Positions 1 to 64,000 of a stretch of DNA of 64,000 bases are shown here, piece after piece (within the stretch, counting starts at the first letter, position 1; each line of letters opens with the position of its first letter). A model generated the notes under the pieces. It ran no database searches. It saw only the letters and a list, made by a program, of their open reading frames with translations, and was not told where the DNA came from. Position numbers and translations under genes: made by a program. The stretch spans positions 1-64,000 of the forward strand of contig JACTMO010000062.1 in assembly GCA_014584605.1 (NCBI GenBank), read 5' to 3'. Source of the stretch: Bacteroidota bacterium. GTDB lineage: Bacteria > Bacteroidota > Bacteroidia > Flavobacteriales_F > PHOS-HE28.

Positions 1-165
1 CTTCAGCAGGGCGGGCTGGTCGTTGATCAGGTCGTTGGGGTGGCCCGAGCCGAGGGTGTCGAACTCGTGCAGGTACTTGGTGACCATCGGCGGCTGGGCG
101 ACCGTGGTCACCGGCGCGGTGAGGAGGACAAGGACCAGAACCCATGGGTGGAGATGCGTACGCAT
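1..165 (-). CDS. Secreted protein of unknown function, N-terminal part only
   Basis: An uninterrupted reading frame runs from ATG at 165 off the left edge of the window, giving 55 residues. The start MRTHLHPW is followed by a hydrophobic stretch rich in V and L and a probable signal-peptidase site after TTVAQ, so the product is probably exported. The mature part begins PPMVTKYLHEFDTLG. A TACTTTCG -7 box lies about 25 bases upstream. I do not recognise the family from this fragment. It is divergent from lpxK. Confidence 0.6.
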   Translation of the reverse strand, partial: MRTHLHPWVLVLVLLTAPVTTVAQPPMVTKYLHEFDTLGSGHPNDLINDQPALLK

Positions 166-189
166 GGGAGGGGGGTGAGGGGGGTGTGT

Positions 190-197
190 CGAAAGTA
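190..197 (-). promoter_or_regulatory. Candidate -7 box for the leftmost secreted-protein gene
   Basis: TACTTTCG on the minus strand differs by one base from the Bacteroidota -7 consensus TAnnTTTG and lies 24 nt before the ATG at 165. No convincing -33 TTG was found. Confidence 0.4.
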
Positions 198-282
198 AGC
201 AATACCTGCTCGCCGCCGGATGCGGACCTCCGTTGATGCTGCGTTGCTTTGCACCCGAACTGACCGCAGCATCAGGATCCGT

Positions 283-1335
283 ATGCGATCCCTTCCATCG
301 CCCCTCACCTGGCCCCTGGCGGCGGTGCTCCGCCTGCGCCACGCGCTCTACGATGCCGGCCTGCTGCGCAGCACGCGCCCTGCGCTGCCCACGATCGCCA
401 TCGGCAACCTGGCCCTGGGCGGCACAGGCAAGACCCCGATGCTGGAACTGGTGCTGCGCACGCTGGAGGACCAGCGCCCCCTGGCCACCCTGAGCCGGGG
501 CTACGGCCGCCAGGGCACCGACATCCACGAGGTGCACCCCGGGGATACGGCGGACCGCAGCGGCGATGAGCCCGTGCAGGTGAAGCGGAACCACCCGGCG
601 GTACGCGTTTTCGTGGGGGCCGATCGGGTGAAGGCCATCGGCGTGATCCAGGAGCAGGTGCCCGGGGTGAAGGCCGTGGTGCTCGACGATGCCCTGCAGC
701 ACCGGAGGCTCGACGCCGGCCTCAACATCCTGCTCACCACGGCCCAAAGGCCCTACTGCGACGATGCCCTCGTGCCTGCAGGCACCCTGCGCGACCTGCG
801 TTCCCGGGCCCGCAGCGCACAGGTCGTGGTGGTCACCAAGTACACGTCCGCACCTTCGGCCGATGAACAGGCGGCGTGGCGCCACAGGCTGCACCTGGGT
901 CCGCACCAGCAACTGTTCTTCGCGGGCATGGCCTACGGGCCGCCGCGCCTCCTGGACGGGCGCCCCCTGGACCCCGCGCCGGGAAGGGAGACCTGCGCCC
1001 TGGTGTTCACCGGCATCGCGCATCCGCAGCCCCTGGTGGCGCATGCACGGTCCTTGTTCGGCACCGTGGAGCACCTCGCCTTCCGCGACCACCATGCCTT
1101 CACCGCGGCCGATCTGGCCCTGCTGGCGCGGCGATTCGATACCTTCGCGCCCGCTCCGAAACTGCTGATCACCACGGAGAAGGACGCCGCCCGCCTGAGG
1201 CCCCTGCTGGCCGACGGCCCGCTCGGCGACCTTCCCCTGGCCACCATCGGCATACGGACCGTGATCCTCAACGAACCCGAACGCTTCGCCGAGCTCCTCC
1301 GCAACCATGTTGGAACGCATCCAGCGCATCGCTGA
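283..1335 (+). CDS. lpxK: Tetraacyldisaccharide 4'-kinase (LpxK)
   Basis: LpxK phosphorylates the 4' position of the lipid A disaccharide at the cytoplasmic face of the inner membrane. The 350-residue product has the usual family length. It opens with the membrane-associated N-terminal region (ALYDAGLLRS near residue 25), and the P-loop GNLALGGTGKT is at residues 41-51. An upstream ATG at 220 adds 21 residues that do not look like the family, so the start at 283 is preferred. The last 29 bases overlap punA, which suggests translational coupling. A weak -7-like TTGCTTTG is at 244-251. Confidence 0.92.
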   Translation: MRSLPSPLTWPLAAVLRLRHALYDAGLLRSTRPALPTIAIGNLALGGTGKTPMLELVLRTLEDQRPLATLSRGYGRQGTDIHEVHPGDTADRSGDEPVQVKRNHPAVRVFVGADRVKAIGVIQEQVPGVKAVVLDDALQHRRLDAGLNILLTTAQRPYCDDALVPAGTLRDLRSRARSAQVVVVTKYTSAPSADEQAAWRHRLHLGPHQQLFFAGMAYGPPRLLDGRPLDPAPGRETCALVFTGIAHPQPLVAHARSLFGTVEHLAFRDHHAFTAADLALLARRFDTFAPAPKLLITTEKDAARLRPLLADGPLGDLPLATIGIRTVILNEPERFAELLRNHVGTHPAHR

Positions 1336-2119
1336 CCACCTGAAGAAGGCCACCGGCGGCTTCGTGCCGGAGACCGGCATCATCCTCGGCACCGGCCTCA
1401 GCGGGCTGGGGCGCGAGATCCAGGTGGCGCACAGCATCCCGTACGGCGACATTCCCGAATTCCCGGTGAGCACCGTGCAAGGCCATCCCGGCCGCCTGCT
1501 CTTCGGCACCCTCGGCGGAAAGTCCGTGGTGGCCATGCAGGGCCGCTTCCACTTCTACGAGGGCTGGAGCATGGCCGAGGTGGTGCTGCCGGTGCGCGTG
1601 TTCAAGCTGCTGGGCATCCGCCGCCTCTTCGTCAGCAACGCCTGCGGCGGGGTGAACCCCGACTTCGAGGTGGGCGACCTGATGCTGCTCAACGACCACA
1701 TCAACCTGTTCCCCAACCCGCTCATCGGCCCCAACCTGGACGCCCTCGGCACGCGCTTCCCCGACATGAGCGAACCCTACGACCGGGCGCTCATCGCCCG
1801 CGCCAAGGCCATCGCCGCGCAGCACGGCATCGCCCTGCGCGAAGGCTGCTACGTGGGCCTCACCGGCCCCACCTTGGAAACCCCTGCGGAATACCACTAC
1901 GTGCGGGTGATCGGCGGCGACGCGGTGGGCATGAGCACCGTGCCCGAGGTCATCGCCGCCCGGCACATGGGCCTGCCCTGCTTCGCCATGAGCGTGATCA
2001 CCGACATGGGCGTCAAGGGGCGCATCGAGAAGACCACCCACGAAATGGTGCAGCGCGTGGCCGAGGGGGCCGAGCCCAAGCTCACCCTCATCATGCGCGA
2101 ACTGATCGCCAGCGCCTGA
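1307..2119 (+). CDS. punA: Purine-nucleoside phosphorylase
   Basis: Cytosolic phosphorolysis of purine nucleosides to base plus (deoxy)ribose-1-phosphate for salvage. At 270 residues it fits the trimeric low-molecular-mass class. Visible signatures are the phosphate loop GTGLSGLG (residues 29-35), the block HFYEGW, SNACGGVNP, the purine-site GPTLETPAEY and VGMSTVPEVIAARH. The base-contact loop reads VITDMG, with Asp where mammalian enzymes have Asn; the effect on base preference is not clear. It overlaps lpxK by 29 bases and its TGA shares one base with the gatB ATG. Confidence 0.93.
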   Translation: MLERIQRIADHLKKATGGFVPETGIILGTGLSGLGREIQVAHSIPYGDIPEFPVSTVQGHPGRLLFGTLGGKSVVAMQGRFHFYEGWSMAEVVLPVRVFKLLGIRRLFVSNACGGVNPDFEVGDLMLLNDHINLFPNPLIGPNLDALGTRFPDMSEPYDRALIARAKAIAAQHGIALREGCYVGLTGPTLETPAEYHYVRVIGGDAVGMSTVPEVIAARHMGLPCFAMSVITDMGVKGRIEKTTHEMVQRVAEGAEPKLTLIMRELIASA

Positions 2120-3615
2120 TGGAGCCCAGGGATGCCGTGACCGGAAGCGCCGCGCCCCACTGGAGCGCGCGGTACGAACTGGTGGTGGGCCTGGAGGTCC
2201 ATGCCCAGCTCCGCACCCACAGCAAGGCCTATTCCAGCGACGCCAACGCGTATGGCGACCACCCGAACACCAACGTGAGCGTGGTGTCCCTGGGCCATCC
2301 GGGCACCCTGCCGGTGCTCAACCGCGCCGTGGTGGACCACGCCATCCGCCTGGGCCTGGCCACCGGATGCACCATCGCGGAGCGCATGCACTTCGCCCGC
2401 AAGAACTACTTCTACCCCGACCTGCCCAAGGGCTACCAGATCACCCAGGACAGCACGCCCATCTGCACCGGCGGCCATGTGATGATCCCGGTGGACGGCG
2501 GCGAGAAGCGCATCGGCATCACCCGCATCCACATGGAGGAGGACGCCGGCAAGAGCATCCACGATGTGGATCCCTTCCACACGCTGGTGGACCTCAATCG
2601 CGCCGGCGTGCCGCTGGTGGAGATCGTGAGCGAGCCCGACATCCGCAGCGGGCAGGAGGCCTACGACTACCTGGTGGAGGTGCGCCGCCTGGTGCGCCAT
2701 CTGGACATCTGCGACGGCAACATGGAGGAGGGCAGCCTGCGCTGCGACGCCAACATCAGCGTACGGCCCAGGGGCAGCGACCGCTTCGGCACGCGCTGCG
2801 AGGTGAAGAACCTCAACAGCTTCCGGAACGTGATGCGCGCCATCGAGCACGAGGCGCAGCGCCAGAGCGAGGTGCTGGACGCCGGCGGCACCGTGCACAT
2901 GGAGACGCGCACCTTCGACGCCGCCCGGGGCGTCACCGCCGGCCTGCGGAGCAAGGAGCTCGCCCACGACTACCGCTACTTCCCCGAGCCCGACCTGGCC
3001 CCCCTGCGCGTGACGCCGCAGCACCTGGAGCGCGTGCGCGCGGCCATGCCCCCCCTGCCCCGCGAGCTGCGCGCCCGCTACACCGGCCAGCTGGGCCTCA
3101 GCGCCTACGACGCCGGGGTGCTCACCGACGACAAGGCCACGGCGCTCTACTTCGAGGCCGTGCTCGCCTCCTGCCCCAACACCAAGGCCGCCGCCAACTG
3201 GATGATGGGCGATGTACGCGCCTGGTGCAATGCCCAGGGCCGCGCCATGGAGGACTTCCCCCTGCCCCCCGCCCGCATCGCCGAGCTCATCGCCCTGATC
3301 GACGCCGGCGCCGTGAGCCACAGCACCGCCTCCCAACGCCTCTTCCCCCTGATGCTCGAACAGCCGGGCACCCCGCCGCAGGAGCTCGCCCAACGGCACG
3401 ACCTGCTCCAGCAGCGCGACGACGGTGCCGTGGAGGCCGCCATGCGCGAGGCCATGGCCCGCTACCCGGACAAGGTGCAGGCCTACCGCCAGGGCAACAA
3501 GGGCCTGCTCGGCCTGTTCATGGGCGAAGTGATGAAGGCCACCAAGGGCAAGGCCGACCCGCGCCAGGCCAACGCCGTGGTGCGCGCCCTGCTCGAACAA
3601 GACACGACCTCCTGA
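2119..3615 (+). CDS. gatB: Asp-tRNA(Asn)/Glu-tRNA(Gln) amidotransferase subunit B
   Basis: GatB is the kinase and tRNA-binding subunit of the GatCAB complex, which converts misacylated Glu-tRNA(Gln) and Asp-tRNA(Asn) to the amidated forms. The 498-residue protein shows the family opening ELVVGLEVHAQL (about residues 18-30), ARKNYFYPDLPKGYQ, GITRIHMEEDAGKS, NRAGVPLVEIVSEPD and GSLRCDANIS, then a C-terminal YqeY-like helical region ending VNAVVRALLEQ. The start codon overlaps the punA stop (TGATG). gatA and gatC are not in the window. Confidence 0.95.
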   Translation: MEPRDAVTGSAAPHWSARYELVVGLEVHAQLRTHSKAYSSDANAYGDHPNTNVSVVSLGHPGTLPVLNRAVVDHAIRLGLATGCTIAERMHFARKNYFYPDLPKGYQITQDSTPICTGGHVMIPVDGGEKRIGITRIHMEEDAGKSIHDVDPFHTLVDLNRAGVPLVEIVSEPDIRSGQEAYDYLVEVRRLVRHLDICDGNMEEGSLRCDANISVRPRGSDRFGTRCEVKNLNSFRNVMRAIEHEAQRQSEVLDAGGTVHMETRTFDAARGVTAGLRSKELAHDYRYFPEPDLAPLRVTPQHLERVRAAMPPLPRELRARYTGQLGLSAYDAGVLTDDKATALYFEAVLASCPNTKAAANWMMGDVRAWCNAQGRAMEDFPLPPARIAELIALIDAGAVSHSTASQRLFPLMLEQPGTPPQELAQRHDLLQQRDDGAVEAAMREAMARYPDKVQAYRQGNKGLLGLFMGEVMKATKGKADPRQANAVVRALLEQDTTS

Positions 3616-3625
3616 CCCCCACGTG

Positions 3626-4774
3626 ATGAACCGCAGCCTCCGCCATCCCGCCCTCCCCTTGCTGATCCTCACCCTCGCCGCCTGCACCAACGGCGGTGGT
3701 GGCCGGCCCATCGAGCTCGCCATCGAGGGCGCCGGCGGGCGCACCGTGTTCTTCGAGCGCTTCGAGAACAACAGGCCCGTGCGCGTGGACAGCACCGTGC
3801 TCTCCCCCGAGGGCAAGGGCACCCTGCACGTTCCGGCGTTGCCGCTGGACTTCTATCGCATCCTGATCGACGACCACGATGCCCTGATCGTGGCCCTGGA
3901 CAGCGCCGAGACCCTGACCCTGCACGCCAAGGCCGGGGCCCTCGCACAACCCACCACGTTGGAAGGCTCCAAGCACACCCAGGACCTGCACGGCTTCTAC
4001 CGCGAGGCCACCGCGTACGAGCACCGCATCGACTCCCTGCGCCGCCTCATGGCCCAGGGCGCGGGCGACAGCACTACCGTGGACGCCATCAACGCGGCCA
4101 TGGAAGGCTACCGCGGCCTGTGCAAGGACGCCATCAACGGGCATCCGGGATCGCCGGTGCAGCTGACCGCCGTGAGCAAACTGAACATGCAGCAGGACAT
4201 GGACAGCTACGCGCTGGTGCGCGACCAGCTGCGCAAGACCATGGGCCGTTCGGGCTTCTTCATCGCCTTCCGCGACCAGGTGGACCGCATGGAGAAGCAG
4301 GCCGAGGCCATGAAGCAGCAGGAGGCCGAGATGCAACGTCTGAGCAACCTGGTGCCCGTGGGCGGCCTGGCGCCGGAGATCGCACAGCAGACCCCCGACG
4401 GGCGCACCATGAAGCTCAGCGAGCTGCGGGGCAAGGTGGTGCTGATCGACTTCTGGGCCAGCTGGTGCAAGCCCTGCCGCATGGAGAACCCCAACGTGAA
4501 GAAGGTCTATGACCGCTTCCACGCCAAGGGCTTCGAGATCCTCGGCGTGAGCCTCGACCGCACCAAGGAGGCCTGGACGGCCGCCATCCAGCAGGACGGG
4601 CTGCCCTGGCACCACGTGAGCGACCTCGGCTTCTGGAACAACGCGGCCGCACAGGAATACGGCGTCAGCAGCATCCCCTTCACCGTGCTGGTGGACCGCG
4701 ACGGCAAGGTGATCGACAAGAACCTGCGCGGGCCGGCGCTGGAACGCCGCCTCAGCGAGCTCTTCGGCGGCTGA
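3626..4774 (+). CDS. TlpA-like thioredoxin-fold lipoprotein with N-terminal DUF4369-like domain
   Basis: Probable periplasmic membrane-anchored thiol-disulfide reductase. The N-terminus is a lipoprotein signal with lipobox LAAC (lipidated Cys20). Residues about 25-120 resemble the DUF4369 domain common in Bacteroidota, a helical segment follows, and the C-terminal 140 residues are an AhpC/TSA-TlpA thioredoxin fold with active site WASWCKPC (Cys281 and Cys284). A cis-Pro region (SSIPFTVLVD) is also present. The ATG at 3626 is chosen over an adjacent GTG at 3623. It follows gatB by 10 bases and precedes the M1 peptidase by 12, so it is probably in the same transcript. The partner protein is unknown. 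Confidence 0.88.
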   Translation: MNRSLRHPALPLLILTLAACTNGGGGRPIELAIEGAGGRTVFFERFENNRPVRVDSTVLSPEGKGTLHVPALPLDFYRILIDDHDALIVALDSAETLTLHAKAGALAQPTTLEGSKHTQDLHGFYREATAYEHRIDSLRRLMAQGAGDSTTVDAINAAMEGYRGLCKDAINGHPGSPVQLTAVSKLNMQQDMDSYALVRDQLRKTMGRSGFFIAFRDQVDRMEKQAEAMKQQEAEMQRLSNLVPVGGLAPEIAQQTPDGRTMKLSELRGKVVLIDFWASWCKPCRMENPNVKKVYDRFHAKGFEILGVSLDRTKEAWTAAIQQDGLPWHHVSDLGFWNNAAAQEYGVSSIPFTVLVDRDGKVIDKNLRGPALERRLSELFGG

Positions 4775-4786
4775 GCCGCACCCGCC

Positions 4787-7765
4787 ATGCGCCCGGCGCT
4801 CCTGATCACGGCCCTGGCACTGGTGCACGGCGTCCGCGGGCAGGAGCGCTTCCAGCAGCGCGTGGACCATGTGATCGACGTCCGCCTCGACGACCGCGGA
4901 CACCTGCTGCGCGGCACGGCCACCTTCACCTACCACAACAACAGCCCCACGGCGCTCGACACCCTCCGGGTGCACCTGTGGCCCAACGCCTATGCCGGCC
5001 GCCACACCGCCCTGTGCCGCCAACAGGATGCCGCCGGCGACCTGGAACTGCACTTCGCCCGTGCGGAGGACCGTGGCGGGATCGACAGCCTGGCCTTCAC
5101 CGCCCACGGGCAGGCGCTGCACTGGGGCCACCACCCGGAACACCCCGACATCGCCTGGATCGCCCTCGGCACCGCCCTGCCGCCCGGAAAGACCGTCACC
5201 ATCGCCACCCCCTTCCGCGTGAAGGTGCCCGATGGCCGCTTCTCCCGGATGGGGCACACCGGCCAGGCCTACTACATCACCCAGTGGTACCCGAAACCCG
5301 CCGTGTTCGACCACGACGGCTGGCACGCCATGCCCTACCTCGACCAGGGTGAGTTCTTCGCCGAGTTCGGCAGCTACGACGTGCGCATCACCCTGCCCGC
5401 CAACTACGTGGTGGGCGCCACCGGCCTGCTGCAGGACGCGGGGGAAAGGCAATGGATGGACTCCCTGGCCGCCCTGCCGGCCCCACCGCCCACCGTCCGC
5501 AAGGGGGCCGATCGCTTCCCGCCCTCGGACAGCGCGTGGAAGACCCTTCATTTCGTGCAGGACAGCGTGCACGACTTCGCCTGGTGCGCCGACAAACGCT
5601 TCCTCGTGCGCAAGGGCAGCGTCGCCCTGGAGCGCAGCGGCCGCACCATCACCACCTGGGCCCTGTTCACCCCGCGGAACGCGACCCTGTGGGCCAACGC
5701 CACGGACCACATCGCACAGGCGCTCGACCACTACAGCCGCATCGTGGGCGACTACCCCTACGCGGCGTGCACGGCCGTGGACGGCACCATCAGCGCGGGC
5801 GGCGGCATGGAGTACCCGATGTTCACCATCATCGGCACCATGGGCGACCCGGTGAGCCTGGACAACGTGATCGCCCACGAGGTGGGCCACAACTGGTTCC
5901 AGGGCGTGCTGGCAAGCAACGAGCGCGACCACCCGTGGATGGATGAGGGCATGAACAGCTACCTGGAACTGCGCTACATGCGCGCGCACCATCCCCGGGG
6001 CGGCACCGCCTTCGGGGTGCCGGGCGCCGCGCGGCTGCTGCGCCACCTCCACGACCCGCACCGGGCGGAAAGCGAGCTCGGCTACCGCTTCAACGCGCGC
6101 CGCGACCTCGACCAGGCGCCCGACCTGCCCTCCACACACTTCACGCCGATGAACTACGGCACCATGGTGTACATGAAGACCGCCCTGGTGATGGACCAAG
6201 TGGAGGCCTTCCTGGGCACGGCCGTGATGGACAGCTGCCTGCAGGCCTACTACCGCACCTGGGCTTTCCACCATCCCGCGCCGGACGACCTGCGGCGGGT
6301 GTTCGAGCAGGTGAGCGGCCGCGACCTGGGCTGGGCCTTCGACGGCCTGTTGGGCAGCCGCGCCAAGGTGGACGTGAAGGCCGTGCGCCTCCGGGGGAAC
6401 GAGCTGCGCTACCGGATCAAGGGCGGGGTGGCGACGCCCTTCCCGGTGACGGGCCTCGGGGAGGGCTGGCAGGGCACGGTGTGGGTGAGCCCCGACAGCA
6501 CCGGCCGCACCCTCCTGCCCGCGGCGGCGGACCGCGTGCGCATCGACGCGGGGCAACGCACGCTGGACATCGACCGGCGGAACAACAGCGTGCGGGCGCG
6601 GGGGCTGCTGCGCCGTTGGGCCACACCGCGCCTGGCCCCGCTGCTGGGCGTGGAACGCGAGGACCGCCGCTCCACCTGGTGGGCCCCCGCCGTGGCCTGG
6701 AACGCGCACGACGGCCTGATGGCCGGCATCGCCCTGCACAACGTCACCTACCCGATGCAGCGCCTGGAATGGGCCGTGGCCCCGTTGTTCGGGTTCCGCA
6801 GCGAACGCTTCGGCGGAGGCGCAAGGTTGATGTGGCACCACGACCGCCTGATGCGCGGGCCCATCGGGAACGTGCACGCCGGCATCTCGGTGCGAAGCGC
6901 CTCGCTCTTCGCCGAGCCACCGCTGCAAAGCGGTCATCTGCGCCTGGCCCCGGAGGTCGTCGTGGACCTGCGCAGCGACCCCGGGCGGCGGAAGGCGGCC
7001 CATTCCCTCCGCCTCCGAAGCGTGGTATTGCGCCGTCGCCTGCAGGGGATGCAGGGGGACACCCTGGCCATCGACCGCACGGACGAGGACATCTTCCACG
7101 GGCTCGCCTACCGCATGACCGGGCGCAAGCCCCTGGCCCCGCGCACCCTGGAGGTCGACCTGACGCACCACGCCGCCTTCACCCGGCTCTCCGTCGAGCT
7201 CCGCCAGGCCTTCGTGTACGACCCCCGGGGGCACCGCGTGGCGCTGCGCCTCTTCGCCGGGCACTTCCTGCGCAAGGAGGTCGCCCGGATGGACCGCAGC
7301 ATGGGCTGGCGCCTCCACTGGGGATCGAGCGACATGCAGTTCGACCACCTCTTCCTGGACCGCCAGGACGTGGGCCGCAACACCGCCCAGCAGATGGCCA
7401 AGGAACAGGGGGCCTTCCGCGTGCCCACCGCGCAGGGCACCTCCGACAGCTGGATCGCGGCGCTCAACCTGGAGGCCGACATGCCCTTCGTGATCCCCCT
7501 GAGCCTCTACGCCAGTGCCGGCGCCGCACCCTACACCCTGGTGTCCTCCGGCATCAGGTCCCGACAGTGGCGCATGCACGCCGAGGCCGGCATCGGCATC
7601 CGCATCGTGCGCGACGTGGCCGAACTGTGGGTGCCCCTGCTCTTCACCCGCGACATCGCCGATGAACTGGCGCTGCGCGACGTGGACTTCGCCGAGCGCA
7701 TCCGCTTCGTGCTGGCCCTGGAGGAGCTGAACCCCGCGAAGTTGCTGCGCGGATCGCAGCATTGA
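4787..7765 (+). CDS. M1-family metallopeptidase with C-terminal membrane-associated-type region
   Basis: Secreted zinc aminopeptidase-like protein of 992 residues with an N-terminal signal peptide ending near VRGQ. The zinc site is HEVGH (residues 364-368) with the third ligand Glu387 in WMDEGMNSY, and the substrate-anchoring motif GGMEY is at 339-343. The catalytic part ends near residue 560. The remaining 400 or so residues, after a run of beta-type repeats, end in alternating hydrophobic strands (for example WVPLLFTRDI) and could form a beta-barrel or sheet domain; this is inference. It is the last gene of the tightly packed lpxK-to-M1 group. No typical T9SS tail is seen. Confidence 0.87.
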   Translation: MRPALLITALALVHGVRGQERFQQRVDHVIDVRLDDRGHLLRGTATFTYHNNSPTALDTLRVHLWPNAYAGRHTALCRQQDAAGDLELHFARAEDRGGIDSLAFTAHGQALHWGHHPEHPDIAWIALGTALPPGKTVTIATPFRVKVPDGRFSRMGHTGQAYYITQWYPKPAVFDHDGWHAMPYLDQGEFFAEFGSYDVRITLPANYVVGATGLLQDAGERQWMDSLAALPAPPPTVRKGADRFPPSDSAWKTLHFVQDSVHDFAWCADKRFLVRKGSVALERSGRTITTWALFTPRNATLWANATDHIAQALDHYSRIVGDYPYAACTAVDGTISAGGGMEYPMFTIIGTMGDPVSLDNVIAHEVGHNWFQGVLASNERDHPWMDEGMNSYLELRYMRAHHPRGGTAFGVPGAARLLRHLHDPHRAESELGYRFNARRDLDQAPDLPSTHFTPMNYGTMVYMKTALVMDQVEAFLGTAVMDSCLQAYYRTWAFHHPAPDDLRRVFEQVSGRDLGWAFDGLLGSRAKVDVKAVRLRGNELRYRIKGGVATPFPVTGLGEGWQGTVWVSPDSTGRTLLPAAADRVRIDAGQRTLDIDRRNNSVRARGLLRRWATPRLAPLLGVEREDRRSTWWAPAVAWNAHDGLMAGIALHNVTYPMQRLEWAVAPLFGFRSERFGGGARLMWHHDRLMRGPIGNVHAGISVRSASLFAEPPLQSGHLRLAPEVVVDLRSDPGRRKAAHSLRLRSVVLRRRLQGMQGDTLAIDRTDEDIFHGLAYRMTGRKPLAPRTLEVDLTHHAAFTRLSVELRQAFVYDPRGHRVALRLFAGHFLRKEVARMDRSMGWRLHWGSSDMQFDHLFLDRQDVGRNTAQQMAKEQGAFRVPTAQGTSDSWIAALNLEADMPFVIPLSLYASAGAAPYTLVSSGIRSRQWRMHAEAGIGIRIVRDVAELWVPLLFTRDIADELALRDVDFAERIRFVLALEELNPAKLLRGSQH

Positions 7766-7828
7766 CGGCCCTCCCGGGGATGTCCACGGCCCGGTCGAGG
7801 CTGCATCATCACCACGATCCCGAGCACT

Positions 7829-7870
7829 GCATATTTTATGTAGTGTATTTTATGCAGCGTATTTTACGTA
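7829..7870 (+). repeat. Three exact-period 14-bp tandem repeats upstream of the AAA ATPase
   Basis: Three adjacent 14-mers (7829-7842, 7843-7856, 7857-7870) fit G(C/T)(A/G)TATTTTA(C/T)G(C/T)A. The TATTTTA core starts at 7832, 7846 and 7860, an exact 14-bp period. The block is strikingly AT-rich in GC-rich DNA. It runs directly into the candidate -7 box and ends 10 bases before the ATPase start codon, so it is probably a binding site for a regulator or for the ATPase itself. That function is inference. Confidence 0.8.
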
Positions 7871-7876
7871 CCTTCG
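7869..7876 (+). promoter_or_regulatory. Candidate -7 box (TACCTTCG) of the AAA ATPase
   Basis: TACCTTCG ends only 4 nt before the ATG at 7881, and its first two bases are the last two of the third 14-bp repeat. If functional, transcription would start at or inside the start codon, giving a leaderless mRNA. Confidence 0.45.
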
Positions 7877-7880
7877 GGGC

Positions 7881-9005
7881 ATGGATGAGGGGTTCAATCC
7901 CTTCCTGCTGCAGGGCTACGAGGGCCCCGACACCTTCTGCGACCGCGCCACGGAGCTGGCGTTCCTGAAGGATGCCATGGCCAACCAGCGGAACGTGAGC
8001 CTCATCTCGCTGCGCCGCCTGGGCAAGACCGCACTGGTCCGGCATTTCTTCGCCGGCCAGCGGAGGTTCACGCCCGTGTTCGTGGACCTGTACCGCACGG
8101 TGGACCAGCAGGACATGGTGCTGCGCATCGTGCGGGAGACGGTGGCCCAGGTTGGCAAGCCCAGCGGGGCCTGGCTGCGCGAAGTGGGCCAGGCCATCCG
8201 CTCCATGGAGTTCAGCCTGCATTTAGATGCGATCACCGGCCTGCCCGAATTCGGCGTTTCCGCACGGCCGGGCGAACCGAAGACCCCGCCCTTGGACGAG
8301 CTGTTCCGCTTCCTGGAACACCGGAAAAAGCGGGTGGTGATCGCCCTGGACGAGTTCCAGCAGGTGGTGGAGTATCCCGAACGCAATACCGAGGCCCTGC
8401 TGCGCGAACACGTACAAAAGCTGCGGAACGTGCAGTTCATCTTCTCGGGAAGCGACCGGCGGATGATGCAGGCCATCTTCGCCCACGGCAAGCGGCCTTT
8501 CTACCAAACCACCGAACCGCTGTACCTCGGGCCCATCCCCGCCGGGGAGTATACTGCGTTCATCCTCCGCCATTTCGCCAAAGGCAAGCGCCGCATCAGC
8601 GAAGCGCTCGTCAAACAGGGCCTGGGTTGGTGCCGCGGCCACACCTACTACGTGCAATACCTCTTCAACCGCCTGTACGGCCTGGCCCTGCGCCATTACG
8701 AGGCCAGGGATCTCGCCGCCGTGCAGACCAGCATACTGAAGGAGCGCGCCCCCGAGTACATGACGCTGAAACGGCTGCTCAGCCCCAACCAGGCCGTGCT
8801 GCTGGAAGCCATCGCCAAGGAAGGTGTCGTGGCAAAGCCCCTGGCCATGGCGTTCCTCCGGAAACACGGGCTGAGCGCCCTGAGCACCGTGCGCCAAAGC
8901 CTGGGCGTGCTGCTGGACAAGGAGCTGCTGCACCAGGCGGAGGACGGCTACCGCCTTACGGACGTCTTCCTGGGCCATTGGCTGGCCGGGACCCATGAAC
9001 CGTGA
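7881..9005 (+). CDS. AAA family ATPase of the archaeal-ATPase-like (STAND-related) group
   Basis: The 374-residue product has a P-loop written SLRRLGKT (residues 43-50), where the usual first Gly is Ser, and a Walker B IALDEF (154-159, Asp157 and Glu158). FSGS near residue 192 is a sensor-type segment. Residues from about 280 form a winged-helix-like C-terminal domain (LSPNQAVLLEAIAKEG). This architecture is typical of the archaeal ATPase/DUF234-type NTPases that are scattered through Bacteroidota, whose cellular role is largely unknown. It stands alone, with its own repeat-decorated promoter, and has no toxin or nuclease partner next to it. Confidence 0.82.
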   Translation: MDEGFNPFLLQGYEGPDTFCDRATELAFLKDAMANQRNVSLISLRRLGKTALVRHFFAGQRRFTPVFVDLYRTVDQQDMVLRIVRETVAQVGKPSGAWLREVGQAIRSMEFSLHLDAITGLPEFGVSARPGEPKTPPLDELFRFLEHRKKRVVIALDEFQQVVEYPERNTEALLREHVQKLRNVQFIFSGSDRRMMQAIFAHGKRPFYQTTEPLYLGPIPAGEYTAFILRHFAKGKRRISEALVKQGLGWCRGHTYYVQYLFNRLYGLALRHYEARDLAAVQTSILKERAPEYMTLKRLLSPNQAVLLEAIAKEGVVAKPLAMAFLRKHGLSALSTVRQSLGVLLDKELLHQAEDGYRLTDVFLGHWLAGTHEP

Positions 9006-9046
9006 ACACCGACCGCCACCGCACCCTTCGCCATCTTTGACCCCCG

Positions 9047-9847
9047 ATGCAGCCCGGCCAACGGATCCATTTCCTGAGCGACTTCCACCTGGGTGTGCCC
9101 GATGCGGCGAGCAGCCTGGCCCGGGAGAAGCGCATCTGCGCCTTTCTGGATCAGGCCGCCAGGGACGCCGCGGAGATCCATCTGCTCGGCGACCTGTTCG
9201 ATTTCTGGTTCGAATGGAGGAAAGCTGTGCCCCGCGGGCATGTGCGCCTGCTGGGCAAGATGGCCGAGCTCACCGACCGCGGCATTCCCGTGCACCTGCA
9301 CATCGGCAACCATGACATGTGGATCTTCGATTACGTGCCGAAGGAGACCGGTGTCGTCATCCACCGCGAACCGGTGGTGCGCGAATGGAACGGCAAGCGC
9401 TTTTACATCGGTCACGGCGACGGCCTCGGTCCCGGCGACCATGGCTACAAGTTCATCAAGAGCATCTTCCGCAACCCCGTATGCCAATGGCTCTTCGCAC
9501 GGCTGCACCCCAACTTCGCGCTGTGGCTGGGCGATTTCTGGAGCGGAAGGAGCCGGCAAAAGAGCTACGAGAACGACCGCAAGTGGCTGGGGGTGGAGAA
9601 GGAATGGCTGGTGCGATACTGCCGCGACCTGCTGCGCTCGGACCGGTTCGACTACATGATCTTCGGTCATCGCCACCTGCCCATCGATGTGGAGATCACG
9701 CCCGGCAGCCGGTACGTCAACCTCGGCGACTGGATCAGCTACTACACCTACGCAAGCTTCGACGGCAACGAGCTGAAACTGATGAAGCGCACGGACGACG
9801 GTCCGCTGGCCGGTGATGTGCGGATCACGGGCGGGCCGGCGGTGTGA
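9047..9847 (+). CDS. lpxH: UDP-2,3-diacylglucosamine pyrophosphatase (LpxH-like metallophosphoesterase)
   Basis: Calcineurin-like phosphoesterase of 266 residues. The metal-site motifs are in order: SDFHLG (Asp12, His14), LLGDLFDFW (residues 47-54), IGNHD (86-90), GHGD and FGHRH. Together with the length these match the LpxH family, which cleaves UDP-2,3-diacylglucosamine to lipid X in lipid A synthesis at the inner membrane. Another calcineurin-type hydrolase cannot be fully excluded. A -7-like CATCTTTG lies at 9032-9039, 7 nt before the ATG. The gene is convergent with GAPDH, with only 7 bases between the stops. Confidence 0.85.
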   Translation: MQPGQRIHFLSDFHLGVPDAASSLAREKRICAFLDQAARDAAEIHLLGDLFDFWFEWRKAVPRGHVRLLGKMAELTDRGIPVHLHIGNHDMWIFDYVPKETGVVIHREPVVREWNGKRFYIGHGDGLGPGDHGYKFIKSIFRNPVCQWLFARLHPNFALWLGDFWSGRSRQKSYENDRKWLGVEKEWLVRYCRDLLRSDRFDYMIFGHRHLPIDVEITPGSRYVNLGDWISYYTYASFDGNELKLMKRTDDGPLAGDVRITGGPAV

Positions 9848-9854
9848 GGTGCGG

Positions 9855-10859
9855 TCAGCCTTTGGCACCGATCCGTTCCACCAGGTCCACCAGACGCGAG
9901 CTGTACCCGTACTCGTTGTCGTACCAGCCCATGATCTTCACCATGTTGCCCACCACACTGGTGAGCTGTGCGTCGAAGATGCAGCTGTGCGGATCGTCCA
10001 CGATGTCCACGCTCACGATGGGATCCTCGGTATAGCGCAGGAGGCCCTTGAGCCGGCCATCGGCCAGGGACCTGAAGTAGGCGTTGATCTCCCCGGCGCT
10101 CCGCACGTGCGTCACCCAGCAGGTGATGTCGGTGATGGAGCCATCGGGCACCGGTACGCGGATGCCGCCGCCGCCCAGGCGTCCCTCGAGCGCGGGGAAG
10201 ATGCGTGTGATGGCCTTGGCCGCGCCGGTGGTGGTGGGCACCATGCTCACGGTGGCGGCCCGCGCCCGGCGCAGGTCCTTGTGCGGCGCATCGTGCAGGC
10301 GCTGGTCGCCGGTGAAGCTGTGCACGGTGGTGATGAAACCGTGCTCGATGCCGCAGAGCTCCTGGATGCCCAGGATCATGGGTGCCGCGCAGTTCGTGGT
10401 GCAGCTGGCGTTGCTGATGATGGTCTCATCGCCCGTGAGGATGTCGTCGTTCACACCCAACACCACGGTCTTGATGTCCGGGTCCTTGGCGGGGGCCGAG
10501 AGGATCACGCGCCCGGCACCGGCCTCCAGGTGGGCCGTGGCCAGCTCCCGGGTGAGGAAATGGCCCGTGCTCTCGAGCACGATATCGATGCCGAGCTCCT
10601 TCCACGGCAGCGTGGCCGGGTCCTTCAGCGCGTACGCCTTCACCTTCCTTCCGCCCAGGAGCAGATGCGCCTCATCATGCCCCACCTCACCGGCGAACAC
10701 ACCGTGCACCGAATCGTACTTGAAGAGATGGGCCAGGGTACGGGTGTCCGTCAGGTCGTTCACGGCGACCAGCTCGATGTCGTTCCGTTGCGTGAGCAAG
10801 CGGGCCGTGACGCGACCGATGCGCCCGAATCCGTTGATGGCGATGCGCTTCTTCCTCAT
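9855..10859 (-). CDS. gap: Type I glyceraldehyde-3-phosphate dehydrogenase
   Basis: Oxidises glyceraldehyde-3-phosphate to 1,3-bisphosphoglycerate in glycolysis. The 334-residue product starts with the Rossmann motif INGFGRIGR (residues 8-16). It has VNDLTD at 33-38, where Asp35 is compatible with NAD use, and the catalytic loop SNASCTTNCAAP with nucleophile Cys153 and base His180 (TTVHSFTGDQ). The C-terminus carries WYDNEYGYSSR. An open frame continues upstream to 10940, but the family start and a TTCCTTTG box (complement 10888-10895) favour the ATG at 10859. Confidence 0.96.
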   Translation of the reverse strand: MRKKRIAINGFGRIGRVTARLLTQRNDIELVAVNDLTDTRTLAHLFKYDSVHGVFAGEVGHDEAHLLLGGRKVKAYALKDPATLPWKELGIDIVLESTGHFLTRELATAHLEAGAGRVILSAPAKDPDIKTVVLGVNDDILTGDETIISNASCTTNCAAPMILGIQELCGIEHGFITTVHSFTGDQRLHDAPHKDLRRARAATVSMVPTTTGAAKAITRIFPALEGRLGGGGIRVPVPDGSITDITCWVTHVRSAGEINAYFRSLADGRLKGLLRYTEDPIVSVDIVDDPHSCIFDAQLTSVVGNMVKIMGWYDNEYGYSSRLVDLVERIGAKG

Positions 10860-11011
10860 GGCGGGGTTGCGCTGCGGGAGCGCACCGCAAAGGAAAGGTC
10901 CGGAGCGCCTGCGACCGACGTTCGCCTGCAAGGCCGGCATGTCCGCAACAGCCGTGCAGCGACCCTCATGCGTGCGAAGGCATGGCAGAGGAACGGGAAG
11001 TCCCGGTCCGG

Positions 11012-11029
11012 GGTCCGCCCTGGCGGGCC
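11012..11029 (-). terminator. Possible hairpin terminator after the T9SS BNR protein
   Basis: GGTCCGCC and GGCGGGCC (one G-U pair) are separated by 2 nt and start 5 bases beyond the stop of the gene at 11035. No T-run follows, so its role as a terminator is uncertain. Confidence 0.35.
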
Positions 11030-11034
11030 GGTGA

Positions 11035-13899
11035 TCAGCGGGAGACCAGCAGACGACCGGTGCGCGACACGGAACCCGAGCGCAGCTCCACCACGTACGT
11101 GCCGTTGGCGAGGTCGCTCACCCCAAGCACCACCTGGTTGCTGCCCTTGGCATAGGAAGCGGCACGCTGCGACCGCACCACCCGACCGTTGAGGTCGAAG
11201 ATGGTGATGGCCACATCCCGACGCTCCGACAGATCGAAGACCACGGTGGTCTGCACCTGCGCCGGGTTGGGGAAGATGCCCAGATCGCCGATGACCTGTG
11301 CGTTCGACCCGGCCCCGGGCCGGTCGGCCACGGCCAGATAGGTCTCGCTGCGGAAGGCCCCGCGGCCGTGGGTGCCGGCGTAGATCACGCCCTGGTTGGT
11401 GAGGTAGTCCGGTCCGTAGGGGTTGGTGTTCCACTTCCAGCGCTGCTGGCGCACCTGGAAGGTGGGCACCTTGTCCATGCCGGTGTTCTCGAAGCTCCAG
11501 GTGGCACCACCATCGTCCGTGGCCATCACGCCGAACTCGGTACCGATGACGAAGATGTCCGGGTTCTCATAATGGATCAACCCGTCGTACACCGGCATGC
11601 CCGTCAGCTCGGTCGACACGTTCCATTTGTTGGTCACCGAGGGCGTTCCACTGATGCCGGTGATCAGGCGCACCTTTTGGGAGCCGCCGTACCCACCCTG
11701 GGTCACCAGCAGGCGGTCCGGGTCGTTCGGGTCCGAGCTAAGACCGGTGACCGGAGCTCCGCTGGAGAGCAGCGTCACCGGTGTCGAGAGCTGCACGTTG
11801 GTGCCCAGTTCCACATCGGCCTGGTCCAAGGTGTACGCGTTGTTGAAGCCCTCCACCATGAACACCTCTCCATCGAGGGTGCCCCAGAAGAGGCGGTCGC
11901 CGTCGGCGGACCATTCGAGCACGTTGACGTTGCCCCCGGCGCTGTTCGCCACCTTCCACCATTCCGGGTTCTCCACGAACTGGCAGGCGTCACGCGTCAC
12001 CCAGACCCCCTGGGCGCCGGAGAAACCCACGGCGAAGAGGGTCTGCACCCGGTCCTGCAGGCGCAGCTCCTCATCCGGGAGCACCATGGCCTGGGTGATG
12101 GTGTGGTACTGGTCGATCTGGGGCATGCGGCCCTTGTAGGTGATGACCTCGCCGAAGTAGAGCGTATCGCCGGTATTGTTCTGCCAGGTGACGCTGTCCT
12201 GGCTGCCCGCATCGTTCCAATTCTCGTGGAGCCGGATGTTGGTATAGAAATCGCCCAGTCCTGCACCGCCCAGTTCGCCCGGGGTGCCCAAGGCCAGGAC
12301 GCGCGCATCGTAGAAGTCGCCGAAGTTGGTGCCGTTGTCCGACGAGCGGGCCAGGGAGCCGAAGTACACGGTGGAGAACAGGATGTTGGGGTCGATCTGC
12401 GAGATCTCGCAATCGAACCCGTCACCACCGCTCACCTCGATGGCCTCCTGGGGCGTGTTGCCCCCGGTGAGCCGGATGTACTGGGTGCCGTTGTCCTGGG
12501 TGCCGCCCATGACCTTGCCCTTGGGCGAATAGGCCAGCGAGTAGAACTGGGTGATGTTGAGGAACCGGTTGCCGGCATAGAAGACCCCGCCGAGGTCGGG
12601 GCTCACGTACACCCCACCGTCGCAGGCCACGTACGCGGTGTGCCCATCGGGGGAGAAGGTGATGTCGTGGATGTCGGCGTGCACGCAGTTGAAGCATCCC
12701 GGGAAATCGAAGGCGAGCGCCAGCTGGGTCGGTTGGGCGTTGAGACTGGTGGTCCACAGCGACACGCCACCGAGCCAGATGCGGTCGGGTTCGCCCGGAA
12801 CCACGGCGAGCACGTTGTCCCACCACCCCTGGCTGTTGTCGCCGAAGATGTCCAGCTCAGGCACCCCGTTGTTACCGAAGCCGGCCGGCCAGATGCGGAA
12901 CCAGTTGAAGCCTTTGTCGGTGGAGGCCCAAACGCCGTTCATCTGCCCGCCGCCGGTGGCGATCATGCAGTACATGTAGTTGTTGTCATCCGGGGAGATG
13001 GCGAACTCCATGCGGCCGATCTGGCTGTTGGGGAAGTTGTTGTCGTTGAGGGTCATGTTGTCGAAGCTCGCCCCTCCGTCGCGGCTCACGTAGCAGGTGC
13101 TGCCGATGTTGCAGATGAGGACCGAACCGTCCGCGCTGACCTCCAGCGCACGGCAGAGCGAGTTGGGGAGCCCGGGTGCCGGGGTGAGGCTGTTGTTGCT
13201 CTCGTCGTAGAGGGCCAGGCCGTTGACGTGGGCCACCCACAGCTTGGCGGGTTCGGTGGGATGGGCCACGATCTTGTCCACGATGGCCCAGTCGTCGTTG
13301 GTGCTCCAGTTCGTGGTGGTCCCGAAGACCTGGGTGAAGGTCGCCCCGCCGTCGTTGGTCATGAACAGGCCATTGCCGATGAAGCCGCTGCCCCCCACCC
13401 CGGACTGCCCTTCGGCCGTGGCGCCCGTGGCCACGTACACATGGCCGTTGCCCAGGATGGCGATGCTGCTGATGCAGAGGTTCTCATTGAAGGCCGGCAC
13501 CTTTTCCCAAGTGTTGGCCCCGTTGGTGGAGCGGTACAGGCCACCGGAAACGCCGCCGGACCAAAGGACCTGGGTGTTGCCCGGATCGACCACGATGGTG
13601 CGGATGCGCCCGCCCACGTTGTCGGGGCCCATCTCCACCCATTCCAGGCCTACGCTCTTGGGGCCGCCGTATGCGTTCACGGCCGCTTCCATGGCCAGGC
13701 GGTCTCCCGGCTCGATGCGTCCCGTGGCGAGGTTGCCCCGGACCTTGGCCATATACTCCATGGCGCCTCGGGCGCTGGCCGCCGGAGGTCCATCCTTGCG
13801 CGGTGCATAGCGGGGTCCTTGTTCGCTGGACCAGATGGCGGCGAGGGCGAGGGCGACGGTGGTGGTGGCCAGAAGGCCGTTGCGTACAGCTCGGGTCAT
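11035..13899 (-). CDS. T9SS-secreted BNR/sortilin-type beta-propeller protein
   Basis: Large extracellular protein (954 residues) with an N-terminal signal segment (NGLLATTTVALALA). It carries repeated BNR/VPS10-like propeller blades: GGLYRSTNGANTWEKV, FMTNDGGATF, YVSRDGGASF and ATDDGGATW each hold the Asp-box-like DGG-T-W pattern. The final 80 residues (from NPAQVQTTVVFDL to GRLLVSR) are a type A T9SS sorting domain. The reading frame stays open far upstream across lipA; the ATG at 13899 is chosen for its signal peptide and because a perfect -7 box lies 45 nt before it. The ligand or substrate is unknown. Confidence 0.9.
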   Translation of the reverse strand: MTRAVRNGLLATTTVALALAAIWSSEQGPRYAPRKDGPPAASARGAMEYMAKVRGNLATGRIEPGDRLAMEAAVNAYGGPKSVGLEWVEMGPDNVGGRIRTIVVDPGNTQVLWSGGVSGGLYRSTNGANTWEKVPAFNENLCISSIAILGNGHVYVATGATAEGQSGVGGSGFIGNGLFMTNDGGATFTQVFGTTTNWSTNDDWAIVDKIVAHPTEPAKLWVAHVNGLALYDESNNSLTPAPGLPNSLCRALEVSADGSVLICNIGSTCYVSRDGGASFDNMTLNDNNFPNSQIGRMEFAISPDDNNYMYCMIATGGGQMNGVWASTDKGFNWFRIWPAGFGNNGVPELDIFGDNSQGWWDNVLAVVPGEPDRIWLGGVSLWTTSLNAQPTQLALAFDFPGCFNCVHADIHDITFSPDGHTAYVACDGGVYVSPDLGGVFYAGNRFLNITQFYSLAYSPKGKVMGGTQDNGTQYIRLTGGNTPQEAIEVSGGDGFDCEISQIDPNILFSTVYFGSLARSSDNGTNFGDFYDARVLALGTPGELGGAGLGDFYTNIRLHENWNDAGSQDSVTWQNNTGDTLYFGEVITYKGRMPQIDQYHTITQAMVLPDEELRLQDRVQTLFAVGFSGAQGVWVTRDACQFVENPEWWKVANSAGGNVNVLEWSADGDRLFWGTLDGEVFMVEGFNNAYTLDQADVELGTNVQLSTPVTLLSSGAPVTGLSSDPNDPDRLLVTQGGYGGSQKVRLITGISGTPSVTNKWNVSTELTGMPVYDGLIHYENPDIFVIGTEFGVMATDDGGATWSFENTGMDKVPTFQVRQQRWKWNTNPYGPDYLTNQGVIYAGTHGRGAFRSETYLAVADRPGAGSNAQVIGDLGIFPNPAQVQTTVVFDLSERRDVAITIFDLNGRVVRSQRAASYAKGSNQVVLGVSDLANGTYVVELRSGSVSRTGRLLVSR

Positions 13900-13944
13900 G
13901 GTCGTGGTCGGAGTGGCCGGTGGTGGTTCGTGGTCGAAGGAACA

Positions 13945-13952
13945 CAAAGATA
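13945..13952 (-). promoter_or_regulatory. -7 box (TATCTTTG) of the T9SS BNR gene
   Basis: TATCTTTG on the minus strand is a perfect match to TAnnTTTG, 45 nt before the start at 13899, in the gap after the lipA stop. Confidence 0.55.
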
Positions 13953-14015
13953 GTCGGGCGCAGCATCCCCCGAACCGCTGAAGGTCACAAAGCAGGTCGC
14001 GGGGACAGGAACGGG

Positions 14016-14888
14016 CTATTTCACGTGACGTTCGGCGTGGTAGCTGGAGCGCACGAGCGGGCTGCTTTCGACGAAGCGGAAGCCCCTTGCAAGGCCCTCC
14101 TCCCGGAAGCGTGTAAAGCGGTCGGGGTGGACGAACGCCTGCACTTCCAGGTGGGCCTTGGTGGGCTGCAGGTACTGCCCGATGGTCATGACCTGGGTGC
14201 CCACGGCCCGCAGGTCGTCCATGGTCTCGAGCACCTCGCGGTCGGTTTCCCCAAGGCCGAGCATGATGCCGCTCTTGGTGCGCAGGCCCGCCCGGTGGGC
14301 CCGCAGGAGCACCTCCAGGCTCCGGTCGTAGCGCGCCTGCACCCGCACCTGGCGGGAGAGGCGGCGCACGGTCTCCAGGTTGTGGGAGAGCACCTCGGGC
14401 GCTGCTTCGAGCACCACGGCCAGGTGCTGCCACTGCCCCTTGAAGTCGGGAATGAGCGTTTCCATGGTGGTGCCGGGGCAGCGCCGGCGCACGGCGCGGA
14501 TGGTGCGGGCCCAGGTGTCGGCGCCGCAGTCCTCCAGGTCGTCCCGGTCCACGCTGGTGATCACGCAATGTTTCACCCCCATCAGCTCCACGCTGCGGGC
14601 CACGCGCGCCGGCTCGAAGGGGTCCACCGGTTCCGGGCGGCCGGTGGACACGGCGCAGAAGCCGCAACTGCGCGTGCACACGTTGCCCAGGATCATGAAG
14701 GTGGCCGTGCCCTCTCCCCAGCACTCGCCCATGTTGGGGCAGTTGCCGCTCTGGCAGATGGTATGCAGCTTGTGCTCGTTGACGATGGACCGCACCTTGC
14801 GGTAGTTCTCGCCCGTGGGCAGCTTCACCCGCAGCCATTCCGGCCGCCGGGTCGGCCGCACCGCCTGTACGTTCTCCTCCATGTTCAT
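14016..14888 (-). CDS. lipA: Lipoyl synthase
   Basis: Radical-SAM enzyme that inserts two sulfurs into protein-bound octanoate to make lipoate. Both iron-sulfur sites are visible in the 290-residue protein: the auxiliary cluster Cys45, Cys50, Cys56 (CX4CX5C) and the radical-SAM cluster Cys71, Cys75, Cys78 ([10 protein letters not shown]3CX2C). The C-terminal RSSYHA holds the conserved Ser that ligates the auxiliary cluster. The start at 14888 overlaps the stop of the upstream gene (ATGA), so the two are translationally coupled; a second in-frame ATG at 14882 is possible. Confidence 0.96.
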
Positions 14889-15631
14889 CGCACGTACTTC
14901 TTCCCGAACTGAATGCTCAGGTACAGTTCCGGGAAGAATTGCTTGTTCTCCACGCCGTCCAGTTCGGCCATGATGGGCAGCCGCTCGGCGAAGACATCGA
15001 TGCTGGCGCCCACCTCGAGGGCCTTGATGCCGGCGGCCGATCCGGAGTGCTCGAAATTGAGCCCGAAGCGTGCGAAGCCCCCGAAGCGGAAGGCGGAACC
15101 CTCGATGCCCTTGAACCAGGAGGCCCGTCCGAAGATGTCGTCGGGATAGTGCAGCTGCGGGTCGTAGCGCTCCACGGCGATCGTCTCATAGGGCAGGCTG
15201 GGCTTGCCGATCTGCAGGTAGACCGGCTTGAGCATGGCGATCGAGGGACCGATGCTCCACAGGTAGTTCACCTCCACACCGCTCTTGCGCAACTTGTCCG
15301 TGATCAGCTCCTTGCGGCCCCAGGTGGGCCGGAACAGCAGCACGCTGTTGAGCTTGCCGTAGAAATAGCCGCGGGCGTCCTCGTAGTACGGGTTGAAGCT
15401 TTTGATCTCCTTGGGGTGCTTCATGCACACGATCTCGATGCCGAGCATGCGGCGCGAGCGTGCGGTGCGGTGCTTGCCATGGAAGAAGTTGGCCCCCCAG
15501 CCGTCCCCATGGGCGATGAGCCCCCCGTGGAGCTCCTTCTTGTAGAGGACCCGTGTCTCGTCGTAAACCGTCTGTTGCGCCAACAGCCAGGCCGGCAGCA
15601 CGAGCAGCAGCAGGGTGGTGGTGGCCCGCAT
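14885..15631 (-). CDS. Predicted outer-membrane-type protein of unknown function, upstream of lipA
   Basis: The 248-residue product has a clear signal peptide ([15 protein letters not shown]). Its mature part has many short alternating segments ([40 protein letters not shown]) and an aromatic C-terminal end, which suggests a small outer-membrane beta-barrel. This is inference from pattern only. It overlaps lipA by 4 bases and leads that operon from a perfect -7 box 10 nt upstream. A functional link to lipoate synthesis is not obvious. Confidence 0.8.
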
Positions 15632-15641
15632 GGAGAGAGGT

Positions 15642-15669
15642 CAAAGTTAGGCAGACCACGCTACCTTGC
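15642..15669. promoter_or_regulatory. Divergent promoter boxes between the lipA operon and the OsmC gene
   Basis: Minus strand: TAACTTTG at 15642-15649, a perfect TAnnTTTG, 10 nt before the ATG at 15631. Plus strand: TACCTTGC at 15662-15669, a looser match, 10 nt before the ATG at 15680. Both imply very short 5' leaders. Confidence 0.5.
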
Positions 15670-15679
15670 CGACCTTCCC

Positions 15680-16087
15680 ATGAGCACCTCCACTGTCCAC
15701 TACCTGGGCGACCTGCGCACCGAAGCGCGCCATACCCGGAGCGGGAGCACCCTGCTGACCGATGCACCACCGGACAACCGCGGGCGGGGCGAGGCTTTCT
15801 CCCCGACGGACCTGATGAGCACCGCGCTGGCCTGCTGCCTGATGACGGTGATGGGGATCCGGGCACGTGACAAGGGCTATCCGCTCCAGGGTCTTTCGGC
15901 CAGCGTCACCAAGCACATGGCGGCCTCACCCCGCCGGGTGTCGCGCATCGAAGTGGACATCGCGATGGACGGTGACGGCCTCGACGCGGCGGTGCGGGCC
16001 GAACTGGAGGAGGTGGCACGCACCTGCCCGGTGGCCCTGAGCCTGCGGGAGGACCTGGTCCAGGAGCTGCGCTTCACGTACCGCTGA
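15680..16087 (+). CDS. OsmC/Ohr-family protein
   Basis: Small cytosolic protein (135 residues) of the OsmC fold, a family of thiol peroxidases that reduce organic hydroperoxides or other reactive thiol-linked species. The two family cysteines are present, in TALACCLMTVMG (Cys52 or the adjacent Cys53) and in RTCPVALSL (Cys116). The spacing fits the YhfA-like branch better than Ohr. The frame is open for 740 bases upstream, but the family start is MSTSTVHYLGD at 15680. It is convergent with the small lipoprotein across a shared terminator. Confidence 0.88.
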   Translation: MSTSTVHYLGDLRTEARHTRSGSTLLTDAPPDNRGRGEAFSPTDLMSTALACCLMTVMGIRARDKGYPLQGLSASVTKHMAASPRRVSRIEVDIAMDGDGLDAAVRAELEEVARTCPVALSLREDLVQELRFTYR

Positions 16088-16100
16088 GCCAGGAACACGA

Positions 16101-16125
16101 AAGCCCGGTCCATCGGGCCGGGCTT
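16101..16125. terminator. Shared hairpin terminator between convergent genes
   Basis: AAGCCCGG (16101-16108) and CCGGGCTT (16118-16125) form a perfect 8-bp stem with a 9-nt loop, 13 bases after the OsmC stop and 20 bases beyond the lipoprotein stop. It could act in both directions. Confidence 0.65.
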
Positions 16126-16145
16126 GTGGTGTATCGCAAAAGGGA

Positions 16146-16274
16146 TCAGGCGGGGCGTTCGGCCTTCACCTGATGCGTCTTGGAATAGGCCGGACAGCTG
16201 TGCGAAGAGCTACAGGAGCTGAAGAGCACCGCGCCGACCGCCACCACCGCCAGTACCAGAAGCACCTTTTTCAT
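16146..16274 (-). CDS. 42-residue lipoprotein
   Basis: A short gene reading MKKVLLVLAVVAVGAVLFSS then CSSSHSCPAY and a basic tail ending KAERPA. A lysine n-region, a 16-residue hydrophobic core and an S-S-C lipobox mark it as a lipoprotein, with a mature chain of only about 22 residues carrying a second Cys. Small CPAY-type lipoproteins of this kind occur in Bacteroidota, but no function is known to me. It has its own perfect -7 box 58 nt upstream and a terminator just past its stop, which supports a real monocistronic gene. Confidence 0.75.
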   Translation of the reverse strand: MKKVLLVLAVVAVGAVLFSSCSSSHSCPAYSKTHQVKAERPA

Positions 16275-16332
16275 CGTTGTGCGTTCGTTTGCCATCGTTC
16301 CTTCGGACGCAATTGGAACGTAGGGTTCCGCC

Positions 16333-16340
16333 CAAAGTTA
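16333..16340 (-). promoter_or_regulatory. -7 box (TAACTTTG) of the 42-residue lipoprotein
   Basis: Perfect TAnnTTTG on the minus strand, 58 nt before the start at 16274, in the divergent gap with ung. Confidence 0.5.
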
Positions 16341-16404
16341 TCGCGTGGAACGACCGGGACCCTCAAAATGTTTCAACGATCCGTTGGCGATCTTTCGGGA
16401 CACC

Positions 16405-17097
16405 ATGACCATGGCCACCCCTACCGCATCCCTCGCCGAGCTCGGCCCAGGCTGGTCGCGTGTGCTCGGCGCCGAGCTGGACAAGCCCTATTTCAGGGCG
16501 CTGAAGGCCTTCCTGGAGGCAGAGCGCGCCCGTTACCGCGTGTACCCGGCCGGTCGGGACATCCTCCGCGCCTTTGCACGCACCCCGTTGGAAGCGGTGC
16601 GCGTGGTGATCCTCGGGCAGGACCCTTACCACGGCGCCGGACAGGCACACGGGCTCTGCTTCAGCGTGCCCGCCGGGGTGCCGCCGCCCCCATCGCTGGC
16701 CAACATCTTCGCCGAACTGCACCGCGACCTGGGCCTACCCCTGCCCGCCCATGGCGACCTGGGCCGCTGGGCCGACCAGGGGGTGCTGCTGCTGAACGCC
16801 ACGCTCACCGTGCGCGCCGACCAGGCCGGGTCGCACCAGGGGAAGGGCTGGGAGACCTTCACCGACACGGCCATCCGGGCACTGGCCGAGGAGCGCAGCG
16901 GTCTGGTGCTCCTGCTCTGGGGCCGCCATGCGCAGCGCAAGGAGGCCTTGGTGCCGGCGGACCGCCACTACGTGCTGAAGGCCCCCCACCCCAGCCCGCT
17001 CTCGGCCCACCGCGGCTTCCTCGGTTGCGGCCATTTCTCGGCCACCAACGAGATCCTCCAGGCGCAGGGCCTGGACCCCATCGATTGGCGACCGTGA
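16405..17097 (+). CDS. ung: Uracil-DNA glycosylase, family 1
   Basis: Removes uracil from DNA as the first step of base-excision repair. The 230-residue protein has the water-activating motif GQDPYHG (residues 71-77, catalytic Asp73), the uracil-binding LLLNATLTV (128-136) and the DNA-intercalation motif HPSPLSAHRGF starting at His195. The frame opens at a GTG at 16345, but the region before MTMATPTASL does not look like the family; ATG at 16405 or 16411 is likely. Its TGA overlaps the GTG start of the next gene. Confidence 0.96.
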   Translation: MTMATPTASLAELGPGWSRVLGAELDKPYFRALKAFLEAERARYRVYPAGRDILRAFARTPLEAVRVVILGQDPYHGAGQAHGLCFSVPAGVPPPPSLANIFAELHRDLGLPLPAHGDLGRWADQGVLLLNATLTVRADQAGSHQGKGWETFTDTAIRALAEERSGLVLLLWGRHAQRKEALVPADRHYVLKAPHPSPLSAHRGFLGCGHFSATNEILQAQGLDPIDWRP

Positions 17098-18821
17098 AGG
17101 CCCCCACCCTGCACCGGGCCTGTCGTGCGGTCCTCCTGGCCCTGCTGCTGCCCGGAGCGCTGGCGCTGCATGCGCAACGCACCGTGCTGGTGCTGGACGC
17201 GGACGGCTCTTTGCCCAAGCGTGCCCGGCGCCCCGAACGGTTCCCGACGCCTCCGGAGGCCGAGGCGCGCGCCCTGGCCTGGGTCGATGCCCTGCGCGCT
17301 GCGGGCGCCCTGGAGGCTTCGCTGGACACCTGCGTTCTGCTGAACGACACGCTGCGCTGCACCCTGCACCGCGGGCCCGACCACCGCTGGGCCGCCCTTT
17401 CCGGCGCCGACATTCCTAACGACATGGCCGGGCGCGTGCGGTTCCGCGAACGCGCCCACGCCGGCAGGCCCATCTCCCCGCAGCGCACCGTGAAGCTCCT
17501 GGACGACCTGCTGCGCGACGCCGAGGACCATGGCCATCCCTTCGCCAGCGTGCAGCTGGACAGCCTGCGGAGCAGCGGGGCGGGCCTGCTGGCCACGGTA
17601 CGCGTGGAGCCCGGGCCGCTGGTGCGCATCGACAGCGTGGTGGTGAAGGGCAGCGCCCGCACCTCGCCCCGCTACCTGCACCAGCACATCGGCATCCGGC
17701 CGGGAGACGTGTATGACGAATCGCTGATCGTGGCGCTGGACCGCCGCATCCGCGAGCTGCCCTTCGTCACCCAGCGGCAGAAGCCCTACGTGCTCTTCGC
17801 CCCGGAACGCACCAAGCTCTACCTCTTCCTGGACCACCGCCGCGCCAGTTCCATCAACGGCATCCTGGGGGTGCTGCCCGATGCCGCCACCGGGCGCGTG
17901 GCCTTCACCGGCGATGTGGACCTGCGGCTGCGCAACGCCCTGCGCCGGGGCGAGGCCATCGACCTCAACTGGCGCAGCCTGAAGGACCGCACCCAGGACC
18001 TGAAGGTGCGCACGGCCGTTCCCTTCCTGTTCCAAACCCCTTTCGGCATCGACCTCTCGTTGAAGCTCTTCCGCCGCGACACCTCCTTTCTGGAGGTGAA
18101 CGGTCGCGGTGCGGTACCGCTCGCCCTGCGTCAGGGCGACGTGCTGAGCGCCTTCGTCAACAGCAGATCGTCGAAGGTCCTGGGGCGCTCCACCGTGCTG
18201 CCGCCGGGCATGGGCCACGTGAAACTGCTGACCTATGGCCTTGGCATCGAACGCCAACGCTTCGACTACCGCCTCAACCCGCAGCGCGGCCATGCCGTGG
18301 TGCTGGAGGGATCTGCCGGGAACAAGGAGAGCCGCACCCCCGACCCGGCGGACCAGACCCGCACGGTGGCCAGCCGGAGCCTGCAAGTGCAGGTGGAGGG
18401 TCAGGTGGTGGTGCATCTCGCGCTGGGTCGGCGGGGCACGGTGCGTCTGGCAGCGCAGGGCGGCTCCATGATCAACGACCGGTTGTACCAGAACGAGCTC
18501 TACCGCCTGGGCGGGATCCGCAACCTGCGTGGGGTGGACGAGGCGTCGCTCTATGCCAGCAGCTTCGCCATCGGCACGGTGGAGTACCGGCTGCTGCTCG
18601 AAGAGAACAGCAATGCCTTCGTCTTCGTGGACCAGGCCTGGTGGGAGGACCGCAGCCGGGATGAACTGCTCGTGGACGACCCCATCGGGTTCGGCATCGG
18701 CACCAACTTCGAGACCAAGGCCGGTATCTTCAGCCTCACCTATGCCCTGGGAAGCCAGTTCAACAACCCCTTCGACATCCGGGATGGCAAGGTCCACTTC
18801 GGCTTCACCAGCCTCTTCTGA
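17094..18821 (+). CDS. Omp85-family outer-membrane protein (BamA/TamA-like)
   Basis: Predicted 575-residue outer-membrane protein. A GTG start overlaps the ung stop (GTGA), and the signal peptide ends at ALALHAQ. Residues about 140-210 resemble a POTRA domain (VRVEPGPLVRIDSVVVKG, then GIRPGDVYDE). The C-terminal 350 residues form a surface-antigen barrel with the family-type GGIRNLRGVDE loop and an aromatic terminal strand ending FGFTSLF. It is shorter than a housekeeping BamA with five POTRA domains, so a TamA-like or specialised role is more likely. It sits between ung and an L,D-transpeptidase gene. Confidence 0.85.
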   Translation: MKAPTLHRACRAVLLALLLPGALALHAQRTVLVLDADGSLPKRARRPERFPTPPEAEARALAWVDALRAAGALEASLDTCVLLNDTLRCTLHRGPDHRWAALSGADIPNDMAGRVRFRERAHAGRPISPQRTVKLLDDLLRDAEDHGHPFASVQLDSLRSSGAGLLATVRVEPGPLVRIDSVVVKGSARTSPRYLHQHIGIRPGDVYDESLIVALDRRIRELPFVTQRQKPYVLFAPERTKLYLFLDHRRASSINGILGVLPDAATGRVAFTGDVDLRLRNALRRGEAIDLNWRSLKDRTQDLKVRTAVPFLFQTPFGIDLSLKLFRRDTSFLEVNGRGAVPLALRQGDVLSAFVNSRSSKVLGRSTVLPPGMGHVKLLTYGLGIERQRFDYRLNPQRGHAVVLEGSAGNKESRTPDPADQTRTVASRSLQVQVEGQVVVHLALGRRGTVRLAAQGGSMINDRLYQNELYRLGGIRNLRGVDEASLYASSFAIGTVEYRLLLEENSNAFVFVDQAWWEDRSRDELLVDDPIGFGIGTNFETKAGIFSLTYALGSQFNNPFDIRDGKVHFGFTSLF

Positions 18822-19449
18822 AGGGTCGGCCATCCCGGGTGCGGCCGACATCGGCTTGGTCCTGGCGCTGGCGCTGTCCTTCCCCGCACAGGCCAAGGAG
18901 CCTCCCCGCCAGGGGCTGGCGGACATGCTGTTGGAGTACCTGGCCGTCCGCTATCCGCACACGCCGCTCAACGGGCACATCCTGTACGTGTCGGTGCAGC
19001 GCCAGCACCTGTTCCATGTGGTGGACGGCCATGTCCGCGGCAGCTACCCCGTTGCCACGGCCAGGGCCGGGCTGGGCAGCACGGCGGACAGCTTTCGTAC
19101 CCCGCCCGGCCTGCACCGCGTGGTGGAGAAGATCGGCGATGGGCTCCCGCTCGGGGCGGTGCTGCGCGACCGGCAGCCCACCGGTGAAGTGGCCGACCTT
19201 TTCGCCGCCGAGCGTTCGCGCGACGTCATCACCACCCGGATCCTGCGGCTGGAAGGGCTGGAGGAAGGCGTCAACCGCGGCGGTGCTGTGGACAGCTACG
19301 CACGGCACATCTATGTGCATGGCACCGGTGACGAGGCTTCGCTGAGCGCCCCCACCTCCCTGGGCTGCGTGCGGATGGGCAACGCCGACATCATCTCCCT
19401 TTATGACCAGGTGCCGGTGGGCGCGCTGGTGGTGATCCTGGACAACTGA
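18784..19449 (+). CDS. L,D-transpeptidase (YkuD-like) catalytic domain protein
   Basis: The catalytic signature is clear: HIYVHGTGDE with His179 and SLGCVRMGN with nucleophile Cys195, the HXGT...S-GC-R arrangement of YkuD enzymes that cross-link or modify peptidoglycan in the periplasm. The start is uncertain. The ATG at 18784 overlaps the Omp85 gene by 38 bases and gives an N-terminus with a hydrophobic core (IGLVLALALSFPAQA) that could be a signal peptide. The next ATG, at 18925, would drop that export signal. At 221 residues there is no room for a separate binding domain. Confidence 0.82.
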   Translation: MARSTSASPASSEGSAIPGAADIGLVLALALSFPAQAKEPPRQGLADMLLEYLAVRYPHTPLNGHILYVSVQRQHLFHVVDGHVRGSYPVATARAGLGSTADSFRTPPGLHRVVEKIGDGLPLGAVLRDRQPTGEVADLFAAERSRDVITTRILRLEGLEEGVNRGGAVDSYARHIYVHGTGDEASLSAPTSLGCVRMGNADIISLYDQVPVGALVVILDN

Positions 19450-19464
19450 GGCCGACGGGGCGTG

Positions 19465-19472
19465 TACCTTCG
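19465..19472 (+). promoter_or_regulatory. Candidate -7 box (TACCTTCG) of the GWxTD gene
   Basis: TACCTTCG ends 5 nt before the ATG at 19478. The same octamer sits equally close to the starts at 7881 and 38120, which implies very short or absent 5' leaders. Confidence 0.42.
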
Positions 19473-19477
19473 TGCGC

Positions 19478-20842
19478 ATGGTGCAGGCTGAAGGGAGGAT
19501 CCACGACCGGCGTACGCACGGCCTTTCCGGACGTGCCGCGAGGTTCCTCCGGCCCAGCGCATGCCACCTCCCCTGGTCGCTGCTGGCGCTCTCGGCCGCC
19601 CTGTTCCAGGCCTGTGGCAGCCGTCCGCCCATGCGTCCGGGCACTGCGGACAACCTGGCCTACCTCTATGGCCTGGAGGCCTCCAGCATGGAGTTCAAGG
19701 CCCGGGTGCATCACCTGCCCGAACAGGCCTCGGTGATCTTCTTCAGCCTTCGCACGCGGGACCTCCTGTACAAGGGCGCCGGGGACGGCCCGCCCTTCCG
19801 CGCCGCGGTCCGTGTGACCTACGAGGCCTACAGCGACTGGAACGCGCGCACCCTGCTGGACAGCGCCAGCACCCTGGTGCATGATACCCGCGATGGCCCG
19901 GGCAGCGACCAGGAGCTGATCGGGCGGATGGACCTGCGGCGCAACGAACGCAGCAGTTTCGTGCTGCGGATCACGGCGCACGACCTGAACCGCAACGCGC
20001 GCAGCACCGTGCTGATCGACGTGGACCATGCGGACGGCGGGGTGCGACAGGATTTCCTGCCGATGGAACGCGACCGCGACCTGCCCTACTTCGACGACCA
20101 CTTCGGCGGACCCACGTCCCTCCGCATCCATTGCCCCCGGTATGCCGGACGCGCGCTGCTGGCCGCGCATCACCCCCTGGACCAACGCCTGCCCACCCCG
20201 GTGTTCACCGATCAGGCCGGTCCCGGACCCGAGATCGTTCCGGACAGCAGCTTCACCGTGCAGGTGGATGCGCATGGCGACCTGTTGCTGGACCTGGTGC
20301 GCCCGGGCTGCTACCACCTGCGCCCCGACAGTGCGCGAAGCGATGGCTACAGCCTGTTCGTGCTCGATACCGGCCATCCCTACGTGGCCGACGCACAAGG
20401 CATGGTGCCCGCGCTGCGCTACATCACGTCCATGCAGGAGTTCGACCGCATCCGCAGCGCCGAGGACGTCCGCAAGGCGGTGGAACGGTTCTGGCTGGAC
20501 GCCGCAGGGGACCGGGAACGGGCGCGTGCCGCCATCCGTGCCTACTACGGGCGTGTGGAAAGCGCCAACCGCTACTTCACCTCCTACGTGGAGGGGTGGC
20601 GCACGGACCGTGGCCTGGTGCACATCATCTTCGGCACCCCGACCTCCATCCACCGCACCACGCGCGGGGAGGTCTGGACCTACGGGGAGGAGAGCAACCT
20701 GATGAGCACCTCGTTCACCTTCATCCGCCGCAGTTCGCCCTTCACGGCCAACGACCTGGTGCTGGAGCGCGACCCCCTGCTGAAAGGGGCCTGGTACCGC
20801 AACGTGGAAAGCTGGCGCAACGGCCGCGTGCTGCAGAACTGA
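19478..20842 (+). CDS. GWxTD-domain lipoprotein
   Basis: The 454-residue product has a late lipobox (ALFQAC, Cys46) after an unusually long basic N-terminus and would be an outer-membrane or periplasmic lipoprotein. The middle region is beta-rich. The C-terminal third holds the GWxTD domain, seen here as EGWRTDRGLVHIIFGTP, with the usual helical lead-in (VRKAVERFWLDAAGDRERA). This domain is found in Bacteroidota and a few other phyla and its function is not established. The downstream methyltransferase gene overlaps by one base (TGATG). Confidence 0.85.
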   Translation: MVQAEGRIHDRRTHGLSGRAARFLRPSACHLPWSLLALSAALFQACGSRPPMRPGTADNLAYLYGLEASSMEFKARVHHLPEQASVIFFSLRTRDLLYKGAGDGPPFRAAVRVTYEAYSDWNARTLLDSASTLVHDTRDGPGSDQELIGRMDLRRNERSSFVLRITAHDLNRNARSTVLIDVDHADGGVRQDFLPMERDRDLPYFDDHFGGPTSLRIHCPRYAGRALLAAHHPLDQRLPTPVFTDQAGPGPEIVPDSSFTVQVDAHGDLLLDLVRPGCYHLRPDSARSDGYSLFVLDTGHPYVADAQGMVPALRYITSMQEFDRIRSAEDVRKAVERFWLDAAGDRERARAAIRAYYGRVESANRYFTSYVEGWRTDRGLVHIIFGTPTSIHRTTRGEVWTYGEESNLMSTSFTFIRRSSPFTANDLVLERDPLLKGAWYRNVESWRNGRVLQN

Positions 20843-21591
20843 TGGCGGGACGGGACGGTATCCTCTTCGGCATCCATCCCGTGTTGGAGGCCCTGCGTTC
20901 CGGCGCCACCGTGGAGCGGGTCCTCCTGAGGCGGGATGCCACCGGCGACGGACCGCGCAGCGTGCGACAGGCCGCACACGGCCTTGGGGTGCCCGTGCAG
21001 GTGGTGCCCATCGAACGGCTGGACCGCCTGACGCGGGGCGAACACCAGGGCGTGGTGGCTTTCGTGAGCCCGGTGGGCCGGCAGGACCTCGACGAGGTGA
21101 TCAGCATGGCCTATGAGCGCGGGGAGCGTCCGCTGATCGTGGCCCTGGACGGGGTCACCGATGTGCGCAACGTGGGCGCCGTGGCCCGCAGCGCCGAGTG
21201 CCTGGGCGCACATGCCCTGCTGGTGCCCGTCACCGGGTCCGCACGGCTGGGCCCCGACGCGGTGAAGAGCTCGGCCGGCGCCCTGATGCGGCTGCCCGTA
21301 TGCCGCACCCGGATGCTGGTGGACGGCCTGCACGTGGCCCGGGCCCATGGCCTGCGCATCGTGGCCTGTACCGAGAAGGCATCGACGGTCCTCCAGGAGG
21401 CTGACCTCGGCGGCCCTTTGGCGCTGGTGCTCGGTGCGGAGGATACCGGGATCAGCGACCGGGTGCTGCGCATGGCCGACAACCTGGTCCGCATCCCCAT
21501 GCTCGGCCGGCTGGGTTCGCTCAACGTCAGTGTTGCCGCGGGGATCGCGCTCTACGCCACCCTCACCGCCCGCGCGCGGACGGACCGTTGA
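20842..21591 (+). CDS. rlmB: SpoU/TrmH-family 23S rRNA 2'-O-methyltransferase (RlmB-type)
   Basis: SAM-dependent ribose methyltransferase of 249 residues. An N-terminal L30e-like substrate-binding domain (FGIHPVLEALRSG) is followed by the SPOUT trefoil-knot core with all three motifs: VRNVGAVARSAE (motif 1), LVLGAEDTGIS (motif 2) and IPMLGRLGSLNVSVAAGIALY (motif 3). RlmB methylates G2251 in E. coli 23S rRNA; the exact target here is inferred from family. It is coupled to the GWxTD gene. Confidence 0.9.
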   Translation: MAGRDGILFGIHPVLEALRSGATVERVLLRRDATGDGPRSVRQAAHGLGVPVQVVPIERLDRLTRGEHQGVVAFVSPVGRQDLDEVISMAYERGERPLIVALDGVTDVRNVGAVARSAECLGAHALLVPVTGSARLGPDAVKSSAGALMRLPVCRTRMLVDGLHVARAHGLRIVACTEKASTVLQEADLGGPLALVLGAEDTGISDRVLRMADNLVRIPMLGRLGSLNVSVAAGIALYATLTARARTDR

Positions 21592-21730
21592 TCCGGTCCC
21601 GACGATCGAACGAGGGCATCCGTCCTCCCGTACCTCGTACCCGTCGATAACCTTTCGCCCCAAGGTCCGGTAGAAAGGGCCGCGAACCCCGGGACCACTC
21701 ATCCCGTGGGATCGCGCGAACGAACGGACC

Positions 21731-22090
21731 ATGGAACACCAAGCCTTCCAGAAACGCTGGACGGTCGGCACCATCCTGCTGATCTGTGCCCTCGGCCTCC
21801 AGGCCCAGACCCCACCCGCCAGCCTGACCCTTCAGGTGTCCGGGCTCACCGCCCAGGAGCGCGATGCCCTGGCCCAGGACCTGCGCAACGGCACCGGCCT
21901 TGAACTGGCCTACGCCTGCGTGCCCGCCGGCCTGCTGGTCATCGCTCCGATCGATCCGCAGAGCGGCATCGACGTGCGCAGCGCCGCCGCCGCCAGCATC
22001 AGCCGAACGGTGACCAGTGCCCGTGCCCGGGAAGAAGCCCTGACCCTGCAGCAGGTCGAGGACCTCTGCACCAATGCCCGCAACCAATGA
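21731..22090 (+). CDS. Small secreted protein of unknown function heading the SprB-like operon
   Basis: A 119-residue protein with a signal peptide (VGTILLICALGLQAQ). The mature part has one predicted beta-alpha-beta unit (LTLQVSGLTAQERDALAQDL) that faintly recalls a ferredoxin-like fold, two cysteines (Cys63, Cys113) and a helical C-terminus. I do not recognise the family. Its stop codon overlaps the start of the giant adhesin (ATGA), so the two are made together. That coupling suggests a role in folding, export or surface assembly of the adhesin, which is inference. Confidence 0.75.
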   Translation: MEHQAFQKRWTVGTILLICALGLQAQTPPASLTLQVSGLTAQERDALAQDLRNGTGLELAYACVPAGLLVIAPIDPQSGIDVRSAAAASISRTVTSARAREEALTLQQVEDLCTNARNQ

Positions 22091-25000
22091 GCCCGATGCG
22101 ACCCCGCCGCTCCCGCTCCATGGCCGTGATGACCCTCATCGCGACCATGGGCGCATTCACCACCACCGCCAAGGGGCAGCTGGTGGTGGGCCCGCAGACG
22201 GACCTTCAGCAGCTGGCGGCCAGCATCACCGGTCCGGGGGTGACGATCAGCAACCCGGTGATCACCTGCCACAGCCTGGGTTATGGCCAGTTCACCTACA
22301 CCGGTAGTGCGCTTACGGCCGAGGAGGGGGTGATCCTCACCACCGGGCGCATCAGCGACGCACCGGGCCCCAACAACAACAACGGCGGAAGCAACTGGTT
22401 CGGCCAGGGCACCCCCGGCGACCCGGTCCTCAACGCCGTCACTGGGCGGAACACGATGGACGCCTGCAAGTTCGAGTTCGACATCATCCCCACGGGCGAC
22501 AGCCTCGCGTTCAACTTCGTGTTCGCCAGCGAGGAGTACAACGAGTGGGTGGGTTCGCAGTACAACGACGTCTTCGGCTTCTACATCAGCGGCCCGGGCA
22601 TCGTTGGCGACCCGAACGCGGGCATTGCGAAGAACATCGCCCTGATCCCCGGCAGCAACCAGCCGGTGACGATCAACAACGTCAACAACGGCAGCAACGC
22701 GGCCTACTACCACGACAACGCCGGTGGGGCCGACATCCAGTATGACGGTTACACGCAGGGCCTGGTGGCCCGAAGCGCCGTGACGCCCTGCCAGTCCTAC
22801 CACCTGAAGCTGGTGATCGCCGATGCCTCCGACCGGAAGTACGATTCGGGGGTCTTCATCGAGAAGATCGTGAGCAACAACGTGACCATGCAGGCCTTCA
22901 CCGCGAACGGGACCCCCGAACTGGTGGAGGGCTGCAATCCGGGCTGGGTGCGCTTCCAGCGCCCCTTCGCCCAGCCCACGGCACTGGCCGTCCAGTATTA
23001 CATCCAGGGCAGTGCCACCAACGGCACCGACTACGCGGCCATCGCTCCGGTGAACCCGGCCCAGGCCAAGACGATCATCATCTCCGCGAACCAGACCTAC
23101 GCGGACCGAGCGGTGGACCCCGTGCAGGACGGGTTGAACGAGAACACCGAAGAGCTGCTCTTCATCCTGGGGAACCCCTTCTGTCCGGCCCAGAACCTGG
23201 ACTCCCTGGTCTTTCCGCTTCACGATTCGCTGCCCGCCACGGTCTCGGCGGGAGGTACGATCTGTGCCGGCGGCTCCTGGCCGCTCCAGGTCACCGGAGG
23301 GTCGAGCTATAGCTGGAGCCCCGCCTCGGGCTTGAGCTGCACCAACTGCGCCGACCCGGTGGCCTCGCCCAACACGACCACCACCTACACGGTGATCATC
23401 ACCGACGGCAGCTGCTCCCGCACCGTGAGCCGCCAGGTGCGGGTGAGCGACCTGGCGCTCAGCGCCACCACCACCGCGCCGCTGTGCAACGGCCAGTCCA
23501 ACGGCGCGATCAACCTGAGCACCAGCGGGGGCATGGCCCCCTACACGTACAGCTGGACGGGGCCCAACGGCTTCACCGCCTCCACGCAGAACATCAGCGG
23601 GCTCGTCGCCGGCACCTACACCGTGACGGTGACGGACGCGGCCTGCACGAGCACGCAGAGCTTCAACCTGACCGCCCCGGCCGTGCTGGAGGCGGTCCTT
23701 GAACCTGCCGTTCTCGCCTTCGGGCAGAACATCAGCTGCCACGGTGGAAGCGACGGTTCCATCGACGCCACGATCACCGGTGGGACCGGACCGTACACCA
23801 CGCTCTGGTCCGGCCCGAACGGCTTCTCCAGCCTCAACGCCGACCTCGCCGGACTGTCCGCAGGTGCCTACACCCTGAACGTGACCGATGCGAACGGCTG
23901 CAGCACCTCGGCCGGGGTGACCCTGGTGGAGGCCACGCCGGTGGTCGCCAGCATTGCCCAGACCACCCCCGTTCTCTGCTTCGGCGATGGGGCGGGCAGT
24001 GCCACGGCCACGGCCACCGGCGGCATTCCGCCCTACAGCTACACCTGGAACACCAGCCCGGCGCAGCACAGCGCCACGGCCACCGCGCTCACCCCGGGCA
24101 CCTGGACGGTGACCGTGAGCGACGGGTACGGATGCACCGGATCGGTCACGGCCAGCATCAGCGGGCCCACCGCTCCGATCAGCATCAGCACCAACCTGCT
24201 CACGCACGTGGCCTGCACCGGTGCGAGCACGGGCAGCGCCACGGTGTCCGTCAGCGGCGGCACCGCGCCGCACAGCATTGCCTGGAACACAAGCCCGGTG
24301 CAGAGCGGGGCCACGGCCGGCAACCTGCCCGCAGGCAGTTGGGCGGCCACGGTGACCGACGGCAACGGTTGCACGGCACAACACACCGTGGTGATCCAGC
24401 AACCGGCATCCGCCTTGAGCGCCACGCTGCAGGCACAGACCGATGTCCAGTGCCACGGCGACGCCAGTGGAAGCGCCACGGTGAGCGCCAGCGGCGGCAC
24501 CGGACCATACACCTACGCATGGAGCACCGCCCCCCCGCAGAACGGGGCCACGGCCGTCAACCTGCCGGCCGGAACCTGGACCTGCACGGTGACCGATGTG
24601 AACCAGTGCAGCACCACCGTGAGCGTGACGATCGCTCAGCCTGCCAGCGCGCTGGAGGCCACGGTCGCCTCGACCACGGCGGTGCTGTGCCACGGGCAGA
24701 GCACGGGCAGCGCCACGGTGAACGCCACCGGCGGAACCGCGCCCTACACCTACAGCTGGAACACGAACCCGGTGCAGACGAACGCCACGGCCACGGGCCT
24801 GGCCGCCGGCACCTGGACCTGCACGGTGAGCGACGCGCACGGGTGCAGCAGCACCGTGCAGGCCGTGGTGGCACAGCCCGCCTCCCCGCTCCAGGCGAAC
24901 CTGCTCAGCACCACGCCGGAGACCTGCTTCGGCGACGGGGCGGGAACGGCCGTGCTGAGCATCACCGGCGGCAGCGGCGCCTACGCCGTGAGCTGGAACA

Positions 25001-28000
25001 CGAACCCCGCACAGAGCGGTCTGATGGCCACCGGCCTCACGGCCGGCACCTACACGGCCTCGATCACCGATCAGAACGGCTGCCCGCTGGTCGCCACCGT
25101 GAATGCCGTCATCGGTGGCCCGACCGCAGCCCTGGGCCTGAACGCGGTCACCACCGACCCCACGTGCTCCAGCGGCAGCACCGGAGGCATCGACCTTACG
25201 GCCAGTGGCGGCGTTGGCCCTTACACCTTCACGTGGTCCGGTCCGGGCGGTTACACCAGTGCATCGGAGGATCCGGGTGGTCTTGCCGCCGGGGCCTATG
25301 CGGTGTCGGTGACCGATGCGCATGGCTGCACGGCCTCCGCGAGCTGGACCCTGGGCCAGCCTGACGCCCTGAGCGTAACTGCGGTCGTCACCGACCTGCA
25401 ATGCCGCAACGACCTCTCAGGCGCCCTCACCATCGCACCGACCGGCGGCACAGGCGCGTACAGCTATGCCTGGTCCGGTCCGAACGGGTACACCAGTTCA
25501 TCGGAGGACCTCAGTGGTCTTGCCGCCGGGACCTACACGCTGCTCCTGACCGACGCGAACGGCTGCACGACCACATCGAGCTGGACCCTCGCCGAACCGG
25601 CAGCGCTTGTCGCAAGCATCGCAAGCCAGGCCCCTGCCGCCTGCCATGGCGGTGCGACGGGAAGTGCCACGGTGAATGCCACCGGCGGAACAGCGCCCTA
25701 CACCTACAGCTGGAACACGAACCCGGTGCAGACGAACGCCACGGCCACGGGCCTGGCCGCCGACACCTGGACCTGCACGGTGACCGACGCACATGGCTGC
25801 ACGGCCGCTGTCGATGTCCTCATTGGCCAGCCCGCCGCACCGCTGAGCACCGCCATTGGATCCACCACTGCGGTGAGCTGCTTCGGTGCTGCCAACGGCA
25901 GCGCCACGGTGAACGCCACCGGCGGCTCCGGTCCGTACAGCTTCCAGTGGAACACGAACCCCGTGCAAAGCGGTGCCACGGCCGTCAACCTTGCCGCAGG
26001 CTCCTGGACCTGCACGGTGACCGATGCCCATGGATGCAGTGCCGCGCAGGCCGTGACCATCTCGCAGCCCGCCGCACCGCTGGCCGCCTCCATCGGGGCC
26101 ACCACACCCGCAGCCTGCTTCGGTGAAGCGACCGGTACGGCCACCGCGACCGCTGCGGGCGGTACGCCCCCCTACAGCTACAGCTGGAACACGAACCCGG
26201 TGCAGACGAGCACCACGGCCACGGGCCTGGCCGCCGGCACCTGGACCTGCACCATCACCGATGCGCAGGGCTGCGTGAGCAGCGCCCAGGCCAGCGTGGG
26301 CCAGCCTGCCGCCGCCCTCGCCACCACGGCATCCATCACTCCCGCCGCCTGCCAGGGCGCGAGCAACGGCGCCGTGGACCTGACCACCACCGGAGGAACG
26401 GCACCGTACACCCACCTGTGGACCGGTCCCGGGGGCTTCACCGCCTCCACGGCCGACATCAGCGGCCTCGCCGCTGGCGTGTACCAGCTCACCGTCACCG
26501 ATGCGAACGGCTGCACCCTGGCCAGCAGCTGGAACGTGAACCAGCCGGGCCTCTTCACCGTGAGCGGCAGCGCGACCACCTATCCCGGCGGCGCGCATGT
26601 AAGCTGCCCCGGTGCCGCTGACGGCAGCATCGCGATGAGCGTGAGCGGTGCCACCCCGCCCTACACCTTCGCCTGGACCGGACCGAACGGTTTCAGCGCC
26701 AGCAGCGAGGACATCAGCGGTCTTGCGGCGGGCACCTACACCATCACGGTCACGGACGACAACGGGTGCGCCGCTTCGGAGACCTTCGTGCTGAACGCGC
26801 CGCAACCGGTGCAGGTGCAGCTGGTGGCAGCCGACCTGGGCAACGGGTTCGGTGTATCGTGCCACGCGAGCACCGACGGCAGTATCGATGCGAGCATCAA
26901 CGGCGGCGTTGCTCCGCTGTCCCTGCTCTGGACCGGCCCCAACGGGTACACCTCGAACAATGAGGACATCAGCGGCCTGTCCGCCGGACCGTACGCGCTG
27001 GTCGCCACGGACGCCAACGGTTGCACGGCGAACGCTTCGGTGGTGCTCACCGCTCCGGCCGCGCTCGTGCCGGACATCTCCGCCACCACCGACGCGCTCT
27101 GTCACGGGGACCTCTCCGGAACGGCCAGCGCCAGCATCATCGGCGGCGTCGCTCCGCATCAGTTCTCCTGGAACACCGTACCGCCCCAGCTCTCCGCCAA
27201 CGCCACCGGGCTTGCGGCCGGTAACTGGACCGTCACCGTCACCGATGCGAACGGATGCACGGCACAGGAGGTGGCCACCATCGGCCAACCTGCCGCAGCG
27301 CTGAGCGCCACCATCGCGGTCCAGACCGACGCGGCCTGCCAGGGCGCCTCGGACGGAAGCGCCACCGTGAACGCGACCGGAGGGACCGGCCCGTACACCT
27401 ATGCCTGGAACACCAACCCCGTGCAGAACGGGGTCACGGCCACCGGCCTCGGTGCCGGGACCTGGACCTGCACGGTGACCGACGACCATGGCTGCAACAC
27501 CACGGTGGACGTGGCGATCGGCGAACCGGTCCTCGCGCTCAACGCCGTTGCCACGCTGCTGAACCCCGTGAGCTGCCACGGCGGTAACGACGGTTCCGCC
27601 ACGGTGAACGCCCATGGCGGCACCGCACCCTACACGTACAACTGGAACACCGTACCGGTGCAATCGGTGGCCACGGCGACCGGCCTTTCGGCCGGCACCT
27701 GGACCTGCACCATCACCGATGACCACGGCTGCACCACCACGGCGAACGTGCAGGTGACACAGCCTGCCGCTGTGCTCTCCGCCACCGTGAGCGGCACCAC
27801 CGACGTGGCGTGCTCGGGCAACACCGGCAGCGCCAGCGTGCTGGCCACAGGCGGCACCGCGCCCTACACCTACGCCTGGAACACGGTGCCCGTGCAGACC
27901 GCGGCCACCGCCACCCAGCTCGGCACCGGCACCTGGACCTGCACGGTCACCGATGCCAATGGATGTGGCACTGCGGTGAACGCCGTCATCAGCGCACCTC

Positions 28001-31000
28001 CGGGAACGCTGCAAGCCATACTGCTCACCAGCACCGACGCGGGCTGCTTCGGCCAGGCCACCGGAACGGCCGAGGCGACCGCCTCCCTGGGCACTGCGCC
28101 GTACAGCTTTGCCTGGAACACGACGCCGGTACAACAGACCGCGCTGGCCACGGGCCTTGCTGCGGGCACCTACCTGTGCACGGTGACCGATGCCAACGGC
28201 TGCACCGCCCTGGTGAGCGCCACCATCGGCACCCCGGCGGCATCCCTGACCGTTTCGATCACCGCCATCCAGGGCGTGAGCTGCCACGGTCTCGCCGACG
28301 GTGATGCGACCGCGACCGCCACAGGCGGTACGGGTACCGTGACCTATAGCTGGAACAGCACACCGGTCCAGTCGGGACCCCAGTTGACCAACGTGGGCCC
28401 CGGCACCTACATCGTGACCGCCACGGATGCCAACGGCTGCACGGCCACCGCGCAGGCCGTGGTGACCGCGCCGGCCGCGAACCTCGGGCTGACCACCGTT
28501 TCGACCTCCGACCAGAGCTGCTTCGGCAGTGCGAACGGGCAGGCCACCGTGAGCGCCACTGGCGGCACCGCGCCCTACACCTACGCCTGGAACACCGTAC
28601 CCGTCCAGTTCGGTGCCACGGCCAGCGCCCTGCCCCAAGGCACCTGGACGGTGACCGCGACGGACCACCACGGGTGCACCGCGACGATGGACGTGCTCAT
28701 CGCAGGCCCCTCCGCGCCGCTCACAGCATCCATCGCCAGCATCAACGACGTGGCGTGCCATGGTGCCAGCACCGGATCGGCCTCGGTGACCGCCAGCGGT
28801 GGCACCGCACCGTACACCATCACCTGGAACAGCACCCCGGCGCAAGCGGGTGCCACGGCGACGAACCTGCCCGCCGGCACCTACACGGCCACGGTGGTGG
28901 ACGCCAACGGATGCACCGCGAGCACGGTGGTCGTCATCGCAGAGCCCGCCTCGGAGATCCTGCCCTATGTGGAGAACCTGGGCATGGTGAGCTGCCACGG
29001 CGGCAACAACGGGTTCGCCGAGATCGAAGTCAATGGCGGCAGCGGCAGCTTCAGCATCACCTGGAACACCGTGCCGGTCCAGACGGGAGCGCTGGCGACG
29101 GGACTTCCCGCCGGGACCTGGACAGCCTCGGTGACGGACAACAACGGATGTGCCATCCCGAAGCTCTTCCCGGTGACCATCACCCAACCGGCCGCACCGC
29201 TCGCGATCGCGAGCCTGTTGAGCGATCACCAAGGCGCGAACATCTCCTGCCACGGTGGGGATGACGGGTGGATCGATGTGACCGTGAGCGGCGGTACGAT
29301 GCCGTACAACTACGCCTGGTCCGACCAATGGGGCAATCAGACCGGCCTGGAGGATATGACGGCCCTGAGCGCCGGGAGCTATGCCCTGACGGTGATCGAC
29401 GGCAACGGCTGCACCGCCTCCGCAACCTTCAACCTGACCGAGCCCGCCCTGCTGGAGGCCACGGCCAGCATCGTGCCCGCAGCCTGCCAAGGCGCGGCCA
29501 ATGGCGCCATTGACCTGGTGGTGAGCGGCGGCGGCGCCCCGTACCAGCACAACTGGACAGGGCCCAACGGCTTCAGCTCAACCGCGGAGGACCTGAACGG
29601 GCTGGCCGCCGGTGTCTACAACGTGAACGTGACCGATGCGAACGGATGCAGCATCCAGCGCAGCTTCAGCGTGGTCCAGCCCGGCCTCTTCACCATCGGC
29701 GCCATCCTGAGCGACCATAACGGGTTCGGCGTGAGCTGCAACGGTGCTGCCGACGGCTCCATCGACCTGACCGTTTCCGGGGCCACACCGCCCTACACCT
29801 TCGCATGGTCGGGACCGAACGGATACGCCGCCACGAACGAGGACCTCTCGGGGCTGGCCCCCGGCACCTACACGGTGACCGTGACCGACGCCAACGGATG
29901 CGCCACGGCCGAGAGCTGGGCGCTGACGCCCCCCGCAACGCTCAACATCCTGGCGATCGCGCCCAAGCACAACGGAACGGAGATCAGCTGTGCCGGTGGC
30001 AACGACGGCATGATCGACGCCACCGTGTTCGGTGGCACGGCCCCCTACAGCCTCTTGTGGAGCGGACCGAACGGATACACCGCCAACACCGAGGACCTCA
30101 CCGGCCTGGCCGCAGGGACCTATACCGTGGTGGCGACCGATGCGAATGGCTGCACGGCCACGGCGAGCGCCGTCCTGGTGGAGCCTGCGCCGATCGGCAG
30201 CACGGTGGTGCTGAGCCAGACGGCCAGTGGGGATGCCATCACCTGCCATGGCGCGGCCGACGGCTCCATCGACCTCGGGTTGAGCGGGGGCAGTGCGCCC
30301 TACACCGTGACCTGGAGCGGGCCCAACGGCTTCGCCGCCACCGGCAGCGATCAGAGCAACCTGGCGGCCGGCACCTATACGGCCACCATGATCGATGCCA
30401 ACGGATGCCAGGCCACGGCGACCGCGATCCTCACCGAGCCCGCACCGCTGGTGCTTACCGGTGACCTGAGCAGCACGGTGGGCGGCACGGCCATCGGCTG
30501 TGCCGGTGGCGCCGACGGCGCGATCGACCTGCACATCGCAGGGGGCGCCGGGGGCACCACCTTCCAATGGACCGGTCCCAACGCCTTCGTCAGTACCTCC
30601 GAGGACCCCGGCGGCCTGGTCGCCGGCACCTACGTGGTGAACGTGATGGACGCGAACGGCTGCTCCGCCAATGCCTCCTTCCTGCTCGACGAGCCCATCG
30701 CCATCACCACCACACAGCAGGTGCAGGACGCGCTTTGCCAGGGCAGTTCCGACGGCGCCGTTGACCTCAGCATCGCCGGCGGCGTCCCGCCGATGAGCAT
30801 CAGCTGGACAGGCCCCAACGGTTTCAGCGCAAGCGGTGAGGACCTCAGCAACGTGTTCGCCGGCGTGTACGTGGCCACCATCACCGACGCGAACGGCTGC
30901 ACGCACGTGCAACCGGTGAACGTGCAGGAGCCCGGCATGTTCGCGGTGAGCTCCTGGATGAGCGGCTATCCGGGCGGATACCAGGTGAGCTGTGCCGGTG

Positions 31001-34000
31001 CGACCGACGGGTCGCTCGACATCGGTGTCACCGGTGGTACGCCGGGCTACCAGTACAGCTGGACCGGCCCCAACGGGTATTCCAGCAACGACCAGGACCT
31101 CAGCGGCGTTCCCGCCGGCACCTACTTTGTGATCATCACCGATGCCAACGGATGCAGCCATCTGGAGCAATACGCCCTGGTGGCGCCCGCGCCGATCACC
31201 GCCGGTCTTCTGGCCAGCGTATGGCCTGGAGGTGCCAACACCAGCTGCGACGGTGCCTACACCGGCTCCATCGACGCCAGCATCGCCGGTGGTCTGGCAC
31301 CCTACTCCGTGAGCTGGTCCGGTCCGAACGGCTTCTCCGCCAACGGGCAGGACCCCACGGGCCTCCTGGCCGGCAGCTACAGCATCACCGTGACCGATGC
31401 CGTGGGTTGTTCCACCCAGCAGTCCATCACCCTTACCGCACCCGCCGCGGTGGAAGCCGACATCGCCACGAGCGTGCTCGGCGGCGGCACCGGTGTGAGC
31501 TGTGACGGTGCCAGCGACGGTGCGCTCGACCTGACCGCGCAGGGCGGTACCGCCCCCTACACCGTGCTGTGGCAGGGACCGAACGGCTACACGAGCAACC
31601 TGATGGACCCGAGCGGTCTTGGGGCCGGTACCTACACGGCCACCGTGACGGACCTGAACGGTTGCACGACCACGGCCACGGCCACCCTGACGGCACCGAC
31701 GCCCATCGCCATCGACCTGCAGGCCGCCCTCTTTGGCGGTGGCTTCACCCTGCCCTGCTTCGGCAGCGAGGTGGGCAGCATCACCGCATCCGTCACCGGC
31801 GGCAACGGCAACCTGCAGTTCGCGTGGACCGGTCCGAACGGCTTCTCCGCCAGCACGGCCTCGATCAACGGCCTTGGTGCCGGCACCTACACCCTGGGCG
31901 CGAGCGACGCCAGCGGCTGTTCCGCCACAGCAAGCATCACCCTGGGCGCCCCGCCCGCCTTCGATGGTGTAGTGGTGCTGAGCGATGCGGGGAACGGCTT
32001 CCAGGTGAACTGCGGCGCCGCGGACGGCAGCATCGACCTCACCGTCAGCGGCGGGCTTGCCCCCTTCCAGTTCGGGTGGACCGGCCCCAACGGGTTCGCC
32101 GCCACCACCGAGGACCTCAGCGGTCTGGCGGTCGGCACCTACGCCGTGGAGGTCATCGACGCGAACGGCTGCACCGCGCTGCAGCAGGCCGTCCTCACCG
32201 CTCCGCAGCCCCTTCAGGCCACCCTGGCCAGCAGCGGCACCGTGTGCGATGGTGGCAGCGACGGCAGCATCGACCTGACGGTGAGCGGCGGTGTGCTGCC
32301 GTACACCTATGCCTGGACCGGACCCAACGGCCCCCTCGGGAACAGCGAGGACCTGGCCGGGCTGGCGGGCGGAACCTACACGGTGACCGTGCTCGATGCC
32401 GGGTCCTGCAGCGGCAGCTGGAGCACGACCATGGCCGCCAGCGCACCGATCGAGCTGAGCACCTACATGAGCCAGTACGGCAGCACCAACATCGCGTGCG
32501 CGGGCGACAGCAGCGGTGTGCTCGCCGTGCTCGCCACCGGTGGATCAGGTCCGCTGGACCTGCTGTGGACCGGCCCGAACGGCTTCACCGCCAGCGGGAC
32601 CGACACGCTCACCGCGCTCATCGCCGGCACCTACAACCTGACCGTCACCGACGCGAACGGCTGCACCAGGGACACCAGCCTGACCCTCGTCGAACCCGCG
32701 CAATCGATCGATGCGAACCTTGCCGCCCAGGTGTTCCCGAGCGGAACGAACATCAGCTGCACCGGCGGTACGGACGGCAGCGTGGACCTCGTGGTGACCG
32801 GAGGCACCGCACCCTACAGCTTCGACTGGCGCGGCCCCGACAGCACGAGCTACTCCACCGAGGACCTGAACGGCGTGCCCGCCGGTGCCTACGAAGTGGT
32901 GATCACCGACGCCAACCAATGCGCGCACCTCCTCACCATCACCCTCACCGAGCCCGACAGCACGCTCGGCGCGGTGGTGGATGTGGCCACCTACAACGGA
33001 TCCAACACCAGCTGCAGCACGACCAACGACGGAGCCCTCGTCGCCACGGTGGTCGGCGGCAGCGGAGGCACCCAGGTCCAATGGATCGGGCCGAACGGGT
33101 TCAGCAGCAATGCCGACAGCTTGAGCGGGCTCGCCCCGGGCACCTACACCCTGACGGTGACCGACATGAACGGTTGCAGCAGCATGCAGGACGTGGTGCT
33201 CCTCGCCCCGGCGCCGGTGGACCCGCAGCCCACGGCCTACAGCTACCCGAGCGGCAGCAACACCAGCTGCGCCGGCTCCGATGACGGCATCGTCACAGCG
33301 CCGACCAGCGGCGGCACCGGTGGATACAACTGGCTCTGGAGCGGGCCCGGCGGTTTCACCAGCACGGCCGACAGCATCGGCGGCCTGGCCGCAGGCACCT
33401 ATTGCGTGACGGTGACCGATGCCAACGGCTGCACGGCCCAGGCCTGCACCGAAGTGATCGCGGCCACCGCCCTCGACGCCACCTACACGGCCACTGCCGC
33501 CGGTTGCGGCCTGGCGAACGGTGCGGTGGACCTCACCGTGAGCGGTGGCGGTGCGCCCTATGTCTTCGCCTGGGCCCATGGTGCCGGCACCGAGGACCTC
33601 GCCGCAGTGAACGCCGGCAACTATGCGGTGAACATCGCCGATGTCAACGGATGCACCACCTCGCTGACCGTGCAGGTGGAAGGCGGTCCGGCGCTGCTGG
33701 CCGAGGCGGTGGTGACCGGTGCCAGCTGCCTGGACGGTGCCACGGGCGCCATCGACCTGAGCGTCACCAGCGGCACCATGCCGTACAGCTTCCAGTGGAA
33801 CACGGGCGCCACCACCGAGGACCTCTCCGGGCTGGCCGCAGGCACCTACACGGTGACCGTGAACGACGCGGCCGGCTGCACCTGGAACAGCGCCTTCACG
33901 GTGAACGATGGCGCCACCATCACGGCCGATGGACAGGTGGTCACCTACGGCAACGGCTTCAACCTTTCCGGCCCCGGCAGCAATGACGGCAGCATCACCG

Positions 34001-34425
34001 TGGTCCCCGACGGCGGCACCGCCCCGTACAGCTTCGCCTGGAGCCATGGTGCGGACGGCGCGACCGTGAACGGTCTTGCCGCCGGCACCTACACGGTGAC
34101 CATCACCGATGCGAACGGCTGCTCGGTCACGCTCTCCTTCACCCTGGTCCAGCCCCAGGACGTGGTGATGCCCACCGGCTTCACACCGAACGGCGACGGC
34201 AGCAACGACAGCTATGTGGTTCAGGGCCTGGACACCCACCCGGACAACCGCATCATCATCTACAACCGGTGGGGCAATGTGGTGTATGACCGCGTGCGCT
34301 ACACCAACGACTGGCGCGGGGAGAACCAGCAGGGCGAACAGCTGCCCAACGGCACCTATTTCGTGGTGCTGACGCTGGCGCCCGACAGCGCGCCCATGCA
34401 GAACTACGTGGACCTCCGCCGATGA
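22087..34425 (+). CDS. Giant SprB-like adhesin with choice-of-anchor L domain, 44 repeats and type B T9SS sorting domain
   Basis: The 4112-residue cell-surface protein begins with a signal peptide (about residues 1-31). A choice-of-anchor L domain follows, to about residue 265 (VFASEEYNEWVGSQYNDVFG and ASDRKYDSGVFIE are typical). A linker and immunoglobulin-like segment run to about 455, and then 44 SprB-type repeats of 70-90 residues fill the chain to about 4020. Nearly every repeat has two cysteines, one near its start and one in the D(A/G)NGC end motif. The last 86 residues (MPTGFTPNGDGSNDSY to NYVDLRR) are the gliding-motility-associated C-terminal domain, that is, type B T9SS sorting. 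SprB of Flavobacterium is the mobile adhesin for gliding; here gliding or surface adhesion is inferred. Confidence 0.93.
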   Translation: MSPMRPRRSRSMAVMTLIATMGAFTTTAKGQLVVGPQTDLQQLAASITGPGVTISNPVITCHSLGYGQFTYTGSALTAEEGVILTTGRISDAPGPNNNNGGSNWFGQGTPGDPVLNAVTGRNTMDACKFEFDIIPTGDSLAFNFVFASEEYNEWVGSQYNDVFGFYISGPGIVGDPNAGIAKNIALIPGSNQPVTINNVNNGSNAAYYHDNAGGADIQYDGYTQGLVARSAVTPCQSYHLKLVIADASDRKYDSGVFIEKIVSNNVTMQAFTANGTPELVEGCNPGWVRFQRPFAQPTALAVQYYIQGSATNGTDYAAIAPVNPAQAKTIIISANQTYADRAVDPVQDGLNENTEELLFILGNPFCPAQNLDSLVFPLHDSLPATVSAGGTICAGGSWPLQVTGGSSYSWSPASGLSCTNCADPVASPNTTTTYTVIITDGSCSRTVSRQVRVSDLALSATTTAPLCNGQSNGAINLSTSGGMAPYTYSWTGPNGFTASTQNISGLVAGTYTVTVTDAACTSTQSFNLTAPAVLEAVLEPAVLAFGQNISCHGGSDGSIDATITGGTGPYTTLWSGPNGFSSLNADLAGLSAGAYTLNVTDANGCSTSAGVTLVEATPVVASIAQTTPVLCFGDGAGSATATATGGIPPYSYTWNTSPAQHSATATALTPGTWTVTVSDGYGCTGSVTASISGPTAPISISTNLLTHVACTGASTGSATVSVSGGTAPHSIAWNTSPVQSGATAGNLPAGSWAATVTDGNGCTAQHTVVIQQPASALSATLQAQTDVQCHGDASGSATVSASGGTGPYTYAWSTAPPQNGATAVNLPAGTWTCTVTDVNQCSTTVSVTIAQPASALEATVASTTAVLCHGQSTGSATVNATGGTAPYTYSWNTNPVQTNATATGLAAGTWTCTVSDAHGCSSTVQAVVAQPASPLQANLLSTTPETCFGDGAGTAVLSITGGSGAYAVSWNTNPAQSGLMATGLTAGTYTASITDQNGCPLVATVNAVIGGPTAALGLNAVTTDPTCSSGSTGGIDLTASGGVGPYTFTWSGPGGYTSASEDPGGLAAGAYAVSVTDAHGCTASASWTLGQPDALSVTAVVTDLQCRNDLSGALTIAPTGGTGAYSYAWSGPNGYTSSSEDLSGLAAGTYTLLLTDANGCTTTSSWTLAEPAALVASIASQAPAACHGGATGSATVNATGGTAPYTYSWNTNPVQTNATATGLAADTWTCTVTDAHGCTAAVDVLIGQPAAPLSTAIGSTTAVSCFGAANGSATVNATGGSGPYSFQWNTNPVQSGATAVNLAAGSWTCTVTDAHGCSAAQAVTISQPAAPLAASIGATTPAACFGEATGTATATAAGGTPPYSYSWNTNPVQTSTTATGLAAGTWTCTITDAQGCVSSAQASVGQPAAALATTASITPAACQGASNGAVDLTTTGGTAPYTHLWTGPGGFTASTADISGLAAGVYQLTVTDANGCTLASSWNVNQPGLFTVSGSATTYPGGAHVSCPGAADGSIAMSVSGATPPYTFAWTGPNGFSASSEDISGLAAGTYTITVTDDNGCAASETFVLNAPQPVQVQLVAADLGNGFGVSCHASTDGSIDASINGGVAPLSLLWTGPNGYTSNNEDISGLSAGPYALVATDANGCTANASVVLTAPAALVPDISATTDALCHGDLSGTASASIIGGVAPHQFSWNTVPPQLSANATGLAAGNWTVTVTDANGCTAQEVATIGQPAAALSATIAVQTDAACQGASDGSATVNATGGTGPYTYAWNTNPVQNGVTATGLGAGTWTCTVTDDHGCNTTVDVAIGEPVLALNAVATLLNPVSCHGGNDGSATVNAHGGTAPYTYNWNTVPVQSVATATGLSAGTWTCTITDDHGCTTTANVQVTQPAAVLSATVSGTTDVACSGNTGSASVLATGGTAPYTYAWNTVPVQTAATATQLGTGTWTCTVTDANGCGTAVNAVISAPPGTLQAILLTSTDAGCFGQATGTAEATASLGTAPYSFAWNTTPVQQTALATGLAAGTYLCTVTDANGCTALVSATIGTPAASLTVSITAIQGVSCHGLADGDATATATGGTGTVTYSWNSTPVQSGPQLTNVGPGTYIVTATDANGCTATAQAVVTAPAANLGLTTVSTSDQSCFGSANGQATVSATGGTAPYTYAWNTVPVQFGATASALPQGTWTVTATDHHGCTATMDVLIAGPSAPLTASIASINDVACHGASTGSASVTASGGTAPYTITWNSTPAQAGATATNLPAGTYTATVVDANGCTASTVVVIAEPASEILPYVENLGMVSCHGGNNGFAEIEVNGGSGSFSITWNTVPVQTGALATGLPAGTWTASVTDNNGCAIPKLFPVTITQPAAPLAIASLLSDHQGANISCHGGDDGWIDVTVSGGTMPYNYAWSDQWGNQTGLEDMTALSAGSYALTVIDGNGCTASATFNLTEPALLEATASIVPAACQGAANGAIDLVVSGGGAPYQHNWTGPNGFSSTAEDLNGLAAGVYNVNVTDANGCSIQRSFSVVQPGLFTIGAILSDHNGFGVSCNGAADGSIDLTVSGATPPYTFAWSGPNGYAATNEDLSGLAPGTYTVTVTDANGCATAESWALTPPATLNILAIAPKHNGTEISCAGGNDGMIDATVFGGTAPYSLLWSGPNGYTANTEDLTGLAAGTYTVVATDANGCTATASAVLVEPAPIGSTVVLSQTASGDAITCHGAADGSIDLGLSGGSAPYTVTWSGPNGFAATGSDQSNLAAGTYTATMIDANGCQATATAILTEPAPLVLTGDLSSTVGGTAIGCAGGADGAIDLHIAGGAGGTTFQWTGPNAFVSTSEDPGGLVAGTYVVNVMDANGCSANASFLLDEPIAITTTQQVQDALCQGSSDGAVDLSIAGGVPPMSISWTGPNGFSASGEDLSNVFAGVYVATITDANGCTHVQPVNVQEPGMFAVSSWMSGYPGGYQVSCAGATDGSLDIGVTGGTPGYQYSWTGPNGYSSNDQDLSGVPAGTYFVIITDANGCSHLEQYALVAPAPITAGLLASVWPGGANTSCDGAYTGSIDASIAGGLAPYSVSWSGPNGFSANGQDPTGLLAGSYSITVTDAVGCSTQQSITLTAPAAVEADIATSVLGGGTGVSCDGASDGALDLTAQGGTAPYTVLWQGPNGYTSNLMDPSGLGAGTYTATVTDLNGCTTTATATLTAPTPIAIDLQAALFGGGFTLPCFGSEVGSITASVTGGNGNLQFAWTGPNGFSASTASINGLGAGTYTLGASDASGCSATASITLGAPPAFDGVVVLSDAGNGFQVNCGAADGSIDLTVSGGLAPFQFGWTGPNGFAATTEDLSGLAVGTYAVEVIDANGCTALQQAVLTAPQPLQATLASSGTVCDGGSDGSIDLTVSGGVLPYTYAWTGPNGPLGNSEDLAGLAGGTYTVTVLDAGSCSGSWSTTMAASAPIELSTYMSQYGSTNIACAGDSSGVLAVLATGGSGPLDLLWTGPNGFTASGTDTLTALIAGTYNLTVTDANGCTRDTSLTLVEPAQSIDANLAAQVFPSGTNISCTGGTDGSVDLVVTGGTAPYSFDWRGPDSTSYSTEDLNGVPAGAYEVVITDANQCAHLLTITLTEPDSTLGAVVDVATYNGSNTSCSTTNDGALVATVVGGSGGTQVQWIGPNGFSSNADSLSGLAPGTYTLTVTDMNGCSSMQDVVLLAPAPVDPQPTAYSYPSGSNTSCAGSDDGIVTAPTSGGTGGYNWLWSGPGGFTSTADSIGGLAAGTYCVTVTDANGCTAQACTEVIAATALDATYTATAAGCGLANGAVDLTVSGGGAPYVFAWAHGAGTEDLAAVNAGNYAVNIADVNGCTTSLTVQVEGGPALLAEAVVTGASCLDGATGAIDLSVTSGTMPYSFQWNTGATTEDLSGLAAGTYTVTVNDAAGCTWNSAFTVNDGATITADGQVVTYGNGFNLSGPGSNDGSITVVPDGGTAPYSFAWSHGADGATVNGLAAGTYTVTITDANGCSVTLSFTLVQPQDVVMPTGFTPNGDGSNDSYVVQGLDTHPDNRIIIYNRWGNVVYDRVRYTNDWRGENQQGEQLPNGTYFVVLTLAPDSAPMQNYVDLRR
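23463..34140 (+). repeat. Array of 44 SprB-type coding repeats in two main flavours
   Basis: Read in order, the repeats fall into blocks. Type A has WNT-PVQ---ATATGLAAGTW and is 70-75 residues long. Type B has W(T/S)GPNG(F/Y)---EDLSGLAAGTY and is 80-90 long. Units 1-2 are B, 3-7 A, 8-9 B, 10-12 A, 13-15 B, 16-24 A, 25-41 B, and 42-44 are a shortened form with AHGAGTEDL or similar. The DNA at 24739-24808 recurs without change at 25693-25762, 954 bp (318 codons) later, which points to recent duplication or gene conversion. Confidence 0.88.
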
Positions 34426-34460
34426 ACCCCGACCCGGGACCAACGCAAACAACCTCCGCC

Positions 34461-35384
34461 ATGCAGCGCATCCTTCCCCTGCTGTTCATCCTGCTCGCCG
34501 GTGTGCCGTTGCACGCCCAGCAGGAGGTGATGGTGAGCCAGTACATGTTCAACGGGCTCTTCCTCAACCCCGCGTATGCCGGCAGCCATCCTTATGTGAG
34601 CGGCAGCGTGCTGCACCGCGAGCAATGGACCAGCATGCCCGGTGCCCCACGCACCAGCATGGCCGCCGTGGACGGTCCGCTGTGGAACGACCGCATGGGC
34701 CTTGGCCTCACCGTGGTGCATGACCAGATCGGCATCAGCCGCGACCTCGACATCTCGGGGCACTATGCGTACAGCATCCGCACCGGCGCCAAAGGCCGCC
34801 TGGCTTTCGGGCTGCGCGCCGGGCTCTCGGTCTATTCCGCCCGCTTGAGCGAGCTCACATACTGGGACGAGGACGACGCGGTGTACGCGCAGAACCTCAG
34901 GAACGCGCTCGTGGGCAAGTTCGGCTTCGGCCTTTACTGGCACGATCCGCGCACCTACGTGGGGCTGTCCGTACCGAACCTGTACAGTGCCGACGACCAG
35001 GTGAGCCAGGCCAATGTCGCGGCGGTGGACCGCTATTTCACCCGGCATTTCTACCTGCATGCCGGTCGCGTGTTCCCCGTGAGCGAGAGCATCGACCTGA
35101 AGCCGTCGGTGCTGGTCAAGCTGGAGCCCGCCGCCCCGCCCCAGGCCGACATCAACTGCAACCTGCTCTTCCGCGAACGCTTGTGGGTGGGGGCCGGCTA
35201 CCGCACGGGGGACGGTGCCATCGCCATGGTGGAATACCAGATCACTCCGCTGCTCCGCGCAGGCTATGCCTACGACATGACCACCTCGCGCCTGCGCCGT
35301 TTCAGCGGCGGATCGCATGAGGTGATGCTCGGCATCGACCTCGGCAAGGACCCCATCCGCATCAAGTCACCCCGCTACTTCTGA
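34461..35384 (+). CDS. PorP/SprF-family T9SS outer-membrane protein
   Basis: A 307-residue outer-membrane barrel protein with signal peptide (ILPLLFILLAGVPLHAQ). The mature start, QQEVMVSQYMFNGLFLNPAY, and the later ILRAGYAYDMTTS-like region are typical of PorP/SprF. In Flavobacterium, SprF-type proteins are needed for secretion of substrates with type B sorting domains such as SprB, so this is probably the dedicated partner of the upstream adhesin. An in-frame ATG at 34422 overlaps the adhesin stop (ATGA); the ATG at 34461 is chosen because it starts the signal peptide directly. Confidence 0.92.
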   Translation: MQRILPLLFILLAGVPLHAQQEVMVSQYMFNGLFLNPAYAGSHPYVSGSVLHREQWTSMPGAPRTSMAAVDGPLWNDRMGLGLTVVHDQIGISRDLDISGHYAYSIRTGAKGRLAFGLRAGLSVYSARLSELTYWDEDDAVYAQNLRNALVGKFGFGLYWHDPRTYVGLSVPNLYSADDQVSQANVAAVDRYFTRHFYLHAGRVFPVSESIDLKPSVLVKLEPAAPPQADINCNLLFRERLWVGAGYRTGDGAIAMVEYQITPLLRAGYAYDMTTSRLRRFSGGSHEVMLGIDLGKDPIRIKSPRYF

Positions 35385-35386
35385 CC

Positions 35387-37285
35387 ATGGACCGCACCGT
35401 ACGCCAGACCCTTCTCCTGGGCTCCGCCACCCTGCTGACCAGCTGCGCGGGCCTGCACCTGCACAAGGGTGATCGCGCCTTCGACCTGATGCAGTACGAA
35501 CGGGCCGTGCAGCACTACGACCGGGCCTTGGGCAGCTCGCCCGGGCGCCATGCACAGGTCATGCTCGCCGAGGCTTTATACCTGCGCAACGACCCGAACC
35601 GGGCTCGCGCGTTCTACGCCCTTGCGGATGCCGCGCATCCCCTGAGCGGCGACACAGCCCTGCACTACGGACAGGTCCTGCTCTCCACCGGGGAACCCGA
35701 TGCCGCGGCACCGCTCTTCCTGCGTGTGCTGGAGGAGACGCCCGAGGACCGCCGTGCCCAGGACCTGCTGGCCTCCACCCGTGATGTGGCCCTCTTCCAG
35801 GCCGACCGCGACCGCTACCTCGTGGAGCGCCTGACCATACCCGGGCTTTCCACGGCCTTCAGTGCATGCCCCCAGGGCGATGGGCTCCTGCTCGTGGGCG
35901 AACGGCCCGCACCGACGGCCAAGACCGACCCCTGGGACGGCCTCTCCTTCATGGACCTCTATACGGTGCGTACGGCCGACGCAACGGCCGTTCCCGCGGC
36001 CACACCGCTGCCCGGCGCGGTGAACGGACCCTACCACGAAGGGCCCGCCGTGCTGTCGCCCGAAGGACGTACGCTCTACTTCACCCGCAGCGACTACCTG
36101 AAGCGAAGGCTGCTGAAGGATGACGACAACACCAGCCACCTGATGCTGTTCCGTGCCACGCTGGACAGCACGGGACGCTGGGCCGGGCTGATCGACTTCC
36201 CGTACAACAGCCCCGACTGGAGCACCGGGCACCCCGCGCTGAGCACGGACGGCCGCACGATGTACTTCGTGAGCGACCGTCCCGGTGGGCTGGGGGGCAG
36301 CGACATCTGGATGAGCGAGGACAAGGGCGCCGGATGGACCGCGCCGGTGAACCTGGGCCCCACGGTGAACACCCCGGGCAACGAGCTCTTCCCGGTGGTG
36401 AACGGACGTTCGCTGTACTTCTCCTCCACGGCCCACCGTAACATGGGCGGCCTTGATGTGTTCGAGACGCATCCGGAGAACGCCGGCTGGAGCACCCCGC
36501 GCAACATGAACGCGCCGCTGAACACGCCCTTCGACGACTTCGGCCTGGTGCTCGACAGCACCGAACAGGGCGGATACCTCAGCAGCAACCGGGAAGGTAG
36601 CGACCAGGTGTACACCTTCCGGGTCCAGGTCCCCACCTTCGTTGTGCAAGGGGATGTGGGCGGCGACAACGACCCCTACCTGCCCAATGTGCAGGTGACG
36701 ATCACCGACCTGGCCCTGAACGAGGACAGGACCGCGATCACCGGCCCGGACGGCGCCTTCACCTTCGCCCTGCGGCCCAACGCCGACTACCGCATCAGGG
36801 CCATGCACGCCGACCACCTTACGCGCACGGTGGAGCTGAGCACCAAAGGCCTGGTGCGTTCGGACACGCTGCAGCAGCACATCCGGCTGCAGGGCGCCCG
36901 GGTGGGGCAAAGCTTCGTGCTGAACAACATCTACTACGACTACGACAAGTGGGACATCCGTCTGGATGCCGCCAAAGAGCTGGACCATGTGGTGCAGCTG
37001 ATCAACGACAACCCGCACCTGAGCTTCGAGCTCAGCGCCCACACCGATGCACGGGGCAGTGAGCCGTACAACCTGGTGCTGAGCGACGCGCGGGCCAACA
37101 GCGCCGTGAACTACCTGATCCGCCGGGGTGCCGACCCGGCCCGTATCCAGGCCATGGGTTACGGCGAGGAACGGCTGGTGAACGGTTGTCGCAACGGCGT
37201 ATCGTGCGACGAGGAGGAACATCAGGCCAACCGCCGCACCGAGTTCAAGGTGGTGCGCGTGGAGCAGGCCGATGCCGACCGGTAG
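35387..37285 (+). CDS. porE: PorE-like lipoprotein: TPR, WD40-like propeller, CRD and OmpA domain
   Basis: The 632-residue lipoprotein (lipobox LLTSC, Cys20) has four parts in order. These are TPR helices (residues about 25-140), a PD40/WD40-like propeller (LSPEGRTLYFTRS, LSTDGRTMYFVSDRPGGLGG, VVNGRSLYFSST), a carboxypeptidase-regulatory-like fold (VQVTITDLALNEDRTAITG) and a C-terminal OmpA domain (SAHTDARGSEPYNLVLSDAR). The same order is known for PorE of the T9SS, whose OmpA domain binds peptidoglycan. The gene begins 2 bases after the SprF gene. It may be the core PorE or a paralogue dedicated to this adhesin; the sequence alone cannot tell. Confidence 0.87.
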   Translation: MDRTVRQTLLLGSATLLTSCAGLHLHKGDRAFDLMQYERAVQHYDRALGSSPGRHAQVMLAEALYLRNDPNRARAFYALADAAHPLSGDTALHYGQVLLSTGEPDAAAPLFLRVLEETPEDRRAQDLLASTRDVALFQADRDRYLVERLTIPGLSTAFSACPQGDGLLLVGERPAPTAKTDPWDGLSFMDLYTVRTADATAVPAATPLPGAVNGPYHEGPAVLSPEGRTLYFTRSDYLKRRLLKDDDNTSHLMLFRATLDSTGRWAGLIDFPYNSPDWSTGHPALSTDGRTMYFVSDRPGGLGGSDIWMSEDKGAGWTAPVNLGPTVNTPGNELFPVVNGRSLYFSSTAHRNMGGLDVFETHPENAGWSTPRNMNAPLNTPFDDFGLVLDSTEQGGYLSSNREGSDQVYTFRVQVPTFVVQGDVGGDNDPYLPNVQVTITDLALNEDRTAITGPDGAFTFALRPNADYRIRAMHADHLTRTVELSTKGLVRSDTLQQHIRLQGARVGQSFVLNNIYYDYDKWDIRLDAAKELDHVVQLINDNPHLSFELSAHTDARGSEPYNLVLSDARANSAVNYLIRRGADPARIQAMGYGEERLVNGCRNGVSCDEEEHQANRRTEFKVVRVEQADADR

Positions 37286-37289
37286 GCGG

Positions 37290-37511
37290 TCACTCCCCGT
37301 CGGAGCGATGCAGGAAGGGCCAGCTCTGGGCCGCCGTCAACTCGGCGACATGGAGCTCTCCGGCGCCATCGCGCCACTGGCACGAGACCTGTCGTGCGCG
37401 CAGGCGGCCGCCTCGCACGGGCACCACGCGTTCGGTGGTCATGCGGTCCTTCCGTTCCCGCACGCGGGGAGCCAGGGCGGCGCGTTGCATGGCTCCAAGA
37501 TAGGCGTTCAC
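37290..37511 (-). CDS. Possible small basic protein (73 or 50 residues)
   Basis: A short open frame fills the gap between the PorE-like gene (convergent, 4 bases away) and the J-domain gene. The likely start is the ATG at 37442 (MTTERVVPVRGGRLRARQ), giving 50 residues; the longer version starts at 37511. It has no signal peptide or recognisable domain. In GC-rich DNA such frames can arise by chance, so this call is tentative. Confidence 0.35.
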   Translation of the reverse strand: MNAYLGAMQRAALAPRVRERKDRMTTERVVPVRGGRLRARQVSCQWRDGAGELHVAELTAAQSWPFLHRSDGE

Positions 37512-37546
37512 CCGGTAACCGCCGCTCCGGTGGCCGAAACGCCCGG

Positions 37547-37987
37547 TCAGGCCGCCACCGCGCTGCTCACGCGACGCTGGGGGAAGGCGCCGATCAGATG
37601 GCGCCGCACGAAGCGGGCCGTGGCATCGGCCGCCACGAACTTATTGTAGGTGTTGGCCGGTACGCCCACGAACGCATGCTCGCTGCCGTCGCCGAAGCTC
37701 AGGCTGAGCACGCGCCCCTTGTACTGCCAGCCCGTGATGCCGCTGGAAAGGGTGCGCTCGAACTCCTCGGCCCGCATCGCCCGCGTCTCCGGATGCAGGC
37801 CTTCCAACAGCTTGTACGAGGCGATGATCCGCTGGCTCATCGCCTCGGCCTCGGCGCGTCCGGCCTCATCGGTGAACCGGTCCGGATGGTGCTGCTTCAT
37901 CAACCCCTTGTACAAGCTGTTCAGCTCCCTGAGCGACAGGTCCGGGGATGCCCCCAGCAGGGCGCGGCTTTCGGCGATCTCCTTCAT
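37547..37987 (-). CDS. J-domain protein with C-terminal KTSC domain
   Basis: A 146-residue cytosolic protein. Residues about 5-60 form a J domain with the signature HPD at residues 34-36 (KQHHPDRFTD), so it probably stimulates an Hsp70. The C-terminal 60 residues (GWQYKGRVLSLSFGDGSEH, then the FVRRHLIGAFP region) match the KTSC domain, a small fold of unknown function often found in single-domain proteins. The frame is open much further upstream across the NRDE gene; the ATG at 37987 starts the J domain and has a GACCTTTG box 20 nt upstream. Confidence 0.82.
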   Translation of the reverse strand: MKEIAESRALLGASPDLSLRELNSLYKGLMKQHHPDRFTDEAGRAEAEAMSQRIIASYKLLEGLHPETRAMRAEEFERTLSSGITGWQYKGRVLSLSFGDGSEHAFVGVPANTYNKFVAADATARFVRRHLIGAFPQRRVSSAVAA

Positions 37988-38106
37988 GGCCTTCGGTTTT
38001 CGGGCCGCAAAGGTCGGTTTTCCGAGCGGATCCCCGAACAGGGACGGGGCTCCTCGCCCGACCCGGGGCTGCAGCCTTGCTTCTGCGGAATGGTCCGCGG
38101 TCGCGG

Positions 38107-38114
38107 TACCTTCG
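38107..38114 (+). promoter_or_regulatory. Candidate -7 box (TACCTTCG) of the NRDE gene
   Basis: TACCTTCG ends 5 nt before the ATG at 38120. It is the same octamer and nearly the same spacing as at 7869 and 19465. Confidence 0.42.
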
Positions 38115-38119
38115 GGGAA

Positions 38120-38896
38120 ATGTGCCTGATCGCCCTGGCCTACAAGGCGCATCCGCGCTATCCGTTGATCGTGGCGGCCAACCGCGACGAGTTCCTGGAC
38201 CGCCCCGCCCTGTCGGCGCATTTCTGGGAGGGGGCCCCGCATGTGCTGGCCGGACGCGACCTCCAGGCCGGCGGGACCTGGCTGGGGGTGAGCCGTCGCG
38301 GGCGCTTCGCGGCCATTACCAACCACCGCGACCTGCGTCGGGCACCCGTGGACGGCCCCTCCCGGGGACTGCTCGTACGCCGCGCGCTGGACGTTGACCC
38401 GCCTGAAGTTGGAACCTACATGGGCTTCAACCTGATCTACGGTGCCTTCGATGCCCTGCGCTACCGCAACAACGTGCAGCCCGTGGACGAGCCGCTTCCC
38501 GCCGGCATCCACGGCCTGAGCAACCACCTGCTGAACTCCCCCTGGCCCAAGGTGCTGCGCGCCACCTCGCGCCTCGCCCGGCTGCTGGAGGGGCCCGACG
38601 GCAGGCTGGTGGCGGGCCTTTTTGACCTGCTGGCCGATCGCCGCGAAGCACCGGACGGATCGCTGCCGGACACGGGCCTGTCCCTGGAGCAGGAGCGCAG
38701 GGTCTCGGCCATTTTCATCCGCTCCCCGAGGTACGGCACACGATGCAGCACGGTGGTCCTGGTGGACGTCGATGGTCGGGTGTTCTTCGAGGAGCGTGCC
38801 GCCCATGGAGGGCAGCGGGTGCGGGAGTCCTTCGTCATCGGACCGGATGAAGCATCCGGACAGCGCGCCATACCGCAGGCTTCCGGGTCGATCTGA
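38120..38896 (+). CDS. NRDE-family (TANGO2-like) protein
   Basis: The 258-residue product starts MCLIALAYKAHPRYPLIVAA and carries the family-naming motif NRDEF at residues 21-25, followed by GRDLQAGGTWLGVS, a second conserved block. Cys2 could become the N-terminal nucleophile after Met removal, as in Ntn hydrolases, but activity has not been established for the family. TANGO2 relatives have been linked to heme handling and lipid metabolism in other organisms; the role in Bacteroidota is unknown. The frame is open upstream from 37394, but homology begins at Met-Cys. Confidence 0.88.
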   Translation: MCLIALAYKAHPRYPLIVAANRDEFLDRPALSAHFWEGAPHVLAGRDLQAGGTWLGVSRRGRFAAITNHRDLRRAPVDGPSRGLLVRRALDVDPPEVGTYMGFNLIYGAFDALRYRNNVQPVDEPLPAGIHGLSNHLLNSPWPKVLRATSRLARLLEGPDGRLVAGLFDLLADRREAPDGSLPDTGLSLEQERRVSAIFIRSPRYGTRCSTVVLVDVDGRVFFEERAAHGGQRVRESFVIGPDEASGQRAIPQASGSI

Positions 38897-38899
38897 GGG

Positions 38900-38917
38900 C
38901 CGTCGCGAAGGCGACGG
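38900..38917. terminator. Hairpin between convergent genes
   Basis: CCGTCGC (38900-38906) and GCGACGG (38911-38917) form a perfect 7-bp stem with the 4-nt loop GAAG, just after the NRDE stop. A second smaller inverted repeat, GGTGC/GCACC, follows at 38921-38936. No T-run is seen. Confidence 0.5.
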
Positions 38918-38941
38918 GCAGGTGCGGCCATGCACCCGTCG

Positions 38942-40486
38942 TCAGATCTCCGATCCCTTCCCGGCCCTTTGCCGCACGGCCTCGCTGTAGCTGATGCCCT
39001 CCACCTTGGAAGCGCTCCAGGCCATGAAGTCGAAATACTTCAATGCCAGGCGCTCCATCGGGTCCTCCATCAATTCGTTGAGCTTGTTGTAGAGGTTGCG
39101 GTGCAGTTCGCGCCGCGCGGCGGGCTGTGTGGTGCGCGCCAGGCGTTTCACGTTATCGATCAGCACCGTTTCCGTGGCGTTCGCCCGGTGCCGCTTGCTG
39201 AGGAAGCGATGGGTGCTGCGTACGATGTACTCCAGCAGGTCGTAGTTGCCCAGCTCGTAGTGCACCACCAGGTTGAACAGGCGGGCGTAGGTGAAGAGGT
39301 CCTGCCGCAGGGTGGGCTCGGTGTCGTTGAGCAGCTTGTTCAGCCAGAACAGCGCCTTGTTCATCTCGCCGGCGCCGAAGTGCACACAGCTCAGCGCCCA
39401 CCAGAACTCCAGTTCCTGTTCCTTGTGGAGACGTCCTCCTTCCCGTTCCAGCCCGGCCAGCACGTCGGGGACCAGCTCCAGCGCCCGGGTGTGCTCGCCC
39501 ATCCGGTCCAGCAGGCGCAGTTCCCCCAGAAAGCTGGCGTTGAACACCTGCACGGCGATCTGGAGCCCACCGAAGCCCTTCACCTCCGGCATCCCGCGCA
39601 TGAGCTTGATATGCTCGCGCGCGCCCTTGAACTCGCCCAGCTCGATCTGTGCGTTGATGATGTAGTGCAGCGTGCGGACGTAGCGCTTGGCCAGGTCGCT
39701 CCGCAGGGCCGGTTCGCGGTCCAGGATCTCCTTTACGCGCAGGAACTTGGAGAGGCCCGTACGCCAGTCGCGTTTGGCCCAGGCGCAGAAGCCCTGTGTA
39801 TAGTAACAGATGGTGGCCGCACGGTGGCTCAGCGCCGTGTTGCGCCCCACGATCAGCGGATGCTGCGCGATCTCCTCCACCATGGCATGCTCCTCCTCGC
39901 TGCGCACATAGCCCCCGCTGCGGAACACGTAATTGATCTTGCTGTACAGGATGTGGTAGGCCGCCAGGTTCCGCAGCTTTTCCAGCACCTCGCTCTCCTC
40001 GGTGATCAGCCCATCCAGGTCCTTGGTGAACTCCCCGCTCTCATAGGCCTCTTCCAGAAGCATCTTCTCCCAGTTGAGCAGCTCGAAGAGGTAGTAGAAC
40101 TTTTCGTTCTCCCGCGCGATCCGCTTGGCGCGCAGCAACAGCTTGTTGCACTCCTTGTACAGCGCCTTGTCGTACAGGATCTCGATGTTCTTGATCTCCT
40201 GCTTGAGGATCCCGCTGATCGTGCTCTCGGCGTGATAGGCCCGCAGCGCCTTGAGGATCAGTTTGTACAGGTGGTTCTTCTCCGAGGGAAAGTGACGGAT
40301 GAAGGTCTCCCTGGCGAACTGTCGCTTCAGCGCCTCCTCATCGTAGGTGCGCTGCCTGTCCACCGCATCGAAGATCCGCAGGTAGTTCTTGTCGCCCGCC
40401 TGCAGCGTGCTGTGCAGCTTGAAGAAGCGCTTCTCGCTCTTGGTGAGCGAACGGACCAGGTCGTGCAGTTCGGTGCTCGGTTTCAT
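38942..40486 (-). CDS. Helical-repeat (TPR-like) protein of unknown function
   Basis: A 514-residue protein without signal peptide or membrane segment, so probably cytosolic. It is almost entirely predicted alpha-helix, with spaced Leu/Ala/Tyr patterns typical of TPR-like solenoids (for example ALFWLNKLLNDTEPTLRQDL and YARLFNLVVHYELGNYDLLE). It opens with MKPSTELHDLVRSLTKSEKR. Proteins of this size and opening are seen as conserved hypotheticals in Bacteroidota. It has its own perfect -7 box 26 nt upstream and no operon partner. I cannot assign a function. Confidence 0.85.
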   Translation of the reverse strand: MKPSTELHDLVRSLTKSEKRFFKLHSTLQAGDKNYLRIFDAVDRQRTYDEEALKRQFARETFIRHFPSEKNHLYKLILKALRAYHAESTISGILKQEIKNIEILYDKALYKECNKLLLRAKRIARENEKFYYLFELLNWEKMLLEEAYESGEFTKDLDGLITEESEVLEKLRNLAAYHILYSKINYVFRSGGYVRSEEEHAMVEEIAQHPLIVGRNTALSHRAATICYYTQGFCAWAKRDWRTGLSKFLRVKEILDREPALRSDLAKRYVRTLHYIINAQIELGEFKGAREHIKLMRGMPEVKGFGGLQIAVQVFNASFLGELRLLDRMGEHTRALELVPDVLAGLEREGGRLHKEQELEFWWALSCVHFGAGEMNKALFWLNKLLNDTEPTLRQDLFTYARLFNLVVHYELGNYDLLEYIVRSTHRFLSKRHRANATETVLIDNVKRLARTTQPAARRELHRNLYNKLNELMEDPMERLALKYFDFMAWSASKVEGISYSEAVRQRAGKGSEI

Positions 40487-40512
40487 GTCCGTGGGATCGC
40501 AAGGAAGGCTTT

Positions 40513-40520
40513 CAAAGTTA
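40513..40520 (-). promoter_or_regulatory. -7 box (TAACTTTG) of the helical-repeat protein
   Basis: Perfect TAnnTTTG on the minus strand, 26 nt before the ATG at 40486. Confidence 0.52.
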
Positions 40521-40695
40521 TTGAAGCAACGCTAATGTGGGGTTGGTATGACCCGCGCCCACCGGGCTTCCGTGCCAGCGGTCCATTGTGTTCCCGTCGA
40601 TGCACGGGCCGATCCCGCCCCGCCCGCTTCAGGGTGACGCAAGGCCGCTGTTCCCGGTCGCCCTGTACCGTGTCGTACTTCCTCACCCGTCCGGT

Positions 40696-40703
40696 TAGCT
40701 TTG
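40696..40703 (+). promoter_or_regulatory. -7 box (TAGCTTTG) of the second M1 peptidase
   Basis: Perfect TAnnTTTG. It overlaps an upstream in-frame start codon at 40701, so that start would not be transcribed in full; this supports the ATG at 40770. The rest of the 283-base gap (40487-40769) holds no gene. Confidence 0.52.
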
Positions 40704-40769
40704 GACACGATCAAGCTGCGGTGCGTGGTCCCGAAGGGGGCGCCCGGACCGCCTCGACCGACCTCCATC

Positions 40770-43196
40770 ATGCGCCTGCCCGTACTGCTCGTCGCCAGCC
40801 TGTCCCTGGCCACCGCCACTTCACAGACCACCTGCCTGGACGGCAAACGTTCCGGCCCCATGGCGCTCCAACGGGGCGGGCTCCAGGACCAGCGCAGCGA
40901 CAGCATCGACATCCTGCACACGGCGATACACCTGGACCTCACCGACTGGCAGAACGACCGGCTCGAAGCCCGCACCGATCTGCGCCTGACACCGCTGGTG
41001 CCGGGCGTATCCACCGTTCGCCTGGACCTGATCGACCTGACCGTGGATTCCGTCCTTGACGCCGGAGGCACCGCCCTGGGCCACCTGCATTCGGGCGGCC
41101 TGCTGACGGTGGACCTCGGTCAGCCCCATGCGCCCGGCGACACGCTCACCCTCCGCGTGCACTACCACGGTGAGCCGGCCACCGACCCGAGCGATTTCGG
41201 AGGCTTCTACCTGGAGAGCCAATACCTGTACAACCTGGGCGTGGCCTTCACCAGCCAGCCGCACAGCTACGGGCGAAGCTGGTTCCCCTGCTTCGACAAC
41301 TTCGTGGAACGCTCGGCCTTCAGTTTTCACATCCGCACCAACGGCGGGCGCAGTGCCTGGTGCAACGGCCGCACGATGGGCATCACCGCACTGGGTGGCG
41401 ACACCCTGCTCACCGAGTGGGACCTGCAGGAGCCCATCCCGAGCTACCTGGCCTCGGTGGCCGCGGCCAACTACCGCAGCATCCACCTGGACTTCGTCAG
41501 CATCGACGGCGACAGCATCCCGGTGGACCTGGTGGCACTGCCCGGGGACACCGCCCAGATGCGAGCCTCCTTCGTGCACCTCCAGGATGCCTTCGCACGG
41601 TTCGAGAGCTGCTTCGGGGCCTACCGGTGGAACCGCATCGGCTACCATCTGGCCAGCCGCGGGGCCATGGAGCACAGCACCAACATCACCTACCCGGACT
41701 TCATCGCCGACGGCTCCACCCAGTACGAGGCCACCATGGCCCATGAACTGGCCCACCAGTGGTTCGGCGACCTGGTGACCTGCGCCCGGGCCGAGGAGAT
41801 GTACCTCAACGAAGGCTTCGCCGAGTACCTGAGTTACCTCTTCCTCGAAGCCGTGCAGGGACCGGACCGTTACCGCAGCACCGTGCGGGCCAACCACTAC
41901 GCCATGCTGCGCCGGTGCCACTGGGAGGACGAAGGCCACTACGCCCTGGCCGATGTGCCCCAGGACCACACTTACGGCGAGCACAGCTACAACAAGGGCG
42001 CCGACGTGCTGCACACCCTGCGCAGCTACCTGGGCGAAGCGGCGTTCTGCAGCGGGCTCACCTCCTTCCTGGACAGCCACGCGTTCCAGGCGGTGACCAC
42101 CGCCCAGCTGCGCGACCACCTTACCGCCGCCACCGGACAGGACCTCACCGCCTTCTTCGACGACTGGATCCTGCAACCCGGTTGGGCCGGCTTCGAGGTG
42201 GACTCCTTCAGCGTGGTGCCCCAGGGCGGCACGTTCACCACCACCGTCCATGCCGAACAGAAACTGCGTGCCGCGCAGCACCTGTACACCGATGTGCCCA
42301 TGACCGTGGCGCTCGTGAGCGCCAGCGGCGCGCGCTGGAGCCCGGCCGACCCGGTGTACCTGGGCGGCGCGCAGACGACCTTCTCGGTGGACGCACCTTT
42401 CGCGCCCGTGGACGTGCTGTTCAACACGGATGACCGGATCAGCCAGGCCGTGACCGCTACCGACGACACCCTGACCGGTCCGGGCACCGTGAGCTTCCAG
42501 CACACCGACCTGATGCTCATCGCGCAGAGCGTGCCGGCCCCGGTGCCGCTGCGCGTGGAACAGTACTGGACCCCCGCCGACCCCTGGTGCGATCAGCCCT
42601 TCCTCTACCAGCCATCGCCCGACCGCTGGTGGCGTGTGCATGGCAGCTTCCCCACCGGGACCCAGGTGCGGGCACGGATCAACTACGACGGGCGTGCCAG
42701 CAGCGCCGGCGGCCTGGACGTGGCCCTGATGGAGGACCTGCCGGGACTGCCCTTCCACGAGGACAGCCTGGTGCTGCTCTACCGGCCTGATGCGCATTTC
42801 CCCTGGACCCTTTGGCCGCAGCAAACGCGAAGCACCCTGAACAGCCCCACGGACCGGACCGGCCGCATCGAGGCCGATAACATGCAACCCGGTGATTACG
42901 CCCTGGCACGCCGGACCAGCGCAGTGGGCCTGCCTCCTGCCGTGACCCAGGGTCCGGCACGGACCTGGCCGGACCCCGCTTCGGACCAGCTGATGATCGA
43001 ATGGCCTGGCGGTGCGGCACCCGGGACCGTGGTGCGGCTGCGCGATGCCGCCGGCCGGCTGCTGCTGGAGGCCCCCCTGGCCGGTGCGCTCACCCGGCTG
43101 GCGATCGGCCACCTGCCTCCCCAGACCGTGCTGGTGACCGCAGCCGGGCCCGGTATGGCCGAACGCACCATCGGTCGATGCACCGTGCACCGCTGA
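40770..43196 (+). CDS. M1-family metallopeptidase with probable T9SS C-terminal domain
   Basis: Secreted 808-residue zinc peptidase with signal peptide LPVLLVASLSLATATS. The zinc site is HELAHQWFGD (His325, Glu326, His329) with Glu348 in YLNEGFAEY. The exopeptidase motif usually written GAMEN reads GAMEH (298-302), so Asn is replaced by His. The catalytic domain ends near residue 480. The C-terminal 80 residues (from WPDPASDQLMIEW) resemble a type A T9SS sorting domain. It is distinct from the M1 gene at 4787, which lacks such a tail. It is convergent with the Fic gene, with 6 bases between stops. Confidence 0.9.
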   Translation: MRLPVLLVASLSLATATSQTTCLDGKRSGPMALQRGGLQDQRSDSIDILHTAIHLDLTDWQNDRLEARTDLRLTPLVPGVSTVRLDLIDLTVDSVLDAGGTALGHLHSGGLLTVDLGQPHAPGDTLTLRVHYHGEPATDPSDFGGFYLESQYLYNLGVAFTSQPHSYGRSWFPCFDNFVERSAFSFHIRTNGGRSAWCNGRTMGITALGGDTLLTEWDLQEPIPSYLASVAAANYRSIHLDFVSIDGDSIPVDLVALPGDTAQMRASFVHLQDAFARFESCFGAYRWNRIGYHLASRGAMEHSTNITYPDFIADGSTQYEATMAHELAHQWFGDLVTCARAEEMYLNEGFAEYLSYLFLEAVQGPDRYRSTVRANHYAMLRRCHWEDEGHYALADVPQDHTYGEHSYNKGADVLHTLRSYLGEAAFCSGLTSFLDSHAFQAVTTAQLRDHLTAATGQDLTAFFDDWILQPGWAGFEVDSFSVVPQGGTFTTTVHAEQKLRAAQHLYTDVPMTVALVSASGARWSPADPVYLGGAQTTFSVDAPFAPVDVLFNTDDRISQAVTATDDTLTGPGTVSFQHTDLMLIAQSVPAPVPLRVEQYWTPADPWCDQPFLYQPSPDRWWRVHGSFPTGTQVRARINYDGRASSAGGLDVALMEDLPGLPFHEDSLVLLYRPDAHFPWTLWPQQTRSTLNSPTDRTGRIEADNMQPGDYALARRTSAVGLPPAVTQGPARTWPDPASDQLMIEWPGGAAPGTVVRLRDAAGRLLLEAPLAGALTRLAIGHLPPQTVLVTAAGPGMAERTIGRCTVHR

Positions 43197-43202
43197 GCCC
43201 CG

Positions 43203-44171
43203 TCAACCAGCAGGCAAATAGCGGGCGTTGCGACCGGTGCCTTCACGGACCAGTCGGCCGTTGGCCACGGCCTCGCACAGGTCGCGACTGGCGGTGGCAG
43301 AGGCGATGCCCGGAAAGCGCGCCCGGTAGTCCTTGCGCCTGAACCACCGTCCGGGCGGCTGCTGTAGGAACGCCGTCATCCGGTCGGCCCCGCTGCGCGA
43401 AGGATCGGGCATGGCCAGCAGCTCGGCCAGGGCTTCATCGATGCGTTCGAGCATGTAGGTGATGAAGCCGCCGCAGTCGCCCTGCCGGTCCGCGTACTCC
43501 AGCGCGGCGTGGTAGGCCGGCTGGGTGCGGCGAATGAAAGCCTCCACGGGCAGGTAGGCGAAGACCGGCCAATGGTGCATGAGCACGCGCCGCTGCCACA
43601 GTCGCGCCAGGCGCCCGTTGCCCGCGCTGAAGGGCCGCAGGTATACCAGGGCGAAATGCAGCATGCAGCTCACGATCACGGGCGGGGTGTCGTCGTTCTC
43701 TACGATGTGCAGCAGTTCGGCCACCTTCACCGGCAGGTCGTCCACGGGCGCCTGGCGCAGGGGAGCAGGATCGCCGTACACCACGTCCATGGGCCCGGTG
43801 CGGAAGTGCCCGGCATCCAGGGCCAGTCCATGCATCAGCACGCCATGCGCCTGCCTCAGGTCGTCCACCGCGTGCGGGTCCAGGGCGGGCAGCAGCTCCA
43901 GGGCGCGATGCGTGTTCACGACTTCCAGGGCAGCCTGGTCGGGCCCGGCCAGTGGGCGGCTCACCAGTTCGGCCACGGGCAGGGGATCCAGCACGCTGCC
44001 CTCCAAGGCCAGCATGGCCTGCACGGCGCTCACCCGGTAGGCTTTCGAGAGCCCGGGAGCCGGGGCCTGCAGATGCCGGGCCTGCACCTCGCCCAAGCGG
44101 TGGTGGATGGTGGTCAGCAGGTTCAGCATCCGGCTGTGGAAGGTGTAAAAGGTATAGGCCGAGGAGATCAT
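43203..44171 (-). CDS. Fic-family protein with degenerate catalytic motif
   Basis: The 322-residue product has the Fic core followed by a C-terminal winged-helix-like segment (GRWFRRKDYRARFP onward). The canonical active-site loop HPFxDGNGR reads RPFSAGNGR (residues 179-187): the catalytic His is Arg and the metal-binding acidic residue is Ala, while the GNGR anion-binding part is kept. An ALEG element (Glu57, Gly58) sits where class II Fic proteins carry the inhibitory helix. AMP transfer by the usual mechanism is therefore unlikely. ATG at 44171 is preferred to 44192, because the -7 box places the transcription start between them. Confidence 0.82.
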   Translation of the reverse strand: MISSAYTFYTFHSRMLNLLTTIHHRLGEVQARHLQAPAPGLSKAYRVSAVQAMLALEGSVLDPLPVAELVSRPLAGPDQAALEVVNTHRALELLPALDPHAVDDLRQAHGVLMHGLALDAGHFRTGPMDVVYGDPAPLRQAPVDDLPVKVAELLHIVENDDTPPVIVSCMLHFALVYLRPFSAGNGRLARLWQRRVLMHHWPVFAYLPVEAFIRRTQPAYHAALEYADRQGDCGGFITYMLERIDEALAELLAMPDPSRSGADRMTAFLQQPPGRWFRRKDYRARFPGIASATASRDLCEAVANGRLVREGTGRNARYLPAG

Positions 44172-44172
44172 G

Positions 44173-44192
44173 ATGCTATCATTTGATACCAT
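44173..44192. promoter_or_regulatory. 20-bp palindrome at the Fic transcription start: probable operator
   Basis: ATGCTATCATTTGATACCAT pairs with itself at nine of ten positions. The core TATCA-TT-TGATA is a perfect inverted repeat. It lies between the fic -7 box and the ATG at 44171, at the expected transcription start, which is a classic repressor site position. Autoregulation by the winged-helix end of the Fic protein is possible but unproven. Confidence 0.65.
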
Positions 44193-44193
44193 G

Positions 44194-44201
44194 CAAACCT
44201 A
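44194..44201 (-). promoter_or_regulatory. -7 box (TAGGTTTG) of the Fic gene
   Basis: Perfect TAnnTTTG on the minus strand, directly next to the 20-bp palindrome and 22 nt before the chosen start at 44171. Confidence 0.55.
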
Positions 44202-44387
44202 AGGTGCAGAAGGGACGCACGCGTGCTGGAGGCCCGTGGAAGCGTCTTCACCGAAAGGGGCGGCACGGGGCGGTATGCCCTTGCAAATGCCTGATGCTCT
44301 AAGGGTTCATCGACACGTCCCCATCGCCGGGCCACTGCGGTCGCGAGCTTTCGGACGGGGAGCACCAGAAATTTCCTTCAACAGGAG

Positions 44388-44417
44388 TTGGTTGAAAGGG
44401 CCGGATAGCTACCTTTG
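44388..44417 (+). promoter_or_regulatory. Promoter of the ribosomal operon (TTG-N19-TACCTTTG)
   Basis: A -33 TTG at 44388-44390 and a perfect -7 box TACCTTTG at 44410-44417 with a 19-nt spacer match the Bacteroidota housekeeping promoter layout. The leader to rpsL is about 55 nt. Of the promoters called here it is the only one with both elements well placed. The gap 44193-44478 holds only this and the fic promoter. Confidence 0.75.
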
Positions 44418-44478
44418 CAGCCCGTTTTTCGCACCCAAAGTGGGCGGAAACAACTGAAAGACAAGAGAAAACGAGCTC

Positions 44479-44877
44479 ATGCCTACCATTCAGCAGCTCA
44501 TCCGCAAGGGGCGCGAGAAGGCGCAGTACAAGAGCAAGTCGGTCGCACTGACCAGCTGCCCGCAGCGCCGTGGCGTCTGCACCAAGGTGTACACCACCAC
44601 CCCGAAGAAGCCCAACTCGGCCCTGCGCAAGGTGGCCAAGGTGCGCCTGGTGAACGGGTATGAGGTGATCGCCTACATCGGCGGCGAGGGCCACAACCTG
44701 CAGGAGCACAGCATCGTGCTGGTGCGGGGCGGCCGTGTGAAGGACCTCCCCGGTGTGAAGTATCACATCGTGCGCGGGGTGCTCGACACGGCCGGGGTGG
44801 AAGGCCGCAACCAGCGCCGCTCCAAGTACGGCACCAAACGTCCCAAGCCCGGCGCCAAGCCCGCCGCCAAGAAGTAA
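44479..44877 (+). CDS. rpsL: 30S ribosomal protein S12
   Basis: First gene of the operon; a decoding-centre protein of 132 residues. [12 protein letters not shown] (from residue 40) and [11 protein letters not shown] (from 86) are intact, with Lys43 and Lys88 in the streptomycin-sensitive form. Asp89 is the residue methylthiolated by RimO in other bacteria. The C-terminal tail is Lys/Pro/Ala-rich. Confidence 0.98.
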
Positions 44878-44883
44878 GCCGCC

Positions 44884-45354
44884 ATGCGCAAGACCACGAC
44901 CAACCGGTACGTCACCACCCTGCCCGACCCCAAGTTCGGCGATGTGATGGTGACCAAGTTCGTGAACAACCTGATGTACTCGGGCAAGAAGAGCAAGGCC
45001 TTCGACATCTTCTACAGCGCCATCGACATCGTGGGCGAGAAGAGCGGCGAGGACGGCCTGGAGGTGTGGCGCAAGGCGTTGAGCAATGTGACCCCCCAGG
45101 TGGAGGTGCGCACGCGCCGTGTGGGCGGTGCCAACTTCCAGATCCCCCAGCCGGTGCGCGACGACCGCAAGCGCAGCCTGGCCATGAAATGGCTGATCGG
45201 CTACAGCCGTGGCCGCAACGAGCGCAGCATGGCCCAGAAGCTGGCCAACGAGATCCTGGCCGCCAGCAAGGAGGAGGGCGCCGCCTTCAAGAAGAAAGAG
45301 GAAGTCCACAAGATGGCCGAGGCGAACAAGGCCTTCAGCCATTTCCGCTTCTAA
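44884..45354 (+). CDS. rpsG: 30S ribosomal protein S7
   Basis: A 156-residue primary 16S-binding protein of the 30S head. Visible family blocks are KFVNNLMYSGKKSKA and the KSGEDGLEVWRKALSN region, then PQVEVRTRRVGGANFQIP and AMKWLIGYSRGR. It starts 6 bases after rpsL, the usual str-operon order. Confidence 0.98.
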   Translation: MRKTTTNRYVTTLPDPKFGDVMVTKFVNNLMYSGKKSKAFDIFYSAIDIVGEKSGEDGLEVWRKALSNVTPQVEVRTRRVGGANFQIPQPVRDDRKRSLAMKWLIGYSRGRNERSMAQKLANEILAASKEEGAAFKKKEEVHKMAEANKAFSHFRF

Positions 45355-45372
45355 GACAACGAGCACCGCCAC

Positions 45373-47478
<2,106 letters not shown>

Positions 47479-47491
47479 CCCCCCTACAGCG

Positions 47492-47797
47492 ATGACCCAA
47501 AAGATCCGCATCAAGCTGAGGTCGTACGATCACAACCTCGTGGACAAGAGCGCCGAGAAGATCGTGAAGACCGTGAAGAGCACGGGCGCCGTGGTGAGCG
47601 GTCCCATCCCCCTGCCCACCCACAAGCGCATCTTCACCGTGCTGCGCAGCCCGCACGTCAACAAGAAGGCCCGCGAACAGTTCCAGCTGTGCAGCTACAA
47701 GCGCCTGATGGACATCTACAGCTCATCCAGCAAAACGATCGACGCCCTGATGAAACTGGAGCTTCCCAGCGGCGTGGACGTGGAGATCAAGGTCTGA
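47492..47797 (+). CDS. rpsJ: 30S ribosomal protein S10
   Basis: A 101-residue 30S head protein; in other bacteria S10 also joins the NusB antitermination complex. It shows [19 protein letters not shown] and [20 protein letters not shown], both intact. It begins the S10 part of the operon, 13 bases after fusA. Confidence 0.98.
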
Positions 47798-47818
47798 CCG
47801 AAGTAACAGCACTGTACC

Positions 47819-48436
47819 ATGAGCGGCTTGATCGGAAAGAAGATCGGAATGACCAGTCTGTACGACGCGGACGGGCAGCTCGTGGGCTGCACCGTGATCG
47901 AGGCCGGTCCCTGCGTGGTGACGCAAGTGCGCACCACCGAGAAGGACGGCTACGAGGCCGTGCAGCTCGCCTTTGGTGAGCGCGGAGAGAAGAACGCCAC
48001 CAAGGCCTCCAAGGGCCACTACGCCAAGGCCAACACCACCCCCAAGGTGAAGGCCCACGAGTTCAAGGAGTTCGAGCAGGAGCTGAAGCTCGGCGACACC
48101 GTCGGCGTGGACCTCTTCGAGGAGGGCAGCTTCGTGACGGTGACCGGCAACAGCAAGGGCAAGGGCTTCCAAGGTGTGGTGAAGCGCCACGGCTTCAACG
48201 GTGTCGGCGAGACCACCCACGGCCAGCACGATCGCGTTCGCGCGCCGGGCTCTCTGGGCGGCAGCTCCTACCCCGCCCGCGTGTTCAAGGGCCTGCGCAT
48301 GGCCGGCCGCAAGGGCGGCGAGCAATACACCACCGAGAACCTCAAGGTGGTGAAGGTGGACAAGGACAGGAACCTCCTCGTGCTGCGCGGTGCCGTCCCC
48401 GGTGCCAAGGGCAGCATGGTGATCATCTGGAAGTAA
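47819..48436 (+). CDS. rplC: 50S ribosomal protein L3
   Basis: A 205-residue protein near the peptidyl-transferase centre. Signatures are [14 protein letters not shown] at the N-terminus, the loop [15 protein letters not shown] and [19 protein letters not shown], which holds the Gln that is N5-methylated in enterobacteria. A single base separates its stop from rplD. Confidence 0.97.
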
Positions 48437-48437
48437 G

Positions 48438-49067
48438 ATGGAGCTCGAGATCTACAGCAACGACGGCAAGGCCACCGGCAAGAAGGCCCGGCTCAACGAC
48501 GCGGTCTTCGCCGTGGAGCCCAACGACCACGCCATCTGGCTGGACGTGAAGCAGCACCTGGCCAACCGGCGCCAGGGCACCCACAAGACCCTGGAGAAGA
48601 GCGAGGTGAGCGGCAGCACGCGCAAGCTGCATCGCCAGAAAGGCACCGGCGGCAGCCGCAAGGGCTCCATCAAGAGCCCGCTTTTCAAGGGCGGCGCCCG
48701 CGTGTTCGGGCCCAAGCCCCGCGACTACTCCTTCAAGTTGAACAAGAAGGTCAAGGACCTGGCCCGCCGCAGCGCCCTCACCTACAAGGCCAAGGGCAAC
48801 GCCATCGCCGTGCTCGAGGGCACGGGCATCAAGGCCCCCCGTACGAGCGCCTTCGCCGGCATGCTCAAGGCCTTCGACCTGGCCGAGCGCAAGGCCCTGC
48901 TGGTGCTGCCCACCAAGGACGATAACGTGCTGCTGAGCGCGCGCAACATCCAGGGCGCCCGCGTGGTGACGGCCAGCGAGCTGAACACCTACGACATCAT
49001 GAACGCCACCAAGGTGCTGATCGTGAAGGACGCGATCGCCGCCCTGGAGGCCACCCTCACCAAGTAA
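48438..49067 (+). CDS. rplD: 50S ribosomal protein L4
   Basis: A 209-residue exit-tunnel protein. The long extended loop is recognisable (RQGTHKTLEKSEVSG, RQKGTGGSRKGSIKSP, GGARVFGPKPRDY). In E. coli L4 also represses its own operon; no matching leader is visible here. Confidence 0.97.
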   Translation: MELEIYSNDGKATGKKARLNDAVFAVEPNDHAIWLDVKQHLANRRQGTHKTLEKSEVSGSTRKLHRQKGTGGSRKGSIKSPLFKGGARVFGPKPRDYSFKLNKKVKDLARRSALTYKAKGNAIAVLEGTGIKAPRTSAFAGMLKAFDLAERKALLVLPTKDDNVLLSARNIQGARVVTASELNTYDIMNATKVLIVKDAIAALEATLTK

Positions 49068-49070
49068 GCC

Positions 49071-49364
49071 ATGAGCCAGATCCTCATCCGTCCGATCATC
49101 ACCGAGAAGATGACCGCCCAAGGCGAGAAGGAGAACCGTTACGGCTTCGTGGTGGCCCGCTCCAGCAACAAGCTCCAGATCCGCGACGCGGTGCGCAAGC
49201 AGTACGGCGTGGAGGTGGACAGCGTGCGCACCATGATCGTGCGTGGCAAACGCCGCACCCGCTACACCAAGACCAACGCCCTGCACGGGTCCAGCGCCGC
49301 CTACAAGAAGGCCATCGTCACCCTGAAGGCCGGCGAGACCATCAACCTGTACAGCAGCATCTGA
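49071..49364 (+). CDS. rplW: 50S ribosomal protein L23
   Basis: A 97-residue protein at the tunnel exit, the docking site for SRP and trigger factor. It begins [16 protein letters not shown] and contains [18 protein letters not shown], both typical. It starts 3 bases after rplD. Confidence 0.97.
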
Positions 49365-49386
49365 TCCCCGCAGCACAAGACGACCC

Positions 49387-50226
49387 ATGGGCATCCGCAA
49401 GCTGAACCCCGTCACCCCCGGCACCCGCCACCGGGTGATCACCGATTTCGAGGGCGTGACCACCAACGTCCCCGAGCCCGGCCTCACCACGGGCCGCAAC
49501 AAGAGCGGTGGCCGCAACAACCAGGGCAAGATGACCATGCGCTACATCGGCGGTGGTCACAAGCAACGTTTCCGCACCATCGACCTCAAGCGCAACAAGC
49601 ACGGCATCCCCGCCACGGTGCGCACCATCGAGTACGATCCCAACCGCAGCGCCCGCATCGCCCTGCTGGTGTACGCCGATGGCGAGAAGCGCTACATGCT
49701 GGCCCCCACCGGACTGAAGGTGGGCCAGCAGGTGATCAGCGGCAAGGGTGTGGCCCCCGAGGTGGGCAACACGCTGCCGCTGGCCGAAGTGCCCCTGGGC
49801 ACCCTGGTGCACAACGTGGAGCTGCAGCCCGGCAAGGGCGGGGCACTGGCCCGCAGTGCCGGCACCTTCGCCCAGCTCAGCGCCCGCGAAGGCCGTTACG
49901 CCACCCTGAAGATGCCCAGCGGTGAACTGCGCATGGTGCTGTGCGACTGTCTGGCCACCGTGGGCAGCGTGAGCAACGCCGAGCACATGCTGCAGAAGAG
50001 CGGCAAGGCCGGCCGCAGCCGCTGGCAGGGCCGCCGTCCCCGCACCCGTGCCGTGGCCATGAACCCGGTGGACCACCCCATGGGCGGTGGCGAGGGCCGT
50101 GCCTCCGGCGGCCACCCGCGCAGCCGCAAGGGCCTGCTGGCCAAAGGCAAAAAGACGCGCCATCCCAAGCGCACCACGAGCAAGTTCATCATCGCGCGCC
50201 GCAACAGCAAGGCCGCCTCGATCTGA
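49387..50226 (+). CDS. rplB: 50S ribosomal protein L2
   Basis: A 279-residue protein required for subunit joining and peptidyl transfer. It has the RNA-binding core [20 protein letters not shown] and the C-terminal [15 protein letters not shown] with the conserved His of the peptidyl-transferase region. Confidence 0.98.
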
Positions 50227-50235
50227 TAGCCCGTC

Positions 50236-50502
50236 ATGAGCCGCTCCCTCAAGAAACCGCCGTTCGTCCACTACAAGCTGGCGAAACGCGTCACCGACAT
50301 GCAGAAGTCCGGCAAGAAGGCCGTGCTGAAGACCTGGTCGCGTGCCAGCACCATCACGCCCGAATTCGTCGGGCTGACCCTCGCGGTGCACAACGGCAAC
50401 AAGTTCATCCCCGTGTATGTGACCGAGAACATGGTGGGACACAAGCTGGGCGAGTTCGCCCCCACCCGCACCTTCCGCGGCCACTCCGGCAACAAGAAGT
50501 AG
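50236..50502 (+). CDS. rpsS: 30S ribosomal protein S19
   Basis: An 88-residue 30S head protein. [10 protein letters not shown] at the N-terminus and [16 protein letters not shown] near the C-terminus are diagnostic. It starts 9 bases after rplB. Confidence 0.98.
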
Positions 50503-50511
50503 TGATAGCCC

Positions 50512-50910
50512 ATGGGACAGCGTAAGAAACTGAGCGCCGACGAGCGCAAGGAGGCCATGAAGGAAACGGCCATCGCACGCCTGCGCAACGTGCCCACCAG
50601 CCCGCGCCGCATGCGCCAGGTAGCGGACAACATCCGTGGCCTGGGCGTGGAGAAGGCCCTGAGCATCCTGCAGTTCAGCACCCGCCACGCCAGCAAACCG
50701 ATGTACAAGCTGCTGCGCAGTGCCATCGCCAACTGGGAGGCCAAGAACGAAGGCCGTCGCGCCGACGAGGCCGGCCTTATCGTCCGCAGCGTCATGGTGG
50801 ACGAGGCCCGCGGCCTGAAACGCATGCTGCCCGCCCCGCAAGGACGCGCCTATCGCATGAAGAAGCGCTCCAACCACGTCACCCTCATCGTGGACACCGC
50901 CAACAACTAA
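50512..50910 (+). CDS. rplV: 50S ribosomal protein L22
   Basis: A 132-residue tunnel protein. The core [17 protein letters not shown] and the beta-hairpin end [12 protein letters not shown] are typical. The N-terminus has about 18 extra charged residues ([18 protein letters not shown]) before the core, a modest extension compared with E. coli. Confidence 0.96.
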
Positions 50911-50928
50911 GACCCGCACCCTGGGACC

Positions 50929-51729
50929 ATGGGACAGAAAGCACACCCCACCGGCTCGCGCCTCGGCTACATCAAGGGCTGGGACAGCAACTGGTATGGC
51001 GGCAACGACTACGTCGACAAGATCGTCGAGGATGAGCGCATCCGCCAGTACCTCATCGCCCGCCTAAAGAAGGCCAGCGTGAGCAAGATCATCATCGAGC
51101 GCACCCTCAAGCTGGTGACCGTCACCATCAACACGGCCCGCCCCGGCGTGATCATCGGCAAGGGTGGAGCCGAGGTGGACAAACTGCGCGAGGAGCTCAA
51201 GAAGTTCACCGGCAAGGACGTACAGCTGAACATCTTCGAGATCAAGCGCCCCGAACTGGACGCCAAGCTGGTGGCCGACAGCATCGCCCGCCAGCTGGAA
51301 GGCCGTATCAGCTTCCGCCGCGCCATGAAGATGGCCGTGGCCAGCACCATGCGCATGGGCGCCGAGGGTATCAAGCTCACGGTGGCCGGCCGCCTCAACG
51401 GGGCGGAGATCGCGCGCACCGAGAGCTACCGCGAGGGCCGTGTGCCCCTGCACACCCTGCGTGCCGACATCGACTTCGCCATCAGCGAGGCCCACACCAA
51501 GATGGGACGCATCGGGGTGAAGTGCTGGATCTGCCGCGGCGAGGTGTTCGGCAAGCGTGACCTGAGCCCCAACGTGGGCCAGCAGAAGGGTCCCAAGGGC
51601 CCGGGGCCGCGCCCGATGGGCGAGCGCCGTGGAGGCGGTGAGCGCCGCGGAGGCGGTGAGCGCCGTCCGGGCGGGGAGCGTCGTCCGGGCGGGGAGCGTC
51701 GTGGAGGAGGTAACCGCAGCAATAACTGA
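50929..51729 (+). CDS. rpsC: 30S ribosomal protein S3 with Arg-Gly-rich repeat tail
   Basis: A 266-residue mRNA-entry protein, longer than the E. coli form (233). A KH domain with [18 protein letters not shown] and the C-terminal S3 domain ending [13 protein letters not shown] are intact. The extra tail is five ERR(G/P)GG-type hexapeptides followed by NRSNN, encoded by five 18-bp tandem repeats. Such a tail could bind RNA; its function is unknown. Confidence 0.97.
51622..51711 (+). repeat. Five 18-bp tandem repeats inside rpsC
   Basis: Five exactly in-phase 18-mers start at 51622, 51640, 51658, 51676 and 51694, encoding [30 protein letters not shown]. The repeats differ by a few bases, and the copy number could vary among relatives. 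Confidence 0.9.
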
Positions 51730-51734
51730 CCGTC

Positions 51735-52157
51735 ATGTTGCAACCGAAGCGCAGCAAGCGCCGCAATATGCACAAGGGCCGCATGAAGGGCATGGCCCAG
51801 CGCGGCCACCGTGTGAGCCTGGGCTCCTTCGGCCTCAAGGCCATGGAAAGCGTGTGGCTCACCAGCCGCCAGATCGAAGCCGCCCGCGTGGCCCTTACCC
51901 GCCACATGAAGCGTGAAGGCCAGGTGTGGATCAAGGTGTTCCCCGACAAACCCGTGACCGCCAAGCCCGCCGAGGTGCGGATGGGCAAGGGCAAAGGCGC
52001 CCTGGACCACTGGGTGGCCGTGGTGCATGCCGGGCGCATCATCTTCGAGGCCGACGGCGTGCCGATGGCCACCGCCAAGGAGGCCCTGCGCCTGGCGGCC
52101 CAGAAACTGCCCATCAAGACCAAGTTCGTCGTACGCGAGGACTACGACGGCCAATGA
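51735..52157 (+). CDS. rplP: 50S ribosomal protein L16
   Basis: A 140-residue protein next to the A-site tRNA. The N-terminal [18 protein letters not shown] and [18 protein letters not shown] are typical, including the Arg of the RMGKGKG loop that is hydroxylated in some bacteria. Confidence 0.97.
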
Positions 52158-52165
52158 GCTGAGCC

Positions 52166-52375
52166 ATGAAGAAGAAAGGCACCACCCTCAAGGACCTCAC
52201 CGTCCAGGAACTGCAGGACAAACTGCAGGAGGAACGCAGCGCGCTGGCCAAGCTCCGCTTCGACCACGCCGTGAGCCCCGTGGAGAACCCCATGCTCCTG
52301 CGCAACCGTCGGCGCGAGGTGGCCCGTGTGCTCACCGAGCTCCGCGCCCGCGAACTCAACGTCAAATCGAACTAA
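52166..52375 (+). CDS. rpmC: 50S ribosomal protein L29
   Basis: A 69-residue two-helix protein near the tunnel exit. It contains LTVQELQDKLQEERSALAKL and the C-terminal RRREVARVLTELRAREL. It starts 8 bases after rplP and ends 3 bases before rpsQ. Confidence 0.96.
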   Translation: MKKKGTTLKDLTVQELQDKLQEERSALAKLRFDHAVSPVENPMLLRNRRREVARVLTELRARELNVKSN

Positions 52376-52378
52376 GCC

Positions 52379-52633
52379 ATGGAACGCAACCTCAGGAAGG
52401 AACGCATCGGCATCGTCACCAGCGATAAGATGGAAAAGAGCGTGGTGGTGACCGTCGAGCGGCGCGTGATGCACCCCAAGTACGGCAAGTTCGTCAAGCG
52501 CAGCAGCAAGTTCATGGCCCACGACGAAAAGGAGGAGGCCAACATCGGCGACACCGTGCGCATCATGGAGACCCGCCCGATCAGCAAGCACAAGTGCTGG
52601 CGTGTGGTGGAAGTGGTCGAACGCGCCAAGTAA
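52379..52633 (+). CDS. rpsQ: 30S ribosomal protein S17
   Basis: An 84-residue primary 16S-binding protein with an OB fold. [19 protein letters not shown] and [20 protein letters not shown] are the two signature blocks. Confidence 0.97.
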
Positions 52634-52645
52634 CGCAGCCCAACG

Positions 52646-53014
52646 ATGATCCAACAGGAATCCCGGCTCAACGTGGCCGACAACAGCGGCGCCAAGGAGG
52701 TGCTCGTGATCCGCGTCCTCGGTGGCACGGCCCGCCGTTATGCCCGCATCGGCGACACCGTGGTGGTGTCCATCAAGGACGCCATGCCCAACGGCAGCGC
52801 CAAGAAGGGCACCGTGCACAAGGCGGTGGTGGTGCGCACCCGCAAGGAACTCCGCCGCAAGGACGGCAGCTACATCCGCTTCGATGACAACGCGGTGGTG
52901 CTGCTGGACGCCGCCGGCGAGATGAAAGGCACCCGCATCTTCGGCCCCGTGGCCAAGGAGCTGCGTGAAAAGAAGTTCATGAAGATCATCTCCCTGGCAC
53001 CCGAGGTGCTCTGA
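52646..53014 (+). CDS. rplN: 50S ribosomal protein L14
   Basis: A 122-residue interface protein. It starts [20 protein letters not shown], and the C-terminus [19 protein letters not shown] is also typical. First gene of the spc part of the operon. Confidence 0.98.
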
Positions 53015-53027
53015 ACCGGACCGCGCC

Positions 53028-53351
53028 ATGCAGAAGAAGACACACATCAAGAAGGGCGACCTGGTGAAGGTCATCGCCGGTGAGGAACGCGGCAAGGAGG
53101 GCCGCGTGCTGGAGGTGCTGCGCGAGCGCAACACCGCCCTCGTGGAAGGCCTCAACATGAACAAGAAGCACTCCAAGCCCACGACCGCGGCCCCCCAGGG
53201 CGGCATCCTGGACAAGGAGGGCCCGATCCACCTGAGCAACCTGATGCTGATCGACGCCAAGAGCGGCCTGCCCGGCCGCTGTGGACGCCGGCCCGGCAAG
53301 GACGGCAGGCTGGAACGCTACGTGAAGACCAAGAAAACGGCCGCCAAGTGA
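53028..53351 (+). CDS. rplX: 50S ribosomal protein L24
   Basis: A 107-residue assembly-initiator protein. An N-terminal KOW motif is visible in [19 protein letters not shown], followed by [18 protein letters not shown]. The stop codon shares one base with the rplE ATG. Confidence 0.96.
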
Positions 53352-53908
53352 TGAGCACCTACAGCCCCCGGCTCAAAGCCAAGTACGTCAAGGAGGTGGC
53401 CCCCGCCCTGCATAAGGAGTTCAAGTACAAGAGCTCCATGCAGGTGCCCCGCCTGGTGAAGATCAACCTCAACCAGGGCCTGGGCGATGCGGTGGGCGAC
53501 AAGAAGATCGTGGACAACGCCGTGGTGGAAATGACCACCATCAGCGGCCAGAAGGCCGTGCCCACCGTGTCCAAGAAGGACATCAGCAACTTCAAGCTGC
53601 GCCGCGGCATGCCCATCGGCGCCCGCGTCACCCTGCGCGGCGACCGGATGTACGAGTTCCTCGACCGCCTGATCGCCGTGGCCCTGCCCCGCACCCGGGA
53701 CTTCCGCGGCGTGCCCGCCAAGGGCTTCGACGGTCGCGGCAACTTCACCTTCGGCGTGAAGGAGCAGATCATCTTCCCGGAGATCGACATCGACAAGGTG
53801 GCCAAGATCCGCGGTATGGACGTCACCTTCGTGACCACCGCCCGAACCGATGCCGAGGCCAAGGCCCTGCTTCGCGAGTTCGGTTTCCCGTTCGCCGACA
53901 AGAAATAA
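53351..53908 (+). CDS. rplE: 50S ribosomal protein L5
   Basis: A 185-residue 5S rRNA-binding protein of the central protuberance. It has [15 protein letters not shown] and [20 protein letters not shown]. The ATG at 53351 (MSTYSPRLK) is preferred to the GTG at 53348. Confidence 0.97.
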
Positions 53909-53930
53909 CCGACCAGACAACGACCAGACC

Positions 53931-54200
53931 ATGGCCAAGGAAAGCATGAAGGCCCGCGAGCGCAAACGCAAGCGCATGGTGGAGAAGTACGCCGCCAAAC
54001 GCGCCGCCCTCAAGGCCGCCGGCGAATGGGACAAGCTCCAGCAGCTGCCCGCCAACTCCAGCTATGTGCGCATGCACAACCGCTGCCAGATCACCGGCCG
54101 CCCCAAGGGCTATGTGCGCCTCTTCGGCATCTCGCGCTACATGCTGCGCATGATGGCCCTGGAGGGCAAGATCCCCGGCGTCACCAAGTCCAGCTGGTAA
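53931..54200 (+). CDS. rpsN: 30S ribosomal protein S14, long zinc-free form
   Basis: An 89-residue protein starting [17 protein letters not shown]. It ends with [20 protein letters not shown] and a conserved SSW. Only one Cys is present, so it is the zinc-free long type. An upstream open frame from 53850 overlaps rplE and is not the start. Confidence 0.97.
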
Positions 54201-54219
54201 GCCAACGCACCGACCGACC

Positions 54220-54618
54220 ATGACCACCGACCCCATCGCCGATTACCTGACCCGCCTGCGCAACGCCATCCTGGCGCGCAAGAAAGTGGTGGAGGTGCCC
54301 GCGTCCGGCCTCAAGAAGGACATCACGCGCATCCTTTACGACAAGGGCTACATCCTGTCCTACAAGCTGGAGGACGACGGCAAACAGGGCATGATCCGCA
54401 TCGCCCTGAAGTACAACCCGCAGACCCGCCGCAACGCCATCCAGGAGCTGCGTCGCGTGAGCACCCCCGGCCTGCGCCAATACGCCCACGTGGAGGAGCT
54501 CCCCCGCGTGATGAACGGCCTGGGCGTGGCCATCATCAGCACCAGCAAGGGTGTGGTCACCGACAAGGAGGCCCGCAGCCTGGGCGTGGGCGGTGAGGTG
54601 ATCTGCACGGTGAGCTAA
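54220..54618 (+). CDS. rpsH: 30S ribosomal protein S8
   Basis: A 132-residue 16S-binding protein. [20 protein letters not shown] opens the protein, and [20 protein letters not shown] closes it, both diagnostic. In E. coli S8 controls the spc operon; no equivalent site is obvious here. Confidence 0.97.
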
Positions 54619-54630
54619 CCCGCACGAACC

Positions 54631-55185
54631 ATGTCACGCATCGGAAAAGCGCCGATCAGCCTGCCCAAGGGGGTGGAGATCAGCATCAGCGACAAGAACC
54701 AGGTGACCGTCAAGGGGCCCAAGGGCACCCTCGTGCAGGCGGTGGACCCGGCCATCGCCGTGAAGAACGACAACGGTACGGTGACCGTGGCGCGCCCGAG
54801 CGACGCCAAGCCCCACCGCGCGAAGCACGGCCTGTACCGCGCCCTGATCGCCAACATGGTGAAGGGCGTCATCGAAGGCTACGTCATCGAACAGGAGCTG
54901 GTGGGCGTGGGTTACCGCGCCACCACCAAAGGCCAGCAGCTCCAGCTGGCCCTGGGCTTCAGCCACCAGGTCACCTTCGAGCTTCCCGCCGAGGTGAAGG
55001 TCAGCGCCGCACAGGAAAAGGGCAAGAACCCCATCATCCGCCTGGAAAGCGCGGACAAACAGCTCATCGGCCAGGTGGCCGCCAAGATCCGCTCGCTGCG
55101 CAAACCCGAACCCTACAAGGGCAAGGGCGTGCGCTTCGTGGGCGAGGAGGTGCGTCGCAAGGCCGGTAAAGCCGCAGGCAAATAA
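54631..55185 (+). CDS. rplF: 50S ribosomal protein L6
   Basis: A 184-residue protein made of two similar domains. [16 protein letters not shown] starts the first, and the second ends with the signature [10 protein letters not shown] plus a basic tail [10 protein letters not shown]. Confidence 0.98.
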
Positions 55186-55193
55186 GCAGAGCC

Positions 55194-55547
55194 ATGGCCA
55201 TCCAACGCAACGAACGCAGGGCGCACATCCGCGAACGCGTGCGCCGCAAGGTGCGCGGCACCGACGCGCGCCCCCGCCTCTCGGTGTTCCGCAGCAACGC
55301 CGACATCTATGCCCAGATCATCAGCGACGAGGTCGGCCGCACCCTGGTGAGCGCCTCCTCCCTCAAGGACAAGAAGGCCCATGGCGCCGCCGGCGTTGAG
55401 CAGGCCCGCCTGGTGGGCACGGCCATCGCCGAGAAGGCCAAGGCCGCCGGCATCGCCCAGGTGGTCTTCGACCGCAACGGTTACCTGTACCATGGCCGGG
55501 TGAAAGCCCTGGCCGAAGCCGCCCGTGAGGCCGGTCTCCAATTCTGA
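55194..55547 (+). CDS. rplR: 50S ribosomal protein L18
   Basis: A 117-residue 5S rRNA-binding protein. [20 protein letters not shown] is the RNA-binding block, and the C-terminal [20 protein letters not shown] is typical. Confidence 0.97.
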
Positions 55548-55557
55548 TCAACGACCC

Positions 55558-56076
55558 ATGGAAGGAGCTAACGTCAAGAAAGTGCGCAGCAGCGACCTGG
55601 AGCTGAAGGACCGGCTCGTGGCGCTGAACCGCGTGACCAAGGTGACCAAGGGAGGCCGCACCTTCACCTTCGCTGCCATCGTGGTGGTGGGCAACGAGAA
55701 CGGTGTGGTGGGCCACGGCCTGGGCAAGGCCAAGGAGGTGCAGGAGGCCATCGCCAAGGGCATCGACGACGCCAAGAAGAACCTGGTGAAGGTGCCCGTG
55801 CGCAAAGGCACCATCCCGCACGCCCAGGAGGCCAAGTTCTCCGGCGCGGAGGTGCTCCTGAAGCCCGCCGCCCACGGTACCGGCGTGATCGCCGGCGGGG
55901 CCATGCGCGCCGTGCTCGAGAGCGTCGGCATCACCGATGTGCTGGCCAAGAGCAAGGGTTCCAGCAACCCCCACAACGTGGTGAAGGCCACCATCAAGGC
56001 CCTCACCGACATGCGCGACGCCAACACGGTGTCCGGCATGCGCGGGGTCGCCGTCGGCAAAGTGTTCAACGGATAA
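55558..56076 (+). CDS. rpsE: 30S ribosomal protein S5
   Basis: A 172-residue fidelity protein. It has [35 protein letters not shown] and [17 protein letters not shown]. The frame is open to 55525 inside rplR; the ATG at 55558 ([12 protein letters not shown]) lies 10 bases after the rplR stop and is chosen. Confidence 0.97.
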
Positions 56077-56100
56077 CCAGCGCCCAGGGCGGACACACCC

Positions 56101-56283
56101 ATGAGCAAGATCACCATCATCCAGACCGGCAGCCAGATCAAGTGCCCCGCACGCCAGAAGGCCACCCTCAAGGCCCTTGGCCTGGGACGCATCGGCAAGC
56201 GCGCCGAACTGGAGGCCACCCCGCAGATCCGCGGCATGGTGGCGAAAGTCAACCACCTGGTAAGGGTCGAGGAAAAGGCCTGA
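56101..56283 (+). CDS. rpmD: 50S ribosomal protein L30
   Basis: A 60-residue protein, the usual bacterial length. The core QKATLKALGLGRIGKRAE and the C-terminal MVAKVNHLVRVEE are characteristic. Confidence 0.97.
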   Translation: MSKITIIQTGSQIKCPARQKATLKALGLGRIGKRAELEATPQIRGMVAKVNHLVRVEEKA

Positions 56284-56306
56284 ACCCAACGAACCCGAGT
56301 AGAGAC

Positions 56307-56774
<468 letters not shown>

Positions 56775-56777
56775 GCG

Positions 56778-64000: not shown

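Follow-up and report, generated by a model that had tools for sequence, protein, structure and literature searches.

Positions 7830-7868 of the window (the whole stretch of 64,000 nucleotides that was analysed) likely form a cognate operator that is bound by the product of the downstream gene, an AAA+ ATPase, and that most likely serves to autorepress a leaderless transcript. Both the binding and the sign of control are inferred, there being no binding or expression data. The features concerned are as follows:

7830..7840, + strand: operator unit 1, CATATTTTATG, a near-palindrome (from the sequence and the 14-bp array)
7844..7854, + strand: operator unit 2, TGTATTTTATG (from the sequence and the 14-bp array)
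7858..7868, + strand: operator unit 3, CGTATTTTACG, immediately before the -7 box (from the sequence and the 14-bp array)
7869..7876, + strand: -7 box of the Bacteroidota type (TAnnTTYG), TACCTTCG, ending 4 nt before the ATG at 7881
7881..9005, + strand: AAA+ ATPase of the archaeal ATPase_2 kind, 374 aa (from Pfam, an AlphaFold2 model and solved folds)
8784..8987, + strand: C-terminal winged helix-turn-helix, residues 302-369 (from the AlphaFold2 model)
8880..8918, + strand: predicted recognition helix, residues 334-346, with Gln339 as presumed specificity residue (an AlphaFold2 helix containing the top covarying column)

Repeat Block and Promoter

The core TATTTTA starts at 7832, 7846 and 7860, in steps of exactly 14 bp. 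The operator unit is an 11-bp near-palindrome (NNNA-WWW-TNNN), and three such units, separated by 3-bp spacers, fill positions 7830-7868. Tandem Repeats Finder reported a repeat at 7832-7870 with a period of 14, 2.8 copies, 84% matches and a score of 57. The sequence TATTTTATG, with at most one mismatch allowed, occurs three times in the 64-kb window (0.49 occurrences expected), each time within the block. For the 120 bp upstream of the gene, ca. 2% of dinucleotide shuffles reached the observed tandem-palindrome score. The array by itself is thus only moderately improbable, and it is conservation in the family that decides.

An earlier note, made from the sequence alone, had described an exact triple repeat of a 14-mer that runs into a -7 box ending 4 nt from the ATG. 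The triple repeat at 14-bp steps, the three TATTTTA positions and the box (TACCTTCG, 7869-7876) were confirmed. "Exact" held in part: the period is exact, the copies (CATATTTTATG, TGTATTTTATG, CGTATTTTACG) are not. The 14-mer unit was refined to an 11-bp dyad plus a 3-bp spacer, with the extent 7830-7868.

The consensus of the Bacteroidota -7 box is TAnnTTTG (PMC7366714). Of 16 close homologues, 15 have a TAnnTTYG-type box that ends exactly 4 nt 5' of the annotated start codon, and the ATPase mRNA is therefore predicted to be leaderless, with its 5' end at or beside the ATG and the operator not transcribed. Relative to the ATG the operator spans -51 to -13 and so takes up the part of the core promoter that precedes the -7 box; since it ends at this box, it would lie outside the mRNA here and act as DNA. 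Among the well-defined cases in the family, 42 of 59 have a TAnnTTYG box that is at most 20 bp away from the operator, on one side or the other, or overlaps with it (a count given without a background rate). Such proximity is what steric repression would allow.

Other repeats were seen in the window. An 18-bp tandem repeat (GAGCGCCGTGGAGGCGGT) is present in five copies at 51622-51711 and is probably coding; a 237-bp tandem repeat with 2.6 copies at 25666-26274 probably corresponds to repeated protein domains. Two short 7-bp arrays (CAGTTGC and GACAACC), whose period is not a multiple of three, lie near each other at 59732-59793.

Conservation among Homologues

Homologues were found in 37 of 98 genomes of relatives, and in 80 named contigs kept from 539 matches. 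The 120 bp upstream of each homologue start were scored for the palindromy of two 11-mers plus their mutual identity, with steps of 11 to 18 allowed and the period thus left free; promoters of neighbouring genes served as controls. The best step was 14 bp in 92 of 122 homologue promoters versus 31 of 241 neighbouring-gene promoters, and a score of at least 16 was reached by 92 of 122 (75%) and 11 of 241 (5%), respectively. Tandem palindromes are present in most homologue promoters, and their conservation and periodicity are shown by computation, while the sequence of the unit varies by subfamily: it is CATAAATTATG in congeneric genomes and CGCATTTTGCG, CGTAATTTACG, CATATTTTATG, CACATTTTGTG or CGGAATTTCTG in other Bacteroidota. 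Similar arrays also occur in contigs labelled Fibrimonadaceae, Melioribacter and Neomarinimicrobiota, and a distant clade has a 15-bp step and a different core (GGTATAATACC, GTTASTAAC).

Among the controls, four reached a score of at least 18. One of the top two, from contig L087, turned out to be the promoter of a second family member, whose CATATTTTATG stands beside the CGCATTTTGCG of its neighbour; it is the only family-type 14-bp control of the four, and we regard it as an unplanned positive control for family-type operators.

Not every relative has an array. No clear tandem operator was seen at the promoters of a subfamily with an MNPFSYGTIVK or MNPFKYGKIV N-terminus (L190-L195, L197), which may be otherwise regulated or may have lost DNA binding. 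Plasmid homologues outside Bacteroidota (Geobacter, Vibrio, Marinomonas, Arcobacter and Malaciobacter) have arrays not clearly above shuffles (p 0.035-0.69). A Bacteroidales subgroup (L096, L097, L107, L109, L110, L114, L125 and L180) carries a TATAATTATTATATTTGCAATAAAA-like promoter element and no 14-bp array.

Restriction of the Sites to ATPase Genes

In its own genome, a pair of units is found in one place only, this promoter. When eight congeneric genomes were searched with CATAAAWTATGNNNCATAAAWTATG (three or fewer mismatches), all 22 strand-wise matches lay directly upstream of family ATPases; the reversed pattern, used as a control in the same genomes, gave two matches. The sites, being confined to ATPase promoters, do not define a regulon and belong to the ATPase gene. 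Paralogues within one genome mostly have different sites. An autoregulatory operator is expected to stand before its own gene, to be conserved with it and to be private to it; the array meets this criterion, its privacy being shown by computation.

The earlier note had proposed that gene and repeats would form a unit if relatives keep the repeat, and that the sites serve a regulator or the ATPase itself. The former is supported, as most relatives keep the array, and an upstream survey of the kind that it had suggested recovered the 14-bp period in 92 of 122 promoters. Neither outcome named as a refutation was met: close homologues do have the repeat, and unrelated neighbouring genes have it less often. 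The latter is also supported, and the ATPase itself is favoured as the binder because the sites covary with its own recognition helix (see below) and are absent elsewhere in the eight congeneric genomes. Cooperative binding remains an inference.

The ATPase Protein

The match of the protein to Pfam ATPase_2 (PF01637; E 7.6e-7) falls just under the curated cut-off (29.6 versus 33.2 bits), and its match to the AAA_14 profile is just above the cut-off; two homologues that are 70-73% identical to it (G001 and G004) pass the ATPase_2 cut-off. The AlphaFold2 model is confident (pLDDT 89.7, pTM 0.86). Its nearest solved folds are 2qen and 2fna (ranks 1 and 2, TM 0.67-0.72), followed by Cdc6/Orc1 bound to origin DNA; the fold assignment is thus shown by computation. 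The winged-helix elements in the model comprise helices 302-314, 323-328 and 334-346, a hairpin (350-353/356-359) and helix 362-369. Helix 334-346 is assigned as the recognition helix by topology in this predicted model.

Walker A (GK[ST]) and Walker B (DE) motifs are both present. Across 54 sequences G48, K49, D157 and E158 are invariant and T50 is nearly so; from this invariance we infer that ATP hydrolysis is likely retained. The claim that Walker A has Ser in place of its first Gly also held by sequence (SLRRLGKT). The Orc1/Cdc6 initiator equivalog profile was not met (11 versus 311 bits). Anti-phage defence models of PADLOC gave only weak matches, to the candidate PDC-S27 (18 bits), and a defence role for the ATPase is unsupported.

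Covariation of Residue 339 with Operator Base 3

The scan compared variable columns of the protein with the three outer positions of the operator half-site. The top pair was residue 339 and operator base 3 (z 8.2; 6.2 for the next pair), and residue 339 lies in the middle of the recognition helix in the confident model. Arg339 occurs with C in 25 of 27 cases and Gln339 with T in 14 of 15. When the analysis was limited to strong operators and less than 70% identity, with new homologues added, Arg was paired with C in 13/13 cases and non-Arg with non-C in 18/18 (Fisher p 5e-9, a value that assumes independent cases). Contacts of Arg with G and of Gln with A are standard chemistry.

A tree built from the protein minus its C-terminus showed 10 changes of Arg and 11 of C; independent pairs differed in the same direction or not at all, almost never in the opposite one. 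A phylogeny-controlled pairs test was not significant (1.9 pairs the same way and 0.0 opposite, of 4), there being too few supported pairs. The rule is obeyed by homologues with 14-bp sites that had no part in its discovery (L149, L184 and L186 with R and C; L148 with Q and T); in the distant 15-bp-step clade (L201) the Arg-C rule does not apply. The operator-calling rule (an A/T centre) was fixed after the sequences had been inspected, and some registers are ambiguous. The residue-base covariation itself is shown by computation.

In the L087 contig, one operator lies at 1647-1671 before one gene, and the second family gene starts at 2992. These paralogues differ both in operator (CATATTTTATG, CGCATTTTGCG) and in residue 339 (Ile, Arg), which makes them a natural orthogonality test.

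Genomic Context

In most congeneric genomes, a gene for an M1 peptidase directly precedes one for an LpxH-like phosphoesterase, with no ATPase between them; here, as in two other genomes, the ATPase gene and its operator lie between the two. No terminal inverted repeats or target duplications were seen at the compared junctions. Of 80 loci, at most four share any one neighbouring gene family, and the strand of the downstream gene is nearly random (43/35). We conclude that the ATPase gene and its operator form a patchily gained orphan accessory gene. A mobile-element reading is unsupported, with neither terminal repeats nor a recurring neighbour. With only one relative in viral contigs, the gene is not as a rule carried by phages. 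Bacteroides plasmid records H2-H4, H6 and H8 contain homologues in two to three aligned pieces, perhaps decaying copies.

Discussion

We propose that ATPase protomers would use helix 334-346 to bind the tandem palindromes, and that the bound ATPase would shut off transcription of its own gene, a negative autoregulation inferred from the way the sites cover the core promoter as far as the -7 box. ATP or an unidentified signal would then alter assembly on the 14-bp-phased array and release the promoter. Steric autorepression is the simplest reading of the operator's position. Physical binding, repression rather than activation, and ATP as a switch are inferences, as is cooperativity.

Several other explanations were weighed. 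The ATPase might bind its sites as an activator or use them as an assembly platform, in an ORC- or DnaA-like spiral, rather than act chiefly as a repressor. Its fold does resemble that of Cdc6/Orc1 bound to origin DNA, and three 14-bp units make 42 bp, or four helical turns, which would be compatible with a spiral. However, the operator touches the -7 box or overlaps with it, and its position, before or after the box, varies among homologues, which suits repression better than activation with a fixed geometry; a platform is also at odds with the absence of replication genes and of any conserved neighbour. We therefore hold this explanation to be unlikely. It is much harder to maintain that a different, unlinked regulator occupies the sites. 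Direct demonstration of contact between the ATPase and DNA is lacking, but in eight genomes no gene other than the ATPase gene has the sites; they differ between paralogues of one genome, and their sequence covaries with the recognition helix of the ATPase itself.

There is even less to recommend the view that the repeats are not an operator but replication iterons or one end of a mobile element. Their geometry is iteron-like, their presence is patchy (many congeneric genomes have an empty M1 peptidase-LpxH site), and some homologues are on plasmid records. Against this, a single gene is involved, with no transposase or replication gene nearby; the compared junctions show no terminal inverted repeats or target duplications; and the array stays at the promoter in every context. 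Finally, the block could be no more than AT-rich promoter DNA that arose by chance, or else an element of RNA, given the only moderately rare single-window score (ca. 2% of shuffles) and a terminator-like hairpin flagged at 7824-7846. Both can be all but ruled out: chance is refuted for the family by conservation against controls, and transcription from this promoter does not include the block, which precedes the -7 box.

Proteins of the ATPase_2 type are widespread among archaea and bacteria; for two of them, structures were solved years ago, yet no function is known. A DNA target of their own in a large bacterial branch provides a direct handle on what such proteins do, and the target site, the reading residue and the simple specificity rule (Arg339-C, Gln339-T) can all be tested at the bench. 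If autorepression by the ATPase is correct, the paralogues would constitute natural repressor-operator sets of differing specificity in Bacteroidota. A bolder reading, which we consider no more than possible, is that these solitary ATPases, acquired patchily, make up a large family of ORC-like fold, in which private 14-bp-phased operators differ between paralogues and follow a readable residue-to-base code, and that they may form an ATP-controlled spiral on their own promoters, each being a self-contained one-gene switch or sensor. No prior description of such operators was found in the literature searched, the coverage of which was partial.

Comparison with Known Systems

The archaeal ATPase_2 members SSO1545 (2fna) and PAB2304 (2qen) are the best PDB folds, matching over nearly the whole chain (E 1e-13 to 1e-15), and share with this ATPase a P-loop with RR-x-GKT and a C-terminal winged helix. 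Unlike them, it is bacterial and falls under the curated Pfam cut-off. The cognate tandem operator is documented here for the bacterial ATPase; promoters of the archaeal members were outside the comparison. Cdc6/Orc1 (2qby, 2v1u) likewise combine an AAA+ domain with a DNA-binding winged helix, but identity is ca. 15% and TM ca. 0.5, and the ATPase has no origin context and has its sites at its own promoter. Several phased sites before a DNA-binding protein's own gene are also known from classical autoregulators, which have tandem operators, and from plasmid Rep proteins, which have iterons. The system described here differs from both in that the presumed binder is an AAA+ ATPase and in that its sites are short 11-bp dyads with a 14-bp period, which differ among paralogues of one genome.
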